This document shows positions 1 to 53,271 of a stretch of DNA of 53,271 nucleotides, piece after piece (the stretch's first letter is position 1; every line of letters starts with the position of its first letter). Source of the DNA: Dehalococcoidia bacterium (GTDB taxonomy: Bacteria > Chloroflexota > Dehalococcoidia > GIF9 > UBA5629); assembly GCA_028716085.1 (NCBI GenBank), contig JAQUQM010000003.1, positions 1 to 53,271 of the forward strand. Reading direction: 5' to 3'. Below the pieces are notes generated by a model, which searched no databases, was not told where the DNA came from, and saw only the letters and a list, made by a program, of their open reading frames with translations. The position numbers and the translations under genes are program-made.

Positions 1-169
1 TCGCTATGCTTTGTGCACTATTCCGGCTGCCGACATTAGCTATCGTTGCAAAGGTAAGCGCCATTGCAGCCGCGAGAAATCCCAGTATGCCGATGACAGC
101 CAGCAATTCCACTAATGAATATCCGGCCTCTTTTTCATGATACATGTCAATTCCCGTTCGTACGTCCAT
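1..169 (-). CDS. Type IV prepilin-like protein, truncated by window edge
   Basis: Reverse-strand reading gives M(DVRTGID)MYHEKEAGYSLVELLAVIGILGFLAAAMALTFATIANVGS..., a class III prepilin signal and hydrophobic N-terminus; runs off position 1. Start could be 169 or 145. Confidence 0.8.
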   Translation of the reverse strand, partial: MDVRTGIDMYHEKEAGYSLVELLAVIGILGFLAAAMALTFATIANVGSRNSAQSIA

Positions 170-180
170 TATTTAATGCA

Positions 181-600
181 TTACCTAGTTTTATATGTAA
201 CAATGCGCAGAACCTCGTTGCCCTTAAGATATGCGATAGCAGTTATCTTTTTCATACCTCCACCATACCCCGCCATATCTTCCGTATCGACCGTGACCGA
301 GAAATAATCACTACCGCTTGGCAGGGTACTGTGCGAGGGGTCCCACGAAGGCGGCGTACCAGGTAGAGTGTAGGAACCGGTAACATTGTCATACACGCTG
401 GCCCTTACGTATTCGAGCTCGCTGCGCGCCAGGCTTTCAGCCGATATCCGGGTAGCGGCAATTCCGTTGCCGATAGTGGATGTGTAGATGCCGCCCAGGA
501 ACACCGCGACAACTAATCCCAGAATGGCCAGCGCAACCAGCGTCTCGGTAAGCGAAACACCCCTCTGATCGAAAAGGCCGATTCCAGCCATTTTTATCAA
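181..600 (-). CDS. Type IV pilus minor pilin / pseudopilin (PilV-like)
   Basis: ORF 139 aa with GVSLTETLVALAILGLVVAVFLGG prepilin N-terminus; overlaps the pilC-like gene by 4 nt. Confidence 0.75.
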   Translation of the reverse strand: MIKMAGIGLFDQRGVSLTETLVALAILGLVVAVFLGGIYTSTIGNGIAATRISAESLARSELEYVRASVYDNVTGSYTLPGTPPSWDPSHSTLPSGSDYFSVTVDTEDMAGYGGGMKKITAIAYLKGNEVLRIVTYKTR

Positions 601-1805
601 CCTCCGATCAGGCTCATGCTGGAATACAGGGGTATAAATATGGAAAGGGCCAGGAAGCCTACTACAAGTCCTATGGTAATTGTCATCGCGGGTTCGATCA
701 TACCCAGCAGAGTCTGCAATTTATCGCCGGCTTCTATTTCAAAGCTGTCAGCTACGATAGTCAGAGTATTGTCCAGGTTTCCCGTTTCTTCACCCACCCT
801 CGTCATCTCAACCATCAGGGGAAGGAAAAGTGGCTTGCGCTGCATGGAGACGGCAAGCGCTTCTCCTTTAATGATATCCTGCTCCACTTCCATGAGAGCT
901 CTAGCAATTACTTTGTTGCCGCTGGACTCTGCAGTCAACGTGAGGATATCGGGTAAAGGCAATCCGGACTTGAATAAAAGCGAGATGCTTTTACATACAC
1001 GTCCCAGGCTGTTGAGCAAATTAAGCCTTCCCAGCACGGGCAATTTTAAAAACAGGTTGTCTCTCTGGTAGGCCCCGTTGGGAGTCCCGGTGTAGATAAG
1101 GATAGCCAATACCAGAATCAGAATTCCCAGTAACAGGTATAAACCGTTTGTGGAAATAAACTCCATACCCCCTATCAAGATGCGGGTAACGATTGGAAGC
1201 TCCCCACCGAAGGACTTAAATAAATTCATGATCGGCGGCATCACAAAAGTTACCGTGATGATACTCACTACCACTGCCAGCACCAGTACTATCACCGGGT
1301 ATGTCATTGCCTGCTTTATTTTCCGCACGGCTGCAGTGGCCTGTTCCGTATAATCAGCCAAGTTCCTCAGTACGCCTTCCAGCTGGCCTGTTTGCTCACC
1401 CACTGCAATTATCTTGCAGAACATTTTGTTAAAAGCTTCGGGATGCTTATCCAGGGAAGCTGAGAGCGGGCTGCCTGCACGCAAATCCGCTACAATCGAT
1501 TTAAGTATCCTGGTAAAATCCTTGTTGTCGGATTGCTTTTGCAGCAGCTCCAGGCCCTGAACAATACCGACGCCGGATTCAAGAAGAAGCGCCAGTTGCC
1601 TGGAAAACATGATGATCTCTTCCGGTTTTACGGTTTTGCGGAAAATAGTAGGTGAGTTGGCCAACAGGGATTTGTTCGCTTTTAAGGTAAGTACCTGGTA
1701 CCCTGATTCCGCTAACTGATCGCCAGCTTCTTTTTCGGTATCGGCAGTTAACTTGCCTTTAACGATCCTTCTTTCCTGGTTGTATCCAACATATTCGAAT
1801 TCCAT
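597..1805 (-). CDS. pilC: Type IV pilus / type II secretion inner-membrane platform protein PilC/GspF
   Basis: 402 aa; ARQLALLLESGVGIVQGLELL, GEQTGQLEGVLRNLADY and duplicated T2SSF-type membrane domains. Confidence 0.9.
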   Translation of the reverse strand: MEFEYVGYNQERRIVKGKLTADTEKEAGDQLAESGYQVLTLKANKSLLANSPTIFRKTVKPEEIIMFSRQLALLLESGVGIVQGLELLQKQSDNKDFTRILKSIVADLRAGSPLSASLDKHPEAFNKMFCKIIAVGEQTGQLEGVLRNLADYTEQATAAVRKIKQAMTYPVIVLVLAVVVSIITVTFVMPPIMNLFKSFGGELPIVTRILIGGMEFISTNGLYLLLGILILVLAILIYTGTPNGAYQRDNLFLKLPVLGRLNLLNSLGRVCKSISLLFKSGLPLPDILTLTAESSGNKVIARALMEVEQDIIKGEALAVSMQRKPLFLPLMVEMTRVGEETGNLDNTLTIVADSFEIEAGDKLQTLLGMIEPAMTITIGLVVGFLALSIFIPLYSSMSLIGG

Positions 1806-1869
1806 ATTTATACTCTTTCAGCACCTGGCCTAAAAATATTCATTTAAACGTTATTAGCATAAGAATTCA

Positions 1870-3426
1870 TTAAGCAATGGAGTAAGCATTCCTCAGTACT
1901 TCATACGGCGTTGTGACTCCTGCTTTAGCTTTGAGCATGCCGTCTTTGGCTATCGTTACCAGGCCTTCCTGCAGGGCAACTGCCCTGATATCGCCGTTGC
2001 TTGCACCTGCCACTATCATTCTTCTGATCTCATCGCTGATGGTCAGAATCTCAAATAGGCCCGTGCGTCCAATATATCCGGTATAGACGCATTCCTTGCA
2101 ACCGGCGCCGTAAGAAAACTCCGTGCGGTTTTCATCAGTTTCCCGGGCATATGCTATCTGTTCAACCAGGGGCGCCGTAATCTTGCGTGCACAATGGGGG
2201 CACACACGTCTTACCATGCGCTGGGCTACAATTCCGACCAGCGCCGAGCTGATCAGGAAGGGCTCCACTCCGAGATCGATAAGCCTGAACAGCACACCCA
2301 CTGTATCATTGGCATGAACGGAAGATAGCACCAGATGCCCGGTTAAAGCTGATTGCACTGCAATCTGGGCTGTCTCACCATCTCGAATCTCACCAACAAG
2401 GATTACATCCGGATCCAGCCTGACTATGGAGCGTAAACCGCCGGCAAACGTCAGCCCCGCTTTCACATTTACCTGGATCTGATTAATATTCTCAAAACGG
2501 TATTCAACAGGATCCTCGATAGTGATGATATTGCGCCCACTGCTGTCAAGAGAGTTAACGCCGGCATAAAGTGTTGTTGTTTTACCCGCGCCTGTGGGGC
2601 CGCTGGTCAGAACCATACCGTAGGGCATCATCAGCATTTTTTCAAATCTCTCCTGGCTCTCACGCAGAAACCCCAGTTGCGGCAAGGATAGAGCGGCCAG
2701 TGATTTGTCGAGCAGCCTTAATACTGCCATCTCGCCGTTGACGGTATTGATTGTGGCCACGCGGACATCTATCCTCTGCTTTTTGGACTCGAAGGAAAAT
2801 TGGCCGTCCTGAGGCCTGCGATGGTCGGCAATATTCATATCAGAAAGTATTTTGATCCTTGAGATCAGGGGGCTGTGGGAGTTCAAGGGAAGAGAGGCAA
2901 CCTCATGAAGGATGCCGTCTATTCTGTACCTGATACGAACGCGGCTCTCATCAGGTTCGATATGAATGTCCGATGCCCGGGCTTTAGCCGCCTCCTCCAG
3001 CAGGCGGTCCAGCGTACGGGCTACGGGCGCGTCGGAGGCGTCTTCGGAAACCGTTTTATGTTCGGATGCTGTTGTGGAAGACCCATCCGGCACCTTCCCT
3101 GTTTCTTTATACGTTTTATAGTTGTAATCTATAGCCTCTTTAATATCCGCATCTGTCGCCTGGACAGGCTCCACTCTTTTCTTGGTATATATGGAAAGGT
3201 TTTCAATTGTCAGTATATCTCCCGGATTGCTCATGTAAACTTTCAAAGTATTGCCTTCCAGCGAAAGCGGCATAACAGTATACTTTTTTGCTACATCTTC
3301 CGGGATTAACTGCAGTGCCTGGGGCGTAGGCGCCTGCTGCAAAACATTTAGTTTTGCAATCCCGGATTGTGCAGAACCGCTTCCTGCGTGGGATTTCCGT
3401 GTATTTTCATTCTGGTCTACTGCCAT
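1870..3426 (-). CDS. pilB: Type IV pilus assembly ATPase PilB/GspE
   Basis: 518 aa; Walker A GPTGAGKTTTLYA, Asp box, VGEIRDGETAQIAVQSALTGHLVLSSVHAND, CxxC zinc motifs (CPHCARK...CKEC). Confidence 0.95.
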   Translation of the reverse strand: MAVDQNENTRKSHAGSGSAQSGIAKLNVLQQAPTPQALQLIPEDVAKKYTVMPLSLEGNTLKVYMSNPGDILTIENLSIYTKKRVEPVQATDADIKEAIDYNYKTYKETGKVPDGSSTTASEHKTVSEDASDAPVARTLDRLLEEAAKARASDIHIEPDESRVRIRYRIDGILHEVASLPLNSHSPLISRIKILSDMNIADHRRPQDGQFSFESKKQRIDVRVATINTVNGEMAVLRLLDKSLAALSLPQLGFLRESQERFEKMLMMPYGMVLTSGPTGAGKTTTLYAGVNSLDSSGRNIITIEDPVEYRFENINQIQVNVKAGLTFAGGLRSIVRLDPDVILVGEIRDGETAQIAVQSALTGHLVLSSVHANDTVGVLFRLIDLGVEPFLISSALVGIVAQRMVRRVCPHCARKITAPLVEQIAYARETDENRTEFSYGAGCKECVYTGYIGRTGLFEILTISDEIRRMIVAGASNGDIRAVALQEGLVTIAKDGMLKAKAGVTTPYEVLRNAYSIA

Positions 3427-3453
3427 ATTAGCCTCACAAAAAGATAATCCGTG

Positions 3454-4815
3454 TTAAGTCAGGGCAGCGATGCTGTCAGCCTCTATTACATGGATCCGCT
3501 GCTGGTTGGCAAATTGCATCGCATCCTGTGAAAGCGGCGAAGAGACAATCACTATCTTATCATGAATACCTATATCATAAGCCTTGGTATCATAAGACGA
3601 TATCGCTTCCATGCCGACCTCTTCCTTCGTGGACAGGATGCCGATAGATATTGTATGGGTGAAGATACCGTCGTCGAAGTATGCCACGATGTCCATGGTA
3701 TATTCTGCTCCGGACCTGCCCTTGATTCTGGCATTCTCCTCTACTTTATATCCCTGGCCCGCCAGGTATTTTAACAGCTGCTTTTTGTTCTGGAACTGGA
3801 ACGGTATCATATGGACCGGGCGGGCCGGCGTATTTACGGCAGCTTTTAAGAATTCTTCCAGCTCTTTGGCGTCGAAGGTCTTGATGCGCTGTCTCCGCGC
3901 AAATTGCCTGGCCTCGCTATTGAAACCGGGCAATGCCAGCAGTACTTTATCATGTATTCCCAGGTCATAAGCCCGGTTATCATATCTGAAAACATCCTCC
4001 AGCCCGATATCCTCATTTTCATTAGCGATAGCGATGCCCACTCCGATATTAAAGACGAGGAATCCGTCATCCCTTTGCGCCAGGATATCCATTATGTGCA
4101 CAGCCCCGGACCCGGTACCGCTGCTGACCTTGGCTTTCTCATATACCTCATAGCCCTGCTTCTTTAATAAATCAACAAAACTTGATTTAAAGCTCATGTC
4201 AAAATTCAGGCGGTTGCGGTTTTGTTCATCCAGCACGTACGAATTGACCACCTGCACCTTGGCCTCGTCATCGGCAAAGAAAACAGAGCATTTCATACAT
4301 TGCCATTTCAGTGATATCTCATTAAAAAGCAGGCCGCAGCTGCGGCATTTGTAGTTGACGCCCAGGCTCCTGTAATCGGTGCCCAGGAACTTGAGGGCTT
4401 TTCTGCAGTGCGGGCAAACGTATTTGCCACCGGTGACGAATTCTTCTTCCAGGGCGTTCTTGCCGCAGGCGAAATGCTCGATGATCCTGCCTCTGACTAT
4501 ATTACCAGACCCGCATTTGAGACACCTCAGGCTGGGCCTGAGGTTCATAGAGTTGCAGACAGGACAGAAGATTAAACGGTCAAAGAACCGCGGCTCCAAT
4601 ATGTGCTCATCAGCCAGTGATTCCAGTATTTTACGGCACTCATCCGGTTTTGCACCCAGAATTTCTTCTACCTGCGGATAGGCCACGCCCGATTCCTGGT
4701 TGATATCCATGACAGGCCTGATCTCCTCGATACGCCCGTCCATCATCTCCCTGATCAAACGTACGACACCGGGTTCGTGTGACACCTTGTGAACCGTATC
4801 AATAATCTGAATCAT
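3454..4815 (-). CDS. Zinc-ribbon (TackOD1-like) protein with two tandem Mrr/restriction-endonuclease-like domains
   Basis: Several CxxC pairs (CPVC..CLKC, HFACG, CPHC, CRSC, CMKC), then two related ~110-aa units (GYEVYEKAKVSSGTGSGAVHIMDILAQRDDG... and GYKVEENARIKGRSGAEYTMDIVAYFDDG...). Confidence 0.55.
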   Translation of the reverse strand: MIQIIDTVHKVSHEPGVVRLIREMMDGRIEEIRPVMDINQESGVAYPQVEEILGAKPDECRKILESLADEHILEPRFFDRLIFCPVCNSMNLRPSLRCLKCGSGNIVRGRIIEHFACGKNALEEEFVTGGKYVCPHCRKALKFLGTDYRSLGVNYKCRSCGLLFNEISLKWQCMKCSVFFADDEAKVQVVNSYVLDEQNRNRLNFDMSFKSSFVDLLKKQGYEVYEKAKVSSGTGSGAVHIMDILAQRDDGFLVFNIGVGIAIANENEDIGLEDVFRYDNRAYDLGIHDKVLLALPGFNSEARQFARRQRIKTFDAKELEEFLKAAVNTPARPVHMIPFQFQNKKQLLKYLAGQGYKVEENARIKGRSGAEYTMDIVAYFDDGIFTHTISIGILSTKEEVGMEAISSYDTKAYDIGIHDKIVIVSSPLSQDAMQFANQQRIHVIEADSIAALT

Positions 4816-5097
4816 AGCAATCCCCGCAATAAATATATTACAGGCCGATCATGATCGTCCCGTAAAAACAATGTTATACGATTGCGGACTATTTTCAAAT
4901 AGGAAAATAGTACCGCTTTTCGCGTTTGCACCGGGTTCCGCCTTACTCCTGTTAACCAAATGTAACTCTAATCTAGCACGTGAGGTAAGGCTTTGCAAAT
5001 ATGATAATATATATGTTATAGCCTAAGTGATGCCTGATGTGAATTGGTATACCTTGAGCGAATTAAAAATTCTCTGCTACGCTGCTCAACATACCTG

Positions 5098-8000
5098 ATG
5101 AAGAATACGTGGAAAATTGTTGTCCCGGTTTTACTCCTCTTTAGCTTAATCCTTCCTGATTTGCTGGTGTGGCATGCCGGTGGAGCGGCAGCTGCGGCGC
5201 GGACACTGATGTGGTCCGTGGTCAATACTCCCAGTGAAAACATCAGTGCTGTAATAGTCAGCCCCTCGGAGATCAATGCCCTGGCACTGGGATCGGACGG
5301 CCTGACCTTCTATTGCTGCGATACGGCGGACAACCAGACATACAAATCCCTGGACGGCGGGGTGAAATGGACTTGGGACATCAATACCACCCTCCGCGCG
5401 GCCGGGGCTGCTTTCCCTATCTGGGATATCATAGTTGCGCCCGACGATCCCAATTTCGTACTGGCAGTTGACAGCCTCTTTGGACCACCCGGTTGGGGAG
5501 GGCCAAAAAGGATCTTTTTTTCAGGTGACGGCGGGGCCAACTGGCAGAATACCGGTTTTCCCGCTATCGGCGTCAATGAATATATAAGCTGCCTCGACAT
5601 TTCAAAAAAATACGGCTCGGGCGGGGCTTTTCACGATATTGCAGTTGGGACGCGGGGAGATACCGTAGGCAGGATAAGGACCATCCAGTACAGCAGCAGC
5701 TCGATGGGTTCCTGGGCTACACAGCTCCCCATAACAGATAATATAACTGCACTCAAGTTTTCACCATCCTATGATACCGACGCGACCATAGCCGTTGTCT
5801 CCTGCAACATAACGACGAGTTTGCACCTTGGCAAACATGATCCTGTAGCCAATACTACATCATGGGATGCAGCCGGCGGTTACGCCGGATACCCGGTCAC
5901 AGTTGCCCCCTATGTTTCCACAAATATCATCAACTCCGATCTTGAGTTACCTTCGGATTTTTCGGGAAATACCGCAACTGAAATCGCCAGCTTTGTCAGC
6001 GTATTAACTGACAATGCATCGAGAGTATTTTATGTCAACACTAATATTGTTCCCAGCGTGCTCAATATTACGCCCCCATATTCCACCGTTATCCCCAACA
6101 CCAACTATTCCAACGGCATCTATTCCATTGCCTATAATGGAAGCCTGAGCTCCGGCATGTTGCTGGCTGGTGAAAAGGCAGCCAACCGGGGTGAAGGATG
6201 CGTGAAAATCTGGCAGTGTTCCAACCCTCAATCAACCACGCCCGGCGGGGCGACTTGGCTTCCCTCGAATATTTATAAATCTCCTACCGGCGGCGGTAAT
6301 TCAGGACGGGCCAATGCTATCCTGGCCTGGGGCGCAGACGGAATCTCAGTCTACTGTGGGACAAGCTCGGAAAATGCTACCCTCGGAGGCACCGGCTGGC
6401 TCTCAGCGCAATGGCCACAGTCAAAGCTGTGGTCACAACGCCTGGATGAGTCGGCCTTCTCACGCAGCAGGGACAGCGGGATAAGCTGGAACCAGCTCAG
6501 CCTGGTTGATACCAGGATCAGCAGGCTTTCCGATGTCGCAGCACTGGACGTCCCCGGGGGCACGAGTGGATCGGGAGAACATAACACGCTCTATGTGGCA
6601 ACTCTCAATGAGCCTCTCGCTGATAATACAACTTTTGACAGCATCTGGCGCAGCACCAGCGACGTTCCCGGTCAGGTATGGGAGCGTGTGCTGACCTGGC
6701 CGACAAGCGATCAAGGGATGATATTGCGCGTTAATCCCAGGTCGGACCCTAAAAGCCAGGTCATAGTCTTCGCCGACCTGTATACGGATAATATCACCTA
6801 CTCGGACGATGAAGGCCAGCTATGGGAAAAAGTCAACAGCAACATGCTGGTTAATGATATTACACTGCCGGCAGATAATGTGCTTTACGTCCTTGACAGT
6901 TTCAGTGTACGCGAAATATCTGTGAGCGGCACGGGCTGGACACTGGGTCCCAAAGTATTCACTGACCTTGATTCTCCGGCGCATACTATTTGCAGCCCCA
7001 TGGTCAATCGCGACTCTTCATCAGGAGAGAAAGAGGAAATTGCCATCATCGGCACAGGCCGCATTCCGGGAGTCACCGATTATCCCGACAGCTACGTGGC
7101 ATATGTGGACCTCGCCCAGCCTGTACCGGTATTCACAGTATTGAAGCGTTTGCCTCTTCGCGGCGATGTTCATGTTGCCGCGGACAGCAAGTTTGATGAG
7201 AACAACAATATCTATGCCGCCATTAATAACGGCGTGGGAGACGACGGCATCATTTACCGCTGGACGTTGGATACCAATACCGATTGGGACTACCTCGACC
7301 CCCCCAACCGGGCTTATTACGGAACGGCAGTAGTGGATGATGTTCTCTACGGTTTACGGGATTATAGCATGCGCCTGGCCAGCAATGGGGGTGGAGTAGA
7401 CAGAACGCTCCATCCCAGGATAAAGGTGCCCCCCACCAACGAACTCGAATGGGATGATATCACCGACGGATTACCGATATCGGGAGGCACAATACTACCC
7501 ATCCGTTTCACCCGGGAACCAACATCGTTGAAAACGTCGTCAAATTCCAATAATACTCTGTGGGCAATCGATAATCCGCCACCTGGATTCAACTATGCAT
7601 TTGATAACAGGACAGGCTGCCTGTGGTCCTATGTCGATTCCGCCGCCAGGCTCGGCCCCTGGCCCACGTCTCCCGCGGCAGGCAGCTATACAGGCGCCGA
7701 CCCCGTCACCGGGCGATCTCAACAGATCGACTTCAAATGGCGGCAGCTAAGGGATATGGTGGCATATGACCTGCTGGTAGCCAAAGACGTCGATTTTAAA
7801 AATGTGCTCAGCAGCGTGGTCCCAGGTATGCTCGTGGATAACCTGACCTTCGCCTGGGTCATCACACCGGCAGATCAGCAATCCCCCGCGTTCTGGGTTG
7901 CTCCTGGCGCCATGGAGGCCGGCCGGCCGTATTACTGGAAGGTACGTGGCAGCAGGGCCCTCGGTGATAACACGACCGTTGTCATACACAGCCGCTGGTC

Positions 8001-8469
8001 GCCGGTGATGCTATTTTATGTCAAGCCGGGTTTTATCGTCAGCACAGGACATCCCGGCCCGGTTTTGATCTCCCCCGTCAACGGGCCATGCCGGAGCTGT
8101 CAGCCACCTGTCAGCTTTTCATGGACACCGGTTAAAGAAGCCCGAAAATATGAGTTCATCCTGGCGGAGGATGCTGAACTTGAAAAGATCGTAGTATCAG
8201 CAACCACTTCCACAACGTCGTATGAATACAGGGACAAACTGCAATATGCAAAGCCGTATTTCTGGCAGGTAAGGGCTGTATCCCCCGTAGTAACGGACCC
8301 CAGCCCCACAGGTACTTTTGTGCTGATGCTGAATTCTGCTGCTGCCGCGCCAAATCAACAACCATCATCATGGCCTGCCGATCTCTGGATTACAGTAATC
8401 ATAGCGATAATGGCGCTCCTCATGCTGCTGATGAACCTGTTTCTGCTGCTTACCAGGCGCAGGTATTGA
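5098..8469 (+). CDS. Large secreted/surface-anchored protein with BNR/Asp-box-like repeats
   Basis: Signal-peptide-like N-term (MKNTWKIVVPVLLLFSLILPDLL), repeated S.DGG..W / SRDSGISWNQ / SDDEGQLWEKV motifs, C-terminal TM (LWITVIIAIMALLMLLMNLFLLLTRRRY). ORF opens at 5044; ATG at 5098 preferred. Confidence 0.65.
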   Translation: MKNTWKIVVPVLLLFSLILPDLLVWHAGGAAAAARTLMWSVVNTPSENISAVIVSPSEINALALGSDGLTFYCCDTADNQTYKSLDGGVKWTWDINTTLRAAGAAFPIWDIIVAPDDPNFVLAVDSLFGPPGWGGPKRIFFSGDGGANWQNTGFPAIGVNEYISCLDISKKYGSGGAFHDIAVGTRGDTVGRIRTIQYSSSSMGSWATQLPITDNITALKFSPSYDTDATIAVVSCNITTSLHLGKHDPVANTTSWDAAGGYAGYPVTVAPYVSTNIINSDLELPSDFSGNTATEIASFVSVLTDNASRVFYVNTNIVPSVLNITPPYSTVIPNTNYSNGIYSIAYNGSLSSGMLLAGEKAANRGEGCVKIWQCSNPQSTTPGGATWLPSNIYKSPTGGGNSGRANAILAWGADGISVYCGTSSENATLGGTGWLSAQWPQSKLWSQRLDESAFSRSRDSGISWNQLSLVDTRISRLSDVAALDVPGGTSGSGEHNTLYVATLNEPLADNTTFDSIWRSTSDVPGQVWERVLTWPTSDQGMILRVNPRSDPKSQVIVFADLYTDNITYSDDEGQLWEKVNSNMLVNDITLPADNVLYVLDSFSVREISVSGTGWTLGPKVFTDLDSPAHTICSPMVNRDSSSGEKEEIAIIGTGRIPGVTDYPDSYVAYVDLAQPVPVFTVLKRLPLRGDVHVAADSKFDENNNIYAAINNGVGDDGIIYRWTLDTNTDWDYLDPPNRAYYGTAVVDDVLYGLRDYSMRLASNGGGVDRTLHPRIKVPPTNELEWDDITDGLPISGGTILPIRFTREPTSLKTSSNSNNTLWAIDNPPPGFNYAFDNRTGCLWSYVDSAARLGPWPTSPAAGSYTGADPVTGRSQQIDFKWRQLRDMVAYDLLVAKDVDFKNVLSSVVPGMLVDNLTFAWVITPADQQSPAFWVAPGAMEAGRPYYWKVRGSRALGDNTTVVIHSRWSPVMLFYVKPGFIVSTGHPGPVLISPVNGPCRSCQPPVSFSWTPVKEARKYEFILAEDAELEKIVVSATTSTTSYEYRDKLQYAKPYFWQVRAVSPVVTDPSPTGTFVLMLNSAAAAPNQQPSSWPADLWITVIIAIMALLMLLMNLFLLLTRRRY

Positions 8470-8540
8470 CCTCGAGTATAGCCAGGCCAACGCCGGATAA
8501 TCCGCGCCGGTTAAAATAAATAAATGCTATACTAACAAAC

Positions 8541-9164
8541 GTGGGAAAAGAACCTCCACGATGGCAAATCGGCAATCAAATCAAGGGCTTCCTGGCTGAA
8601 GACGAGGGAGAAAAGCTCTTCGCACTTGCCATGGAAGCGGCAGCGCATGGGCCCTGCCTGGAAATCGGCAGTTTCTGCGGCAAATCCACCGTATATATCG
8701 GGTCCGCCTGCAAAGCGAAGGGGGTCACCCTCTATACGATCGATCATCACCGCGGTTCCGAGGAGCAGCAGCCCGGTCATCCATATTACGATCCTGAATT
8801 ATTCAATGAAAAAACCGGCGTGATAGACAGTTTCCCGCTATTGCGTGAAACTATAATCAAAGCGGGATTGGAAAATACGGTCGTTCCCATGGTCACCTGG
8901 TCAAACGTGGCTTCCCGCAACTGGTCCACACCATTGAGCTTCATCTTCATAGACGGGGGCCACAGCTACGAGGCTGTTTTAAACGATTACCTGAGCTGGC
9001 AGGCCCACCTGATACGGGGAGGCTACCTCGTTTTTCACGATATTTACCTCGATCCAGGCAAGGGCGGCCAGGCGCCCTACCAGGTGTACAAAATGGCTGT
9101 AGAAAGCAAACGATTCAAGGAGCTTCCCATGATGAACAGCCTGGGCATTCTAAAGAAGAACTGA
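8541..9164 (+). CDS. Class I SAM-dependent methyltransferase (Methyltransf_24-like)
   Basis: 207 aa; CLEIGSFCGKSTVYIGSACK, LYTIDHHRGSEE, FIFIDGGHSYEAVLNDYLSW. Confidence 0.75.
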   Translation: MGKEPPRWQIGNQIKGFLAEDEGEKLFALAMEAAAHGPCLEIGSFCGKSTVYIGSACKAKGVTLYTIDHHRGSEEQQPGHPYYDPELFNEKTGVIDSFPLLRETIIKAGLENTVVPMVTWSNVASRNWSTPLSFIFIDGGHSYEAVLNDYLSWQAHLIRGGYLVFHDIYLDPGKGGQAPYQVYKMAVESKRFKELPMMNSLGILKKN

Positions 9165-10205
9165 ACCGTTGTGATCAAGAAGCAGGTTGGTCGGTGATTT
9201 CGGCCTGAGCATGTCGGCTGCCAGTACAACCGCCGCGGCAGTCCAGGTGGGTTTCTCCAGGGGCCAGATTTCATTTTCTGGGTAAGCCACACCATACCAG
9301 TAGGCGCCGTCTTCATCGCGTAAATGATGTATCCAGTTGTAAAGCATGGCTGACATTTCATATTCGCCCTGGGCTGCGAGGGCAATGGCCAGTTCACTTG
9401 TCTCGGCAGCAGTTACCCACTGTTTCTTGAGGTTGCATACCGTGCCTTTGCCATGCACAATAAACTTGTCCCAGCTCGTATATATCCTGTCCACTGCCTC
9501 CCGGCCGTTGATCACGCTGCATAGCGCAGGATAATACCAGTCCATGGCAAAAACATCGTTAATTTCCTCCTCAACAATCGGCAACGGCATCTTCAATATT
9601 GCCTGCCGCAACTGATCCCCTGCCTCAGTCCATCTATGATGCTCCTTGCCCAGTAGTTCAGCCATGTTAACGGCGTTCTTTATACTTAAGTATGTCGAAC
9701 TGCAGCTTGTTATCTGGTAATCCGTGCAGATTTTGCCTTCGATGTCCCTGGCCCAGTAAACCTCGCCATTGGGGCCCCGCATGCCAAGCACAAAATCAAT
9801 GGCTGACCTGACGCAGGGCCACATCCTCTCGACAAAAGCTTTGTTGCCGGTAACAAGATAGTGGTGCCATACGCCTACGGCGATATATGATGATGCATGC
9901 GACACTTTGTACTTATCCTTCGGTTTGCCATGCTGGTAATTGGCATACCAGCTTCCATCTTCCATCTGCATATTTGCCAGCCACTCATAGGCTTTTTCAG
10001 CCTCGCCATGGAAATCACCCACGTCGATAGCCATAGCGCACTCAACATGGGTCCAGGGTTCTACAATGCCGCCTTCCAGATCAGGCACGGAACCATCGCC
10101 TACCTGTGTCGATATGATGCTGGCTACGGTCGGCTCCAGAAACTCACTGGACAGGTATTCTCCAGAATTACCCATGTCCTCGAGACGCTGTTTATCCGCA
10201 CTCAT
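9150..10205 (-). CDS. Alpha/alpha-toroid (prenyltransferase/glycosidase-like) protein
   Basis: 351 aa; repeated helical motifs with ANMQMEDGSWYANYQHG and EDGAYWYGVAYPENEIWPLEKPTWTAAAVVLA; stop overlaps the convergent methyltransferase by 15 nt. Confidence 0.55.
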   Translation of the reverse strand: MSADKQRLEDMGNSGEYLSSEFLEPTVASIISTQVGDGSVPDLEGGIVEPWTHVECAMAIDVGDFHGEAEKAYEWLANMQMEDGSWYANYQHGKPKDKYKVSHASSYIAVGVWHHYLVTGNKAFVERMWPCVRSAIDFVLGMRGPNGEVYWARDIEGKICTDYQITSCSSTYLSIKNAVNMAELLGKEHHRWTEAGDQLRQAILKMPLPIVEEEINDVFAMDWYYPALCSVINGREAVDRIYTSWDKFIVHGKGTVCNLKKQWVTAAETSELAIALAAQGEYEMSAMLYNWIHHLRDEDGAYWYGVAYPENEIWPLEKPTWTAAAVVLAADMLRPKSPTNLLLDHNGSVLL

Positions 10206-11458
10206 TTCATACCAGCCTTTACCCGGCCCTGGCTTTCGATGGCTTCCCTATAATAATCGGCAGTCTCCTTCGCGGTATTATCCCAGTTGAATAAGTTGAG
10301 CGCTCTCTCCCTGCCCAGCACTGAGCATTTCCGGCGTTTGTCCGCATCATCCAGGAATACTTTGATGGCTTCCGCAATCGCCCGTGTGTCGGAAGGAGGT
10401 ACCAGTATCCCGGCTTCTCCCACCACCTCCGGCAACGCACCGGCGGTTGTGGATATGACCGGCGTACCGCAGGCCATGGCCTCTGCAGCCGGCAGGCCGA
10501 AGCCTTCATATATCGAAGGGACTACCAGCATGGTGGCAGTAGAATAACGCCTTACCAGCTCTGCAGTATCTATTCGGCCCGTATATTTCACCCGGTCGCC
10601 CATCCTTAATTGCTTTACCAGGCCTTCTGTGTAACCGTCTTTCATGGGCCGGCCGACGATGACCAGCTCAATATCCCTGGTCCTGCTGAGCTCTGCAACA
10701 GCTTCCAGGAGGAATTTTAAGCCCTTCAGCGGTGTATCGCCGCTGTTTATCACCAGGATACTGTTGTTCAGCCGTTCCGCATCAGTCGCCGGTTTAAATA
10801 CATCGTGATCGACACCGCAATAAATTACCTTGAATCTATCCGGCTCCAGATGAAAGCCTGCAACAATCTCCCTCAGGGAGTTCTGTGAATCGGTAATGAA
10901 ATGTGTCAGGTGGCGAGCGACTTTAATCTGGGTATCGACAAAAGCATACCACCTGCGGATACCCAGTGACCTGATAAATGTCTGCGATGCCTTTAAGGCA
11001 AGGTCGCGGTCAATCGTTATCGGATGATGGATCGTCGTAACCAGTGGGATTCCCATGCGCCTGATGTTCAATATTCCGTGGGTGATGCACTGGTTATCAT
11101 GCACAACGTCGTATTTTTTACTGAATCCGTTGCTGCGGAATAAAGCATGGGCCCGCATGCCGAATGTAAGGGGTTCGCTGAAAAAGCCGCTGCATTCACC
11201 GATCCACTCTCTGAAGTTCGGCCAGGTATTGAGCTTTGCAGGATTAATGAAATAGCGCCTGTATTCGGGAAACCTGTATAGGTCCAGGCTGGGAAGCTTA
11301 ATGAGGTTAATACCCTCAACCAGATCGGGATACGGCGGCCCGGCGACGACATCAACCTCATGCCCCAGTTTTTGCAGTGACTGACTGAGATGCCTGATAT
11401 ATATTCCCTGCCCCCCGGAATATTGATATCCCCTGTAGCTCAACAAACAAATTCGCAT
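10202..11458 (-). CDS. Glycosyltransferase family 4
   Basis: 418 aa; GGQGIYIRHLSQSLQKLGHEVDVVAGPPYP and IYEGFGLPAAEAMACGTPVISTTAGALPEVVGEAGILVPP. Confidence 0.9.
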   Translation of the reverse strand: MRICLLSYRGYQYSGGQGIYIRHLSQSLQKLGHEVDVVAGPPYPDLVEGINLIKLPSLDLYRFPEYRRYFINPAKLNTWPNFREWIGECSGFFSEPLTFGMRAHALFRSNGFSKKYDVVHDNQCITHGILNIRRMGIPLVTTIHHPITIDRDLALKASQTFIRSLGIRRWYAFVDTQIKVARHLTHFITDSQNSLREIVAGFHLEPDRFKVIYCGVDHDVFKPATDAERLNNSILVINSGDTPLKGLKFLLEAVAELSRTRDIELVIVGRPMKDGYTEGLVKQLRMGDRVKYTGRIDTAELVRRYSTATMLVVPSIYEGFGLPAAEAMACGTPVISTTAGALPEVVGEAGILVPPSDTRAIAEAIKVFLDDADKRRKCSVLGRERALNLFNWDNTAKETADYYREAIESQGRVKAGMK

Positions 11459-11561
11459 CTAAATAAACCAGTTCAAGAACTATATGGTTATTCTCAGAAC
11501 ACGCAACATTTTACCTGTAGGCTATTTATTTATCAATCACCCAATCAATGCAACACCGCTA

Positions 11562-12842
11562 TTATGCTGCCTTTAAATGTGCGTGTTCAACCGCCTGCAC
11601 ATACACTTCAGCAGTTTTTCTGGCAGCGTTCGCCCAGTTGAATTGCTCCAGAATCCTGCGCCGCCCCAGAATCCCGTACTGCCTGCGCCTTTCCGGATTA
11701 TCCATCAATTCTGCAATAGCGCCAGCCAGCACCTTCGAATCGGCCGGTGCTATCAGCACACCGGCGTCTCCAACCACTTCCGGTAAGGCCCCGGCTGTTG
11801 TGGATATTACCGGAGCCCCGCAGGCCATAGCTTCCGCCGCGGGCAATCCGAACCCTTCGTAAGTAGAGGGGACTGCCATAATGGTTGCCTGCCTGTACAG
11901 GTTGACCAGTTCTGCAGTATCGATGCGTTCACGGAAGCTGACCCTGTCAGCCAGCGAGAGCCTGCCGATCAGCTCCTCGCTATCGCTGCCCTTCATCGTT
12001 TGACCTACCACCACCAGCTTCATATCATACTTTTCTTTGATTGCCGCTAAAGCTTCGAGAAGAAAACGTAATCCTTTCACCAGCGTATCCCGGCTCATCA
12101 CCATCAATATCATGTTATCAGCCCGTTTTACATCATCCGAAGGTGAGAATATATCTGTGTCAATGCCGTTATAGATGACGTTCAAACGTGATTGGGGTAT
12201 TTTAAACACCTCGCTGATATGCCTGCTGGCCACCTGGGAGACCGTAATAATATGCGGCAACTGACGGGCAACCTTAATCTGCATATTGACGAAGGAGAAC
12301 CACCTGTAATAATCGATCTTGCCCTTAATCGTCCTGGCCGACTGCACCGCCATGTCCCTGTCTATTGTCACGGGATGATGGATGGTTTCAACCACCGGAT
12401 AACCTGCCTTCATGATATCCAGAATTCCATATGCCATGGTCTGGTTGTCGTGGACAACATCGTACTTTTTTCTTCCATCCCCGCATAAATACCGGTAGGC
12501 ACGCATACCGAACACCAGCGGCTCTGTGTAGTTGCCGAGAATTGTGCCGGCCCATTCAATGAAATTCGGCAGGTTATTCAACCTGGTGGGATTCATCAAT
12601 AGCAACCTGCGATAAGAGAACGGCGAATAAAGATCGAGGCTGGGGAGCTTGACCAGTCCAACACCTTCATCGACTTCCGGATAGGGTGGCCCGGATATCA
12701 AATCCACCTCATGCCCCAGGTCACGCAGGGCGCTGCTGAGATAACGCATGTAGACACCCTGCCCGCCCGAGAAGGGATAACTGCGATAGCTTAAGATACA
12801 GACTCTCACGACATTATTTCCCGCAGAATCGACGACGCACAT
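11562..12842 (-). CDS. Glycosyltransferase family 4 (paralog of 10202-11458)
   Basis: 426 aa; GGQGVYMRYLSSALRDLGHEVDLISGPPYPEV, TYEGFGLPAAEAMACGAPVISTTAGALPEVVGDAGVLIAP. Confidence 0.9.
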   Translation of the reverse strand: MCVVDSAGNNVVRVCILSYRSYPFSGGQGVYMRYLSSALRDLGHEVDLISGPPYPEVDEGVGLVKLPSLDLYSPFSYRRLLLMNPTRLNNLPNFIEWAGTILGNYTEPLVFGMRAYRYLCGDGRKKYDVVHDNQTMAYGILDIMKAGYPVVETIHHPVTIDRDMAVQSARTIKGKIDYYRWFSFVNMQIKVARQLPHIITVSQVASRHISEVFKIPQSRLNVIYNGIDTDIFSPSDDVKRADNMILMVMSRDTLVKGLRFLLEALAAIKEKYDMKLVVVGQTMKGSDSEELIGRLSLADRVSFRERIDTAELVNLYRQATIMAVPSTYEGFGLPAAEAMACGAPVISTTAGALPEVVGDAGVLIAPADSKVLAGAIAELMDNPERRRQYGILGRRRILEQFNWANAARKTAEVYVQAVEHAHLKAA

Positions 12843-12912
12843 ATCATATCAAATCCACCCTGTCCGCGCGATTGCAAACACCGCACATAATTGGTGAATT
12901 TTAGTGATGGCA

Positions 12913-12965
12913 TTGACAATATATCAAATACATTGATAATATAATTATTGAATGAATATTCATTC
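12913..12965 (+). promoter_or_regulatory. Promoter with putative TetR operator
   Basis: TTGACA (12913-12918) N18 TAATAT (12937-12942), then perfect palindrome GAATGAATATTCATTC (12950-12965) just upstream of the tetR-like start. Confidence 0.55.
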
Positions 12966-12982
12966 TTTTTTACAAAATTAAG

Positions 12983-13603
12983 ATGACAGCCCGGCAGGCA
13001 AGAAAGGAACGCATCACTCAAGAGCGGAGGGAACAGATACTCAAGGCTGCACTCTCCGTATTTTCAACACGCGGTTACGGTGAGTCCACCATGGCCGACG
13101 TAGCCGAGGCGGCCGGCGTGGGGGTGGGTACTATCTATAATTATTACAAGGACAAACGCGACCTGCTCATATCCCTGGTACAAAACCTGTTAATCTCTGA
13201 AAACCTGGTCAGTATCCTCGATAAAATGACGCTGTACAGCAGTCGTGATTTCATGGACCTTCTTATTGAAGAACGCCTGCGCTTCGGATTCGATAATGCC
13301 CAGACGATCTTATTCCTCATGTTTGAGATTCAACGCGATGCCAAAATGCGCCGCAAGTATGTGCAAAATGTTGTCTGGCCCCTTCTGTCCAGGCTCGAGA
13401 ACCTGATACGCTCGCAGGTTAAGAGCGGCGTTTTTCGCAAGGTGGATGAGAAAATCATCGCCAGGGCCATGGCGGGTACCATAATCGGCAATGCGCTCCT
13501 TTTCAGGCTGGAGCAGCGGGAAAGCCCCCTGAAAAAAGCGCACCTGAAAGATATAGCACACGAGTTAAGCGGATTATTTATCGATGGTTTAGCAGGAAAA
13601 TAG
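12983..13603 (+). CDS. TetR/AcrR family transcriptional regulator
   Basis: 206 aa; RREQILKAALSVFSTRGYGESTMADVAEAAGVGVGTIYNYYKDKRDLL. Confidence 0.92.
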   Translation: MTARQARKERITQERREQILKAALSVFSTRGYGESTMADVAEAAGVGVGTIYNYYKDKRDLLISLVQNLLISENLVSILDKMTLYSSRDFMDLLIEERLRFGFDNAQTILFLMFEIQRDAKMRRKYVQNVVWPLLSRLENLIRSQVKSGVFRKVDEKIIARAMAGTIIGNALLFRLEQRESPLKKAHLKDIAHELSGLFIDGLAGK

Positions 13604-13606
13604 CTT

Positions 13607-14854
13607 ATGCGTAACATGTGGAACGATTTTCAGTCCTCCCTGTTCCTGTTCTACAAGTATGTAACCCGCGGCAACAAGGTTACGCTTACACTCACGATCC
13701 TGATGGCCACGCTGGCCTTTATCCAGATTAATATCGTTCACGGTATCCTCAGCGGGGCTGTCAACCTTATTTATTCCCAGACTAAAAGCAACTATGTCGG
13801 CAATATCGTGATCCAGCCGGGTAAAGACCAGTGGGGCAACAAGGAACAGTACATTACACAGGTGGAGAGGCTGAAGCGCAAGATCAACGCTATTCCCGGC
13901 ATTATCGGCTGCAGCGCCAGGTATTCAACAGGCGCTATCATTGAATACGACCCTGATAAAACCGGCAAGGACATCAGGTCCATCAGCTGGCCCGTGAAGT
14001 CCATCAATCCCCAGGATGAGATGCGGATTTCCGAACTGCATAATTGCATGCTGGCAGGCCAGTACCTGGACGAATCGGATCGAGACCAGGTGATCATGGG
14101 CAGGGAAGTGTCGGGCGGATACGGCGCCAGCCTGGAAGTACAATCGCTTAAGGGGGTTAACATCGGGGATGAAGTCACGGTCTTTTATCACAACGGGGTC
14201 GTGCGCAAATATACGGTAAAAGGCATATATGCCACCGTCTTCCCACTGGCGGACATGACCATTTTCGTGACACAGAAGGAGATGGAGTCGGTGCTGGGAC
14301 TGCGCGACCGCGCCAGCGAGATTATCATCAGGACAGATGAGGCTTATCCGGAAGCATACTATATAGAGGATTTACGCAAAGCCGGCGTGGAGCTGCAGGA
14401 TATACGGCCGTGGCAGGATTTCATCGGCCTCGTGCTCGGCATCGTGCAAAGCTTCGATATTATCAAGAAGATCATTTTGTTTATCGGTCTTATAGTGGCC
14501 GGGGTAACAATTTTCATCGTCATCTTTATTGCCACCATCAGCAGAAGAAAGCAGATAGGCATTATGAAGGCCATCGGCATGAAGGAAAGTATCATTGTAA
14601 CATCATACATCTTGCTGGCACTGTTTTACGCAACCATCGGCATCAGCCTGGGCATGGCAATAATAGAATTTATCCTCAAGCCCTATTTCATCGCCCATCC
14701 CCTCGTTTTTCCCATGGGAAAAGTCAGTCTGCTGATTGTGAGGAGCGAGTTCCTCACCAGCATCGCCAGTATGATCGCCGTCAGCATAGTTGCCGGACTT
14801 ATACCTTCCTGGCAGGTAAGCCGGGAAAATATCATCAAGGCCATCTGGGGATAA
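13607..14854 (+). CDS. ABC transporter permease (FtsX/MacB-like)
   Basis: 415 aa; MacB-like periplasmic domain and C-terminal FtsX TMs (ISRRKQIGIMKAIGMKESIIVTSYILLALFYATIGISLG). Confidence 0.88.
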   Translation: MRNMWNDFQSSLFLFYKYVTRGNKVTLTLTILMATLAFIQINIVHGILSGAVNLIYSQTKSNYVGNIVIQPGKDQWGNKEQYITQVERLKRKINAIPGIIGCSARYSTGAIIEYDPDKTGKDIRSISWPVKSINPQDEMRISELHNCMLAGQYLDESDRDQVIMGREVSGGYGASLEVQSLKGVNIGDEVTVFYHNGVVRKYTVKGIYATVFPLADMTIFVTQKEMESVLGLRDRASEIIIRTDEAYPEAYYIEDLRKAGVELQDIRPWQDFIGLVLGIVQSFDIIKKIILFIGLIVAGVTIFIVIFIATISRRKQIGIMKAIGMKESIIVTSYILLALFYATIGISLGMAIIEFILKPYFIAHPLVFPMGKVSLLIVRSEFLTSIASMIAVSIVAGLIPSWQVSRENIIKAIWG

Positions 14855-14862
14855 AAAGTACA

Positions 14863-15618
14863 ATGATAGAGGTCAAGGATCTGCAAAAGACCTACACGGG
14901 AAAAGTGCCCGTGCACGCTCTGAAGGGTGTCAGCTTCGATATCCCTTCCGGCCAGTTTGTCGCCCTTATGGGGCCCAGCGGTTCCGGCAAATCAACGCTT
15001 TTACATCAGCTTGCATTGCTGGATACGCCAACATCCGGCGGGATACTTCTCGACGGTGTTGATATCCTGTCCCTTTCGCAGCATGCAGCCACCGACTTCC
15101 GCCTGCGCCACATGGGTTATGTTTTCCAGGAATATGCGCTGATACCCGAGCTGAACGCCATTGAAAACGCCTTCCTGCCCCTGATGCTGCTGGGTATACA
15201 CAGAAAGGAATACATAAGAATAGCGGGTGACCTCATGGATAAGGTGGGGTTGTCCGACCGCCTGCACCACCTGATCAGCGAGCTTTCCGGCGGTGAGCAG
15301 CAGCGTGTAGCCATTGCACGAGCGCTTGTCAATAAATCGAAGATACTTTTTGCCGACGAGCCCTGCGCCAACCTGGACACCGAGAACAAGGGCATCGTCC
15401 TCAGGCTGCTGCGAAAGCTGTGCAATGAGTTGGGTCAGACCATACTCATGGTAACCCATGAGCCCGAACAGCGGGAATTCGCCGACCGTGTTTTATGGCT
15501 TCGCGACGGCCGCCTGGAAAAAGAGGAGTATATCAGTAAAGACACACAGGAAGAAGCCTTGCATAACGGTTATCGTACGGATATTTCCAGCGACCCGGAT
15601 TATTTAAAAGATGATTAA
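14863..15618 (+). CDS. ABC transporter ATP-binding protein (LolD/MacB-type)
   Basis: ATG at 14863 gives MIEVKDLQKTYTGKVPVHALKGVSFDIPSGQFVALMGPSGSGKSTLLHQ..., signature LSGGEQQRVAIARAL, Walker B ILFADEP. Upstream part of ORF 14410-15618 overlaps the permease and is not real. Confidence 0.93.
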   Translation: MIEVKDLQKTYTGKVPVHALKGVSFDIPSGQFVALMGPSGSGKSTLLHQLALLDTPTSGGILLDGVDILSLSQHAATDFRLRHMGYVFQEYALIPELNAIENAFLPLMLLGIHRKEYIRIAGDLMDKVGLSDRLHHLISELSGGEQQRVAIARALVNKSKILFADEPCANLDTENKGIVLRLLRKLCNELGQTILMVTHEPEQREFADRVLWLRDGRLEKEEYISKDTQEEALHNGYRTDISSDPDYLKDD

Positions 15619-15620
15619 GC

Positions 15621-17249
15621 ATGGAGAGTAATACTATGAGTAAAAGATTAATGCTGACTATCACATTTTTCTCATTGCTGGCCGTGGTTTTACCTTCCTG
15701 CGCACAGCAACAGAAAACCATATTGCCCGGACAGACAGCCACTGTCACCAGGGGTGATCTCATACTTTCCGTCTCCTCTGACGGCAACCTCGACATGCCC
15801 AACGAAGTCAAACTGAAATTCGGCACCCCCGGCACCGTAAAGGAAATTCCCGCCGAAAATATAAAAGGCAAGCCGGTCAGGGCCGGCACGCTCCTGGCCA
15901 GGCTCGATAATACAACGCAACTGCTCAGCGTCCAGGCTGCCCAATACAGTCTCGAACTGGCTATAAACAACGTTGTGCAGACCTGCTGCGGCACGCGTTA
16001 CCCGACGTTTTACTCGCTGGCTACAGCGCTGATGCGTTTCGAGCAGGCCCAGAGTGAACTCGCCGATGCCAGGACTGACCTGCTCGCCGTAAACTATTCC
16101 CAGGCAGCTTCCAACCTCTCGCTGGCTGGCTATGACCTCACGGCCGTGCGCTCCGTCTATGCCGATCCCAGGCTGGATGCCATTCAGACACAGTACGACG
16201 ACCTCAACCAGCCGGTTTCCAACTACCCTCAACTGCAAAGCATAGTCTCTCTGCTCGATGCCCAGATCGCCAGCCTGGTCAATGTGCGCAAATTGCTTGA
16301 AGCAGGGGACTATGAAGCCTGCCAAACGATGCTCAATTCTCTTCAAGCAGACCTCGAAGAGGTGCATACCACAGTTAAAAGCAATTCCAGGCTGCCCGGC
16401 GCGTATACTTATCCCGACACTTCCACTTCGCTGGCCATTTCCAGGCAGGTACTGGATGCACTTGCGGATATCGAAACCATGCTTTACGATCCAGCCTTGG
16501 ACAGGGTCAAGGCCTCCGAAAAACTGCGCATGGCGCAGCATGACCTGCAAATGGCCAATATGATACTAAATGAAAGCGAGACGATTTACCGCGCCGGATT
16601 AAATCCCCAGACCCTGCGCACCTATAACATCAATATCGAGACCGCCTGGATCAATCTCGAAAAGGCAAAACAGGAGCTGCTTAAAACCGAGATCGTCGCC
16701 CCCTTCGACGGCACTGTAGTTGCCGTTGATGTCAAGGTCAACGACCAGTTATCCCAGTTCGACTATTCATCGAAGACCGCTGTACACCTCGTCGACACGG
16801 GAACCATCCGTATGAAAGGCGTCGTCGATGAGATAGATATCACGCAGGTCAGCGTGGGACAGGAGGCCATCCTCACCGTTGACGCCGTGCCCGATCAGAA
16901 ATTCAAGGGGCATGTTACCTTCATCTCTCCCTTCGGCATGCTGCAATCGGGTGTGGTCAACTTTCCTATTGAAATCTACTTCGACAAAGACGAAAATATC
17001 AGGCTGCTTCGGGGCGGGCTGACGGCAACCGCCGATATAGTCATCGGGCAAAGGGAAAGCGTGTTGATCGTGCCCAACAGGTCGATAAAAGGGCTGGCCG
17101 GCGACTACTGGGTAGAAGTTGTGATCGATGCGGATAAGGCCCTAACCGAGAAAATACAGGTACAGATCGGAATGCAGAATAAAAAGAGCACCGAGATCAT
17201 CTCCGGGCTTGAAGAGGGTGATCTCGTCCTGACCGAGACCATCAAGTGA
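15621..17249 (+). CDS. HlyD/RND-type periplasmic adaptor lipoprotein
   Basis: 542 aa; lipobox-like VLPSCAQQQ, coiled-coil hairpin, VAPFDGTVVAVDVKVNDQLS and GQEAILTVDAVPDQKFKGHVTFIS. Confidence 0.85.
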   Translation: MESNTMSKRLMLTITFFSLLAVVLPSCAQQQKTILPGQTATVTRGDLILSVSSDGNLDMPNEVKLKFGTPGTVKEIPAENIKGKPVRAGTLLARLDNTTQLLSVQAAQYSLELAINNVVQTCCGTRYPTFYSLATALMRFEQAQSELADARTDLLAVNYSQAASNLSLAGYDLTAVRSVYADPRLDAIQTQYDDLNQPVSNYPQLQSIVSLLDAQIASLVNVRKLLEAGDYEACQTMLNSLQADLEEVHTTVKSNSRLPGAYTYPDTSTSLAISRQVLDALADIETMLYDPALDRVKASEKLRMAQHDLQMANMILNESETIYRAGLNPQTLRTYNINIETAWINLEKAKQELLKTEIVAPFDGTVVAVDVKVNDQLSQFDYSSKTAVHLVDTGTIRMKGVVDEIDITQVSVGQEAILTVDAVPDQKFKGHVTFISPFGMLQSGVVNFPIEIYFDKDENIRLLRGGLTATADIVIGQRESVLIVPNRSIKGLAGDYWVEVVIDADKALTEKIQVQIGMQNKKSTEIISGLEEGDLVLTETIK

Positions 17250-17250
17250 C

Positions 17251-17997
17251 TTATTTTGCCCTGCCCTGGTCGGCAACGGCCTGTTGCGCTTTACGCAGGT
17301 CTTCCTCGCTTGCCAGGTAATAGCTTTTTCTTTTCTTTAAATCATCGTCAAGCTCATAAACCAGGGGGATGCCGGTTGGAATATTCAATTTGACGACTTT
17401 TTCATCCGACATATTATCCAGGTATTTGACAAGGGCTCTCAGGCTGTTGCCGTGCGCAGCAATAATGACACGTTTCCCGGACCGCAGCGACGGCGCAATA
17501 CTTTTATGCCAGTATGGCATACACCTTCCATACGTATCTTTCAGACTCTCCGTGAGAGGTATTCGATTGGCAGGCAACTTGCTGTAACGCGGATCGGTAG
17601 CCGCGTTGCGTCGATCCGTTGGCTTCAGGGCAGGCGGCGGTATATCATAGCTCCTTCGCCAGATCAGTACCTGATCCTCACCATACTTCCTTGCCGTCTC
17701 CGACTTGTCCAGCCCCTGCAGAGCGCCGTAATGTCTCTCATTTAAACGCCAGGATAATTTAACCGGGATCCACATCAGATCCATCTCATCCAGCGTAATC
17801 CACAAGGTGCGGATAGCCCTTTTCAATACAGAGGTGAACGCCAGGTCGAATACATAACCTTCCCGTTTAAGTATTTTCCCGGCTTCTTTAGCTTCCCTGA
17901 TGCCCTTTTCCGAGAGGTCTACATCGGTCCAACCCGTAAACATGTTTTCCTTATTCCAGATGCTTTCACCATGACGCAGCAGCACAAGTTTAACCAT
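17251..17997 (-). CDS. gpmA: 2,3-bisphosphoglycerate-dependent phosphoglycerate mutase
   Basis: 248 aa; [60 protein letters not shown]. Confidence 0.95.
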
Positions 17998-18175
17998 ATA
18001 AATTTCTCCGCAAAAGCATTACAATAATCGTAACCGGTATGTTAAATTAATGCCTTATTATAACCAAAGCTATCTCCGGCTGCATGTTTAACGGAGCAAT
18101 ATAAATCTGTTAAGAATAATGCACTTCAGTGATATGATAGCTATAATATAACAACAGCGACCAAGGAGTAACAGG

Positions 18176-20161
18176 ATGGCTCAGAATATAGAACTGAATA
18201 GAGACCTCGGTTTCCTGCGTATCGGCGCGGCGGTTCCCGAACTAAAGGTGGCGGACGTTGATTTCAACGTAAAGAACATTGTAAAAATGGTGGAAAAGGC
18301 CGGGGCTGCCGGCGTTCAGGCGCTATGCTTTCCTGAGATGGCAATTACAGGCTATACAATAGGTGACCTGGTTCTCCAGCAGGCACTCCTTGCACGGGCG
18401 GAAAAAGGTTTGCAGGACATACTGCATGCCGGCACCGCACATAATATGGTGGTTATAGTGGGTCTGCCCCTGTGCATCCACCAGAAAGTATTTAATTGCG
18501 CGGTCATTATGTGCGCGGGCAATATCCTGGGGGTGATACCCAAGACCTACGTGCCCACCTATAAAGAATTTTATGAAGAGCGCTGGTTTGCTTCCGGCGA
18601 TGACGCCTGCTCGGACGTCGTCGAGCTGCTGGGGAAACCCGTACATTTCGGCACCGATATCCTCTTCTCACTGAAAGGTATTCCGGATGCGGTGCTGGGT
18701 ATTGAGCTTTGCGAGGACCTTTGGGTACCGCTGTCGCCGCATGAGTATCAGGCTCTGGCAGGGGCTACCATTCTTTTCAATCTTTCTGCAAGTAACGAAA
18801 TCCTGGCTAAAGCCGATTGGCGCAGGATAATGGTCACCTCGGAATCCGGCCGCAGTGCCGCCGCCTACTGCTATGTATCGGCAGGCACAGGCGAGTCCTC
18901 CAACGATCTGGTTTTCGGAGGGCATACCCTTATTGCGGAAAACGGCAATATCCTGCAGGAATCACGCAGCATAGCGTCCGACTCGCAGCTTTTGATGGCG
19001 GATATAGACGTGGACAGGCTGATACACGACCGCAGCCTGATCACCAGCTTCCGTCAGTCGGCCAGGAACCTGAAAACCTACAAGGTCATCGAAACCCGTG
19101 TCGATGATATCGCGGTGAACAAGCTGCATCGCAGTATTGATGCTCATCCCTTCGTGCCCGGCGACCTGGAAAGGAGAGCGGAAAGGTGCCGTGATATCTT
19201 CTCCATGCAGGTGGCTGCGCTGGCCAAAAAGCTCACCGGTTCGGGGATCAAGCAAGTGGTGCTGGGAGTTTCCGGAGGCCTCGATTCCACGCTGGCCCTG
19301 CTGGTAGCGGTCAAGACCATGGATTTCCTCGGCCTGCCGCGCACCAATATTAATGCCTATACACTTCCCGGTTTCGGCACCACGGCAAGGACAAAAGATA
19401 ATGCCACTAAACTCAGCACCTCCCTCGGCGTCAGCTTTGAAACCATCAATATTACCAGGACCTGCAGGGCGCACATGGCTGACCTGGGGCACAAAGGGGA
19501 GGAGGATATAGTTTTTGAAAATCTGCAGGCGCGCTACCGCACTGAACTGCTCTTTAATAAAGCCAATGAATTGAATGCCATCCTCGTCGGAACGGGAGAC
19601 CTGACCGAGGTTGCCCTCGGCTGGTGCACTTTCTCAGGAGATCACATATCTCATTATCACGTAAACGTTTCCGTTCCCAAGACTCTTGTCCGTTACCTGA
19701 TCCGCTGGGTTGCCGATGAAGAGCTTGCCGGCACTAAGGCGCAGAAGGTGTTGTACGACATCCTGGACACTCCCATATCCCCCGAACTGAAGCGCCCGGC
19801 AAACGGAAAAATCACGCAGGTCAGCGAGGATGTCATCGGGCCGGTGGAGCTTGCCGACTTCTATTTATATCCTCTCGTCCGCCTCGGCATGCGCCCGGGA
19901 AAGATGCTTTTTCTCGCCAATGAAGCCAGGAAACAAAAACTTTTCGAGGGCCGTTACACATTCGACGAGCTGCATAAATGGCTGAAAAGCTTCCTGGAAC
20001 GGTTCTTTGCCAACCAGTTCAAGCGGACCTGCATGCCGGAAGGGCCCAAGATCGGTTCGGTCAGCCTCTCTCCCAGGGGTGACTGGAGGATGCCTTCCGA
20101 TGCCGAGCCCGCGCTCTGGCTGGAAGACCTCGAGTTGATGTACCGTAAGCTCAAAGGATAG
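18176..20161 (+). CDS. nadE: Glutamine-dependent NAD+ synthetase
   Basis: 661 aa; N-terminal nitrilase domain (FPEMAITGYTIGDL, ...GIELCEDLW) and synthetase domain (LGVSGGLDSTLAL, VGTGDLTEVALGWCTFSGDHISHYHVN). Confidence 0.95.
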   Translation: MAQNIELNRDLGFLRIGAAVPELKVADVDFNVKNIVKMVEKAGAAGVQALCFPEMAITGYTIGDLVLQQALLARAEKGLQDILHAGTAHNMVVIVGLPLCIHQKVFNCAVIMCAGNILGVIPKTYVPTYKEFYEERWFASGDDACSDVVELLGKPVHFGTDILFSLKGIPDAVLGIELCEDLWVPLSPHEYQALAGATILFNLSASNEILAKADWRRIMVTSESGRSAAAYCYVSAGTGESSNDLVFGGHTLIAENGNILQESRSIASDSQLLMADIDVDRLIHDRSLITSFRQSARNLKTYKVIETRVDDIAVNKLHRSIDAHPFVPGDLERRAERCRDIFSMQVAALAKKLTGSGIKQVVLGVSGGLDSTLALLVAVKTMDFLGLPRTNINAYTLPGFGTTARTKDNATKLSTSLGVSFETINITRTCRAHMADLGHKGEEDIVFENLQARYRTELLFNKANELNAILVGTGDLTEVALGWCTFSGDHISHYHVNVSVPKTLVRYLIRWVADEELAGTKAQKVLYDILDTPISPELKRPANGKITQVSEDVIGPVELADFYLYPLVRLGMRPGKMLFLANEARKQKLFEGRYTFDELHKWLKSFLERFFANQFKRTCMPEGPKIGSVSLSPRGDWRMPSDAEPALWLEDLELMYRKLKG

Positions 20162-20221
20162 TCCGGGTACTAAATTTCGAAAATTCCCGGCTCATAATTG
20201 GTACTTATGTCCCCTGCCGTA

Positions 20222-20830
20222 TCAGTCTACTTTCCTGAACATATCTTTAGGCGCGTTGCAGATGGGACAATTATCCGGCGCCGAGCCGATTGAAACGTAG
20301 CCGCACACCTGGCACACATAATATTCCACCCCCTCGGGGTCAAGTATCCGGTCAAGGGCTTTCTCATACAGCTTGGAATGCTCCCGCTCCACATCCCGAT
20401 GATAGCTGAAGATGGTGGCCACTGCCGCGTTTCCTTCTTCATTGGCATCCTTTATGAAATCGAGATAGGCGTCCCGCGCGAAATTTTCACTTTCGAAGGC
20501 TGCCTTCAAATTCTCCTGTGTATCGGCCACCGCACCTAAGAACCTCAGGTGATGGAAGGCATGAACACCTTCGGATTCGGCAACGGCGCGGAACAGCCCG
20601 GCCAGCTGGGGATAACCGTCCTGATCGGCCTTGATGGCGAAGGCGAGGTCCCTGGCCTGCGCCTTGGATTCAGCCGCAAAACCTTCCTTCAGGTGTTTCA
20701 AGGTGTTATTGCCCTTAACCTTCGGGGCTTCGTACTCTACAATCTTGTCAGCGCCCGCCCCGCATATGGCGCATTTTTCCGGTTTCTCCTCAGTGACTTC
20801 AAGATGTCGGCAGTTGGTACACATCCACAT
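20222..20830 (-). CDS. Rubrerythrin family protein with rubredoxin-like motifs at both ends
   Basis: 202 aa; N-term CTNC...CAIC, ferritin-like diiron motifs (EGFAAESKAQAR..., FSYHRDVEREHSKLYEKAL), C-term CQVCGY...CPICNAPKDMF. Confidence 0.9.
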   Translation of the reverse strand: MWMCTNCRHLEVTEEKPEKCAICGAGADKIVEYEAPKVKGNNTLKHLKEGFAAESKAQARDLAFAIKADQDGYPQLAGLFRAVAESEGVHAFHHLRFLGAVADTQENLKAAFESENFARDAYLDFIKDANEEGNAAVATIFSYHRDVEREHSKLYEKALDRILDPEGVEYYVCQVCGYVSIGSAPDNCPICNAPKDMFRKVD

Positions 20831-21005
20831 GGCTATTTTTCACCTCCGTAATCAAGGGAACACCCATTAATAACTTGGTTCCGGGATTTACCCTTGCCTC
20901 TTTACACAGTATGAAAAGACTATCAAAAAGGCAAGGTAAAGGCAATGCTAGTGTAACCAGCGCAATTGTTTTGAGTGCCTACTCAATTAGAGTGAGTAGA
21001 TGCAG

Positions 21006-23057
21006 TTACTCCAGGCTATAGATAAAAATGCCGCCGGCAGTGAGCTTGCTGCGGAAGGAGAGGATCATATACACAAGGTTCCAGGCATCGATATTGGTAT
21101 ACAGTGCCACTGTGGCCGAATCATCTCCGGGCTGGATTATTGTACTGGAAATATTAAACGTGTCGATATCGATACCCTGAATCAGTGTTCCCTCGATGCG
21201 TGATTGTGAGTTCCAGACATCATTGGAAGGATTATCCGCATCCCCGGCAAGGGTGGTGCTGTTGACTGTTATTGAATCACCGGTATAGTCAGTGTAGGGA
21301 TAGGAGGGGTTTACACCGCCGTCCCCTTCACCCGCAAAGCAAGTCACTTTGGCTGCGTCAGGTTCACTGGTCAGGTCGGGTGTCAGGAAACCCGATATTT
21401 CAAAATTCAAGGTAGTATATTGGGCATAGCGATACGTATCATAGACATAGATCTGGTGCCCCTTTGTGGAGGGACTGGTGAAAATGACAACAACCGACCA
21501 GGCGGCGTGAGCCCATTCGTCTTCATCAGTGGTTCTCTCCCACTCCTTATAGCTGGTGCTGTCCGTCCGGTTCCCATTGCGGGGGCTGCCGAGCGGATAC
21601 CTGGTATATCGCGGTGATGGAGCAGATGTTTCCGAGTCATAGGCAAAGGGAGCATCCTGAATCATTCCCCACAAGCTATATCTTCCACTGCTGGATGTGC
21701 TCAAGTCCCAGTGTCCTACGGTATATGTACCGTTGCCGACAAAGCCGCCGCCGTGACTGCTGAAATAATCCTTTACGGAACTGGTGATATTGGCAAAGCA
21801 GGAATACGACCAGCCGTGCGAGCTGCCATTGGGTAAAACTTGAGTGTTAGAGGCTGTAACCGTTAAAGGACAATTGACTCCGTTGTACAGCACATTAAAA
21901 TTCACCTTGTTGACTGCATACGTTGCCGGCCAGGTCGCGCGCGTGCTGGCGGAGTAATTCTGGGCATTCCAGGGCTTGCATTTCCAGCCTGTCCAGTAAA
22001 GGTAGATCATCTGCACCTGGGCGTTTGCCGGTATCGTGCTGATGGTACGGGAGGATTCCTTGTATAACCTGTCCCTGTTCCGCTGTAAACTGTTATTAGT
22101 ATCCCGCATCAATGTATTGCCGGTAGCAATGTAATCCCCTTCAATGACCGAGCCGAATTTCTGGAATTCCTTTTTCGAGCTGTAAGCAGTCACTGTAGTG
22201 GACTGCCCGGACGGGCTGGTTGCCGTGGATTTAAGCTCGAACACCTTCAAATCTGTGTTCCAGGCAAGATAGTTGTTGCCGGTATCGTTGGTCTTCATCC
22301 AGCAGAAAATACCCTGGGGGATTTGATTGGGGGTGAACTCAAACGTAACTATGTACCTGGTGCCGTCCAGGGGAAGCTGGTCATAGTAAATGGGAGACGC
22401 ATAATCCCAGCTTACCACAGTACCCCCGCGGTATGAATACGTGATGGGGTCGCAGTGGTAAACCTGGCCGCCGGCCTGGCCGAGGTTGCTGGAATCGGCA
22501 ACCAGTTGAGTCCCCGCAGGCAGCCAGCAGGCTATCCTGCTGACCCTGACTCTCGAAATACTGCTGTCGAAATAGAACGCAATTTCATATTTACCCCGCC
22601 CGCTGACGGAGCCGGTCCCTACATAGTTACCCGCGACTACAATATACGTTGCCGGATCCCTCTGCTGGGTTCCATTCGGCGTTTCCAGGCCGTCCAGCAC
22701 CCACTTGGGGCCGATCTCATAAACAACGCTGTTATCATTCACAGGATCGCCGGGGCTGAGTGAATAGCTTTCGGATGCCGGATTGTGCCCGTAGACGCTC
22801 TCGCCCCAGTTTATTGCATCCAGCCAGGAAGGCAGCTTGCCGTCGGTCTTGATGCGCCACTGCGCAGCGTCAATGCCCGCGTTTGCAGAATAGTATTCCC
22901 CGGTCTTGCGCTCAACAATCTGTCCTGCCTTTGCAGCCGTGCCCATATAGCTCAAGGTGACGGGCAACAACAGTCCTGCTACCATCACCAATGTCAGTAC
23001 CACACCGAGCACCGCTATCCCCGCTTCACCTTGCCACTTATTTACGGTCGACTTCAT
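21006..23057 (-). CDS. Large PilX-like minor pilin / pilus-associated protein
   Basis: 683 aa; N-term GIAVLGVVLTLVMVAGLLLPVTLSYMGTAAKAGQIVERKTGEYYSANAGIDAAQWRIK resembles PilX-type proteins; beta-rich Ser/Thr-rich remainder. Confidence 0.55.
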   Translation of the reverse strand: MKSTVNKWQGEAGIAVLGVVLTLVMVAGLLLPVTLSYMGTAAKAGQIVERKTGEYYSANAGIDAAQWRIKTDGKLPSWLDAINWGESVYGHNPASESYSLSPGDPVNDNSVVYEIGPKWVLDGLETPNGTQQRDPATYIVVAGNYVGTGSVSGRGKYEIAFYFDSSISRVRVSRIACWLPAGTQLVADSSNLGQAGGQVYHCDPITYSYRGGTVVSWDYASPIYYDQLPLDGTRYIVTFEFTPNQIPQGIFCWMKTNDTGNNYLAWNTDLKVFELKSTATSPSGQSTTVTAYSSKKEFQKFGSVIEGDYIATGNTLMRDTNNSLQRNRDRLYKESSRTISTIPANAQVQMIYLYWTGWKCKPWNAQNYSASTRATWPATYAVNKVNFNVLYNGVNCPLTVTASNTQVLPNGSSHGWSYSCFANITSSVKDYFSSHGGGFVGNGTYTVGHWDLSTSSSGRYSLWGMIQDAPFAYDSETSAPSPRYTRYPLGSPRNGNRTDSTSYKEWERTTDEDEWAHAAWSVVVIFTSPSTKGHQIYVYDTYRYAQYTTLNFEISGFLTPDLTSEPDAAKVTCFAGEGDGGVNPSYPYTDYTGDSITVNSTTLAGDADNPSNDVWNSQSRIEGTLIQGIDIDTFNISSTIIQPGDDSATVALYTNIDAWNLVYMILSFRSKLTAGGIFIYSLE

Positions 23058-23083
23058 AATTGCTGTTCTTCCAACGATAGCTG

Positions 23084-23653
23084 TTAATAAAAGATCCTGG
23101 GCGTGATTTTATACGTCCTGGTTTCACTGGAGCTTCCCAACTGGGAGGTGATTGTCACCGTGAGTATTTTCCTGGGATTCTCCGGATCAGGCTGATTATA
23201 CTGGGCGGTGATTGAAGCTATGTTTTCGGCAACCTGCATCTGATTGCTGCTGATCACGCTACCTGTAACTTCATCTGCGATTACTACCTGCTTCTGAAGA
23301 ATGCGGTTGTCATCAACAGCATATGTAATGGTTGTTTTGTTGGCCTCCCAGTCCACATATGAAATAACCAGCGGTGTAGAGGTGGACAGGGTAAAGAAGC
23401 CCGGGGTTGGTGTTATCGTTTGTGCGCAGGCGCCGTCCCTGTCGATCCAGTAGCCAGCTTTCTGGACCTGGTGTATAGCCTGCATGCTGTTCTCCGCCTT
23501 CGGAGTCAGTACGTATACCTGGGTGAGCACCTGTGAAGTTGCTACCGCTAACAACGAGCCGAGTGACATGGTCACCAGCAGCTCCACTAGTGTAACCCCG
23601 CTGGAACCTTTATGCGAAAATAGTGTCTTTATGTCAAGCCATCGCAAGCTCAT
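23084..23653 (-). CDS. Minor pilin (PilW-like)
   Basis: 189 aa; GSSGVTLVELLVTMSLGSLLAVATSQVLTQ. Confidence 0.8.
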   Translation of the reverse strand: MSLRWLDIKTLFSHKGSSGVTLVELLVTMSLGSLLAVATSQVLTQVYVLTPKAENSMQAIHQVQKAGYWIDRDGACAQTITPTPGFFTLSTSTPLVISYVDWEANKTTITYAVDDNRILQKQVVIADEVTGSVISSNQMQVAENIASITAQYNQPDPENPRKILTVTITSQLGSSSETRTYKITPRIFY

Positions 23654-23661
23654 CTACTAAA

Positions 23662-24075
23662 CTATCTTTTATAAGACTCCATCACCAGGACTTCGGGTGG
23701 TGTACGTTGCTGGCAGGTTACTGCCACAGTGACTTTCTGGACTCCCAGGTCAACCGCGCTGACTGCCCCGGTCTCCGGATTTATCAGCGCCACAGTGATA
23801 TTGATATCGTAGCCGACAGGTATGTTTGAAATCTTAGTGTAGGTATAAGGAGGAGTACTGTCGTAAGAAGAGTTGTTGATTGCTTCCATCTGTGTCTTTA
23901 CAAGGCTTTCAGCAGTGGATCGCCGATCCGCCGTTGCGAGTACCTTGAAATTGGTACCGAGCGCCGAGACCATCGTAACACTTACAACCGAGAAAACCGC
24001 CAGGGCTGCCAGCACCTCTGCCAGGGTCATACCCGCCTCGTTTATTCTATGCGTTAATCCATTCACGAGCTTCAC
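23662..24075 (-). CDS. Minor pilin (PilV-like)
   Basis: 137 aa; EAGMTLAEVLAALAVFSVVSVTMVSALGTNFKV. Confidence 0.8.
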   Translation of the reverse strand: MKLVNGLTHRINEAGMTLAEVLAALAVFSVVSVTMVSALGTNFKVLATADRRSTAESLVKTQMEAINNSSYDSTPPYTYTKISNIPVGYDINITVALINPETGAVSAVDLGVQKVTVAVTCQQRTPPEVLVMESYKR

Positions 24076-24202
24076 ACACTTCCATTTTCAATTCTATCAG
24101 CGACCGCATATGATCTCAATAGAGATTTAGTACTAGGGACTCTTACAATGTGCTACAATGGACGCCAGCCTCAGAAAATAAACAACATGGAAGCGTGACG
24201 AT

Positions 24203-24868
24203 ATGCCTGAAAAGATTCCGTGGCCTTTCACCAGATTATATGACAGGGGCCCCAACAGGTTTTTCACAAGGTGGTTTCAGCGCATAGCGTCAGATGTCAG
24301 GGAACGGGGGATAACCGGCAACATCCTGGATATCGGCACGGGGCCCGGCCGCCTGCCTATTGAGATAGCCAAACAGGTAAAAGACGCCAGGCTATTTGGA
24401 GTAGACCTTTCGCAGGACATGATAAAGATAGCCAGGGAGAACGCCGGCATGGAAGGGATCGGCGATAGGGTCGAATTCAGGATGGCCAGCGCCTACGCTA
24501 CAGGCTTTGAAAGCGGTTCCATGGACCTTGTTGTCAGCACTGAGACACTTCATCACCTGGCAAAGCCTCTGGCTGCCTTCAACGAGATATACAGGATACT
24601 GAAGCCGGGCGGACAGGCCTGGCTGTTCGACGGCCGCAAGGATGCCAGCAAGGCGGAATACGAGGAAACCGCACGTATGCTGGGCATAGTGGATCTTCCC
24701 CTGCCCTACCGGTTTTTTAAGACTATGTGGCCCCGCGCCCATACGGGCTATAAAACGGAGGTTTACACCACCGGCAAACTTGGGAAGGCTATAGAAACAA
24801 GCCCTTTTAAAAAGGCTAAATACATAAAGCAAGGCGCTTATATTCGAATTGAGCTGAAAAAACACTAA
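24203..24868 (+). CDS. Class I SAM-dependent methyltransferase
   Basis: 221 aa; ILDIGTGPGRLPIEIAKQ, LFGVDLSQDMIKIAREN, VSTETLHHLAKPLAAFNEIYRILKPGG. Confidence 0.88.
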   Translation: MPEKIPWPFTRLYDRGPNRFFTRWFQRIASDVRERGITGNILDIGTGPGRLPIEIAKQVKDARLFGVDLSQDMIKIARENAGMEGIGDRVEFRMASAYATGFESGSMDLVVSTETLHHLAKPLAAFNEIYRILKPGGQAWLFDGRKDASKAEYEETARMLGIVDLPLPYRFFKTMWPRAHTGYKTEVYTTGKLGKAIETSPFKKAKYIKQGAYIRIELKKH

Positions 24869-25016
24869 CGCCACCTGACAGTAGTAAAGCCATGAAGTGC
24901 AATTTCCGACACCATCCCATTTACTTATAATATAACACGTCTAACACATGTCACATGTAACGACAATACCGCCTCCAATATCTGTCAATCAGTTTATTGC
25001 AGGCTTTTCCCGTCGT

Positions 25017-25952
25017 CTACTGGAAAACATAGGTTGTCCCGACACTATTGAGCAGGAATTGTGACGGCATCTTTATGGCAAATTGATTGATAGCTTTCCA
25101 TCCCGTGCAGTGCATTGGCACAATAAATTCCGGGGCTATTTTCTTCATCTCCTCAATTGTCGGCTCGATTATCGGTTCGAATAGCCGCCCAGTTAGATGA
25201 AAGCCTCCTAGGACGGCATGAACACTTTGTATCTGTGTCACCTTCTGTGCATATTTGACTGTATTGATAATGCCCGCGTGAGAACAGCCGCCTATAACCA
25301 CCAAGCCTTTGTTTCTGATGTTCACAACCACGCCTTGATCATCATGAAAAGGATCGGTAACCCATGCGCCGTCGAGCTTAGCTTCAGCCCACAGAAAGCC
25401 TTTCTCAAAACCGGTTACTCGTTCCACCTCTCCTGTAACCAGGACATGACCTGAAGCTAATGTAGAAGCCTCCTTTATTTTATTGAGGTTGGCTCCCGTC
25501 TCCTTCAGAGACACTTCATTCAGTCTGGGCATTTCCCGCGTTAGCCCGATAGCCGGCACATTGATTCGCCGTTCAAGAAACGCATCCGGATGAAGGACAA
25601 GTGTTACCCCTTTGCCGGCTTTGCAAAGAAATGCTGTCAGGCCACCGAAATGATCGAAATGACCATGGCTCAATACGACTGATTCAATTTTGGCCAGGTC
25701 CACATTTAAAACTTCTGCATTATGCAAGAGGCAGGTTGACGCAATACCTGCGTCCATCAGCACCCAATGCTCCTCCGAGCTGGAATATACTTTAAGCAGG
25801 CATGAAAATCCGTGTTCTGCAAGCGGAGCCCTCCATTCAGAGGGGATAGGTCTCTTGATGATCTCTGAACCCTCCAGGAATAGATCGGAATAATTATCTA
25901 CCAGAATTGTAATCTCAAGTCTGTCAGCTTCTAATAATTGCAGTTTTTTCAT
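25017..25952 (-). CDS. MBL-fold metallo-hydrolase
   Basis: 311 aa; VVLSHGHFDHFGGLTAFL, GLVVIGGCSHAGIINTVKYAQ. Confidence 0.85.
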   Translation of the reverse strand: MKKLQLLEADRLEITILVDNYSDLFLEGSEIIKRPIPSEWRAPLAEHGFSCLLKVYSSSEEHWVLMDAGIASTCLLHNAEVLNVDLAKIESVVLSHGHFDHFGGLTAFLCKAGKGVTLVLHPDAFLERRINVPAIGLTREMPRLNEVSLKETGANLNKIKEASTLASGHVLVTGEVERVTGFEKGFLWAEAKLDGAWVTDPFHDDQGVVVNIRNKGLVVIGGCSHAGIINTVKYAQKVTQIQSVHAVLGGFHLTGRLFEPIIEPTIEEMKKIAPEFIVPMHCTGWKAINQFAIKMPSQFLLNSVGTTYVFQ

Positions 25953-26101
25953 TCCTCAATACCTCCTGATAATATGACGACAACCAGACTGTATCTCAGG
26001 TTACATTATGATTCATTATGTATCTCGTCATTCAGCTTAACATCACGCTGTTGTTTAATCTGACGCGGGCGATTCATGAGAAAAACTGGAAAGATGCCAG
26101 G

Positions 26102-26470
26102 TCAGAAAGTGGTCAAATAAACTGTATTGCCTTCTTTTTGCCCCTTAACCATCTCACAATGTCTCAAGATTGCTATTTGATTCTCCAGTTCTTGAGGGGA
26201 AAGGAGGAACCTGCTGAAAAGTTCTACACTGGTGACTTTACCTCTGGATTTGATGAATTCATAAATCGCCCTTTGCTGTTCAGTCAAACCTTTCGTTGCT
26301 TCAAATCCGGAAGCCTTTCGGAAGCGCTGAGCCGCGCGCGCTGCAAGAGGATCACAAGCATGAACCCGATTGACTATCATAATATAGCAGTCTTCGCAAA
26401 GAATCTGACCTTCATGCATGAAGCCGTCGTTCCTGGAAATTTCCCGTCCGCACTTTTGGCATTTAGCCAT
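26102..26470 (-). CDS. Zinc-ribbon + winged-helix protein
   Basis: 122 aa; CQKCGREI...CEDC followed by helical LTEQQRAIYEFIKSRGKVTSVELFSRFLLSPQELENQIAILRHCEMV. Confidence 0.55.
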   Translation of the reverse strand: MAKCQKCGREISRNDGFMHEGQILCEDCYIMIVNRVHACDPLAARAAQRFRKASGFEATKGLTEQQRAIYEFIKSRGKVTSVELFSRFLLSPQELENQIAILRHCEMVKGQKEGNTVYLTTF

Positions 26471-26622
26471 TTTGTTTTGTGCTATTAGAATAATCCCCCT
26501 TTCTATCCAAGCTCATCGGTTAAAATAGATTTTACTTATTCAACGGCTAATGATGTTTTACTTGTTAACGACGTTCCCAGCTAAGGCTATATTATTGAGC
26601 CGTAAATCGAATCACAGTTTGA

Positions 26623-27090
26623 TCAGATGAACGGCTTCATCAGATCGATCATACTTCGTTTAGGCTGCCGGATAAGATCTATTACAGCCCGTATGTGTGT
26701 TTCCTCTGAAATCCCCTCAGGGTAACTATGAGTTCCGAAAACCACATCAATAGCCGGGTATTTCTCGTTTATCATCTTACGATACTCATCCTTGTTCGGG
26801 CAGAAATCTACCAAACAACTGGAAAAGTGGATTGCATCCACATTCAGTTCAGTTAAGGTACGAATACGGTTGGACAGCTTTTCTGCTCCAAATATGCCCG
26901 GACAGCCGGCGCAGTTGATAATCCCCACTAGTTCGACATTACCGCTATAGCGGGCAAATTCACTGTCTGCGGTATTAAGCGCCCTGAGACACCGAGTTGA
27001 TGCACAACCCAGATCCTGAGTGATATTAGAACAAGTGAGAATACCGATTTTAAACGACGATTTTCTCTCCTTTTGAATAATTTTATCCAT
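26623..27090 (-). CDS. CGGC-domain protein
   Basis: 155 aa; GILTCSNITQDLGCASTRCLRAL, INCAGCPG, DAIHFSSCLVDFCPN. Confidence 0.7.
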   Translation of the reverse strand: MDKIIQKERKSSFKIGILTCSNITQDLGCASTRCLRALNTADSEFARYSGNVELVGIINCAGCPGIFGAEKLSNRIRTLTELNVDAIHFSSCLVDFCPNKDEYRKMINEKYPAIDVVFGTHSYPEGISEETHIRAVIDLIRQPKRSMIDLMKPFI

Positions 27091-27289
27091 CTCTTCTTAT
27101 TACCTCTGCTATATTATTTAAAGAAATTCCCCGTTCCTGATAGACGGTCAACTTGCATTCGGAATCTCCACTATATATGGCAGCCTCAAATTCTCCGCAA
27201 CTGCAGTTCTAAAAATATCTCCGCCCATTGTTGTTACTTTTTCGCTGTACTAAAAGCCATTTCGATGATAATTATGTGGTACGGGAGCT

Positions 27290-27712
27290 CTAATGCAACT
27301 CTTTATGTTTATTCCTGAACCATCTTATAATCTCAGCCGACCTCTCAATACGTGAAGCCATCACGGATAGCATTTCGTTTCCTTGTTCCGTAAGTCTATA
27401 TACCCGGCGTGCAGGCCCTTTGTCCCCATCTTCGAAATCAGAGCAGGCTAAACTATTATCTTCAAGTAAGCGGAGAACTTTGTATATCGGGGATGGGTCC
27501 ATATTCGCATCAATAACACCGATTTCGGATAGCTTTTTAAGTAGCGAATAACCATGCGAAGGCTCCTCTTTCAACAGCAGCAGAATAAACGGAATGAAGA
27601 GGGGCGGGAATAAGATTCCCCGCGGTATTTTCATTCCGTGAAAGAATCCCGCCGGTAACGAAGCAGGCATATTATTTACACTACTCATCATCTTGATAGG
27701 AATACCCCTCAA
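27290..27712 (-). CDS. PadR family transcriptional regulator
   Basis: 140 aa; LLKEEPSHGYSLLKKLSEIGVIDANMDPSPIYKVLRLLEDNSLACSDFEDGDKGPARRVYRLTEQG. Confidence 0.85.
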   Translation of the reverse strand: MRGIPIKMMSSVNNMPASLPAGFFHGMKIPRGILFPPLFIPFILLLLKEEPSHGYSLLKKLSEIGVIDANMDPSPIYKVLRLLEDNSLACSDFEDGDKGPARRVYRLTEQGNEMLSVMASRIERSAEIIRWFRNKHKELH

Positions 27713-27896
27713 TTCTACAAAACATACAATAACTAGTGACCAGCATTCACTACTGTATTATAAACATTATTGACAATTTGTCAATATTACTGGCGCATAA
27801 ATCCAGTCATTGGCAATGCGTAATAATAAAACGCCTGGCATATTGGCAGTAATGCCGTACCGCACACCGGCATAAATTGCACATTTCTTATTAACA

Positions 27897-27926
27897 TTGA
27901 CAAGTATATAGTATTACTATATACTT
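27897..27926 (+). promoter_or_regulatory. Sigma70-type promoter with embedded 25-nt palindromic operator (merR-like gene)
   Basis: TTGACA (27897-27902) N17 TATACT (27920-27925); AAGTATATAGTA-T-TACTATATACTT (27902-27926), perfect 12-bp arms. Confidence 0.75.
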
Positions 27927-27948
27927 CATATTTGTAGGTTTTGCTGCG

Positions 27949-28647
27949 ATGAAAAAAGCCAGTATTGCAAAAACGAGGTTGATGAGGATAGGCGAGGTGG
28001 CTAAAGCTACGGGTGTCTCGTTGCCTACCATACACTACTATGTTCGAGAAGGCTTAATCTCTCCGGAAATGAAGACCGCGCGCAATATGGCATATTATGC
28101 CCCTGAGTGTGTTGATGACATCCGGTTAATCAAGGAACTGCAGGCAAAAAGGTTCCTTCCTCTGTCCTTGATAAAGCTGGTAATGAATGCCAAGCATGAG
28201 GGTCAAGACATTGGCCATCTTGCCGAGATGCGTTCTTTCCTGGATGACATATTTCAGCCGGTTGGAGAACCAGCGTCTAAGAGCCTGACATTTGACGAAT
28301 TAATTGATGCCAGTGGGCTATCTGTATCCGGTCTCAATACGCTGGAAACCCAGGGATTGTTGATGCCGTCACAGACTGCAAACGGTCGCCTCTACGACGA
28401 TATCGATTTGCGTATCGCCCGGATTGCCAAAGAGCTTGCCGGATACGGACTGACTCCCGACGACCTAAGCGTTTATAAATCATACATAAAAGCAATACAT
28501 ACCGAGGCAAGGACGATACATGAAAAAATTCACGGGATTCAGGAGAGGGACACCATCCCCATTACCAGGCTGATCAACGCTTTAAATAGTATGAAGTCAT
28601 GCCTTGCGACCAAAATTTACCGGCAGATCGCTCTGGAACTGCATTAA
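27949..28647 (+). CDS. MerR family transcriptional regulator
   Basis: 232 aa; RIGEVAKATGVSLPTIHYYVREGLISPEMKTARNMAYYAPECVDDIRLIKELQ. Confidence 0.85.
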   Translation: MKKASIAKTRLMRIGEVAKATGVSLPTIHYYVREGLISPEMKTARNMAYYAPECVDDIRLIKELQAKRFLPLSLIKLVMNAKHEGQDIGHLAEMRSFLDDIFQPVGEPASKSLTFDELIDASGLSVSGLNTLETQGLLMPSQTANGRLYDDIDLRIARIAKELAGYGLTPDDLSVYKSYIKAIHTEARTIHEKIHGIQERDTIPITRLINALNSMKSCLATKIYRQIALELH

Positions 28648-28691
28648 TAGGACGCCGGACTTAAACTCACTTAAGGAAGTGTGGATTTAGA

Positions 28692-28973
28692 TTGCATCAT
28701 CCCATATTTAAACATATTCTGACTGAATACATCCGGCTGGACACCCGGTTATGCCGGGCATGCTGGAACTGTGTCGATTCATGCCCGAACGGCGTAATTG
28801 GCAAAACGTGGCCTGTATTTCATAAACATGCCCATATCGATTATGCCGGCAGATGCAAAGGGTGCCTCAAATGTGTGAGTACCTGTCCCTATCATGCCGT
28901 TATAATCCGGCGTTATCGGACGAAGAATAATCAGACAGGAAGGAGTTCCTCATGCGAAGAATTATCAGCATAG
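28692..28973 (+). CDS. 4Fe-4S ferredoxin-type protein
   Basis: 93 aa, probable TTG start; CRACWNCVDSCPNG and CKGCLKCVSTCPYHAV. Confidence 0.75.
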   Translation: MHHPIFKHILTEYIRLDTRLCRACWNCVDSCPNGVIGKTWPVFHKHAHIDYAGRCKGCLKCVSTCPYHAVIIRRYRTKNNQTGRSSSCEELSA

Positions 28974-29155
28974 CCATGCCCCTATTGATGATTTTATCTA
29001 TCGTGACCGGTATAGCGGAATCGCAACCCTCTCATACGGGCAAACCGGTGCTCCACATTGCTATAGTGATACTTTTTGCTGTTGCGGCTTGCGCCCATGC
29101 CTGGGTGAACAGGAAAGTTCTCGCAAAATATCTGTTCGGCTCAAAGAAGGGTTAG
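28952..29155 (+). CDS. Small two-helix membrane protein (DUF4405-like?)
   Basis: 67 aa overlapping the ferredoxin gene; two TMs, with H in HIAIVILFAVAACAHAWVNRK. Confidence 0.5.
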   Translation: MRRIISIAMPLLMILSIVTGIAESQPSHTGKPVLHIAIVILFAVAACAHAWVNRKVLAKYLFGSKKG

Positions 29156-29198
29156 GGCAACAACACCACGGAACGAAAGACAATAATCCGCTGAGTAT

Positions 29199-30209
29199 TT
29201 AGTGGTCCGGATTGTCTTTTGCTTTGCGAAGATACCCGTTATCCCCGAACCAGTTTATGGCTTTTTCAATGGAGGTCCTGACGGGCGTCTGCGGCAGGCC
29301 CAGTTCCCTTATGGCCTTGGAGCAGTCATAATATTCGTACTTCCTGCCGATTTTCAGTTCAGATGCTGTGCTTGCCGGGGGCTTCTTAGTGAAAAATGCT
29401 TCCAGTTCATATAAATAGGTAATAGCGAGAGCCAGGTGATAGGGTATTTTGAATGCAGGCGGCTTAACTCCGGCTACCTCGCTTATCAATTTGAAATAAT
29501 CCGAGACCGTCATATTCTCATTTCCGAAAAGATATCTTTCGCCTATCCTGCCCTTTTTGGCTGCAAGAATTTGCCCGCGCGCAACATCCTCAACATCGAT
29601 AATATTGACTCCCCCTTCTACGTAGCCGGGCAGTTCCCCGTTGGCGACGGCAAGAATCAACTGACCGGAAGGCGTTGGCTTTATATCCCGTGCGCCGATA
29701 ACAATAGTTGGGTTGACGATGACGATGGGCAAGCCACGGGCGACGAATTTCATAGCCTCAACTTCGCCGAGGTACTTGGATATGGAATAGTGGTCATGAG
29801 TGTCCCAGTGATTGAACTCGGCTGTTTCATCGGCAGGCTTTTCAGCCCCGTGCGCGCCCATCGTATTATTGGTGCTTGTATAGACGACTTTCCGCACTCC
29901 GGCTTTAAGCGCCGCAGCCATGGATGTCTTTGTTCCTTCGACATTGACCTCATAGGCAACATTTTTATTAGGCGCCCAGTGAGAAAAATAGGCAGCAGTG
30001 TAAAAAAGCTTTTCAATCCCCTGAAGCGCCTTTGCCATGGAATCCTCGTCGCGGATGTCGCCATAGACTATTTCCACATCAAGATTGTCAATATTGCGGG
30101 TGTCGCTGGTCTTCCTTATGAGAACCCTGACATCCTCCCCGTCTTTAATCAGCTCTCGTACAATGGCCGAACCTATTAATCCCGTTGCGCCCGTTACCAG
30201 GTTCTTCAT
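29199..30209 (-). CDS. NAD-dependent epimerase/dehydratase (extended SDR)
   Basis: 336 aa; NLVTGATGLIGSAIVRELI, YxxxK motif YSISKYLGE, VVNPTIVIGARDIKPT. Confidence 0.88.
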   Translation of the reverse strand: MKNLVTGATGLIGSAIVRELIKDGEDVRVLIRKTSDTRNIDNLDVEIVYGDIRDEDSMAKALQGIEKLFYTAAYFSHWAPNKNVAYEVNVEGTKTSMAAALKAGVRKVVYTSTNNTMGAHGAEKPADETAEFNHWDTHDHYSISKYLGEVEAMKFVARGLPIVIVNPTIVIGARDIKPTPSGQLILAVANGELPGYVEGGVNIIDVEDVARGQILAAKKGRIGERYLFGNENMTVSDYFKLISEVAGVKPPAFKIPYHLALAITYLYELEAFFTKKPPASTASELKIGRKYEYYDCSKAIRELGLPQTPVRTSIEKAINWFGDNGYLRKAKDNPDH

Positions 30210-30475
30210 TACTCAATACCTCTCATGTTCATCGATTAATCGCCATTCAGACACCTTGAACCAATTCCACCCTGATCATCCATACCGGCAAATTGGTGAT
30301 GTTAATTTGGCATATTTTACATTATGAAGTCAAGATATCTACTATATTCGTTATTCTTCCGGCAGAATTTTTCTGTGCTATAATTCTGATTTGATATTTC
30401 CCGCAGGGCAACAGGGTATGATGAGACAGGTGCAAAAGTCTATGTCAGACAAGGCACTTATGCCAGGAATCGCAG

Positions 30476-31321
30476 ATGTCTCTTAACAGCACGCTTAGAA
30501 AAGCAAGGTTTGAAGTGATCCCCATGAAGGGGGTGACAGATGAAATAACGGCTTTGCCCGTTGGGTCAGTTGTGACGGTTACCGCCTCGCCTCGCAAGGG
30601 AATAGATGCCACATTCAAGCTTTCCGAGGAACTGGTCAGACGTGGATTTAGGGTGGTGCCTCACCTGGCAGCACGGCAAATTCAGGATAAGGGCCACTTG
30701 CGTGAGATGGTTGAACGGCTGTCGGCGGGGGGATTTGAAGATGTTTTTGTAATCGGCGGTGATGTTGCTAAACCGGCTGGTATTTATGAATCGTCAGCCG
30801 CGTTGATAGCCGACATGGTTGAGATGGGCAACAGACCCCTGCGTATCGGCATCGCAGCATATCCCGAAGGTCACCCGTTAATCGGTGGGGAAACCCTGAT
30901 GCAGGCGCTTAAGGACAAACAGCCCTTTGCCGATTATATGGTCACACAGATTTGTTTTGACCCGCAGACTATCAGCAAATGGCTGTCCAGCGTGAGATCG
31001 AACGGTATCACACTGCCTGTTTACATCGGAATCCCCGGCGTATTAAGCCGGCAGAAATTGCTGGAGATATCATTAAGGGTAGGCGTGGGTGATTCCACCC
31101 GGTTTTTAAAGAACCACTTCAGCATGCTTGCCATGATACTACGGCGTGATATATACAATCCGGATAGCCTGGTAAAAAGGATCTCGGCATCACCCATTGG
31201 CAAGGACCTGGCAGGCTTTCACATCTATACCTTTAACCAATGCGGATCGACAGAGCAGTGGAGGCAGAAAACGCTAAAGCTGGGCAGAAAGAGTAAAATC
31301 ACACAAGGACGTCTTTTATAG
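30476..31321 (+). CDS. Methylenetetrahydrofolate reductase-like (MetF family) protein
   Basis: 281 aa; VTVTASPRKGIDATFKLSEELVRRGFRVVPHLAARQIQD, VFVIGGDVAKPAG, GIAAYPEGHP, GFHIYTFN. Confidence 0.75.
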   Translation: MSLNSTLRKARFEVIPMKGVTDEITALPVGSVVTVTASPRKGIDATFKLSEELVRRGFRVVPHLAARQIQDKGHLREMVERLSAGGFEDVFVIGGDVAKPAGIYESSAALIADMVEMGNRPLRIGIAAYPEGHPLIGGETLMQALKDKQPFADYMVTQICFDPQTISKWLSSVRSNGITLPVYIGIPGVLSRQKLLEISLRVGVGDSTRFLKNHFSMLAMILRRDIYNPDSLVKRISASPIGKDLAGFHIYTFNQCGSTEQWRQKTLKLGRKSKITQGRLL

Positions 31322-31385
31322 CAGACCGCCAATGAACCTTACCTATTGCGCGCATTTAGCTATAAGTATTGTGGAAATAGAAGAT

Positions 31386-31572
31386 TTGGTAGCGCATACC
31401 GGTTTATAGTTATGTCTACCAAAGAGCCATTATACAAAAGTCATAAATCTATTTTGTCATATTTACCAAAACAATCTTGATCGTTTACTAACAACTACTG
31501 CCATGTAATTCTATTCGGTTGGTTAGCTAAACGTTAGCGAGTTATTGGCCATCTCAGCAATTCTAATTGATC
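31386..31572 (+). repeat. Diverged non-coding repeat, copy 1
   Basis: Starts TTGGTAGCGCATACCGG (31386-31402), later TTAGC units at 11-nt spacing and ATCTCAgcaATTCtAATT; matches 34284-34470. Confidence 0.6.
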
Positions 31573-31578
31573 AATCTT

Positions 31579-32772
31579 TTACCTATTTTCCATTTTAATC
31601 CAATTTGGTAGTTTAGGTGTGAATAACTTTTCTAGCAAAATAACTTTATGTCCGACCAATGTCTCTCCGGTCTTTATCTTGATCGCTGACTCGGTACAAT
31701 TAAGATACTCACTGTATCGATCAACAACTAGTTCATAAGCTCTCTGATTTAACAGAGTGTTACCGGCATCAACGCCGGACATCCTGCAGGCATACACCAC
31801 CGCATTTCCAATAACTGTATATGCATCTTGCATCTTAACCAAAGGAGTATTGTCACAATCAATGCCAATCCCTAATCCAATCTCTTGTTGGATTGCAATA
31901 AAGCGGTCCCGATTGTTAATATAATGGTTGCTAAAACACTTATGGCATTCAGAAGCCGATTTAATTGCATAATAAACTGCATCTTGTCCACTATAGAAAT
32001 CAGGGAAGAACGCAAGAATACCATCACCGGTGAATTTGTCGAAAACTCCGAAATTATCTTTTATTATCTTTATTAAATCTGTGCACACGTTCATAATGAA
32101 CTCTACATATCCTTGTGGCGTCCTAGCCAACAACATGAGCTCTGTGGAGCGTCTAATATCTATAGATATAACCACAGTATTGCATGATTGGGTATTCTCA
32201 AATTGATTAAATAACTCACCTGATTTCTGAAGGTGCTGCCTAGCCTCCTCTTTTACATGATATAAAAGAAACTGATATCTCTTTTCTTTTCCTAATTCAC
32301 TTCTTGTCTCATAATATTCATTAGTTTTCTTCTTGAACTGCTCATTTTCCTGCATGGATTGGGCTTGAGTTATTCCTTTTTCTTTGAGTATAGCTTCAGC
32401 GGCTAAAATCTCATTATGTTGTTTGGCAACACGATCTTCCAATTCTTTAATACGTTTTTGTAGTTCTTTTTCATTGTTTGATGGCAAATGTATAGTCTCC
32501 CACATAAATGGCATTGTAAATGAATCGGCAAATGGCTGTTCCGGTACCTCTGCCCAAGGCGTCTGTCCTGATATAGGGCTCCACATCTTGTCAAACTCGG
32601 GAGGTGGTGAATATTGGTCATGCCATGATATATCAGCCCCAAATCCATGTTGTCTACGGGACGAAGAGATTAGACCGTCCTCAACATATTTATTATTAGA
32701 TTCATCAGGAGATTCTTTCGGTTTGTTCTTTTCTTCCATTTGCTGATCATCGTTTTTATGATTCTTTTCCAT
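31579..32772 (-). CDS. Class III adenylate/guanylate cyclase-domain protein with N-terminal coiled coil
   Basis: ORF to 32895; ATG at 32772 (MEKNHKND...) preceded by AGGTGG. Cyclase motifs VVISIDIRRSTELML, FDKFTGDGILAFFPD, YTVIGNAVVYACRM. Confidence 0.75.
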   Translation of the reverse strand: MEKNHKNDDQQMEEKNKPKESPDESNNKYVEDGLISSSRRQHGFGADISWHDQYSPPPEFDKMWSPISGQTPWAEVPEQPFADSFTMPFMWETIHLPSNNEKELQKRIKELEDRVAKQHNEILAAEAILKEKGITQAQSMQENEQFKKKTNEYYETRSELGKEKRYQFLLYHVKEEARQHLQKSGELFNQFENTQSCNTVVISIDIRRSTELMLLARTPQGYVEFIMNVCTDLIKIIKDNFGVFDKFTGDGILAFFPDFYSGQDAVYYAIKSASECHKCFSNHYINNRDRFIAIQQEIGLGIGIDCDNTPLVKMQDAYTVIGNAVVYACRMSGVDAGNTLLNQRAYELVVDRYSEYLNCTESAIKIKTGETLVGHKVILLEKLFTPKLPNWIKMENR

Positions 32773-32810
32773 GTATAATCCACCTAAATAAAGAAAATAA
32801 CTTCGCTTCA

Positions 32811-33275
32811 TTAATTCAAGAGGCAAATTAGCCACTGCAAAAGAGCTGTCAATGTACCTGCTATCAAACCAGCAGTAATTGTTAGGGCTAACCAAGTTTT
32901 TTGTGTCGTATTAAAAGCATATAAGGTTCGATATGTTTTAAAGTCCAATTTTGTTGGAATCTCTGGCAAGATAATTAATGTGTCACCAGTATATCCCAGA
33001 AATTTCCCACCTACCATAACAGGGCTATGACTTTTATTTTTTTGTAGCTCCGGCACAGATATAACACCCCCGGTTTCGTCACCATTCGAAAATCTTATTG
33101 CCCAATAAATTTCTTGAGGTCCTGTAGATTCCCCAATTCTTGTTATAGTAAGTGCAAATCTTGGTTTGCCAGCTTGGAAATAGGGAAGAAAATCGAAGAG
33201 TAATCTACGGATCACTGCTTGCGGTATAACTTTGAATCTGTATCCTGCTAATTCCACTGTCTCACCACCAGCCAT
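32811..33275 (-). CDS. Tail-anchored hypothetical protein upstream of cyclase
   Basis: 154 aa; soluble beta-rich domain then C-terminal TM (TWLALTITAGLIAGTLTALLQWLICLLN). Confidence 0.6.
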   Translation of the reverse strand: MAGGETVELAGYRFKVIPQAVIRRLLFDFLPYFQAGKPRFALTITRIGESTGPQEIYWAIRFSNGDETGGVISVPELQKNKSHSPVMVGGKFLGYTGDTLIILPEIPTKLDFKTYRTLYAFNTTQKTWLALTITAGLIAGTLTALLQWLICLLN

Positions 33276-33384
33276 CGCTTTCTCCTAACTATCCTTTTTG
33301 ATTATCTTACCATAACAACTTTCGTATTTCATCATCGTATTAGTTAATGTCAATGTGTATTGCTAATAGTGGTAAAATTATATC

Positions 33385-34185
33385 GTGAGCTTCTGGGATT
33401 GGTTTATCAATATTCTTGGGATTGCCTATGTTAATCCTAATAGCTGGTTATCAATAGTTCTTTGGATAATTGCTTTATTTGACTTGGTTATCCTTGCTAT
33501 CTCTAAATGGGGATTACCAAAAGCCAAAGATCTAACTAAAAAAATATCAACAAAAATATTGAAGTTTGCTGCTCCAATATCCGTATTAGTAGTATTCGTG
33601 TGTTTTATAGTAGCAGCTTATTCCTCGCAAGTAGAGCAAGCAAAAGACTTAGAAACGGTTAATAAACGTGTAAAGGATTTAGAATTTGGGCAAGCATTAG
33701 CTACCCAAGTATTGAAGCAACAGTCACCTGCACAATTAATTCGCACTGCTACTGCCACCGTGGATATCTTTGTAAAATCAACAGAAGATATACAAACACA
33801 TGATTTAGGCAATGGTGGCTATCTCGGCTTTGGAAAAGGGCAAGATGCATTGTTAATAATGTATGCAGCAGAGGGTTATAGAAATCAGCAAGGTAACGGT
33901 ACGGTAAGATATCGATGCGTTTTAAATATGGATGCTACTAGTAAAGCTACTGAGCACGATATCCAATTCCTGAAGCAAGCAGAGTATATTCAAATTGGAT
34001 TTGTACTTATTCCAAAAGATGCTCAAGTGCAAGAGGGAAGTCAAGCTATAATAACGATCAATAATACTATTAGATGGGTGATCCCTATCCCCCCTCAAGC
34101 TGTAATCCCAAATACTTACCTTGGTGCCCCGTCAGCACTGTATGTGAGAAATATCCAGCAGTACCTACAAGATACAACGAAATGA
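33385..34185 (+). CDS. Hypothetical membrane protein, two N-terminal TMs plus extracytoplasmic-type domain
   Basis: 266 aa, GTG start; LSIVLWIIALFDLVILAISKW, ISVLVVFVCFIVAAYSSQVEQ, then a ~180-aa soluble domain. Confidence 0.6.
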   Translation: MSFWDWFINILGIAYVNPNSWLSIVLWIIALFDLVILAISKWGLPKAKDLTKKISTKILKFAAPISVLVVFVCFIVAAYSSQVEQAKDLETVNKRVKDLEFGQALATQVLKQQSPAQLIRTATATVDIFVKSTEDIQTHDLGNGGYLGFGKGQDALLIMYAAEGYRNQQGNGTVRYRCVLNMDATSKATEHDIQFLKQAEYIQIGFVLIPKDAQVQEGSQAIITINNTIRWVIPIPPQAVIPNTYLGAPSALYVRNIQQYLQDTTK

Positions 34186-34283
34186 CATATCAAACCGAAA
34201 ATTACTTCAACGACATATAATACGAGGCCATTGAATTGGTCTCATCAAAATACATCGTGTCAAGGAGTAATTGCCCAAGGTAA

Positions 34284-34470
34284 TTGGTAGCGCATACCGG
34301 ATTTGCCAGTTAGTATAGTATAATGTAAATTTACGTTCAGTTTAGTACATATGTGTTATTTTGGGAATTCTGACTATGATCGTAAGGTGCTAAAACATTA
34401 TGACCGATTATTAGCGATTCATTAGCTATTTATTAGCTGTTTATTAGCTATCTCATAGATTCAAATTATA
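34284..34470 (+). repeat. Diverged non-coding repeat, copy 2, with 11-nt iteron-like array
   Basis: TTGGTAGCGCATACCGG (34284-34300); four consecutive 11-nt units TTAGCGATTCA/TTAGCTATTTA/TTAGCTGTTTA/TTAGCTATCTC (~34410-34453); ATCTCAtagATTCaAATT. Confidence 0.65.
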
Positions 34471-34553
34471 TGTGAAAAATAGAATGTACAGTAACAGACG
34501 ATGTAAAGATAGGCAACTGATCTATTTCTTATAACATTAAATAATAACCTATT

Positions 34554-36008
34554 TCAAATCCTATAGCACTCCAGTAAACCAGGCTTATTTTGATCGAGAC
34601 AGCGAGCAACGTATAGAAGATTTCGTGAGCTTAACCAGTTGGCAGTAACAACTTCTTGCATTTGTTTTGGTAACACGTTCATAGGCTTGCCATCTTTAAG
34701 TGAAATACGTTTAAGGAATTTTCCAGTTTGTATAAGAGCCCAACCTTCAGCAGGAACCGAAACTAAAATAACAGTGCGCCATGGTTTCAAATCACCTATT
34801 GTTAGACTCCACTCTTTTTTTTGGGATGCAATAGAAAACAGAGTAACCACAGCGTTAGGATAACGACCAATATGGACTTCACTAACATTATTGGCAATCA
34901 ATAGGCGATCATCGCCCGCAATAGCAATTTCATTAATCGGCTCATTACCCCAAGGTATTTCATGGAAAATACTGCTATTCAAGTCACCAATATGCAATGC
35001 AGATTTGCCAGATCTATCTGAATGTCCGCCACCGCAATACACAGTAGTACCTCTAAAGCATATGCAATGATCTGCAGATGCAAGACTACGCTGCTGATTG
35101 CCCTCCACACAATACAATTGGAAATGCTCGATAAAATATAATTTGCCATCCGGGCCGATTTTGGGACCAGGCAGATAGATTTGACCACATTTATAGGTTG
35201 ATAGTTCGAGCTTATCATTAGCTGTATTTATGATCAAAAGATTGTCATATGAAATTTCAACTACAAACAGTCCGGTCAAGGGGTCACTATCGGCATAACC
35301 GTAAATCTTATTCGGCCAAATCGATTCTGCCAAGACTGATCCATCAATTGTATTTACTAATTGAATCAATATTTGATTTTCTTGCTTTTCAGAAAGAACT
35401 AGTACCCTTTCAGGACTGACAAAACGTAGGAGACGTATAGTGGCGGAAGGAACGTTAATTGACCATCTAAGTTGATCAGTGCCACTGTCATAAGAGACTA
35501 CAGATCCATTGGGCTCTGTAAAGCATACTAAATCCTCATTTGGCGATATATTAATATTTCCAAGATACGCAATAGGAGTGCAGGCCAAATCTAGGCTGGA
35601 TATGCCTTCTGAAATAAATGCTTCCCTCTTCTCAGCTTCAAGATGATCAATAATGGACTGAGGAGAAAATGATGAAATCAGCATATTTCCACCACAGCGA
35701 GGGCATCGACCTTGATCCAAAGCTGCTATATTTGGTCCGCCGTAAATCACGGTACCATGTTTCGTCATAGCACCGGCGAGATAAAGAATAGGAATGACTT
35801 CATGGCTAAAGGGTCCACAATGGGGGCATCGTAATGAAAAGCCATTTGACGCATAGCTAAATGCTTCCCCTGAACCAAGATTAGGATAAGTTTTTATCAA
35901 AGCATCTCTAACTGCATCTACTAACTGTGAAAACTCAGACATTATGATGGTGATGGAGATAGGTGACTGACACGCACGTTGGGCAAATTCTTTAAAGTCG
36001 ACTCCCAT
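34554..36008 (-). CDS. Zinc-ribbon + PQQ/WD-like beta-propeller protein
   Basis: MGVDFKEFAQRACQ... start inside the 507-aa ORF (to 36077); CPHC...CPRCGG zinc pairs, then repeated ~40-aa blades (GSVVSYDSGTDQLRWSI, DGSVLAESIWPNKIYGY, SQKKEWSLTIGDLKPW). Confidence 0.55.
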   Translation of the reverse strand: MGVDFKEFAQRACQSPISITIIMSEFSQLVDAVRDALIKTYPNLGSGEAFSYASNGFSLRCPHCGPFSHEVIPILYLAGAMTKHGTVIYGGPNIAALDQGRCPRCGGNMLISSFSPQSIIDHLEAEKREAFISEGISSLDLACTPIAYLGNINISPNEDLVCFTEPNGSVVSYDSGTDQLRWSINVPSATIRLLRFVSPERVLVLSEKQENQILIQLVNTIDGSVLAESIWPNKIYGYADSDPLTGLFVVEISYDNLLIINTANDKLELSTYKCGQIYLPGPKIGPDGKLYFIEHFQLYCVEGNQQRSLASADHCICFRGTTVYCGGGHSDRSGKSALHIGDLNSSIFHEIPWGNEPINEIAIAGDDRLLIANNVSEVHIGRYPNAVVTLFSIASQKKEWSLTIGDLKPWRTVILVSVPAEGWALIQTGKFLKRISLKDGKPMNVLPKQMQEVVTANWLSSRNLLYVARCLDQNKPGLLECYRI

Positions 36009-36123
36009 GACTATATCCTCCTTATTATTCAGAATAAAAAACGGCACAGAATTGCAATGTGAAACAACATTCAACAATCAAAAGGCCAATTTACAAAAAT
36101 AAATAATTTTTTTGAAAAACAAT

Positions 36124-38445
36124 TCAGGGTTTTAGGGGTAAAGTGGGGGAGGGCGGGCTGATGAGGTTTTTGAGGCAGACGACCGGCTCCCTGGCTAACA
36201 TTTCGCGCAGGATTGTGATGTCTGGCAGTCCCAGTGCAGCGGCTATGGCTTCGTCTATTGCTTTTCTGACAGGGTCATGCGCCATATGTGGGAAGGGCAG
36301 CAACTCCTCGTTGCAGAATTTATCATAAGTCGCAGATAGCGCTTTCAATTGTTTCGCTTTTAAATCTCCGACGGCTAAAACAGGCAATTCTGCTAATACT
36401 GGTTTCTTAAAGTCTACCCAAGCGCCTTCGGTTTCCTCTCTATGTGCTAACAACAATATAAGACCCAGTGTTGAATTGAGCCACAGTACTAAGGATTTTT
36501 CAGCGGTGGCGATATCCTGGTTAAACGCTAAAGGCCACCAAACATTAGATAAACCATTGGTCGGAAGGCGTACGCAAACTAACCGTTGCGTATTCAGACG
36601 AAGACGCTCCGCAAGCATTACAGTACCTGCCTTTGGCCAAAGATCAGATGCCTTCCTTAAGTTCCGACCCGGCTTTGCTTTGGCGAGAGGAGACAGATAG
36701 CAATTCGGATTTTGAGCAAGGGTAGTAACCAGGGGCGCATCATGACCCCAAAAAGCAGGATATGCAGTTGCACTTTTGGATAGCCGAAAGCCGTCGTGGA
36801 TGTCTCTACGATCTGGGCCAAGATCACCCAGTTTACCTAAACAGCTGAGCGATAAATTGCCTGCGACACCGGCTGCTGGAAGCCAGACATCACCTTTGAG
36901 CAAATGATAAGCTGCCCGTGTTAAGTCAGACTGGGCAAAGGCGCAGGGAAGTATCCAGGAGCCACTACGCAGAGCGTGCCATGGAATTGTGAGAGCTTCG
37001 CCGGACTTTTCCTCGCCGATATCTATATCAAGGGCACCCTGCTCATCGTTGACACTTGGAGCGTCTTTTTCAATGAGCGTCTGTGCAATACTTAGAGCCT
37101 CAAAACTGGTTATTTGGTTTCTCCACAGATTGACGCAAGTAACTCTGTCCTGATCTGTTTGATTGGATTCGCCGACCTTCTTAGCGACAACCAACACTTC
37201 GCTTAGAGATGTGTTTTCGGAAAAATTCCAGCGCTCCGGGTCCTGGCTGACTATCAGATATTCAAGAGCATACTGACGGCTAATAAGGTCCCGAGTAGGT
37301 TTCCAGGACACGCCAGACAGCAACGCTTTAGGAAGCACCAAAGCAATTCGTCCGTTTTGTTTTAATGCACGGTCACCGATGGCCACAAATACAGAGCCAA
37401 GACCGGCAGTTGAGCTGGCGGATACATTTGACGATTTCAACAATTTTGCGAGGTCTTTCTGCATTACGGAACGTTCTTTCTCGGGGACAGACCCAAAAAG
37501 TAGGTTGCCGCCCACACTGCGTGTAAATGGAGGATTCATAACGCAAAGATCAAGGTTCGGCAATGAAGCGACGAACTGGGTAACATCGCCACTGCCGGTG
37601 ACCTGGCCAGGAGAAGATGATCCTCCAAACAAATCCATGGTCATGGCAATTTCACGATCGCGTAAAAACTCAATGCTCCCCAACCGATGGTGAGGGCCGC
37701 CCAAGGGTAAGCTGTACAAATGCATTTTCTGAAAGGATATATCAGGAGCCTGCAGGGCAAGGGTTGAAGCGGTCAGATGGACTGCTGATGCAAGAACGTC
37801 ATAACCGTAAATGATATTTTCCATTAACAGCTTGTGCAGCTCGCGAAGATCCGGGTGAACCTGCTTATCCACACATAACCGAACGTAGTTGTCGACAATA
37901 GATTCGGCGCCGGCCATCAATAAAGTACCAGTCCCGCAAGCCAGGTCACTCATATGAAATGAAGCAAGGGATTCTAATTTAAACTGGTCATCCGGCCAAC
38001 GCTTAGCATCAAGCGCCAGCTTAAGAAGCAATGTAGCCGAAGGGACTGATGTATAAAATGTGCCAAGAAATTTGGCTTCCACGAGCAACCGATGATAAAC
38101 ACGGCCCATAAGATCGTGCCGTAACGCCGCCCTGTGGCGCACAATATCGAGAGCCCTTTGCGCTAAAAACCTAAGTGCTTTTTCAACATCGGGACTGGAC
38201 GGCAGAATTAGCATGATCTCACTGGCAATCTTGAATATGGGAACATAGTTGATATCGTTAGTTATATGCTGCCAGTGAGCTGTGAAAGCCGATGCAAGAT
38301 CGGGGGATTGGAGCGTTACACGGAGAGGTTCTACACCTTTAACATACGTTGAGGCAACTTCCTGAAAGACCATGGCATTCACCAGAGTTAGACTGGCAAT
38401 CCTACTAACGGCCGTGCGTTGTGCAGCTGTTAAGGTAGTACTCAT
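36124..38445 (-). CDS. N6-adenine DNA methyltransferase (restriction-modification type)
   Basis: 773 aa; motif I DLACGTGTLL, motif IV NPPF, IALVLPKALLSG, C-terminal helical region. Confidence 0.8.
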   Translation of the reverse strand: MSTTLTAAQRTAVSRIASLTLVNAMVFQEVASTYVKGVEPLRVTLQSPDLASAFTAHWQHITNDINYVPIFKIASEIMLILPSSPDVEKALRFLAQRALDIVRHRAALRHDLMGRVYHRLLVEAKFLGTFYTSVPSATLLLKLALDAKRWPDDQFKLESLASFHMSDLACGTGTLLMAGAESIVDNYVRLCVDKQVHPDLRELHKLLMENIIYGYDVLASAVHLTASTLALQAPDISFQKMHLYSLPLGGPHHRLGSIEFLRDREIAMTMDLFGGSSSPGQVTGSGDVTQFVASLPNLDLCVMNPPFTRSVGGNLLFGSVPEKERSVMQKDLAKLLKSSNVSASSTAGLGSVFVAIGDRALKQNGRIALVLPKALLSGVSWKPTRDLISRQYALEYLIVSQDPERWNFSENTSLSEVLVVAKKVGESNQTDQDRVTCVNLWRNQITSFEALSIAQTLIEKDAPSVNDEQGALDIDIGEEKSGEALTIPWHALRSGSWILPCAFAQSDLTRAAYHLLKGDVWLPAAGVAGNLSLSCLGKLGDLGPDRRDIHDGFRLSKSATAYPAFWGHDAPLVTTLAQNPNCYLSPLAKAKPGRNLRKASDLWPKAGTVMLAERLRLNTQRLVCVRLPTNGLSNVWWPLAFNQDIATAEKSLVLWLNSTLGLILLLAHREETEGAWVDFKKPVLAELPVLAVGDLKAKQLKALSATYDKFCNEELLPFPHMAHDPVRKAIDEAIAAALGLPDITILREMLAREPVVCLKNLISPPSPTLPLKP

Positions 38446-39041
38446 TCGTCATCCACAGGTGAATCGTCAGCTTCCTTTGATGATGGCTCACCGATGCCCA
38501 ATAAATCTGCACTGCGTTCAATGGCAGCAGGCGAAGAGCTGAGCGCCTGGGCAAAGACCTCGACCCCTGCATCAAGAGCTGCTACAGCCTGGGTCACAAC
38601 ATCTTCCTCTACCAGCTGATCAAAGGTACGACGTAACATAGTACCCAGGTAATTGGCATCCCCTTCGGTCCAGCCCTGTTCACCCGCCTCGCTGCAGATG
38701 GCAATTTGCAGCTTTGTTTTGTTAAGTTCAGCTTTAACTGCTGTGAAAGGTATTTTACGCAGAGAAGTTGGATATAGGACAGAAATACCAATATGAGCGA
38801 TACCCTGCTCGACACGTCCACGGGCATTTTGCAGAACATCTTCCCTGGCTGTGGGATGATCGGCTACTTTTCCCTCAATTGCCGTGCGAAGCCCGCGAAA
38901 TGACACAAGCACATCGGGAATACGACGAGATTGAGACACATGTTTTAAGGATTGCTCAGGCGCTGATATTATTCCTTGCTCGTCCAAGAGCTGAGCGAGC
39001 AGCACATTCAAGACTTCTTCGCGGTAGCCTGTGTTCTTCAT
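38442..39041 (-). CDS. Putative PD-(D/E)XK restriction endonuclease subunit
   Basis: 199 aa; RIPDVLVSFRGLRTAIEGKV (PD..ExK); ATGA overlap with the methyltransferase gene. Confidence 0.55.
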   Translation of the reverse strand: MKNTGYREEVLNVLLAQLLDEQGIISAPEQSLKHVSQSRRIPDVLVSFRGLRTAIEGKVADHPTAREDVLQNARGRVEQGIAHIGISVLYPTSLRKIPFTAVKAELNKTKLQIAICSEAGEQGWTEGDANYLGTMLRRTFDQLVEEDVVTQAVAALDAGVEVFAQALSSSPAAIERSADLLGIGEPSSKEADDSPVDDE

Positions 39042-39162
39042 AGAGAGGCCTAGCTGATTTTAACACAGCAGCAGAAATACGTATAGACCGCAGAGACAGT
39101 TGATATGTTATGGTCACGCTGCTATGCTCTGCAATATAAAAGGGATATAGAGGATCTGCCTA

Positions 39163-39873
39163 ATGGAAACAGCAGATATGAAGCTATTTATACAACAACT
39201 ACTGTCAGAACTGAGAAGCAAGAGTGCCCTAAATGTTGACCAATATGAACAAAAACTAAAAGACAACACCAAGAATATTGATCACCTGAATGACCTGCTT
39301 TTAGAAGGGCGAGCAGCTTTAATGTTTATTAACAACAAGTTCATGGTCACGTTTGGTGAAAGTCCCGACCTCAAAATCGAAATAGGCGACGAAATTGTGG
39401 GCGTGGAGGTAAAGCACTTCAGGGTAAAGCACCAAGATCAAATAGATGAGAAGGCCATGGAAGACCAAGCGCGAAAATATCAGGAAACCGGGGATGAAGA
39501 AGATGATCTTTTTGTTCCGATCGGCGATACAACTGCAACTGAGGGCACACCGACCTGGCAACAAATGGCTAATGTGGCTGCAAGTAAGGCTAAGCAATAT
39601 TTAAAGGACGCCCCCAATATACTGATTATAGAAAGCAGTAGCGAATCCACTTCATTGACCCTATCAACTGCAGCCCATGAATTTGAAGATATTGTACATG
39701 AGAGATGTGATCCCCGGCTACGCAGGTTAAATGCGTTAATGATGGTGAACTGTAGCTTATACGGATTTGGAAATAGCGGACCCTATAACATCGAATTTTG
39801 TCAGCTTGTCACCTCTACAAACCCAATGAGTAATAAGCTGGTTGAGGCCCTCTCGAATATCAGATTAGGATAA
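39163..39873 (+). CDS. Putative PD-(D/E)XK nuclease-like protein
   Basis: 236 aa; GESPDLKIEIGDEIVGVEVKHFRVKH (PD...EVK). Confidence 0.4.
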   Translation: METADMKLFIQQLLSELRSKSALNVDQYEQKLKDNTKNIDHLNDLLLEGRAALMFINNKFMVTFGESPDLKIEIGDEIVGVEVKHFRVKHQDQIDEKAMEDQARKYQETGDEEDDLFVPIGDTTATEGTPTWQQMANVAASKAKQYLKDAPNILIIESSSESTSLTLSTAAHEFEDIVHERCDPRLRRLNALMMVNCSLYGFGNSGPYNIEFCQLVTSTNPMSNKLVEALSNIRLG

Positions 39874-39958
39874 CGTAGAACTTTCTATCTGGCTTCCAAT
39901 ACAGAAGTTAAACACTTGGAAAGTATTGACAGAGGATATATAATATACACATCACGAC

Positions 39959-40006
39959 GAGGGAGCATCTTGTGGGTTCAGTCCCATAAGGTTCTCCCTC
40001 AATATT
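39959..40006. terminator. Hairpin terminator between convergent genes
   Basis: GAGGGAG (39959-39965) ... CTCCCTC (39994-40000), inner TGTGGG/CCCATA, then AATATTTTT. Confidence 0.6.
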
Positions 40007-40529
40007 TTTCTATCTCATCAATCAGCTTATCAAGAAAGGCAATCCTACCCCGAGCTGCGCTGCTTAACAGGTGAGAGCAACCCTTCTGGCTAGGTGAGAG
40101 GACCATATCCAGTTTATCCAATGAGATCAGCTTTTTAACGAGATTATCAAAATCACCATCACTCGTGATGATAATTGCCTTATCGTAGTTATTTATCTCA
40201 TCCATAACCTGTAATACAAGGTCAGCATCACAATCACATTTGGTTTTGCCTTTATCTACTTCGAATGTTTTACCGCAAACCGGACAGGTAACAGATTTAC
40301 CTCCCTTTTTAGTAACATCCCGGAAGGCCAAGGTATAGCCGTACGAAGACAGAGCATCGTAAATATGCTGGTTTTGGGGTACACGACCCATGAAGTAATA
40401 AGCGATGGTTACATTATGCCTTTTCTTCAGGTACGATAGTAGTTTATCGTATTTAAGCTGAATGCCTAAACCAATAAACGTGAGGTGAAGGTTGTTGCCA
40501 TCGATGAATACGAAATTACTTATAGGCAT
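39999..40529 (-). CDS. NYN/PIN-like domain protein (LabA/DUF88) with internal zinc ribbon
   Basis: 176 aa; NFVFIDGNNLHLTF, AIIITSDGDFDNLVKKL, CPVCGKTFEVDKGKTKCDCDADLVLQV. Confidence 0.8.
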   Translation of the reverse strand: MPISNFVFIDGNNLHLTFIGLGIQLKYDKLLSYLKKRHNVTIAYYFMGRVPQNQHIYDALSSYGYTLAFRDVTKKGGKSVTCPVCGKTFEVDKGKTKCDCDADLVLQVMDEINNYDKAIIITSDGDFDNLVKKLISLDKLDMVLSPSQKGCSHLLSSAARGRIAFLDKLIDEIEKY

Positions 40530-40640
40530 CGAAGGGGATTATAACACCTCTATTTGCGGTGTCAATGGGAAGTGGTAAGTATTCGGTGGACTGCTTCATG
40601 GGATAAATGGGCAGGGCTTTTACACCCTGCCCTATATAAC

Positions 40641-40838
40641 CTATACACTGACGTGCTGCTGGATGAATTTACCAAGTGCTAAGGCTTCCTGATCTGTGAG
40701 CATGATACGATCGAATTTACGACCGTAGGCGCAATAGCCGTCCAGGAACAGGTTATCGCCCAAGTGGGATACTTCGATGCAAAAGCCATCGGCAAAGGAA
40801 CCGCGCAAAATAACTTTGTCCAACTTTTCTTCCGCCAA
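40641..40838 (-). CDS. Small hypothetical protein
   Basis: 65 aa; MAEEKLDKVILRGSFADGFCIEVSHLG...; ATG preceded by AGGAGG-like sequence. Confidence 0.5.
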   Translation of the reverse strand: MAEEKLDKVILRGSFADGFCIEVSHLGDNLFLDGYCAYGRKFDRIMLTDQEALALGKFIQQHVSV

Positions 40839-40951
40839 TCAAGACCTCCTTTATTTTGATATACCAGGCCGACCGACCAGGCGCATTGAAGAGCGCACGG
40901 CCATTAGCTGCACCAGCGGGCACAGCCGTGAGTGAGAACTTTAAGTTTTCC

Positions 40952-42353
40952 CTTTCACTTTCTTATCAGCAGAATTTTGCTCAAGGCCGTGGCTGCAAGG
41001 ATGAATCACGAAGTGATCACTTTTGAAATAAATTTCCCTCAGCACCTAAATTTATTTTGAAAGCCTGCCTTGCAGCCACCGAAGCCATTGAGCGACAAAA
41101 TATGTCTTGAAAGTGAAAGATAAATACCTTGATCTACAGATGGGGGATAGGCGGCACAACATATTTTTGGGGGTAAGCCGGACGCTGTGCCGCACGGCGC
41201 GCAGGGCGTAGCCCGAGCACCCGGCAAAAGCGGACGGCTGGGTTGGGGGAAAAGAGAAACTCTTAGAAGTTCTTGACCTTCATTGTTCCCGCCGTCACGG
41301 CCAGTGCGGGACGCACCGGAGCGGAAGCGACGCACCGGAACGGTGTACGGCCGTGGCGGCGGAATAGATTGAACGGGCGGTGAGGGCGAGATAACCGGCA
41401 TGGGGTGATGTTAGATGGCCGTGGGTGGTGTGCCTGGGGGCAGGCCGACGGTGGTGGAGAAATGGCGACAATTACGCAGTAACGAGCTGCGAAACGCACC
41501 GTGGGCCTGCGGCGGGCGGTTAACAGTAACCTGGTTTTTATGTTGAAAATGATTAAACCGCTCATAAAAACCGGGCTGCCCGCCCGCCGTTCACCCCAGG
41601 CACATGGGGCAAACGGGCGCCGTGCCGGGTGTCGTGCTTCTCATTACCTGCACGCACACTGGCAGCGGCTGCCCGTGGGCTTGGAAGCACAGCCAGTTCA
41701 TGCGATGGCCGACAGGCCAGGGCATGACGGCTGTGGTAGGCCATCTGCCAGTACTACTATCCGCCGGTTTCGCATGGGGTGGGGCAAATGAAAGTCTCCA
41801 ACCGCTTTGATTCTTTCCGAAAAGCCCTCTGGCGGGGTGGGGTTGGGACGTAACCTGGCGCACTGACCTGGCAACGATACCAAGCTCTTAGTGTGCTGAC
41901 CTGATAAAAGGAAGCGACGAATAAAGCGCAGATGCCGGTTGACGGGAACGGATGGCGGGGAAGTAGGTGGGTGGTGGTGAAGATCACCAACCGCTTTTAA
42001 TCTTCGAGCGACCAAGTTAACAACGCAACGATTGCTGCGAATCCGATGGGGATTGGTGGATGGGGGCATGGGGTGGATGCCGTGCATGATCTGCGGGTAG
42101 CCAAAATTGTGCGAACATGACCTGGCCCGGACATGGGAAGAACAAGCAGCGTGTGCATCTCACCGTAAGGCATGGGATAATGGGGCAAGAACCCGGCAGC
42201 GAGGCTGGGCGGCCGGCAAGGGGCTGGAGTAGGAGATAGGCGTTTGTCAGTTGACAAAGTAGTAAGAAGTAGTAATATTAGGACATTAAAGGTTCCCCCC
42301 TGGTGAATGTGCCCCCGGGCACTGCCTAGAGCTAGCCGGGGGGGTCATTTTTT
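40952..42353 (+). ncRNA. Candidate giant structured non-coding RNA (~1.4 kb)
   Basis: No convincing CDS. Long imperfect inverted repeat 40952-41119; stems 41510-41519/41580-41589 and 41530-41542/41563-41575; hairpin 41704-41745; repeated loop hairpins 41790-41817 and 41979-42005; ends in intrinsic terminator. 5' end not known. Confidence 0.6.
42312..42353 (+). terminator. Rho-independent terminator
   Basis: CCCCCGG (42312-42318) / CCGGGGG (42336-42342), then TCATTTTTT. Confidence 0.75.
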
Positions 42354-42360
42354 CTCCGAG

Positions 42361-42996
42361 CTAATAGAGCTGCAGTTCGCTTTTTATCAAGCTCCGAATC
42401 CTGGTGTAAGACCGCTTGTCTGAATTCTCCCATTTTCTATATATCGCCCAGCTACAATAGTCCACGATTTGCAAGTAGGGATGGCTCATTGAGGAATGCA
42501 TCAACACCTGATAGGGCGTACGTGAAAAATGCTGCGATAGATACTTCTTCACACCCTTTATCAAGGATTCCCTATCCCTGGCATGGGCAAACTCTCTATC
42601 CATAAAAACGAAAACCCTGTCATGCCCCTTGAGGCCGGGTATGCCATTCAGAGCATCCTTGAACAGACTGGAGATCATAACCGGATAGGCAAGCTCGATA
42701 CTGTGAAGCGAGACCGGGGATTTTGCCTTCTCAAAAACCACACTATCCATGCGCATGTGGGTGAACTTGCTGATTATATCGAAAACCTGGTTCCTGACTT
42801 CTTGTCTATCCTCGGCAGCATGGAAATATTCGACCTCGAAACCGCCATCAATTAACCAATGCCTACGAGCATGAAGATCGATAACACCAGGACAAACATC
42901 CTCACACATCACGCTGGTAAGCACAAGATATTTAGTACCGGAAGGCGAGAAATCATAATTGCCAGATACATCTATGAACACATACAAAGGAGGCAT
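42361..42996 (-). CDS. DUF3800 domain protein
   Basis: 211 aa; N-terminal LYVFIDVSGNYDF, YLVLTSVMCED, central VFVFMDREFAHARD, C-terminal HPYLQIVDYCSWAIYRKWE, matching the DUF3800 pattern. Confidence 0.75.
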   Translation of the reverse strand: MPPLYVFIDVSGNYDFSPSGTKYLVLTSVMCEDVCPGVIDLHARRHWLIDGGFEVEYFHAAEDRQEVRNQVFDIISKFTHMRMDSVVFEKAKSPVSLHSIELAYPVMISSLFKDALNGIPGLKGHDRVFVFMDREFAHARDRESLIKGVKKYLSQHFSRTPYQVLMHSSMSHPYLQIVDYCSWAIYRKWENSDKRSYTRIRSLIKSELQLY

Positions 42997-43232
42997 AACC
43001 AGTGAATTATATCAGCCGGTCACCCAATGTCAATGCAGAGCGAACTACAGATCAATCCTAGTTTTGACTCCCTATAGACCTTTTTACCATCAAGATATAG
43101 TATCACGGAATTGAACTAGAACAGGAAACAATTTAATAAGTTTAAAAATTATTTCTCAGAAGAACTGTAGCTAAAATAAGAATAACAGCAAAAAGAAATT
43201 ACAAATTATTTCTGTTAAAATAGAAATTGATT

Positions 43233-44273
43233 ATGCCCTCAAAAGGAAAGGCGCCGGTCGACAGGGAAGTTGGTCCAGAGAATGAGTTCTATTTCCAGTG
43301 GCATGTGACGGAGCGGTGCAACAGGCGATGCTTACACTGTTATCAAAGTACACAACGTACGAAGGAACTATCAACTCCCGAACTGGGTAAAATCCTAACA
43401 ATTATGGAAACGGCGCTCGCCAAATGGAACCGCAGGGGATCAATCTCCTTCACCGGGGGTGAACCCTTCATCCGTCGTACAGAACTGATTGACCTGCTGG
43501 AAAAGGTGGATAAGAGCGCGCAATTTGATTTCTACGATATTCTGACAAACGGGTCCCTAATTGACAATGAGCTTTTGATATTGTTGAAGAAAGCCAGCAA
43601 ATTAAGGCGAGTCCAAGTCTCCCTTGAAGGTTCTACCCCAACGACCAATGACAGGCTTAGAGGACACGGTAGTTTTGCAGAGACAATGAAAGCAATCAAA
43701 GGACTAAAACAATGCGGTTTCACGGTGAGCGTTATGACCACGGTAAGCCGGCTGAACTATCGGGATATATCGAACATCCTCGATTTATTAAAGCAAGAAG
43801 GAGTGGACACTTTTTCGGTAGAGCGTCTGGTCCCGGAAGGCAAAGGTAAACAACTCAAGGACCAATTGCTCACTGCATCAGAAGTAAGGGACATGTTTGA
43901 GTTACTTTACAAATTGAAGCAAAAGAGCAAGACCCCCCGAATACTTACATACAGGCCGCTTTACTGCTTAGTCGCTCCTGATGACATGCACAATGGTGCT
44001 CTCTGCTCAGTTGGAAATAATGCACTGACAATAATGCCTGATGGGACAGTCTACCCATGCAGGCGTTTGCCAATACCGATAGGCAACATACTTGAGGACG
44101 GTTTGTTCTCAATCTGGTACCAGTCCGAAGTATTGTGGGATATTAGAAACCCTGCAAATCTCAAAGGAAAATGTGGTCAATGTAATTTAATGACACATTG
44201 CCGCGGCTGCAGAGCAGTTGCATATGCGGTGACTGGAGATTACTTAGCGGAGGACCCCCAATGCTGGAACTGA
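43233..44273 (+). CDS. Radical SAM/SPASM peptide maturase
   Basis: CxxxCxxC in TERCNRRCLHCYQS; C-terminal SPASM cysteines (CSVGNNALTIMPDGTVYPCRRLPI..., KCGQCNLMTHCRGCRAVAYAVTGDYLAEDPQC). Start 43233 ATG or 43227 TTG. Confidence 0.88.
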   Translation: MPSKGKAPVDREVGPENEFYFQWHVTERCNRRCLHCYQSTQRTKELSTPELGKILTIMETALAKWNRRGSISFTGGEPFIRRTELIDLLEKVDKSAQFDFYDILTNGSLIDNELLILLKKASKLRRVQVSLEGSTPTTNDRLRGHGSFAETMKAIKGLKQCGFTVSVMTTVSRLNYRDISNILDLLKQEGVDTFSVERLVPEGKGKQLKDQLLTASEVRDMFELLYKLKQKSKTPRILTYRPLYCLVAPDDMHNGALCSVGNNALTIMPDGTVYPCRRLPIPIGNILEDGLFSIWYQSEVLWDIRNPANLKGKCGQCNLMTHCRGCRAVAYAVTGDYLAEDPQCWN

Positions 44274-44602
44274 GGCCTGATACTATATTAACTCTGGCAC
44301 CCCAAATTGTACTCCATTCTATCCCAGACCAAGAATGGTATTTTGCATTCAATATCACAACGGGAGACCAGTTCAGATTGAATAGGACTTCATACTGGGT
44401 TCTGGAACAGATCAATGGTGGGGTTGAATACAGTACTTTAATGCGATCTGTTTTAAATATATTCGAAGTGCCAGAGAATCAAGGCAGCCAGGATCTAAAG
44501 CAACTCATCAATAAATTAATAAGGCAGAAGATAATAAGGAGGCAAGCCGATGCAAAAAAAGAAGATACCGTATCAAAAACCCGTCGTCGTAAAGCAAAAT
44601 AA
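44261..44602 (+). CDS. PqqD-like (RRE) protein
   Basis: MLELRPDTILTLAPQIVLHSIPDQEWYFAFNITTGDQFRLNRTSYWVLEQINGGVEYSTLMRSVLNIF...; overlaps radical SAM stop. Trimmed from ORF 44198-44602. Confidence 0.75.
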   Translation: MLELRPDTILTLAPQIVLHSIPDQEWYFAFNITTGDQFRLNRTSYWVLEQINGGVEYSTLMRSVLNIFEVPENQGSQDLKQLINKLIRQKIIRRQADAKKEDTVSKTRRRKAK

Positions 44603-44687
44603 GATGGTCTTCCCATCCCAAATACTCGCGGCAAATGGCAAAAAGGTCGTTTGCAAACAGTGTTCATCGTGCCATGGGTGCAGATGA
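44550..44687 (+). CDS. Putative RiPP precursor peptide, 45 aa, Cys-rich C-terminus
   Basis: ATG at 44550 preceded by AAGGAGG: MQKKKIPYQKPVVVKQNKMVFPSQILAANGKKVVCKQCSSCHGCR*. Too short for the supplied ORF track. Confidence 0.65.
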   Translation: MQKKKIPYQKPVVVKQNKMVFPSQILAANGKKVVCKQCSSCHGCR

Positions 44688-44741
44688 CATGATAAATTGC
44701 GGCCTGATACAAGCTTGTAAGCGTTTGGTAAGGTGTGATAT

Positions 44742-46493
44742 ATGGATCAAGAATACACTCTTCTCCAAATGATTGGTCATGTAGCCGACTTTTTTAAGGC
44801 CCAAGGATTCCGCACTGAGCAATATAATGAACTGCTTTACAACGTGCGATTACCCTTGTACTGTGTCCGCAAGGGGAAAGCGCGGGAAGAAATCGTAGTT
44901 GACGTCATAACTGAGGATCATATCAGTAAGAATACGTACATGCCAAACAAGCATTTAGGCGATCGCTTCGTACCAGATGCTTCAACTGTTAAATTTTTCC
45001 AGTACTATCTGCCGAAGGCAAAAGTCTATTGGGCATATGGACACTATGTAAAATCAACAAAGGACTTCGATGAATTCAAGAAAGCCTGCCATAATAACGG
45101 CATAGGGTTGCTGAGAGTATCTGACAACCAAGTAACAATAGTACAAGAATCCACTCCGCTCAACGTTATCATTAGTCAGCGGATTCAGGCGGCTCTTGCC
45201 GATGAACCGGGAATGAATCGAGGGATCATAAGCAAAGTTTCGGCAATTATCAATGAACACCAAAAAGAATACATACAATACCTGGTGATCTACGGAGAAC
45301 CTAGCTTCTCGCGGCGAGCGATTACTGACCGCAAAGATGATCTAGGTCTTTCCTTAAGTATGCTGCTGATAAACAAATTGGAGAGCGTCCGTAACCTAGT
45401 ATATGGTGACAACTTAAAGAAGTTCACACGCAACTATAGGTATGAGAAAGAGAACGATCACCAAATAGCATTCAAACTGATCAATGCATTGTGGGAACGG
45501 CGATTCAAAACTACATATCCTGATATACACAAAGACTTCGAGACAGTATTAATGCTTGACAGGGGTTACCGGGATCATTTTCTTCATCAATTCCAAGTCT
45601 TCATTTTAGGTGCGTTGATAATTGATACCTTGTACCACGAGCAATGGGTCAAAGATTTTGAGAAGCACTATCATTCAAAAATTGAAGACGCTTGGTTAGC
45701 CTGTGCAACTTACCACGATTATAACTATCCAGTTCAGAGATGGGATGGCTGGATGAAAATATTTATAGAGCAGAATTTCCATATAAGCAAAGTTTCGGCT
45801 GAACGCCATATAGGAATTCATGATGTGGAATCACAAGTGGCACGGCTGAACCCTGGGGAAATTGTTATCCGTGACGAATTCATTGCGAAGATGCAGAGAC
45901 TGTGCATGGAAATTGGATGCAAATTAGACGACAGATTTCAAAGATTTATCCTACGCCGTGTTGCCATTGATAAGAATCATGCTGTATTAGCAGCTTTCAC
46001 ATTCGTTGAGAAATTTCAGGGTGCCACAAACCTTTCGGATACTGCAATCAGTGCCGTAGCTACGAGTATTCTGTTGCATGATGAGTCGAATTGGCAGTGC
46101 TTGCGTGGAAACACTATTGCCCTTCTTGAATGTACCAACCGGAAAGAGGGGCAAATTACTAATGAGGAAAAGTCGATATGCAGCAGCCCCTTAATCGGTG
46201 AGCTATCTCTTAATGGAGGACCGCTAAATTTCCTGCTGGCATATTGTGATGTTGCACAAGAATGGGGACGGAAGGGAGGAAACTCCGAAGTTATGCAGCC
46301 ATTACTAGAAGATATTCAAATCGATATTAAACGGATCCTCGTTCATGTGTCGGTGTTGGACGACAATAGTTTTGGAATCAAGGAGAAAGAGATACGTAGA
46401 CTAGGTGCCTATCTAAATGATCCAAGATTCGAGTTAACATTGACATCGCGTGAAGGCAAGGGCAACTACAGTAAACCAATGAATGGCAAATAG
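44742..46493 (+). CDS. HD-domain-like hypothetical protein in RiPP locus
   Basis: 583 aa; RDHFLHQFQVFILGALI ... ACATYHDYNYPVQ, resembling an HD-type metal site. Confidence 0.45.
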   Translation: MDQEYTLLQMIGHVADFFKAQGFRTEQYNELLYNVRLPLYCVRKGKAREEIVVDVITEDHISKNTYMPNKHLGDRFVPDASTVKFFQYYLPKAKVYWAYGHYVKSTKDFDEFKKACHNNGIGLLRVSDNQVTIVQESTPLNVIISQRIQAALADEPGMNRGIISKVSAIINEHQKEYIQYLVIYGEPSFSRRAITDRKDDLGLSLSMLLINKLESVRNLVYGDNLKKFTRNYRYEKENDHQIAFKLINALWERRFKTTYPDIHKDFETVLMLDRGYRDHFLHQFQVFILGALIIDTLYHEQWVKDFEKHYHSKIEDAWLACATYHDYNYPVQRWDGWMKIFIEQNFHISKVSAERHIGIHDVESQVARLNPGEIVIRDEFIAKMQRLCMEIGCKLDDRFQRFILRRVAIDKNHAVLAAFTFVEKFQGATNLSDTAISAVATSILLHDESNWQCLRGNTIALLECTNRKEGQITNEEKSICSSPLIGELSLNGGPLNFLLAYCDVAQEWGRKGGNSEVMQPLLEDIQIDIKRILVHVSVLDDNSFGIKEKEIRRLGAYLNDPRFELTLTSREGKGNYSKPMNGK

Positions 46494-46507
46494 AATGGAG
46501 TCAACGC

Positions 46508-47356
46508 ATGCTTGGCCCCAAGACTAACCTGCGTGATACAACTATCAGGGCTATTGTTGGTCTTGCCACATTTCTCGACGCTGGAATGCGTTCCCAACTT
46601 GAGCCATGCCGCCTCGCAAGAGCCGGGTATGCACTGTTGCAAAGCGGTTGCTCCGCCAAGGAAGGGACTTTCCCAGGTAGCGAGCTAGCTTATTACGTTA
46701 TAAAAATGCAACAGGACGACGGCGGATGGACGAACACTGAGGAGACATTATGGTGCCTTGCTTACCTCAGCTCATTTGCGGGAAGGTACGAGACTCAGAT
46801 TAAGAAAGGAGTGGAATGGCTTGTGTCGGTTCGTTTGCTGTGTGGTGCATTTGGCAACAGTTCACGAGATTGTCCTCGTATTCCTATAACATCTCTTGCT
46901 ACAATTTTAGCTCCTGCCTGCACGGACAATTATTCTGCGAAATGGGTAGCACAGAGATGGGAGACAGACCTAGAAGGCAATACGAAGCTGACTTATAAGG
47001 GAGCGTACTACCTATTGACTAAGATGCCGCCAATATCACATAGCAAAAATAAACTCTTAGGTAGAACCGTTAATTTCTTAAAACATGAGCAAGATAATAG
47101 CGGTGGCTTCGGTCCGTGGAAAGGACATCCTCTAGGCTGTGACGCTTGGAGTACAGGCATTGTCTTGTGGGGTTTATCCAGATTGGGTACTAAATCGCCT
47201 AAGATTGTGATAAAAAGGGCTATTGAATGGCTTCAAAGAACTCAACTACCTAGCGGCATGTGGCCTTATCATTATCTGGATGACGGAACCTCGATGGCAC
47301 TTATTGGAATCACAAGTGCATTGACTGCCCTGGGAGCCACGGAATGTGCGGCATAA
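46508..47356 (+). CDS. Alpha/alpha-toroid (prenyltransferase/squalene-cyclase-like) protein
   Basis: 282 aa; repeated QxxxGGW/GF motifs: MQQDDGGWTNTEETLW, EQDNSGGFGPWKGHPLGCDAWSTG, TQLPSGMWPYHY. Confidence 0.65.
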   Translation: MLGPKTNLRDTTIRAIVGLATFLDAGMRSQLEPCRLARAGYALLQSGCSAKEGTFPGSELAYYVIKMQQDDGGWTNTEETLWCLAYLSSFAGRYETQIKKGVEWLVSVRLLCGAFGNSSRDCPRIPITSLATILAPACTDNYSAKWVAQRWETDLEGNTKLTYKGAYYLLTKMPPISHSKNKLLGRTVNFLKHEQDNSGGFGPWKGHPLGCDAWSTGIVLWGLSRLGTKSPKIVIKRAIEWLQRTQLPSGMWPYHYLDDGTSMALIGITSALTALGATECAA

Positions 47357-49059
47357 CTGGTATCTTCAACCAAGCTGACAGTTCGATCATTTCGACCATG
47401 GCCCGTACAATAGCCTACCGGGGGCCAGACAGGCGGGACTGGTTAATCCTGGGCAATCATAGCCTGGGAGCATCTCGCTTGATTATTACCGGGGACCCAC
47501 GGGCATCAGGGATATTCTGCGACAAAGACGCAGGACTGGCATGTATGATCAACGGTGAAATCTACAATGTGAAGCCACTAAGAGAGGAACTCAAGCATGC
47601 CGGATACACGTTTCAAACCGATCTTGAGACTGAAGTCCTGCTAATGCTATACAGACACTGGGGAATCGATTTTGCTACTAAACTCAAGGGTATGTTTGCC
47701 ATAGCAATCTTGGATGGGGACCGACTAATTCTTGTACGCGACAAATTGGGAATCAAGCCGCTCTACTATGCTGAACTTGGGCGACGTATACTTTTTGGCT
47801 CTGAAATCAAGGCCATCTTAGCTCATCCAGAATTCAGGCCAAAGATAAATGAACCTGCCTTAGAAGAGATTGCCGTTTTCGGGTATGTACATACCCTTGA
47901 TGCTACGCCGTTTGAAGCTATTCAGCAGGTCCCGCCAGGTACTATCATGGAATTTACCTCGGACGTGAAGGCTGTAAAGTCATTCTGGGAGGTGCCCGGC
48001 GCTACCTATAATAATTCAGAAAAGCAGCCGCAATATCCCGATGCCGTTCAGGACCTGAAGGATACCATCATCTCCAGTATGGATACCGTCCTTCGGCATG
48101 GTGATCATCCCTTCGGCATCTACCTATCGGGTGGGTTGGATTCAACGATCCTGACATTTGTGGCAAAGAACATCCTCGGTTATCCAATTCAAACCTTTAC
48201 CCTGGCCGATGAGCAAGAGACCGATGACCTTCTAGCAGCCAGGAGAGTGGCTTCGATATTGGGAACAAGGCATCTCGAGCGGCGAGTCAGTATTGAAGAT
48301 TACTTCGGGGCGCTCGATCATTTCATCTGGCACTACGAGTCGATTATGGCCGGTGGTGTCTTCGACATCCATGGTGCGATGGCCTTTCACCTGCTATCCA
48401 AGACAGTCTCGGACCACGTCAAGGTCGCACTATCCGGTGAAGGCGCCGATGAATTGTTTGGGGGTTACTACTGGGTATATACTCACCCTCTGGGCTTTTC
48501 TGACCGGATTAGGGACAGGCTGAGCAAACTCGAAAGGGCCGGAACTAGCGTGATTGCAGCAGTGGAGAAGTTATTTCCACTGCCAGAGGACGAGCACAGA
48601 TACAGACGCAACCTATTTGATGACCTGATTCACGCCGGCCTCTCCAATTATCATCTGCAAAGTGTAGACAGATCTGCCGGTGCTTATGGCTTCGAGGTAC
48701 GCCCGGCCTATCTATATGATGACATCGCAGAACTTGCCCTGAATCTGCCTATAGAATACAAGGTTACGGACGATCAAATTACCAAGCGTATACTAAAGGA
48801 TGCATTCAGACCAGATTTGGAGAAGCTGGGTTTAGACTGGGTTTGTGACCGTCAAAAATATGGCATGCCTGCAGCGGTTGCATCTATTGCACCTTATATA
48901 AAAGAGAGGATCGAAGCTGCGGTTAGTGACGAGGACCTCAAGCATCATCCAATGAGAAGGTTTTTGCGCACTAAAATGGATGTATATCTCTTTAACCTGT
49001 TTACCAAAATCTTCTCGCTGGAAAATGAATATGCAACACAGGATTGCATTCCTCAGTAA
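47344..49059 (+). CDS. asnB: Asparagine synthetase (glutamine-hydrolysing)
   Basis: 571 aa; MCGITGIFNQ (N-terminal nucleophile Cys), YRGPDRRDW, IYLSGGLDSTILTFVAKN, ALSGEGADELFGGY. Confidence 0.92.
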   Translation: MCGITGIFNQADSSIISTMARTIAYRGPDRRDWLILGNHSLGASRLIITGDPRASGIFCDKDAGLACMINGEIYNVKPLREELKHAGYTFQTDLETEVLLMLYRHWGIDFATKLKGMFAIAILDGDRLILVRDKLGIKPLYYAELGRRILFGSEIKAILAHPEFRPKINEPALEEIAVFGYVHTLDATPFEAIQQVPPGTIMEFTSDVKAVKSFWEVPGATYNNSEKQPQYPDAVQDLKDTIISSMDTVLRHGDHPFGIYLSGGLDSTILTFVAKNILGYPIQTFTLADEQETDDLLAARRVASILGTRHLERRVSIEDYFGALDHFIWHYESIMAGGVFDIHGAMAFHLLSKTVSDHVKVALSGEGADELFGGYYWVYTHPLGFSDRIRDRLSKLERAGTSVIAAVEKLFPLPEDEHRYRRNLFDDLIHAGLSNYHLQSVDRSAGAYGFEVRPAYLYDDIAELALNLPIEYKVTDDQITKRILKDAFRPDLEKLGLDWVCDRQKYGMPAAVASIAPYIKERIEAAVSDEDLKHHPMRRFLRTKMDVYLFNLFTKIFSLENEYATQDCIPQ

Positions 49060-50161
49060 ATATCCGCCAATAGAAGGCGGTATAGCAGCCAGAACATACT
49101 GGCTAGCGCGGGGATTAGCTGCCAGAGGACACGAAGTCCATGTTATCACGCATGGAACGGGAACCGCCGGGCAGTATCAGATTGAGAAAGCTGAAAATCC
49201 ACCCGACGCGCGGCCGAACCTCAAAATACATAGATGTGAAAATGTCATACCGTGGCATATCCCTGAGGATAAAGAAACCTTCATCTCACTCCTTGATCTA
49301 ACATTGGACCTGGTAAAAAGAAATACCATTGAAGTACTGGATAGTGGATATCTGGTTCCATATGGAATTGTTGGTTCACTTGCCAGGAAACTTACCGGGG
49401 TCCGCCATGTAATGCGACACGGTGGATCGGACCTGGAGAAGTTCCTCAAGAATGGGATATTCCCAACGTTGCTGGCAGATAGCATAGCAAGCTCAGATAT
49501 GATCGTGACAAATAAAGCCGATGAAACAAACTTTAAGTCGATGACCTCAAATGTTATATCTATTCCAGCGTACATACCTGACGAAGCCGTATTCCATCCT
49601 AACAGGGATAGACATCTAAAACATGGGCGGCTAGCCTTCATCGGCAAGATAAACTACCACTGGGAACACAAGGCACTGGACAAGATCAGCTCAATAATGG
49701 GGTATCTGGTACCTGAGTACGAATGCTTAATTGTCGGACAAGGAAACGGTTTGAGCAACTTCAAACAAAGCCTGACTGCTTCATTGAGCGCGGCGATTCA
49801 ATGGAGGCCATTTATAGCACCCTGGGATATGCCGGAGCTGCTCGAAAATCTTGACGCAATTTTCTTATTCGAATCGATGCTGCCATACAGGACCTTTTCC
49901 AACCTGGCACTGGAAGCAATATGGTCAGGGGTAGGAATCATCACAGATAGACTTGAATTTGCGGATATTTATACAGATACGGTGGCGCTGACTGATGACC
50001 AAGTGATAGCTGTATCGCCGGATGAACCTATGGAAGCAGCAGCAAAGGTCAAGGCATGGCTAAACATGAGAAAAAAGGCAGTGCCCAGGAGCACCATCAC
50101 ATTTAACGATTATCTAACCATCAACGAGAAGATTTATACAAGACTATTGGATATGCGGTGA
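49025..50161 (+). CDS. Glycosyltransferase (GT4/GT-B-like)
   Basis: ATG at 49025: MNMQHRIAFLSKYPPIEGGIAARTYWLARGLAARGHEVHVITHG; overlaps asnB. Confidence 0.78.
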   Translation: MNMQHRIAFLSKYPPIEGGIAARTYWLARGLAARGHEVHVITHGTGTAGQYQIEKAENPPDARPNLKIHRCENVIPWHIPEDKETFISLLDLTLDLVKRNTIEVLDSGYLVPYGIVGSLARKLTGVRHVMRHGGSDLEKFLKNGIFPTLLADSIASSDMIVTNKADETNFKSMTSNVISIPAYIPDEAVFHPNRDRHLKHGRLAFIGKINYHWEHKALDKISSIMGYLVPEYECLIVGQGNGLSNFKQSLTASLSAAIQWRPFIAPWDMPELLENLDAIFLFESMLPYRTFSNLALEAIWSGVGIITDRLEFADIYTDTVALTDDQVIAVSPDEPMEAAAKVKAWLNMRKKAVPRSTITFNDYLTINEKIYTRLLDMR

Positions 50162-50221
50162 AAGAGGCATATCGAGTGCCTATTCCAAGCTTCGCCTGTA
50201 AATTGTAAGGTCAATTCCCGT

Positions 50222-50611
50222 TCAATTTATCGTCTCTTGACTGCCATTGTGCGAGAACCTGGATACCAGATAACCCAGCACAGACGGGACACGGCGGCCT
50301 GCTATGCGATAATGAGCAGCCAGGTGCGAGGCTCCTTCCGCAAGCAACCGGTCGTCGGATACCAGACAACCGATATCAATGCCCTGGCGATAAAGATCAA
50401 CTATAGCCTTCCCCATCAATTTCCAATCGACGGTACACTGGGGATTGCCACCGGCTAACAGCACGCGCTTGATACGTTTGGTATGATGTGGCAAATACCA
50501 AGTAGAGGGAGAATCGAAATCTTCAACAATAGCAAAAGCCAGCCTGGGTAGACCGTCCTTCAGCGGTAAGACAAAATTCTGTTCTGCGTCATCAATTTTA
50601 ACTGTTTTCAT
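50222..50611 (-). CDS. Hypothetical protein (phage-associated context)
   Basis: ATG at 50611 preceded by AAGGAG: MKTVKIDDAEQNFVLPLKDGLPRLAFAIVEDFDSPSTW... Confidence 0.5.
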   Translation of the reverse strand: MKTVKIDDAEQNFVLPLKDGLPRLAFAIVEDFDSPSTWYLPHHTKRIKRVLLAGGNPQCTVDWKLMGKAIVDLYRQGIDIGCLVSDDRLLAEGASHLAAHYRIAGRRVPSVLGYLVSRFSHNGSQETIN

Positions 50612-50728
50612 GTATACTCCTTGAATTGATGAATCAACAAGAGATTGCCACGCCCCCGTGAGGCCCGCAATGACATGTGGGGGGTATTTTCGGTGGAACA
50701 TGGAAACAAGGCACTTTGATCGTGGGAG

Positions 50729-52087
50729 TTAGCCATTACGTTGTCCTCCAGTGGCAACCCTGGGAGTGCTGTCCTGAGCAGCCTTAACGCAAAGGGCGAG
50801 GGACATCAGGTAATCGTCGTGGCCTTCCGATGGATCAACAAAGAAATTAATAGTCTGATTAGGACGATACTGGGACTTAGCTTTCTCCAGCTCCAAAAGG
50901 AACTCAGCGAACTCACGACTACCGTCACCGGCATAGCATTTGAGGCGATTGGAGTTAACAGCGGCGATAAGGTCGAAGCCAAGTTGAGACTTGCTAACCT
51001 GGGTGAACTTGAAGGGCTGGACACGCGCGCCGCAGGATTTCTGTAAGAATGAGGCAACCGGCTCACCGATGCCGGTAGAATCGCATAGCACACGGCTGCA
51101 ATTCCAGGTATTTTTGATGAGATCGACAAGCTGGGGGTAAAGCTCATGATGCAGTTTGCCTATCCAGGCATAATGCTCAACAACCTTCAGCGCTGGCTCT
51201 TTATTCTCATTACGGACAACTTCGGCTATAGTGACGACAGTGGCGTCGCGCTGAGGACGGGTCAAAATAATGTCATCGAGCTGCTCATCCTGTCCGGCGA
51301 TATCAATACCGGCAACATATATAGCGCCAGACTGCCGGGAGCGGAGACGGGAATGGCTGCCGATGACCTGCGTCACCTGAGCGCGGGAAAAGAGACGGCC
51401 GCTGGCTGGCAAGGGTAAAAGGCGATACTGGGTACGAAAGAGGGGATGATCATCGCCCAGGCGCTGGCGCTCGGACTCAACAAAGATGGCATATCCGGGG
51501 TTATATTTGGCTACTTCTTCCCAGGGATAGCGGAAATGGCGCTTGATGCCGTCCTGCTTTTCAAGCTCAAGATTAAGCTGTTTGGTCTGCTCAAGAAGAG
51601 TGCCATCGTCCCAGGTAGTGCCGTAGTGAACACTGGTGGCGTTGGTGGATGACGCCATGGGGCGGAACTCCTTGGAATACTTATCCTGGTTGATATCCTG
51701 CGACTCGTCCACTTCCAGTAAAAGGTCGGCGGTGTGGCCGACGACATTGGAACTTTCATCGGCGGACAAGAACACCTGGCGGGCAGCTCCCAGCCTCAAG
51801 ATATAACCGAACTCAGCCTGCCAGATGCCATCATAGCCAAAATCATCCAGGCGGTCCTTAAGACGGTTCATGGAAATAAGCGTCTGCGGCTTGAAGGTTG
51901 GAGAGCATTTGATGGAAGTACCGCCCTTCGCTATAAACATCGTCAACAAAAGCACCTCAATATGAGCAGAAAGCTCGTTTTTCCCGCCCTGGCGTGCGAT
52001 CTCAACTGAAAACGTAAGGCCTTTCTTTTGCAGAATGCTATCGAAAATGGCCCTGGCAACTTCCTGCTGGTATGGCCTCAATTCCAT
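50729..52087 (-). CDS. Phage terminase large subunit-like protein
   Basis: 452 aa; RPYQQEVARAIFDSIL, SVEIARQGGKNELSA (Walker A-like), LLLEVDESQDIN (Walker B), nuclease region YVAGIDIAGQDEQ, LCDSTGIGEPVASFL, EGHDDYLMSLALC. Confidence 0.85.
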   Translation of the reverse strand: MELRPYQQEVARAIFDSILQKKGLTFSVEIARQGGKNELSAHIEVLLLTMFIAKGGTSIKCSPTFKPQTLISMNRLKDRLDDFGYDGIWQAEFGYILRLGAARQVFLSADESSNVVGHTADLLLEVDESQDINQDKYSKEFRPMASSTNATSVHYGTTWDDGTLLEQTKQLNLELEKQDGIKRHFRYPWEEVAKYNPGYAIFVESERQRLGDDHPLFRTQYRLLPLPASGRLFSRAQVTQVIGSHSRLRSRQSGAIYVAGIDIAGQDEQLDDIILTRPQRDATVVTIAEVVRNENKEPALKVVEHYAWIGKLHHELYPQLVDLIKNTWNCSRVLCDSTGIGEPVASFLQKSCGARVQPFKFTQVSKSQLGFDLIAAVNSNRLKCYAGDGSREFAEFLLELEKAKSQYRPNQTINFFVDPSEGHDDYLMSLALCVKAAQDSTPRVATGGQRNG

Positions 52088-52435
52088 CTACTGAATAAAT
52101 GCCTTTATTCCCAGGGGAACTGCGATCTCCGTAAGAGCCTTGGTGATGGCATCCTTGAGCGACTTCTTCTGACCGGCGCTGATGTTAAACTTGGTGCGGA
52201 CTAGCCGGGCTATGGTGCTTGCAGCGACCATTTGAAGGTCGATGCGGTCGGGATGCTCGTTAATAAGCGTGAGCAGCTTGACGCGCAGGATGGCGATCTC
52301 TTCGTCTATGCCCTCAACGGCACGTGCTTCGTCAAGCTGAAGCTTTTCAGCCTCATCAAGAACCTGGCTGTAGAAGCCGTGTGTCCGGGCATTCTGGTTG
52401 CCCTTGGGCGCACCGCGCTTTTTCTTTTCTGTCAT
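52088..52435 (-). CDS. Phage terminase small subunit-like protein
   Basis: 115 aa; KKRGAPKGNQNARTHGFYS motif; directly upstream of TerL. Confidence 0.65.
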   Translation of the reverse strand: MTEKKKRGAPKGNQNARTHGFYSQVLDEAEKLQLDEARAVEGIDEEIAILRVKLLTLINEHPDRIDLQMVAASTIARLVRTKFNISAGQKKSLKDAITKALTEIAVPLGIKAFIQ

Positions 52436-52526
52436 GAATTACTTTGAGCATGCCATAGACGATGGCCAGAGCTGCCAGCTCGTAATTTTGCTCATGGAGT
52501 GCCTTTTCAAGTAAAGGTACCTGCAT
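52356..52526 (-). CDS. Small ORF upstream of, and overlapping, TerS-like gene
   Basis: 56 aa read by eye: MQVPLLEKALHEQNYELAALAIVYGMLKVIHDRKEK...; not in ORF track. Confidence 0.35.
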   Translation of the reverse strand: MQVPLLEKALHEQNYELAALAIVYGMLKVIHDRKEKARCAQGQPECPDTRLLQPGS

Positions 52527-52542
52527 AGTATTGACACATAGG

Positions 52543-52560
52543 ATAGAACATGTGTTCTAT
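52543..52560. promoter_or_regulatory. Palindromic operator, LexA/SOS-box-like
   Basis: ATAGAACA-TG-TGTTCTAT, containing GAAC-ATGT-GTTC; sits inside a minus-strand promoter-like TTTACA N18 TATCCT. Confidence 0.5.
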
Positions 52561-52687
52561 GGTTGTAAAGAGGATTTTGTCACAGAATTAGTATGGCTAA
52601 CGGAAGCGCATAAAATTCTATTGAATCATATTTATGATCATAATTATTATTGACTATTGATATCTACAAATAAATCAGATAATATAC

Positions 52688-53176
52688 ATGAGATTCACAT
52701 GTGAGGCAGGGAAATTAATGGGATTCAAATGCGTTTCAATGGCTACCAAAAAGACAATGAACAATCCCTTCACAATTGGAATTTGGGACGAAGGAGCACT
52801 GGAGATGACGACAGATAAAATCATATTCAATGAAAAATCCATCACAAATATCGAAGAAATAAAAAATATTTCATTTGTGAACGAGAGTTTTCATTGGGGC
52901 TTTACAGTAATTGGAATTATTATTTTTGTTGTATTCCACTACATGTTTAGAGGAATAATTCCTGAAATAATTGAAGCACTCGGAGTAGGATTAACCATTG
53001 GACCACTTTTCACGATACTAAACAAATGGATTAAGATTGAATATATTGGTGAAAATAACAGCATAGCATATATATATTTTAAGATTAGGCGTATTGAAGG
53101 TAACACGCACGAGCTTTTCTCTATTTTAAAAGCGTGGGAAAAAGAATATAAAACAATTCCGAAAAGCAGCATGTAA
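52688..53176 (+). CDS. Hypothetical membrane protein
   Basis: 162 aa; two hydrophobic segments (GFTVIGIIIFVVFHYMF, IIEALGVGLTIGPLFTIL). Confidence 0.45.
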   Translation: MRFTCEAGKLMGFKCVSMATKKTMNNPFTIGIWDEGALEMTTDKIIFNEKSITNIEEIKNISFVNESFHWGFTVIGIIIFVVFHYMFRGIIPEIIEALGVGLTIGPLFTILNKWIKIEYIGENNSIAYIYFKIRRIEGNTHELFSILKAWEKEYKTIPKSSM

Positions 53177-53271
53177 TATCACAAGGGAAGTAGATATGAC
53201 GGAATTATAAAATACCACCATTAGCAATAACACGATGATTAAAGAAAGTAAAATTGAGAAAACGCTTAATC

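Follow-up and report, generated by a model that had tools for sequence, protein, structure and literature searches.

Between the gene for a 65-aa protein and the DUF3800 gene, the window (the whole stretch of DNA analyzed here, 53,271 nucleotides) has ~1.5 kb without convincing genes, and this interval holds two things: a large structured element, and a separate small RNA gene that faces the DUF3800 gene. The large element represents a previously undescribed family of large structured non-coding element; its length is about 0.6 to 0.9 kb (up to ~0.8–0.95 kb including a variable tail), and on balance it is best read as a + strand RNA, for which we infer transcription, + as the sense strand, and function as a folded molecule. 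A sequence-only reading of this region had proposed one ~1.4-kb RNA occupying 40952–42353 and possibly tied to DUF3800; the large non-coding structure at the heart of that proposal is borne out, and its limits and its unity are not. To our knowledge very few bacterial RNA classes above 500 nt have been described, most of them without known function. If the RNA reading is true, a new large RNA in several copies beside anti-phage genes would give a handle on what large RNAs do; if the element is a mobile repeat instead, its length and internal conservation would be unusual for one. The features are collected in Table 1.

Table 1. Features of the interval and its flanking genes, in window coordinates
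Feature	Position	Strand	Remarks
Gene for 65-aa protein	40641..40838	-	Divergent from the element and duplicated along with it in L009; evolves under purifying selection; matches no known family
Long imperfect palindrome upstream of core	40945..41128	.	Found otherwise only in own-genome copy L009
Conserved core, ~555 nt	41289..41842	+ (putative)	blastn and covariance-model matches in L009, L010 (two) and L011, part in L012; conserved structure
5' domain: 15-bp hairpin CCGCCG...CGGCGG around two small hairpins	41289..41362	+	
Branched domain, closed by long-range helix 41404-41420/41739-41755	41404..41755	+	Compensatory changes
Most conserved stretch: helix 41440-41458/41493-41510 around GGCGACAATnACnnAGTnACGAGCTGCGA	41440..41510	+	Invariant columns
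Hairpin CGGCGGGCGG...CCGCCCGCCG	41511..41588	+	
3' core domain with TCGCAnGGGGTGGGG and CCAACCGCTT	41723..41847	+	Model R2: 112-147 bits in five copies
Variable tail	41848..42235	+	Sequence matches; no more stable than shuffles
Promoter-like TTGACA-N16-TAATAT of candidate small RNA	42251..42278	+	Between large element and hairpin
Candidate small RNA (~65 nt) ending in terminator hairpin, DUF3800-IX-like	42286..42352	+	
DUF3800 protein gene, convergent with candidate small RNA	42361..42996	-	PF12686, 6.8e-9

The interval is GC-rich and G-biased, as the sequence-only reading had noted: GC is 0.56–0.61 with positive skew (G-rich on +), vs ~0.42–0.47 outside, and the open reading frame listing shows only short overlapping ORFs on both strands, which resemble no protein. 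The packed complementary arms described there are likewise apparent, since 40940–41939 folds with a z of −9.95 (0 of 20 shuffles as good). Strong folding is confined to part of the 1.5-kb interval and does not extend through all of it: relative to shuffles, z is −5.4 for the upstream piece and −8.4 on + and −7.9 on − for the core (41284–41860), and 41860–42360 is no more stable than its own shuffles (z +0.2). The conserved element starts sharply at ~41289, not at 40952, and its 5' domain forms this sharp end in every copy that retains the domain; the palindrome that lies further upstream is a separate feature, with a strongly conserved first half (1 substitution in 40941–41040 between the own-genome copies).

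Within the core, the stretch 41440–41510 shows 4 substitutions per 100 bp between the own-genome copies, and the distal stem of the hairpin that follows it reads TTTTTATG/CATAAAAA in four of the five copies, with GCAGCG/CGCTGC in its place in L011. Homology beyond the core reaches ~42067–42235; the variable tail contains a second CCAACCGCTT unit at ~41986, the end motif GGTGGATGGGGG near 42053–42067, and a piece at 42169–42227 common only to the window and L011. The tail of the L011 copy also contains, at ~3738–3772, what by eye is a tRNA-Lys-like anticodon-arm fragment (CTGACTTTTAATCAG).

The homologues that blastn had been expected to supply exist: the core was found in at least four other places, giving five near-complete copies in three genomes, all in one family. 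L009, located in the window's own genome but on a different contig, repeats at 91% identity the 65-aa gene, the palindrome upstream of the core, the core itself and some of the tail, with homology to the window stopping at 42059. Two copies (L010a and L010b, 74–79% identity) share a single contig of Dehalococcoidia bacterium UBA4060, and L011, from a lake-sediment Chloroflexi MAG, has one copy that matches in pieces of 71–81%; the upstream part, 40952–41280, is absent from L010 and L011. In a fourth genome an internally shortened copy (L012) keeps the first ~90 nt and the GGTGGATGCGGGGG end and has lost most of the interior. A contig from another genus (L066, G014:C34) has the type III methylase flank of L010b (99.7% over 1547 bp) and ends 47 bp into the element. 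Module 41179–41228 of the upstream flank recurs within L010a (92% over 50 nt), where it replaces part of the core, a mosaic make-up. No convincing homologue was found outside the family, either with one model in 394 genomes of the class or by blastn at the level of the order (84 genomes) and of the phylum (399 genomes) (within the family, 30 genomes were searched with three models). DNA and pattern searches of phages, plasmids and IMG/VR gave no match to the element, and a pattern scan of GTDB returned the already known contigs and no others. Several model hits were rejected, in L024 and L033 as weak and inside coding genes, and in L021, L025 and L034 as weak and unconvincing fits; matches of 26–49 bp in other families (E ~5e-4) were taken as chance.

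Comparison of the five copies supports a branched fold closed by a helix that spans ~320 nt. Their consensus fold scores −165.7 vs −111.5 ± 6.1 in 60 column shuffles, which preserve the conservation pattern (z −8.9), and z is still −7.6 after removal of the most divergent copy; L011 taken singly is barely more stable than its shuffles (z −1.3). The covariation that the sequence-only reading called for is also observed: in the named structure 17 pairs are changed on both sides vs 8.7 ± 2.1 (0 of 500 shuffles as high), a comparison whose controls are limited by sequences that are few and related. Sliding the helix partners leaves 1–3 doubly changed pairs; in a refolding control the best shuffle likewise reached 17. 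The compensatory changes are plain in the arms of the closing helix 41404–41420/41739–41755, which read GTGCTG/CAGCAC in L009 and L010b, GTGTTG/CAACAC in L010a, and GCGGTGG/CCACCGC in L011. With only five core copies from one family, the covariation depends on few independent changes.

No known class accounts for the element. Rfam at gathering thresholds gives no family for it anywhere in the window, and covariance models of GOLLD, ROOL and OLE give no match at E up to 5 in 40000–44000, nor at E up to 10 in one L010 copy and in L011; group I and group II introns and HEARO have no Rfam covariance-model match in the window or in the same two loci. GOLLD RNA and ROOL RNA, both large and ornate, come from phages and prophages (PMC12286853). 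The large element resembles them in size class, in its elaborate branched fold with long-range helices, in its presence on islands with phage genes, in having no assigned function, and in the location of the L011 copy ~250 bp from a tRNA-Pro gene; it differs from them in that its neighbours are mostly restriction and anti-phage genes and in that it occurs in several copies per genome. OLE RNA is likewise a large ornate bacterial RNA, and for all three the large branched fold with covariation is matched as a resemblance only, from five sequences.

The phage-like setting recognized by the sequence-only reading is evident, the region being rich in phage and defence genes. Around four copies of the large element, restriction-modification or other anti-phage genes occur no more than a few kb away: L010a adjoins PDC-S46 (7.6e-255), L010b adjoins a type III restriction-modification pair, L009 has as neighbours an HmaB-like methylase and an Upx-like protein (6.2e-53, a match that misses the curated cut-off), and the window copy lies in a region with a methylase and a NYN nuclease. 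The association with defence is an observation on five loci. A PHROGs match identifies terminase small and large subunit genes at 50748–52516 (−), 82% identical in nucleotides to L010 3818–5589, and this common pair reads as a phage or satellite remnant; upstream in L011 an integrase C-terminal remnant was read by eye. The genes at 43227–50161 (radical SAM/SPASM, PqqD-like, asparagine synthetase-like, glycosyltransferase) have the appearance of a peptide-modifying (RiPP-like) cluster, in which only the radical SAM/SPASM assignment rests on a family search. In the favoured reading the large element moves between related Dehalococcoidia with mobile islands in which anti-phage genes and phage remnants abound, and would work there as a folded RNA, as a scaffold or multimer in the manner of GOLLD and ROOL or as the partner of an island protein. 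That it forms a new class of its own among large ornate RNAs, with no relation to GOLLD, ROOL or OLE, travelling with Dehalococcoidia anti-phage islands and taking part in their function (defence, island mobility or phage-satellite biology), is a speculative and, as a whole, unlikely proposition.

The sequence of the core appears constrained, because it changes more slowly (4–8 substitutions per 100 bp) than the 65-aa gene (10–18) and the spacer that follows that gene (15). That the element is what remains of a protein-coding gene now decayed, or of some other coding sequence, is very improbable. Open frames of 60–129 aa are present, and frames of this length are usual at 60% GC; they differ between copies, no frame is conserved, and the gaps in the core, mostly not multiples of three, break every one of them. 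Comparison of the two own-genome copies shows no codon-position bias in any core ORF; in the 65-aa gene, used as a control, 18 of 28 substitutions fall at third positions (18:4:6 at positions 3:2:1). The 65-aa protein has relatives in its own genome only. A more serious competitor, still doubtful but with a real share of the probability, is a MITE-like non-autonomous mobile repeat, moved by enzymes encoded elsewhere, whose structure has its use at the DNA level, in end recognition and hairpin intermediates, and whose RNA, if any, is incidental read-through. Like bacterial MITEs and palindromic interspersed repeats (REP, BOX, RUP), the element is intergenic, dispersed and structured on both strands; multiple copies per genome (two in its own, two in G015) have unrelated flanks, a sharp common 5' end and a similar 3' end motif, L012 resembles an internally deleted copy with both ends kept, and the recurrence of the upstream-flank module inside L010a points the same way. 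Scans for signals found nothing better than weak promoter-like sites around the start of the core, and in no copy does the 3' end carry an intrinsic terminator; this favours such a repeat and, like the similar folding of both strands of the core, counts against the RNA reading. Nor do mismatches favour the + strand, G-U vs A-C being 6 vs 4 in four copies and 8 vs 18 with L011 included.

Unlike MITEs, REP, BOX and RUP, however, the element is much longer, low in copy number, and conserved in its interior between genera. Its strongest conservation is internal and partly unpaired, not terminal, and it is therefore unlike a repeat selected at its ends only; moreover, a branched fold with a helix whose arms lie 320 nt apart exceeds what a MITE needs. 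The element ends have partial CCGCC/GGCGG complementarity, and by eye no clear target-site duplication is recognized in the copies; no transposase is common to all of them, and no empty site was found through the L012 flanks, where homology stops at a stop codon and not at a joined site. Unpaired bases are 28% A and 33% G on +, vs 20% A and 38% C on −. The purine-rich conserved + loops, the internal conserved centre and the branched fold point to RNA.

A large + strand RNA would probably not extend to the DUF3800 gene. A single giant RNA filling 40952–42353 and ending at the terminator at 42349 agrees with a continuous, gene-free + strand, a terminator at its end, and the piece 42169–42227 common to L011, but it is improbable: an internal promoter-like site lies at 42251–42278, the model of a known small RNA family matches the whole of the hairpin at the end, L009 diverges from 42059, the tail is no more stable than its shuffles, and 40952–41280 is missing from L010 and L011. 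The predicted terminator is itself present, as a G+C-rich hairpin followed by TTTTTT at 42294–42355; what is not supported is its role as the 3' end of the large RNA, and a promoter-like site precedes it. The hairpin (42294–42349) scores 23.2 bits against DUF3800-IX RNA (RF02968), short of the gathering threshold of 36.8; E is 0.0052 in a search of 151 bases and 0.02 over its own genome, where it is the only match at E up to 1; the alignment covers the model from 1 to 67, with outer stem, inner hairpin and U-tract and no broken pairs shown. It lies 12 bp from the 3' end of the DUF3800 gene, which has a perfect promoter at 43033–43006 (−). Judged from these sequence features, the hairpin is most likely a separate 65-nt RNA of the DUF3800-associated kind, with its own promoter and terminator.

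The convergent DUF3800 gene proposed by the sequence-only reading is confirmed, and the suggested tie to it belongs to this separate DUF3800-IX-like small RNA; DUF3800 has no such tie to the large element. Among the other copies, a DUF3800 gene is nearby only on the L010 contig, and there it has its own small convergent RNA: the gene at 6156–6830 is faced by a promoter at 6970–6942 (−) and a terminated candidate RNA of ~100 nt (6834–6970, −; fold z −4.2), with the same TTGACA/TAATAT layout as in the window and, at the same interval, a weak full-length match to DUF3800-I RNA (RF02969; 16.2 bits, below gathering 44.2). DUF3800-IX and DUF3800-I RNAs are small terminated RNAs beside DUF3800 genes, as here; unlike their members, both candidates score below gathering, and the DUF3800-IX likeness is confined to the 65-nt hairpin and does not involve the large element. 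With a small RNA convergent with a DUF3800 gene at two loci of a single bacterial family, the DUF3800–RNA link becomes testable.
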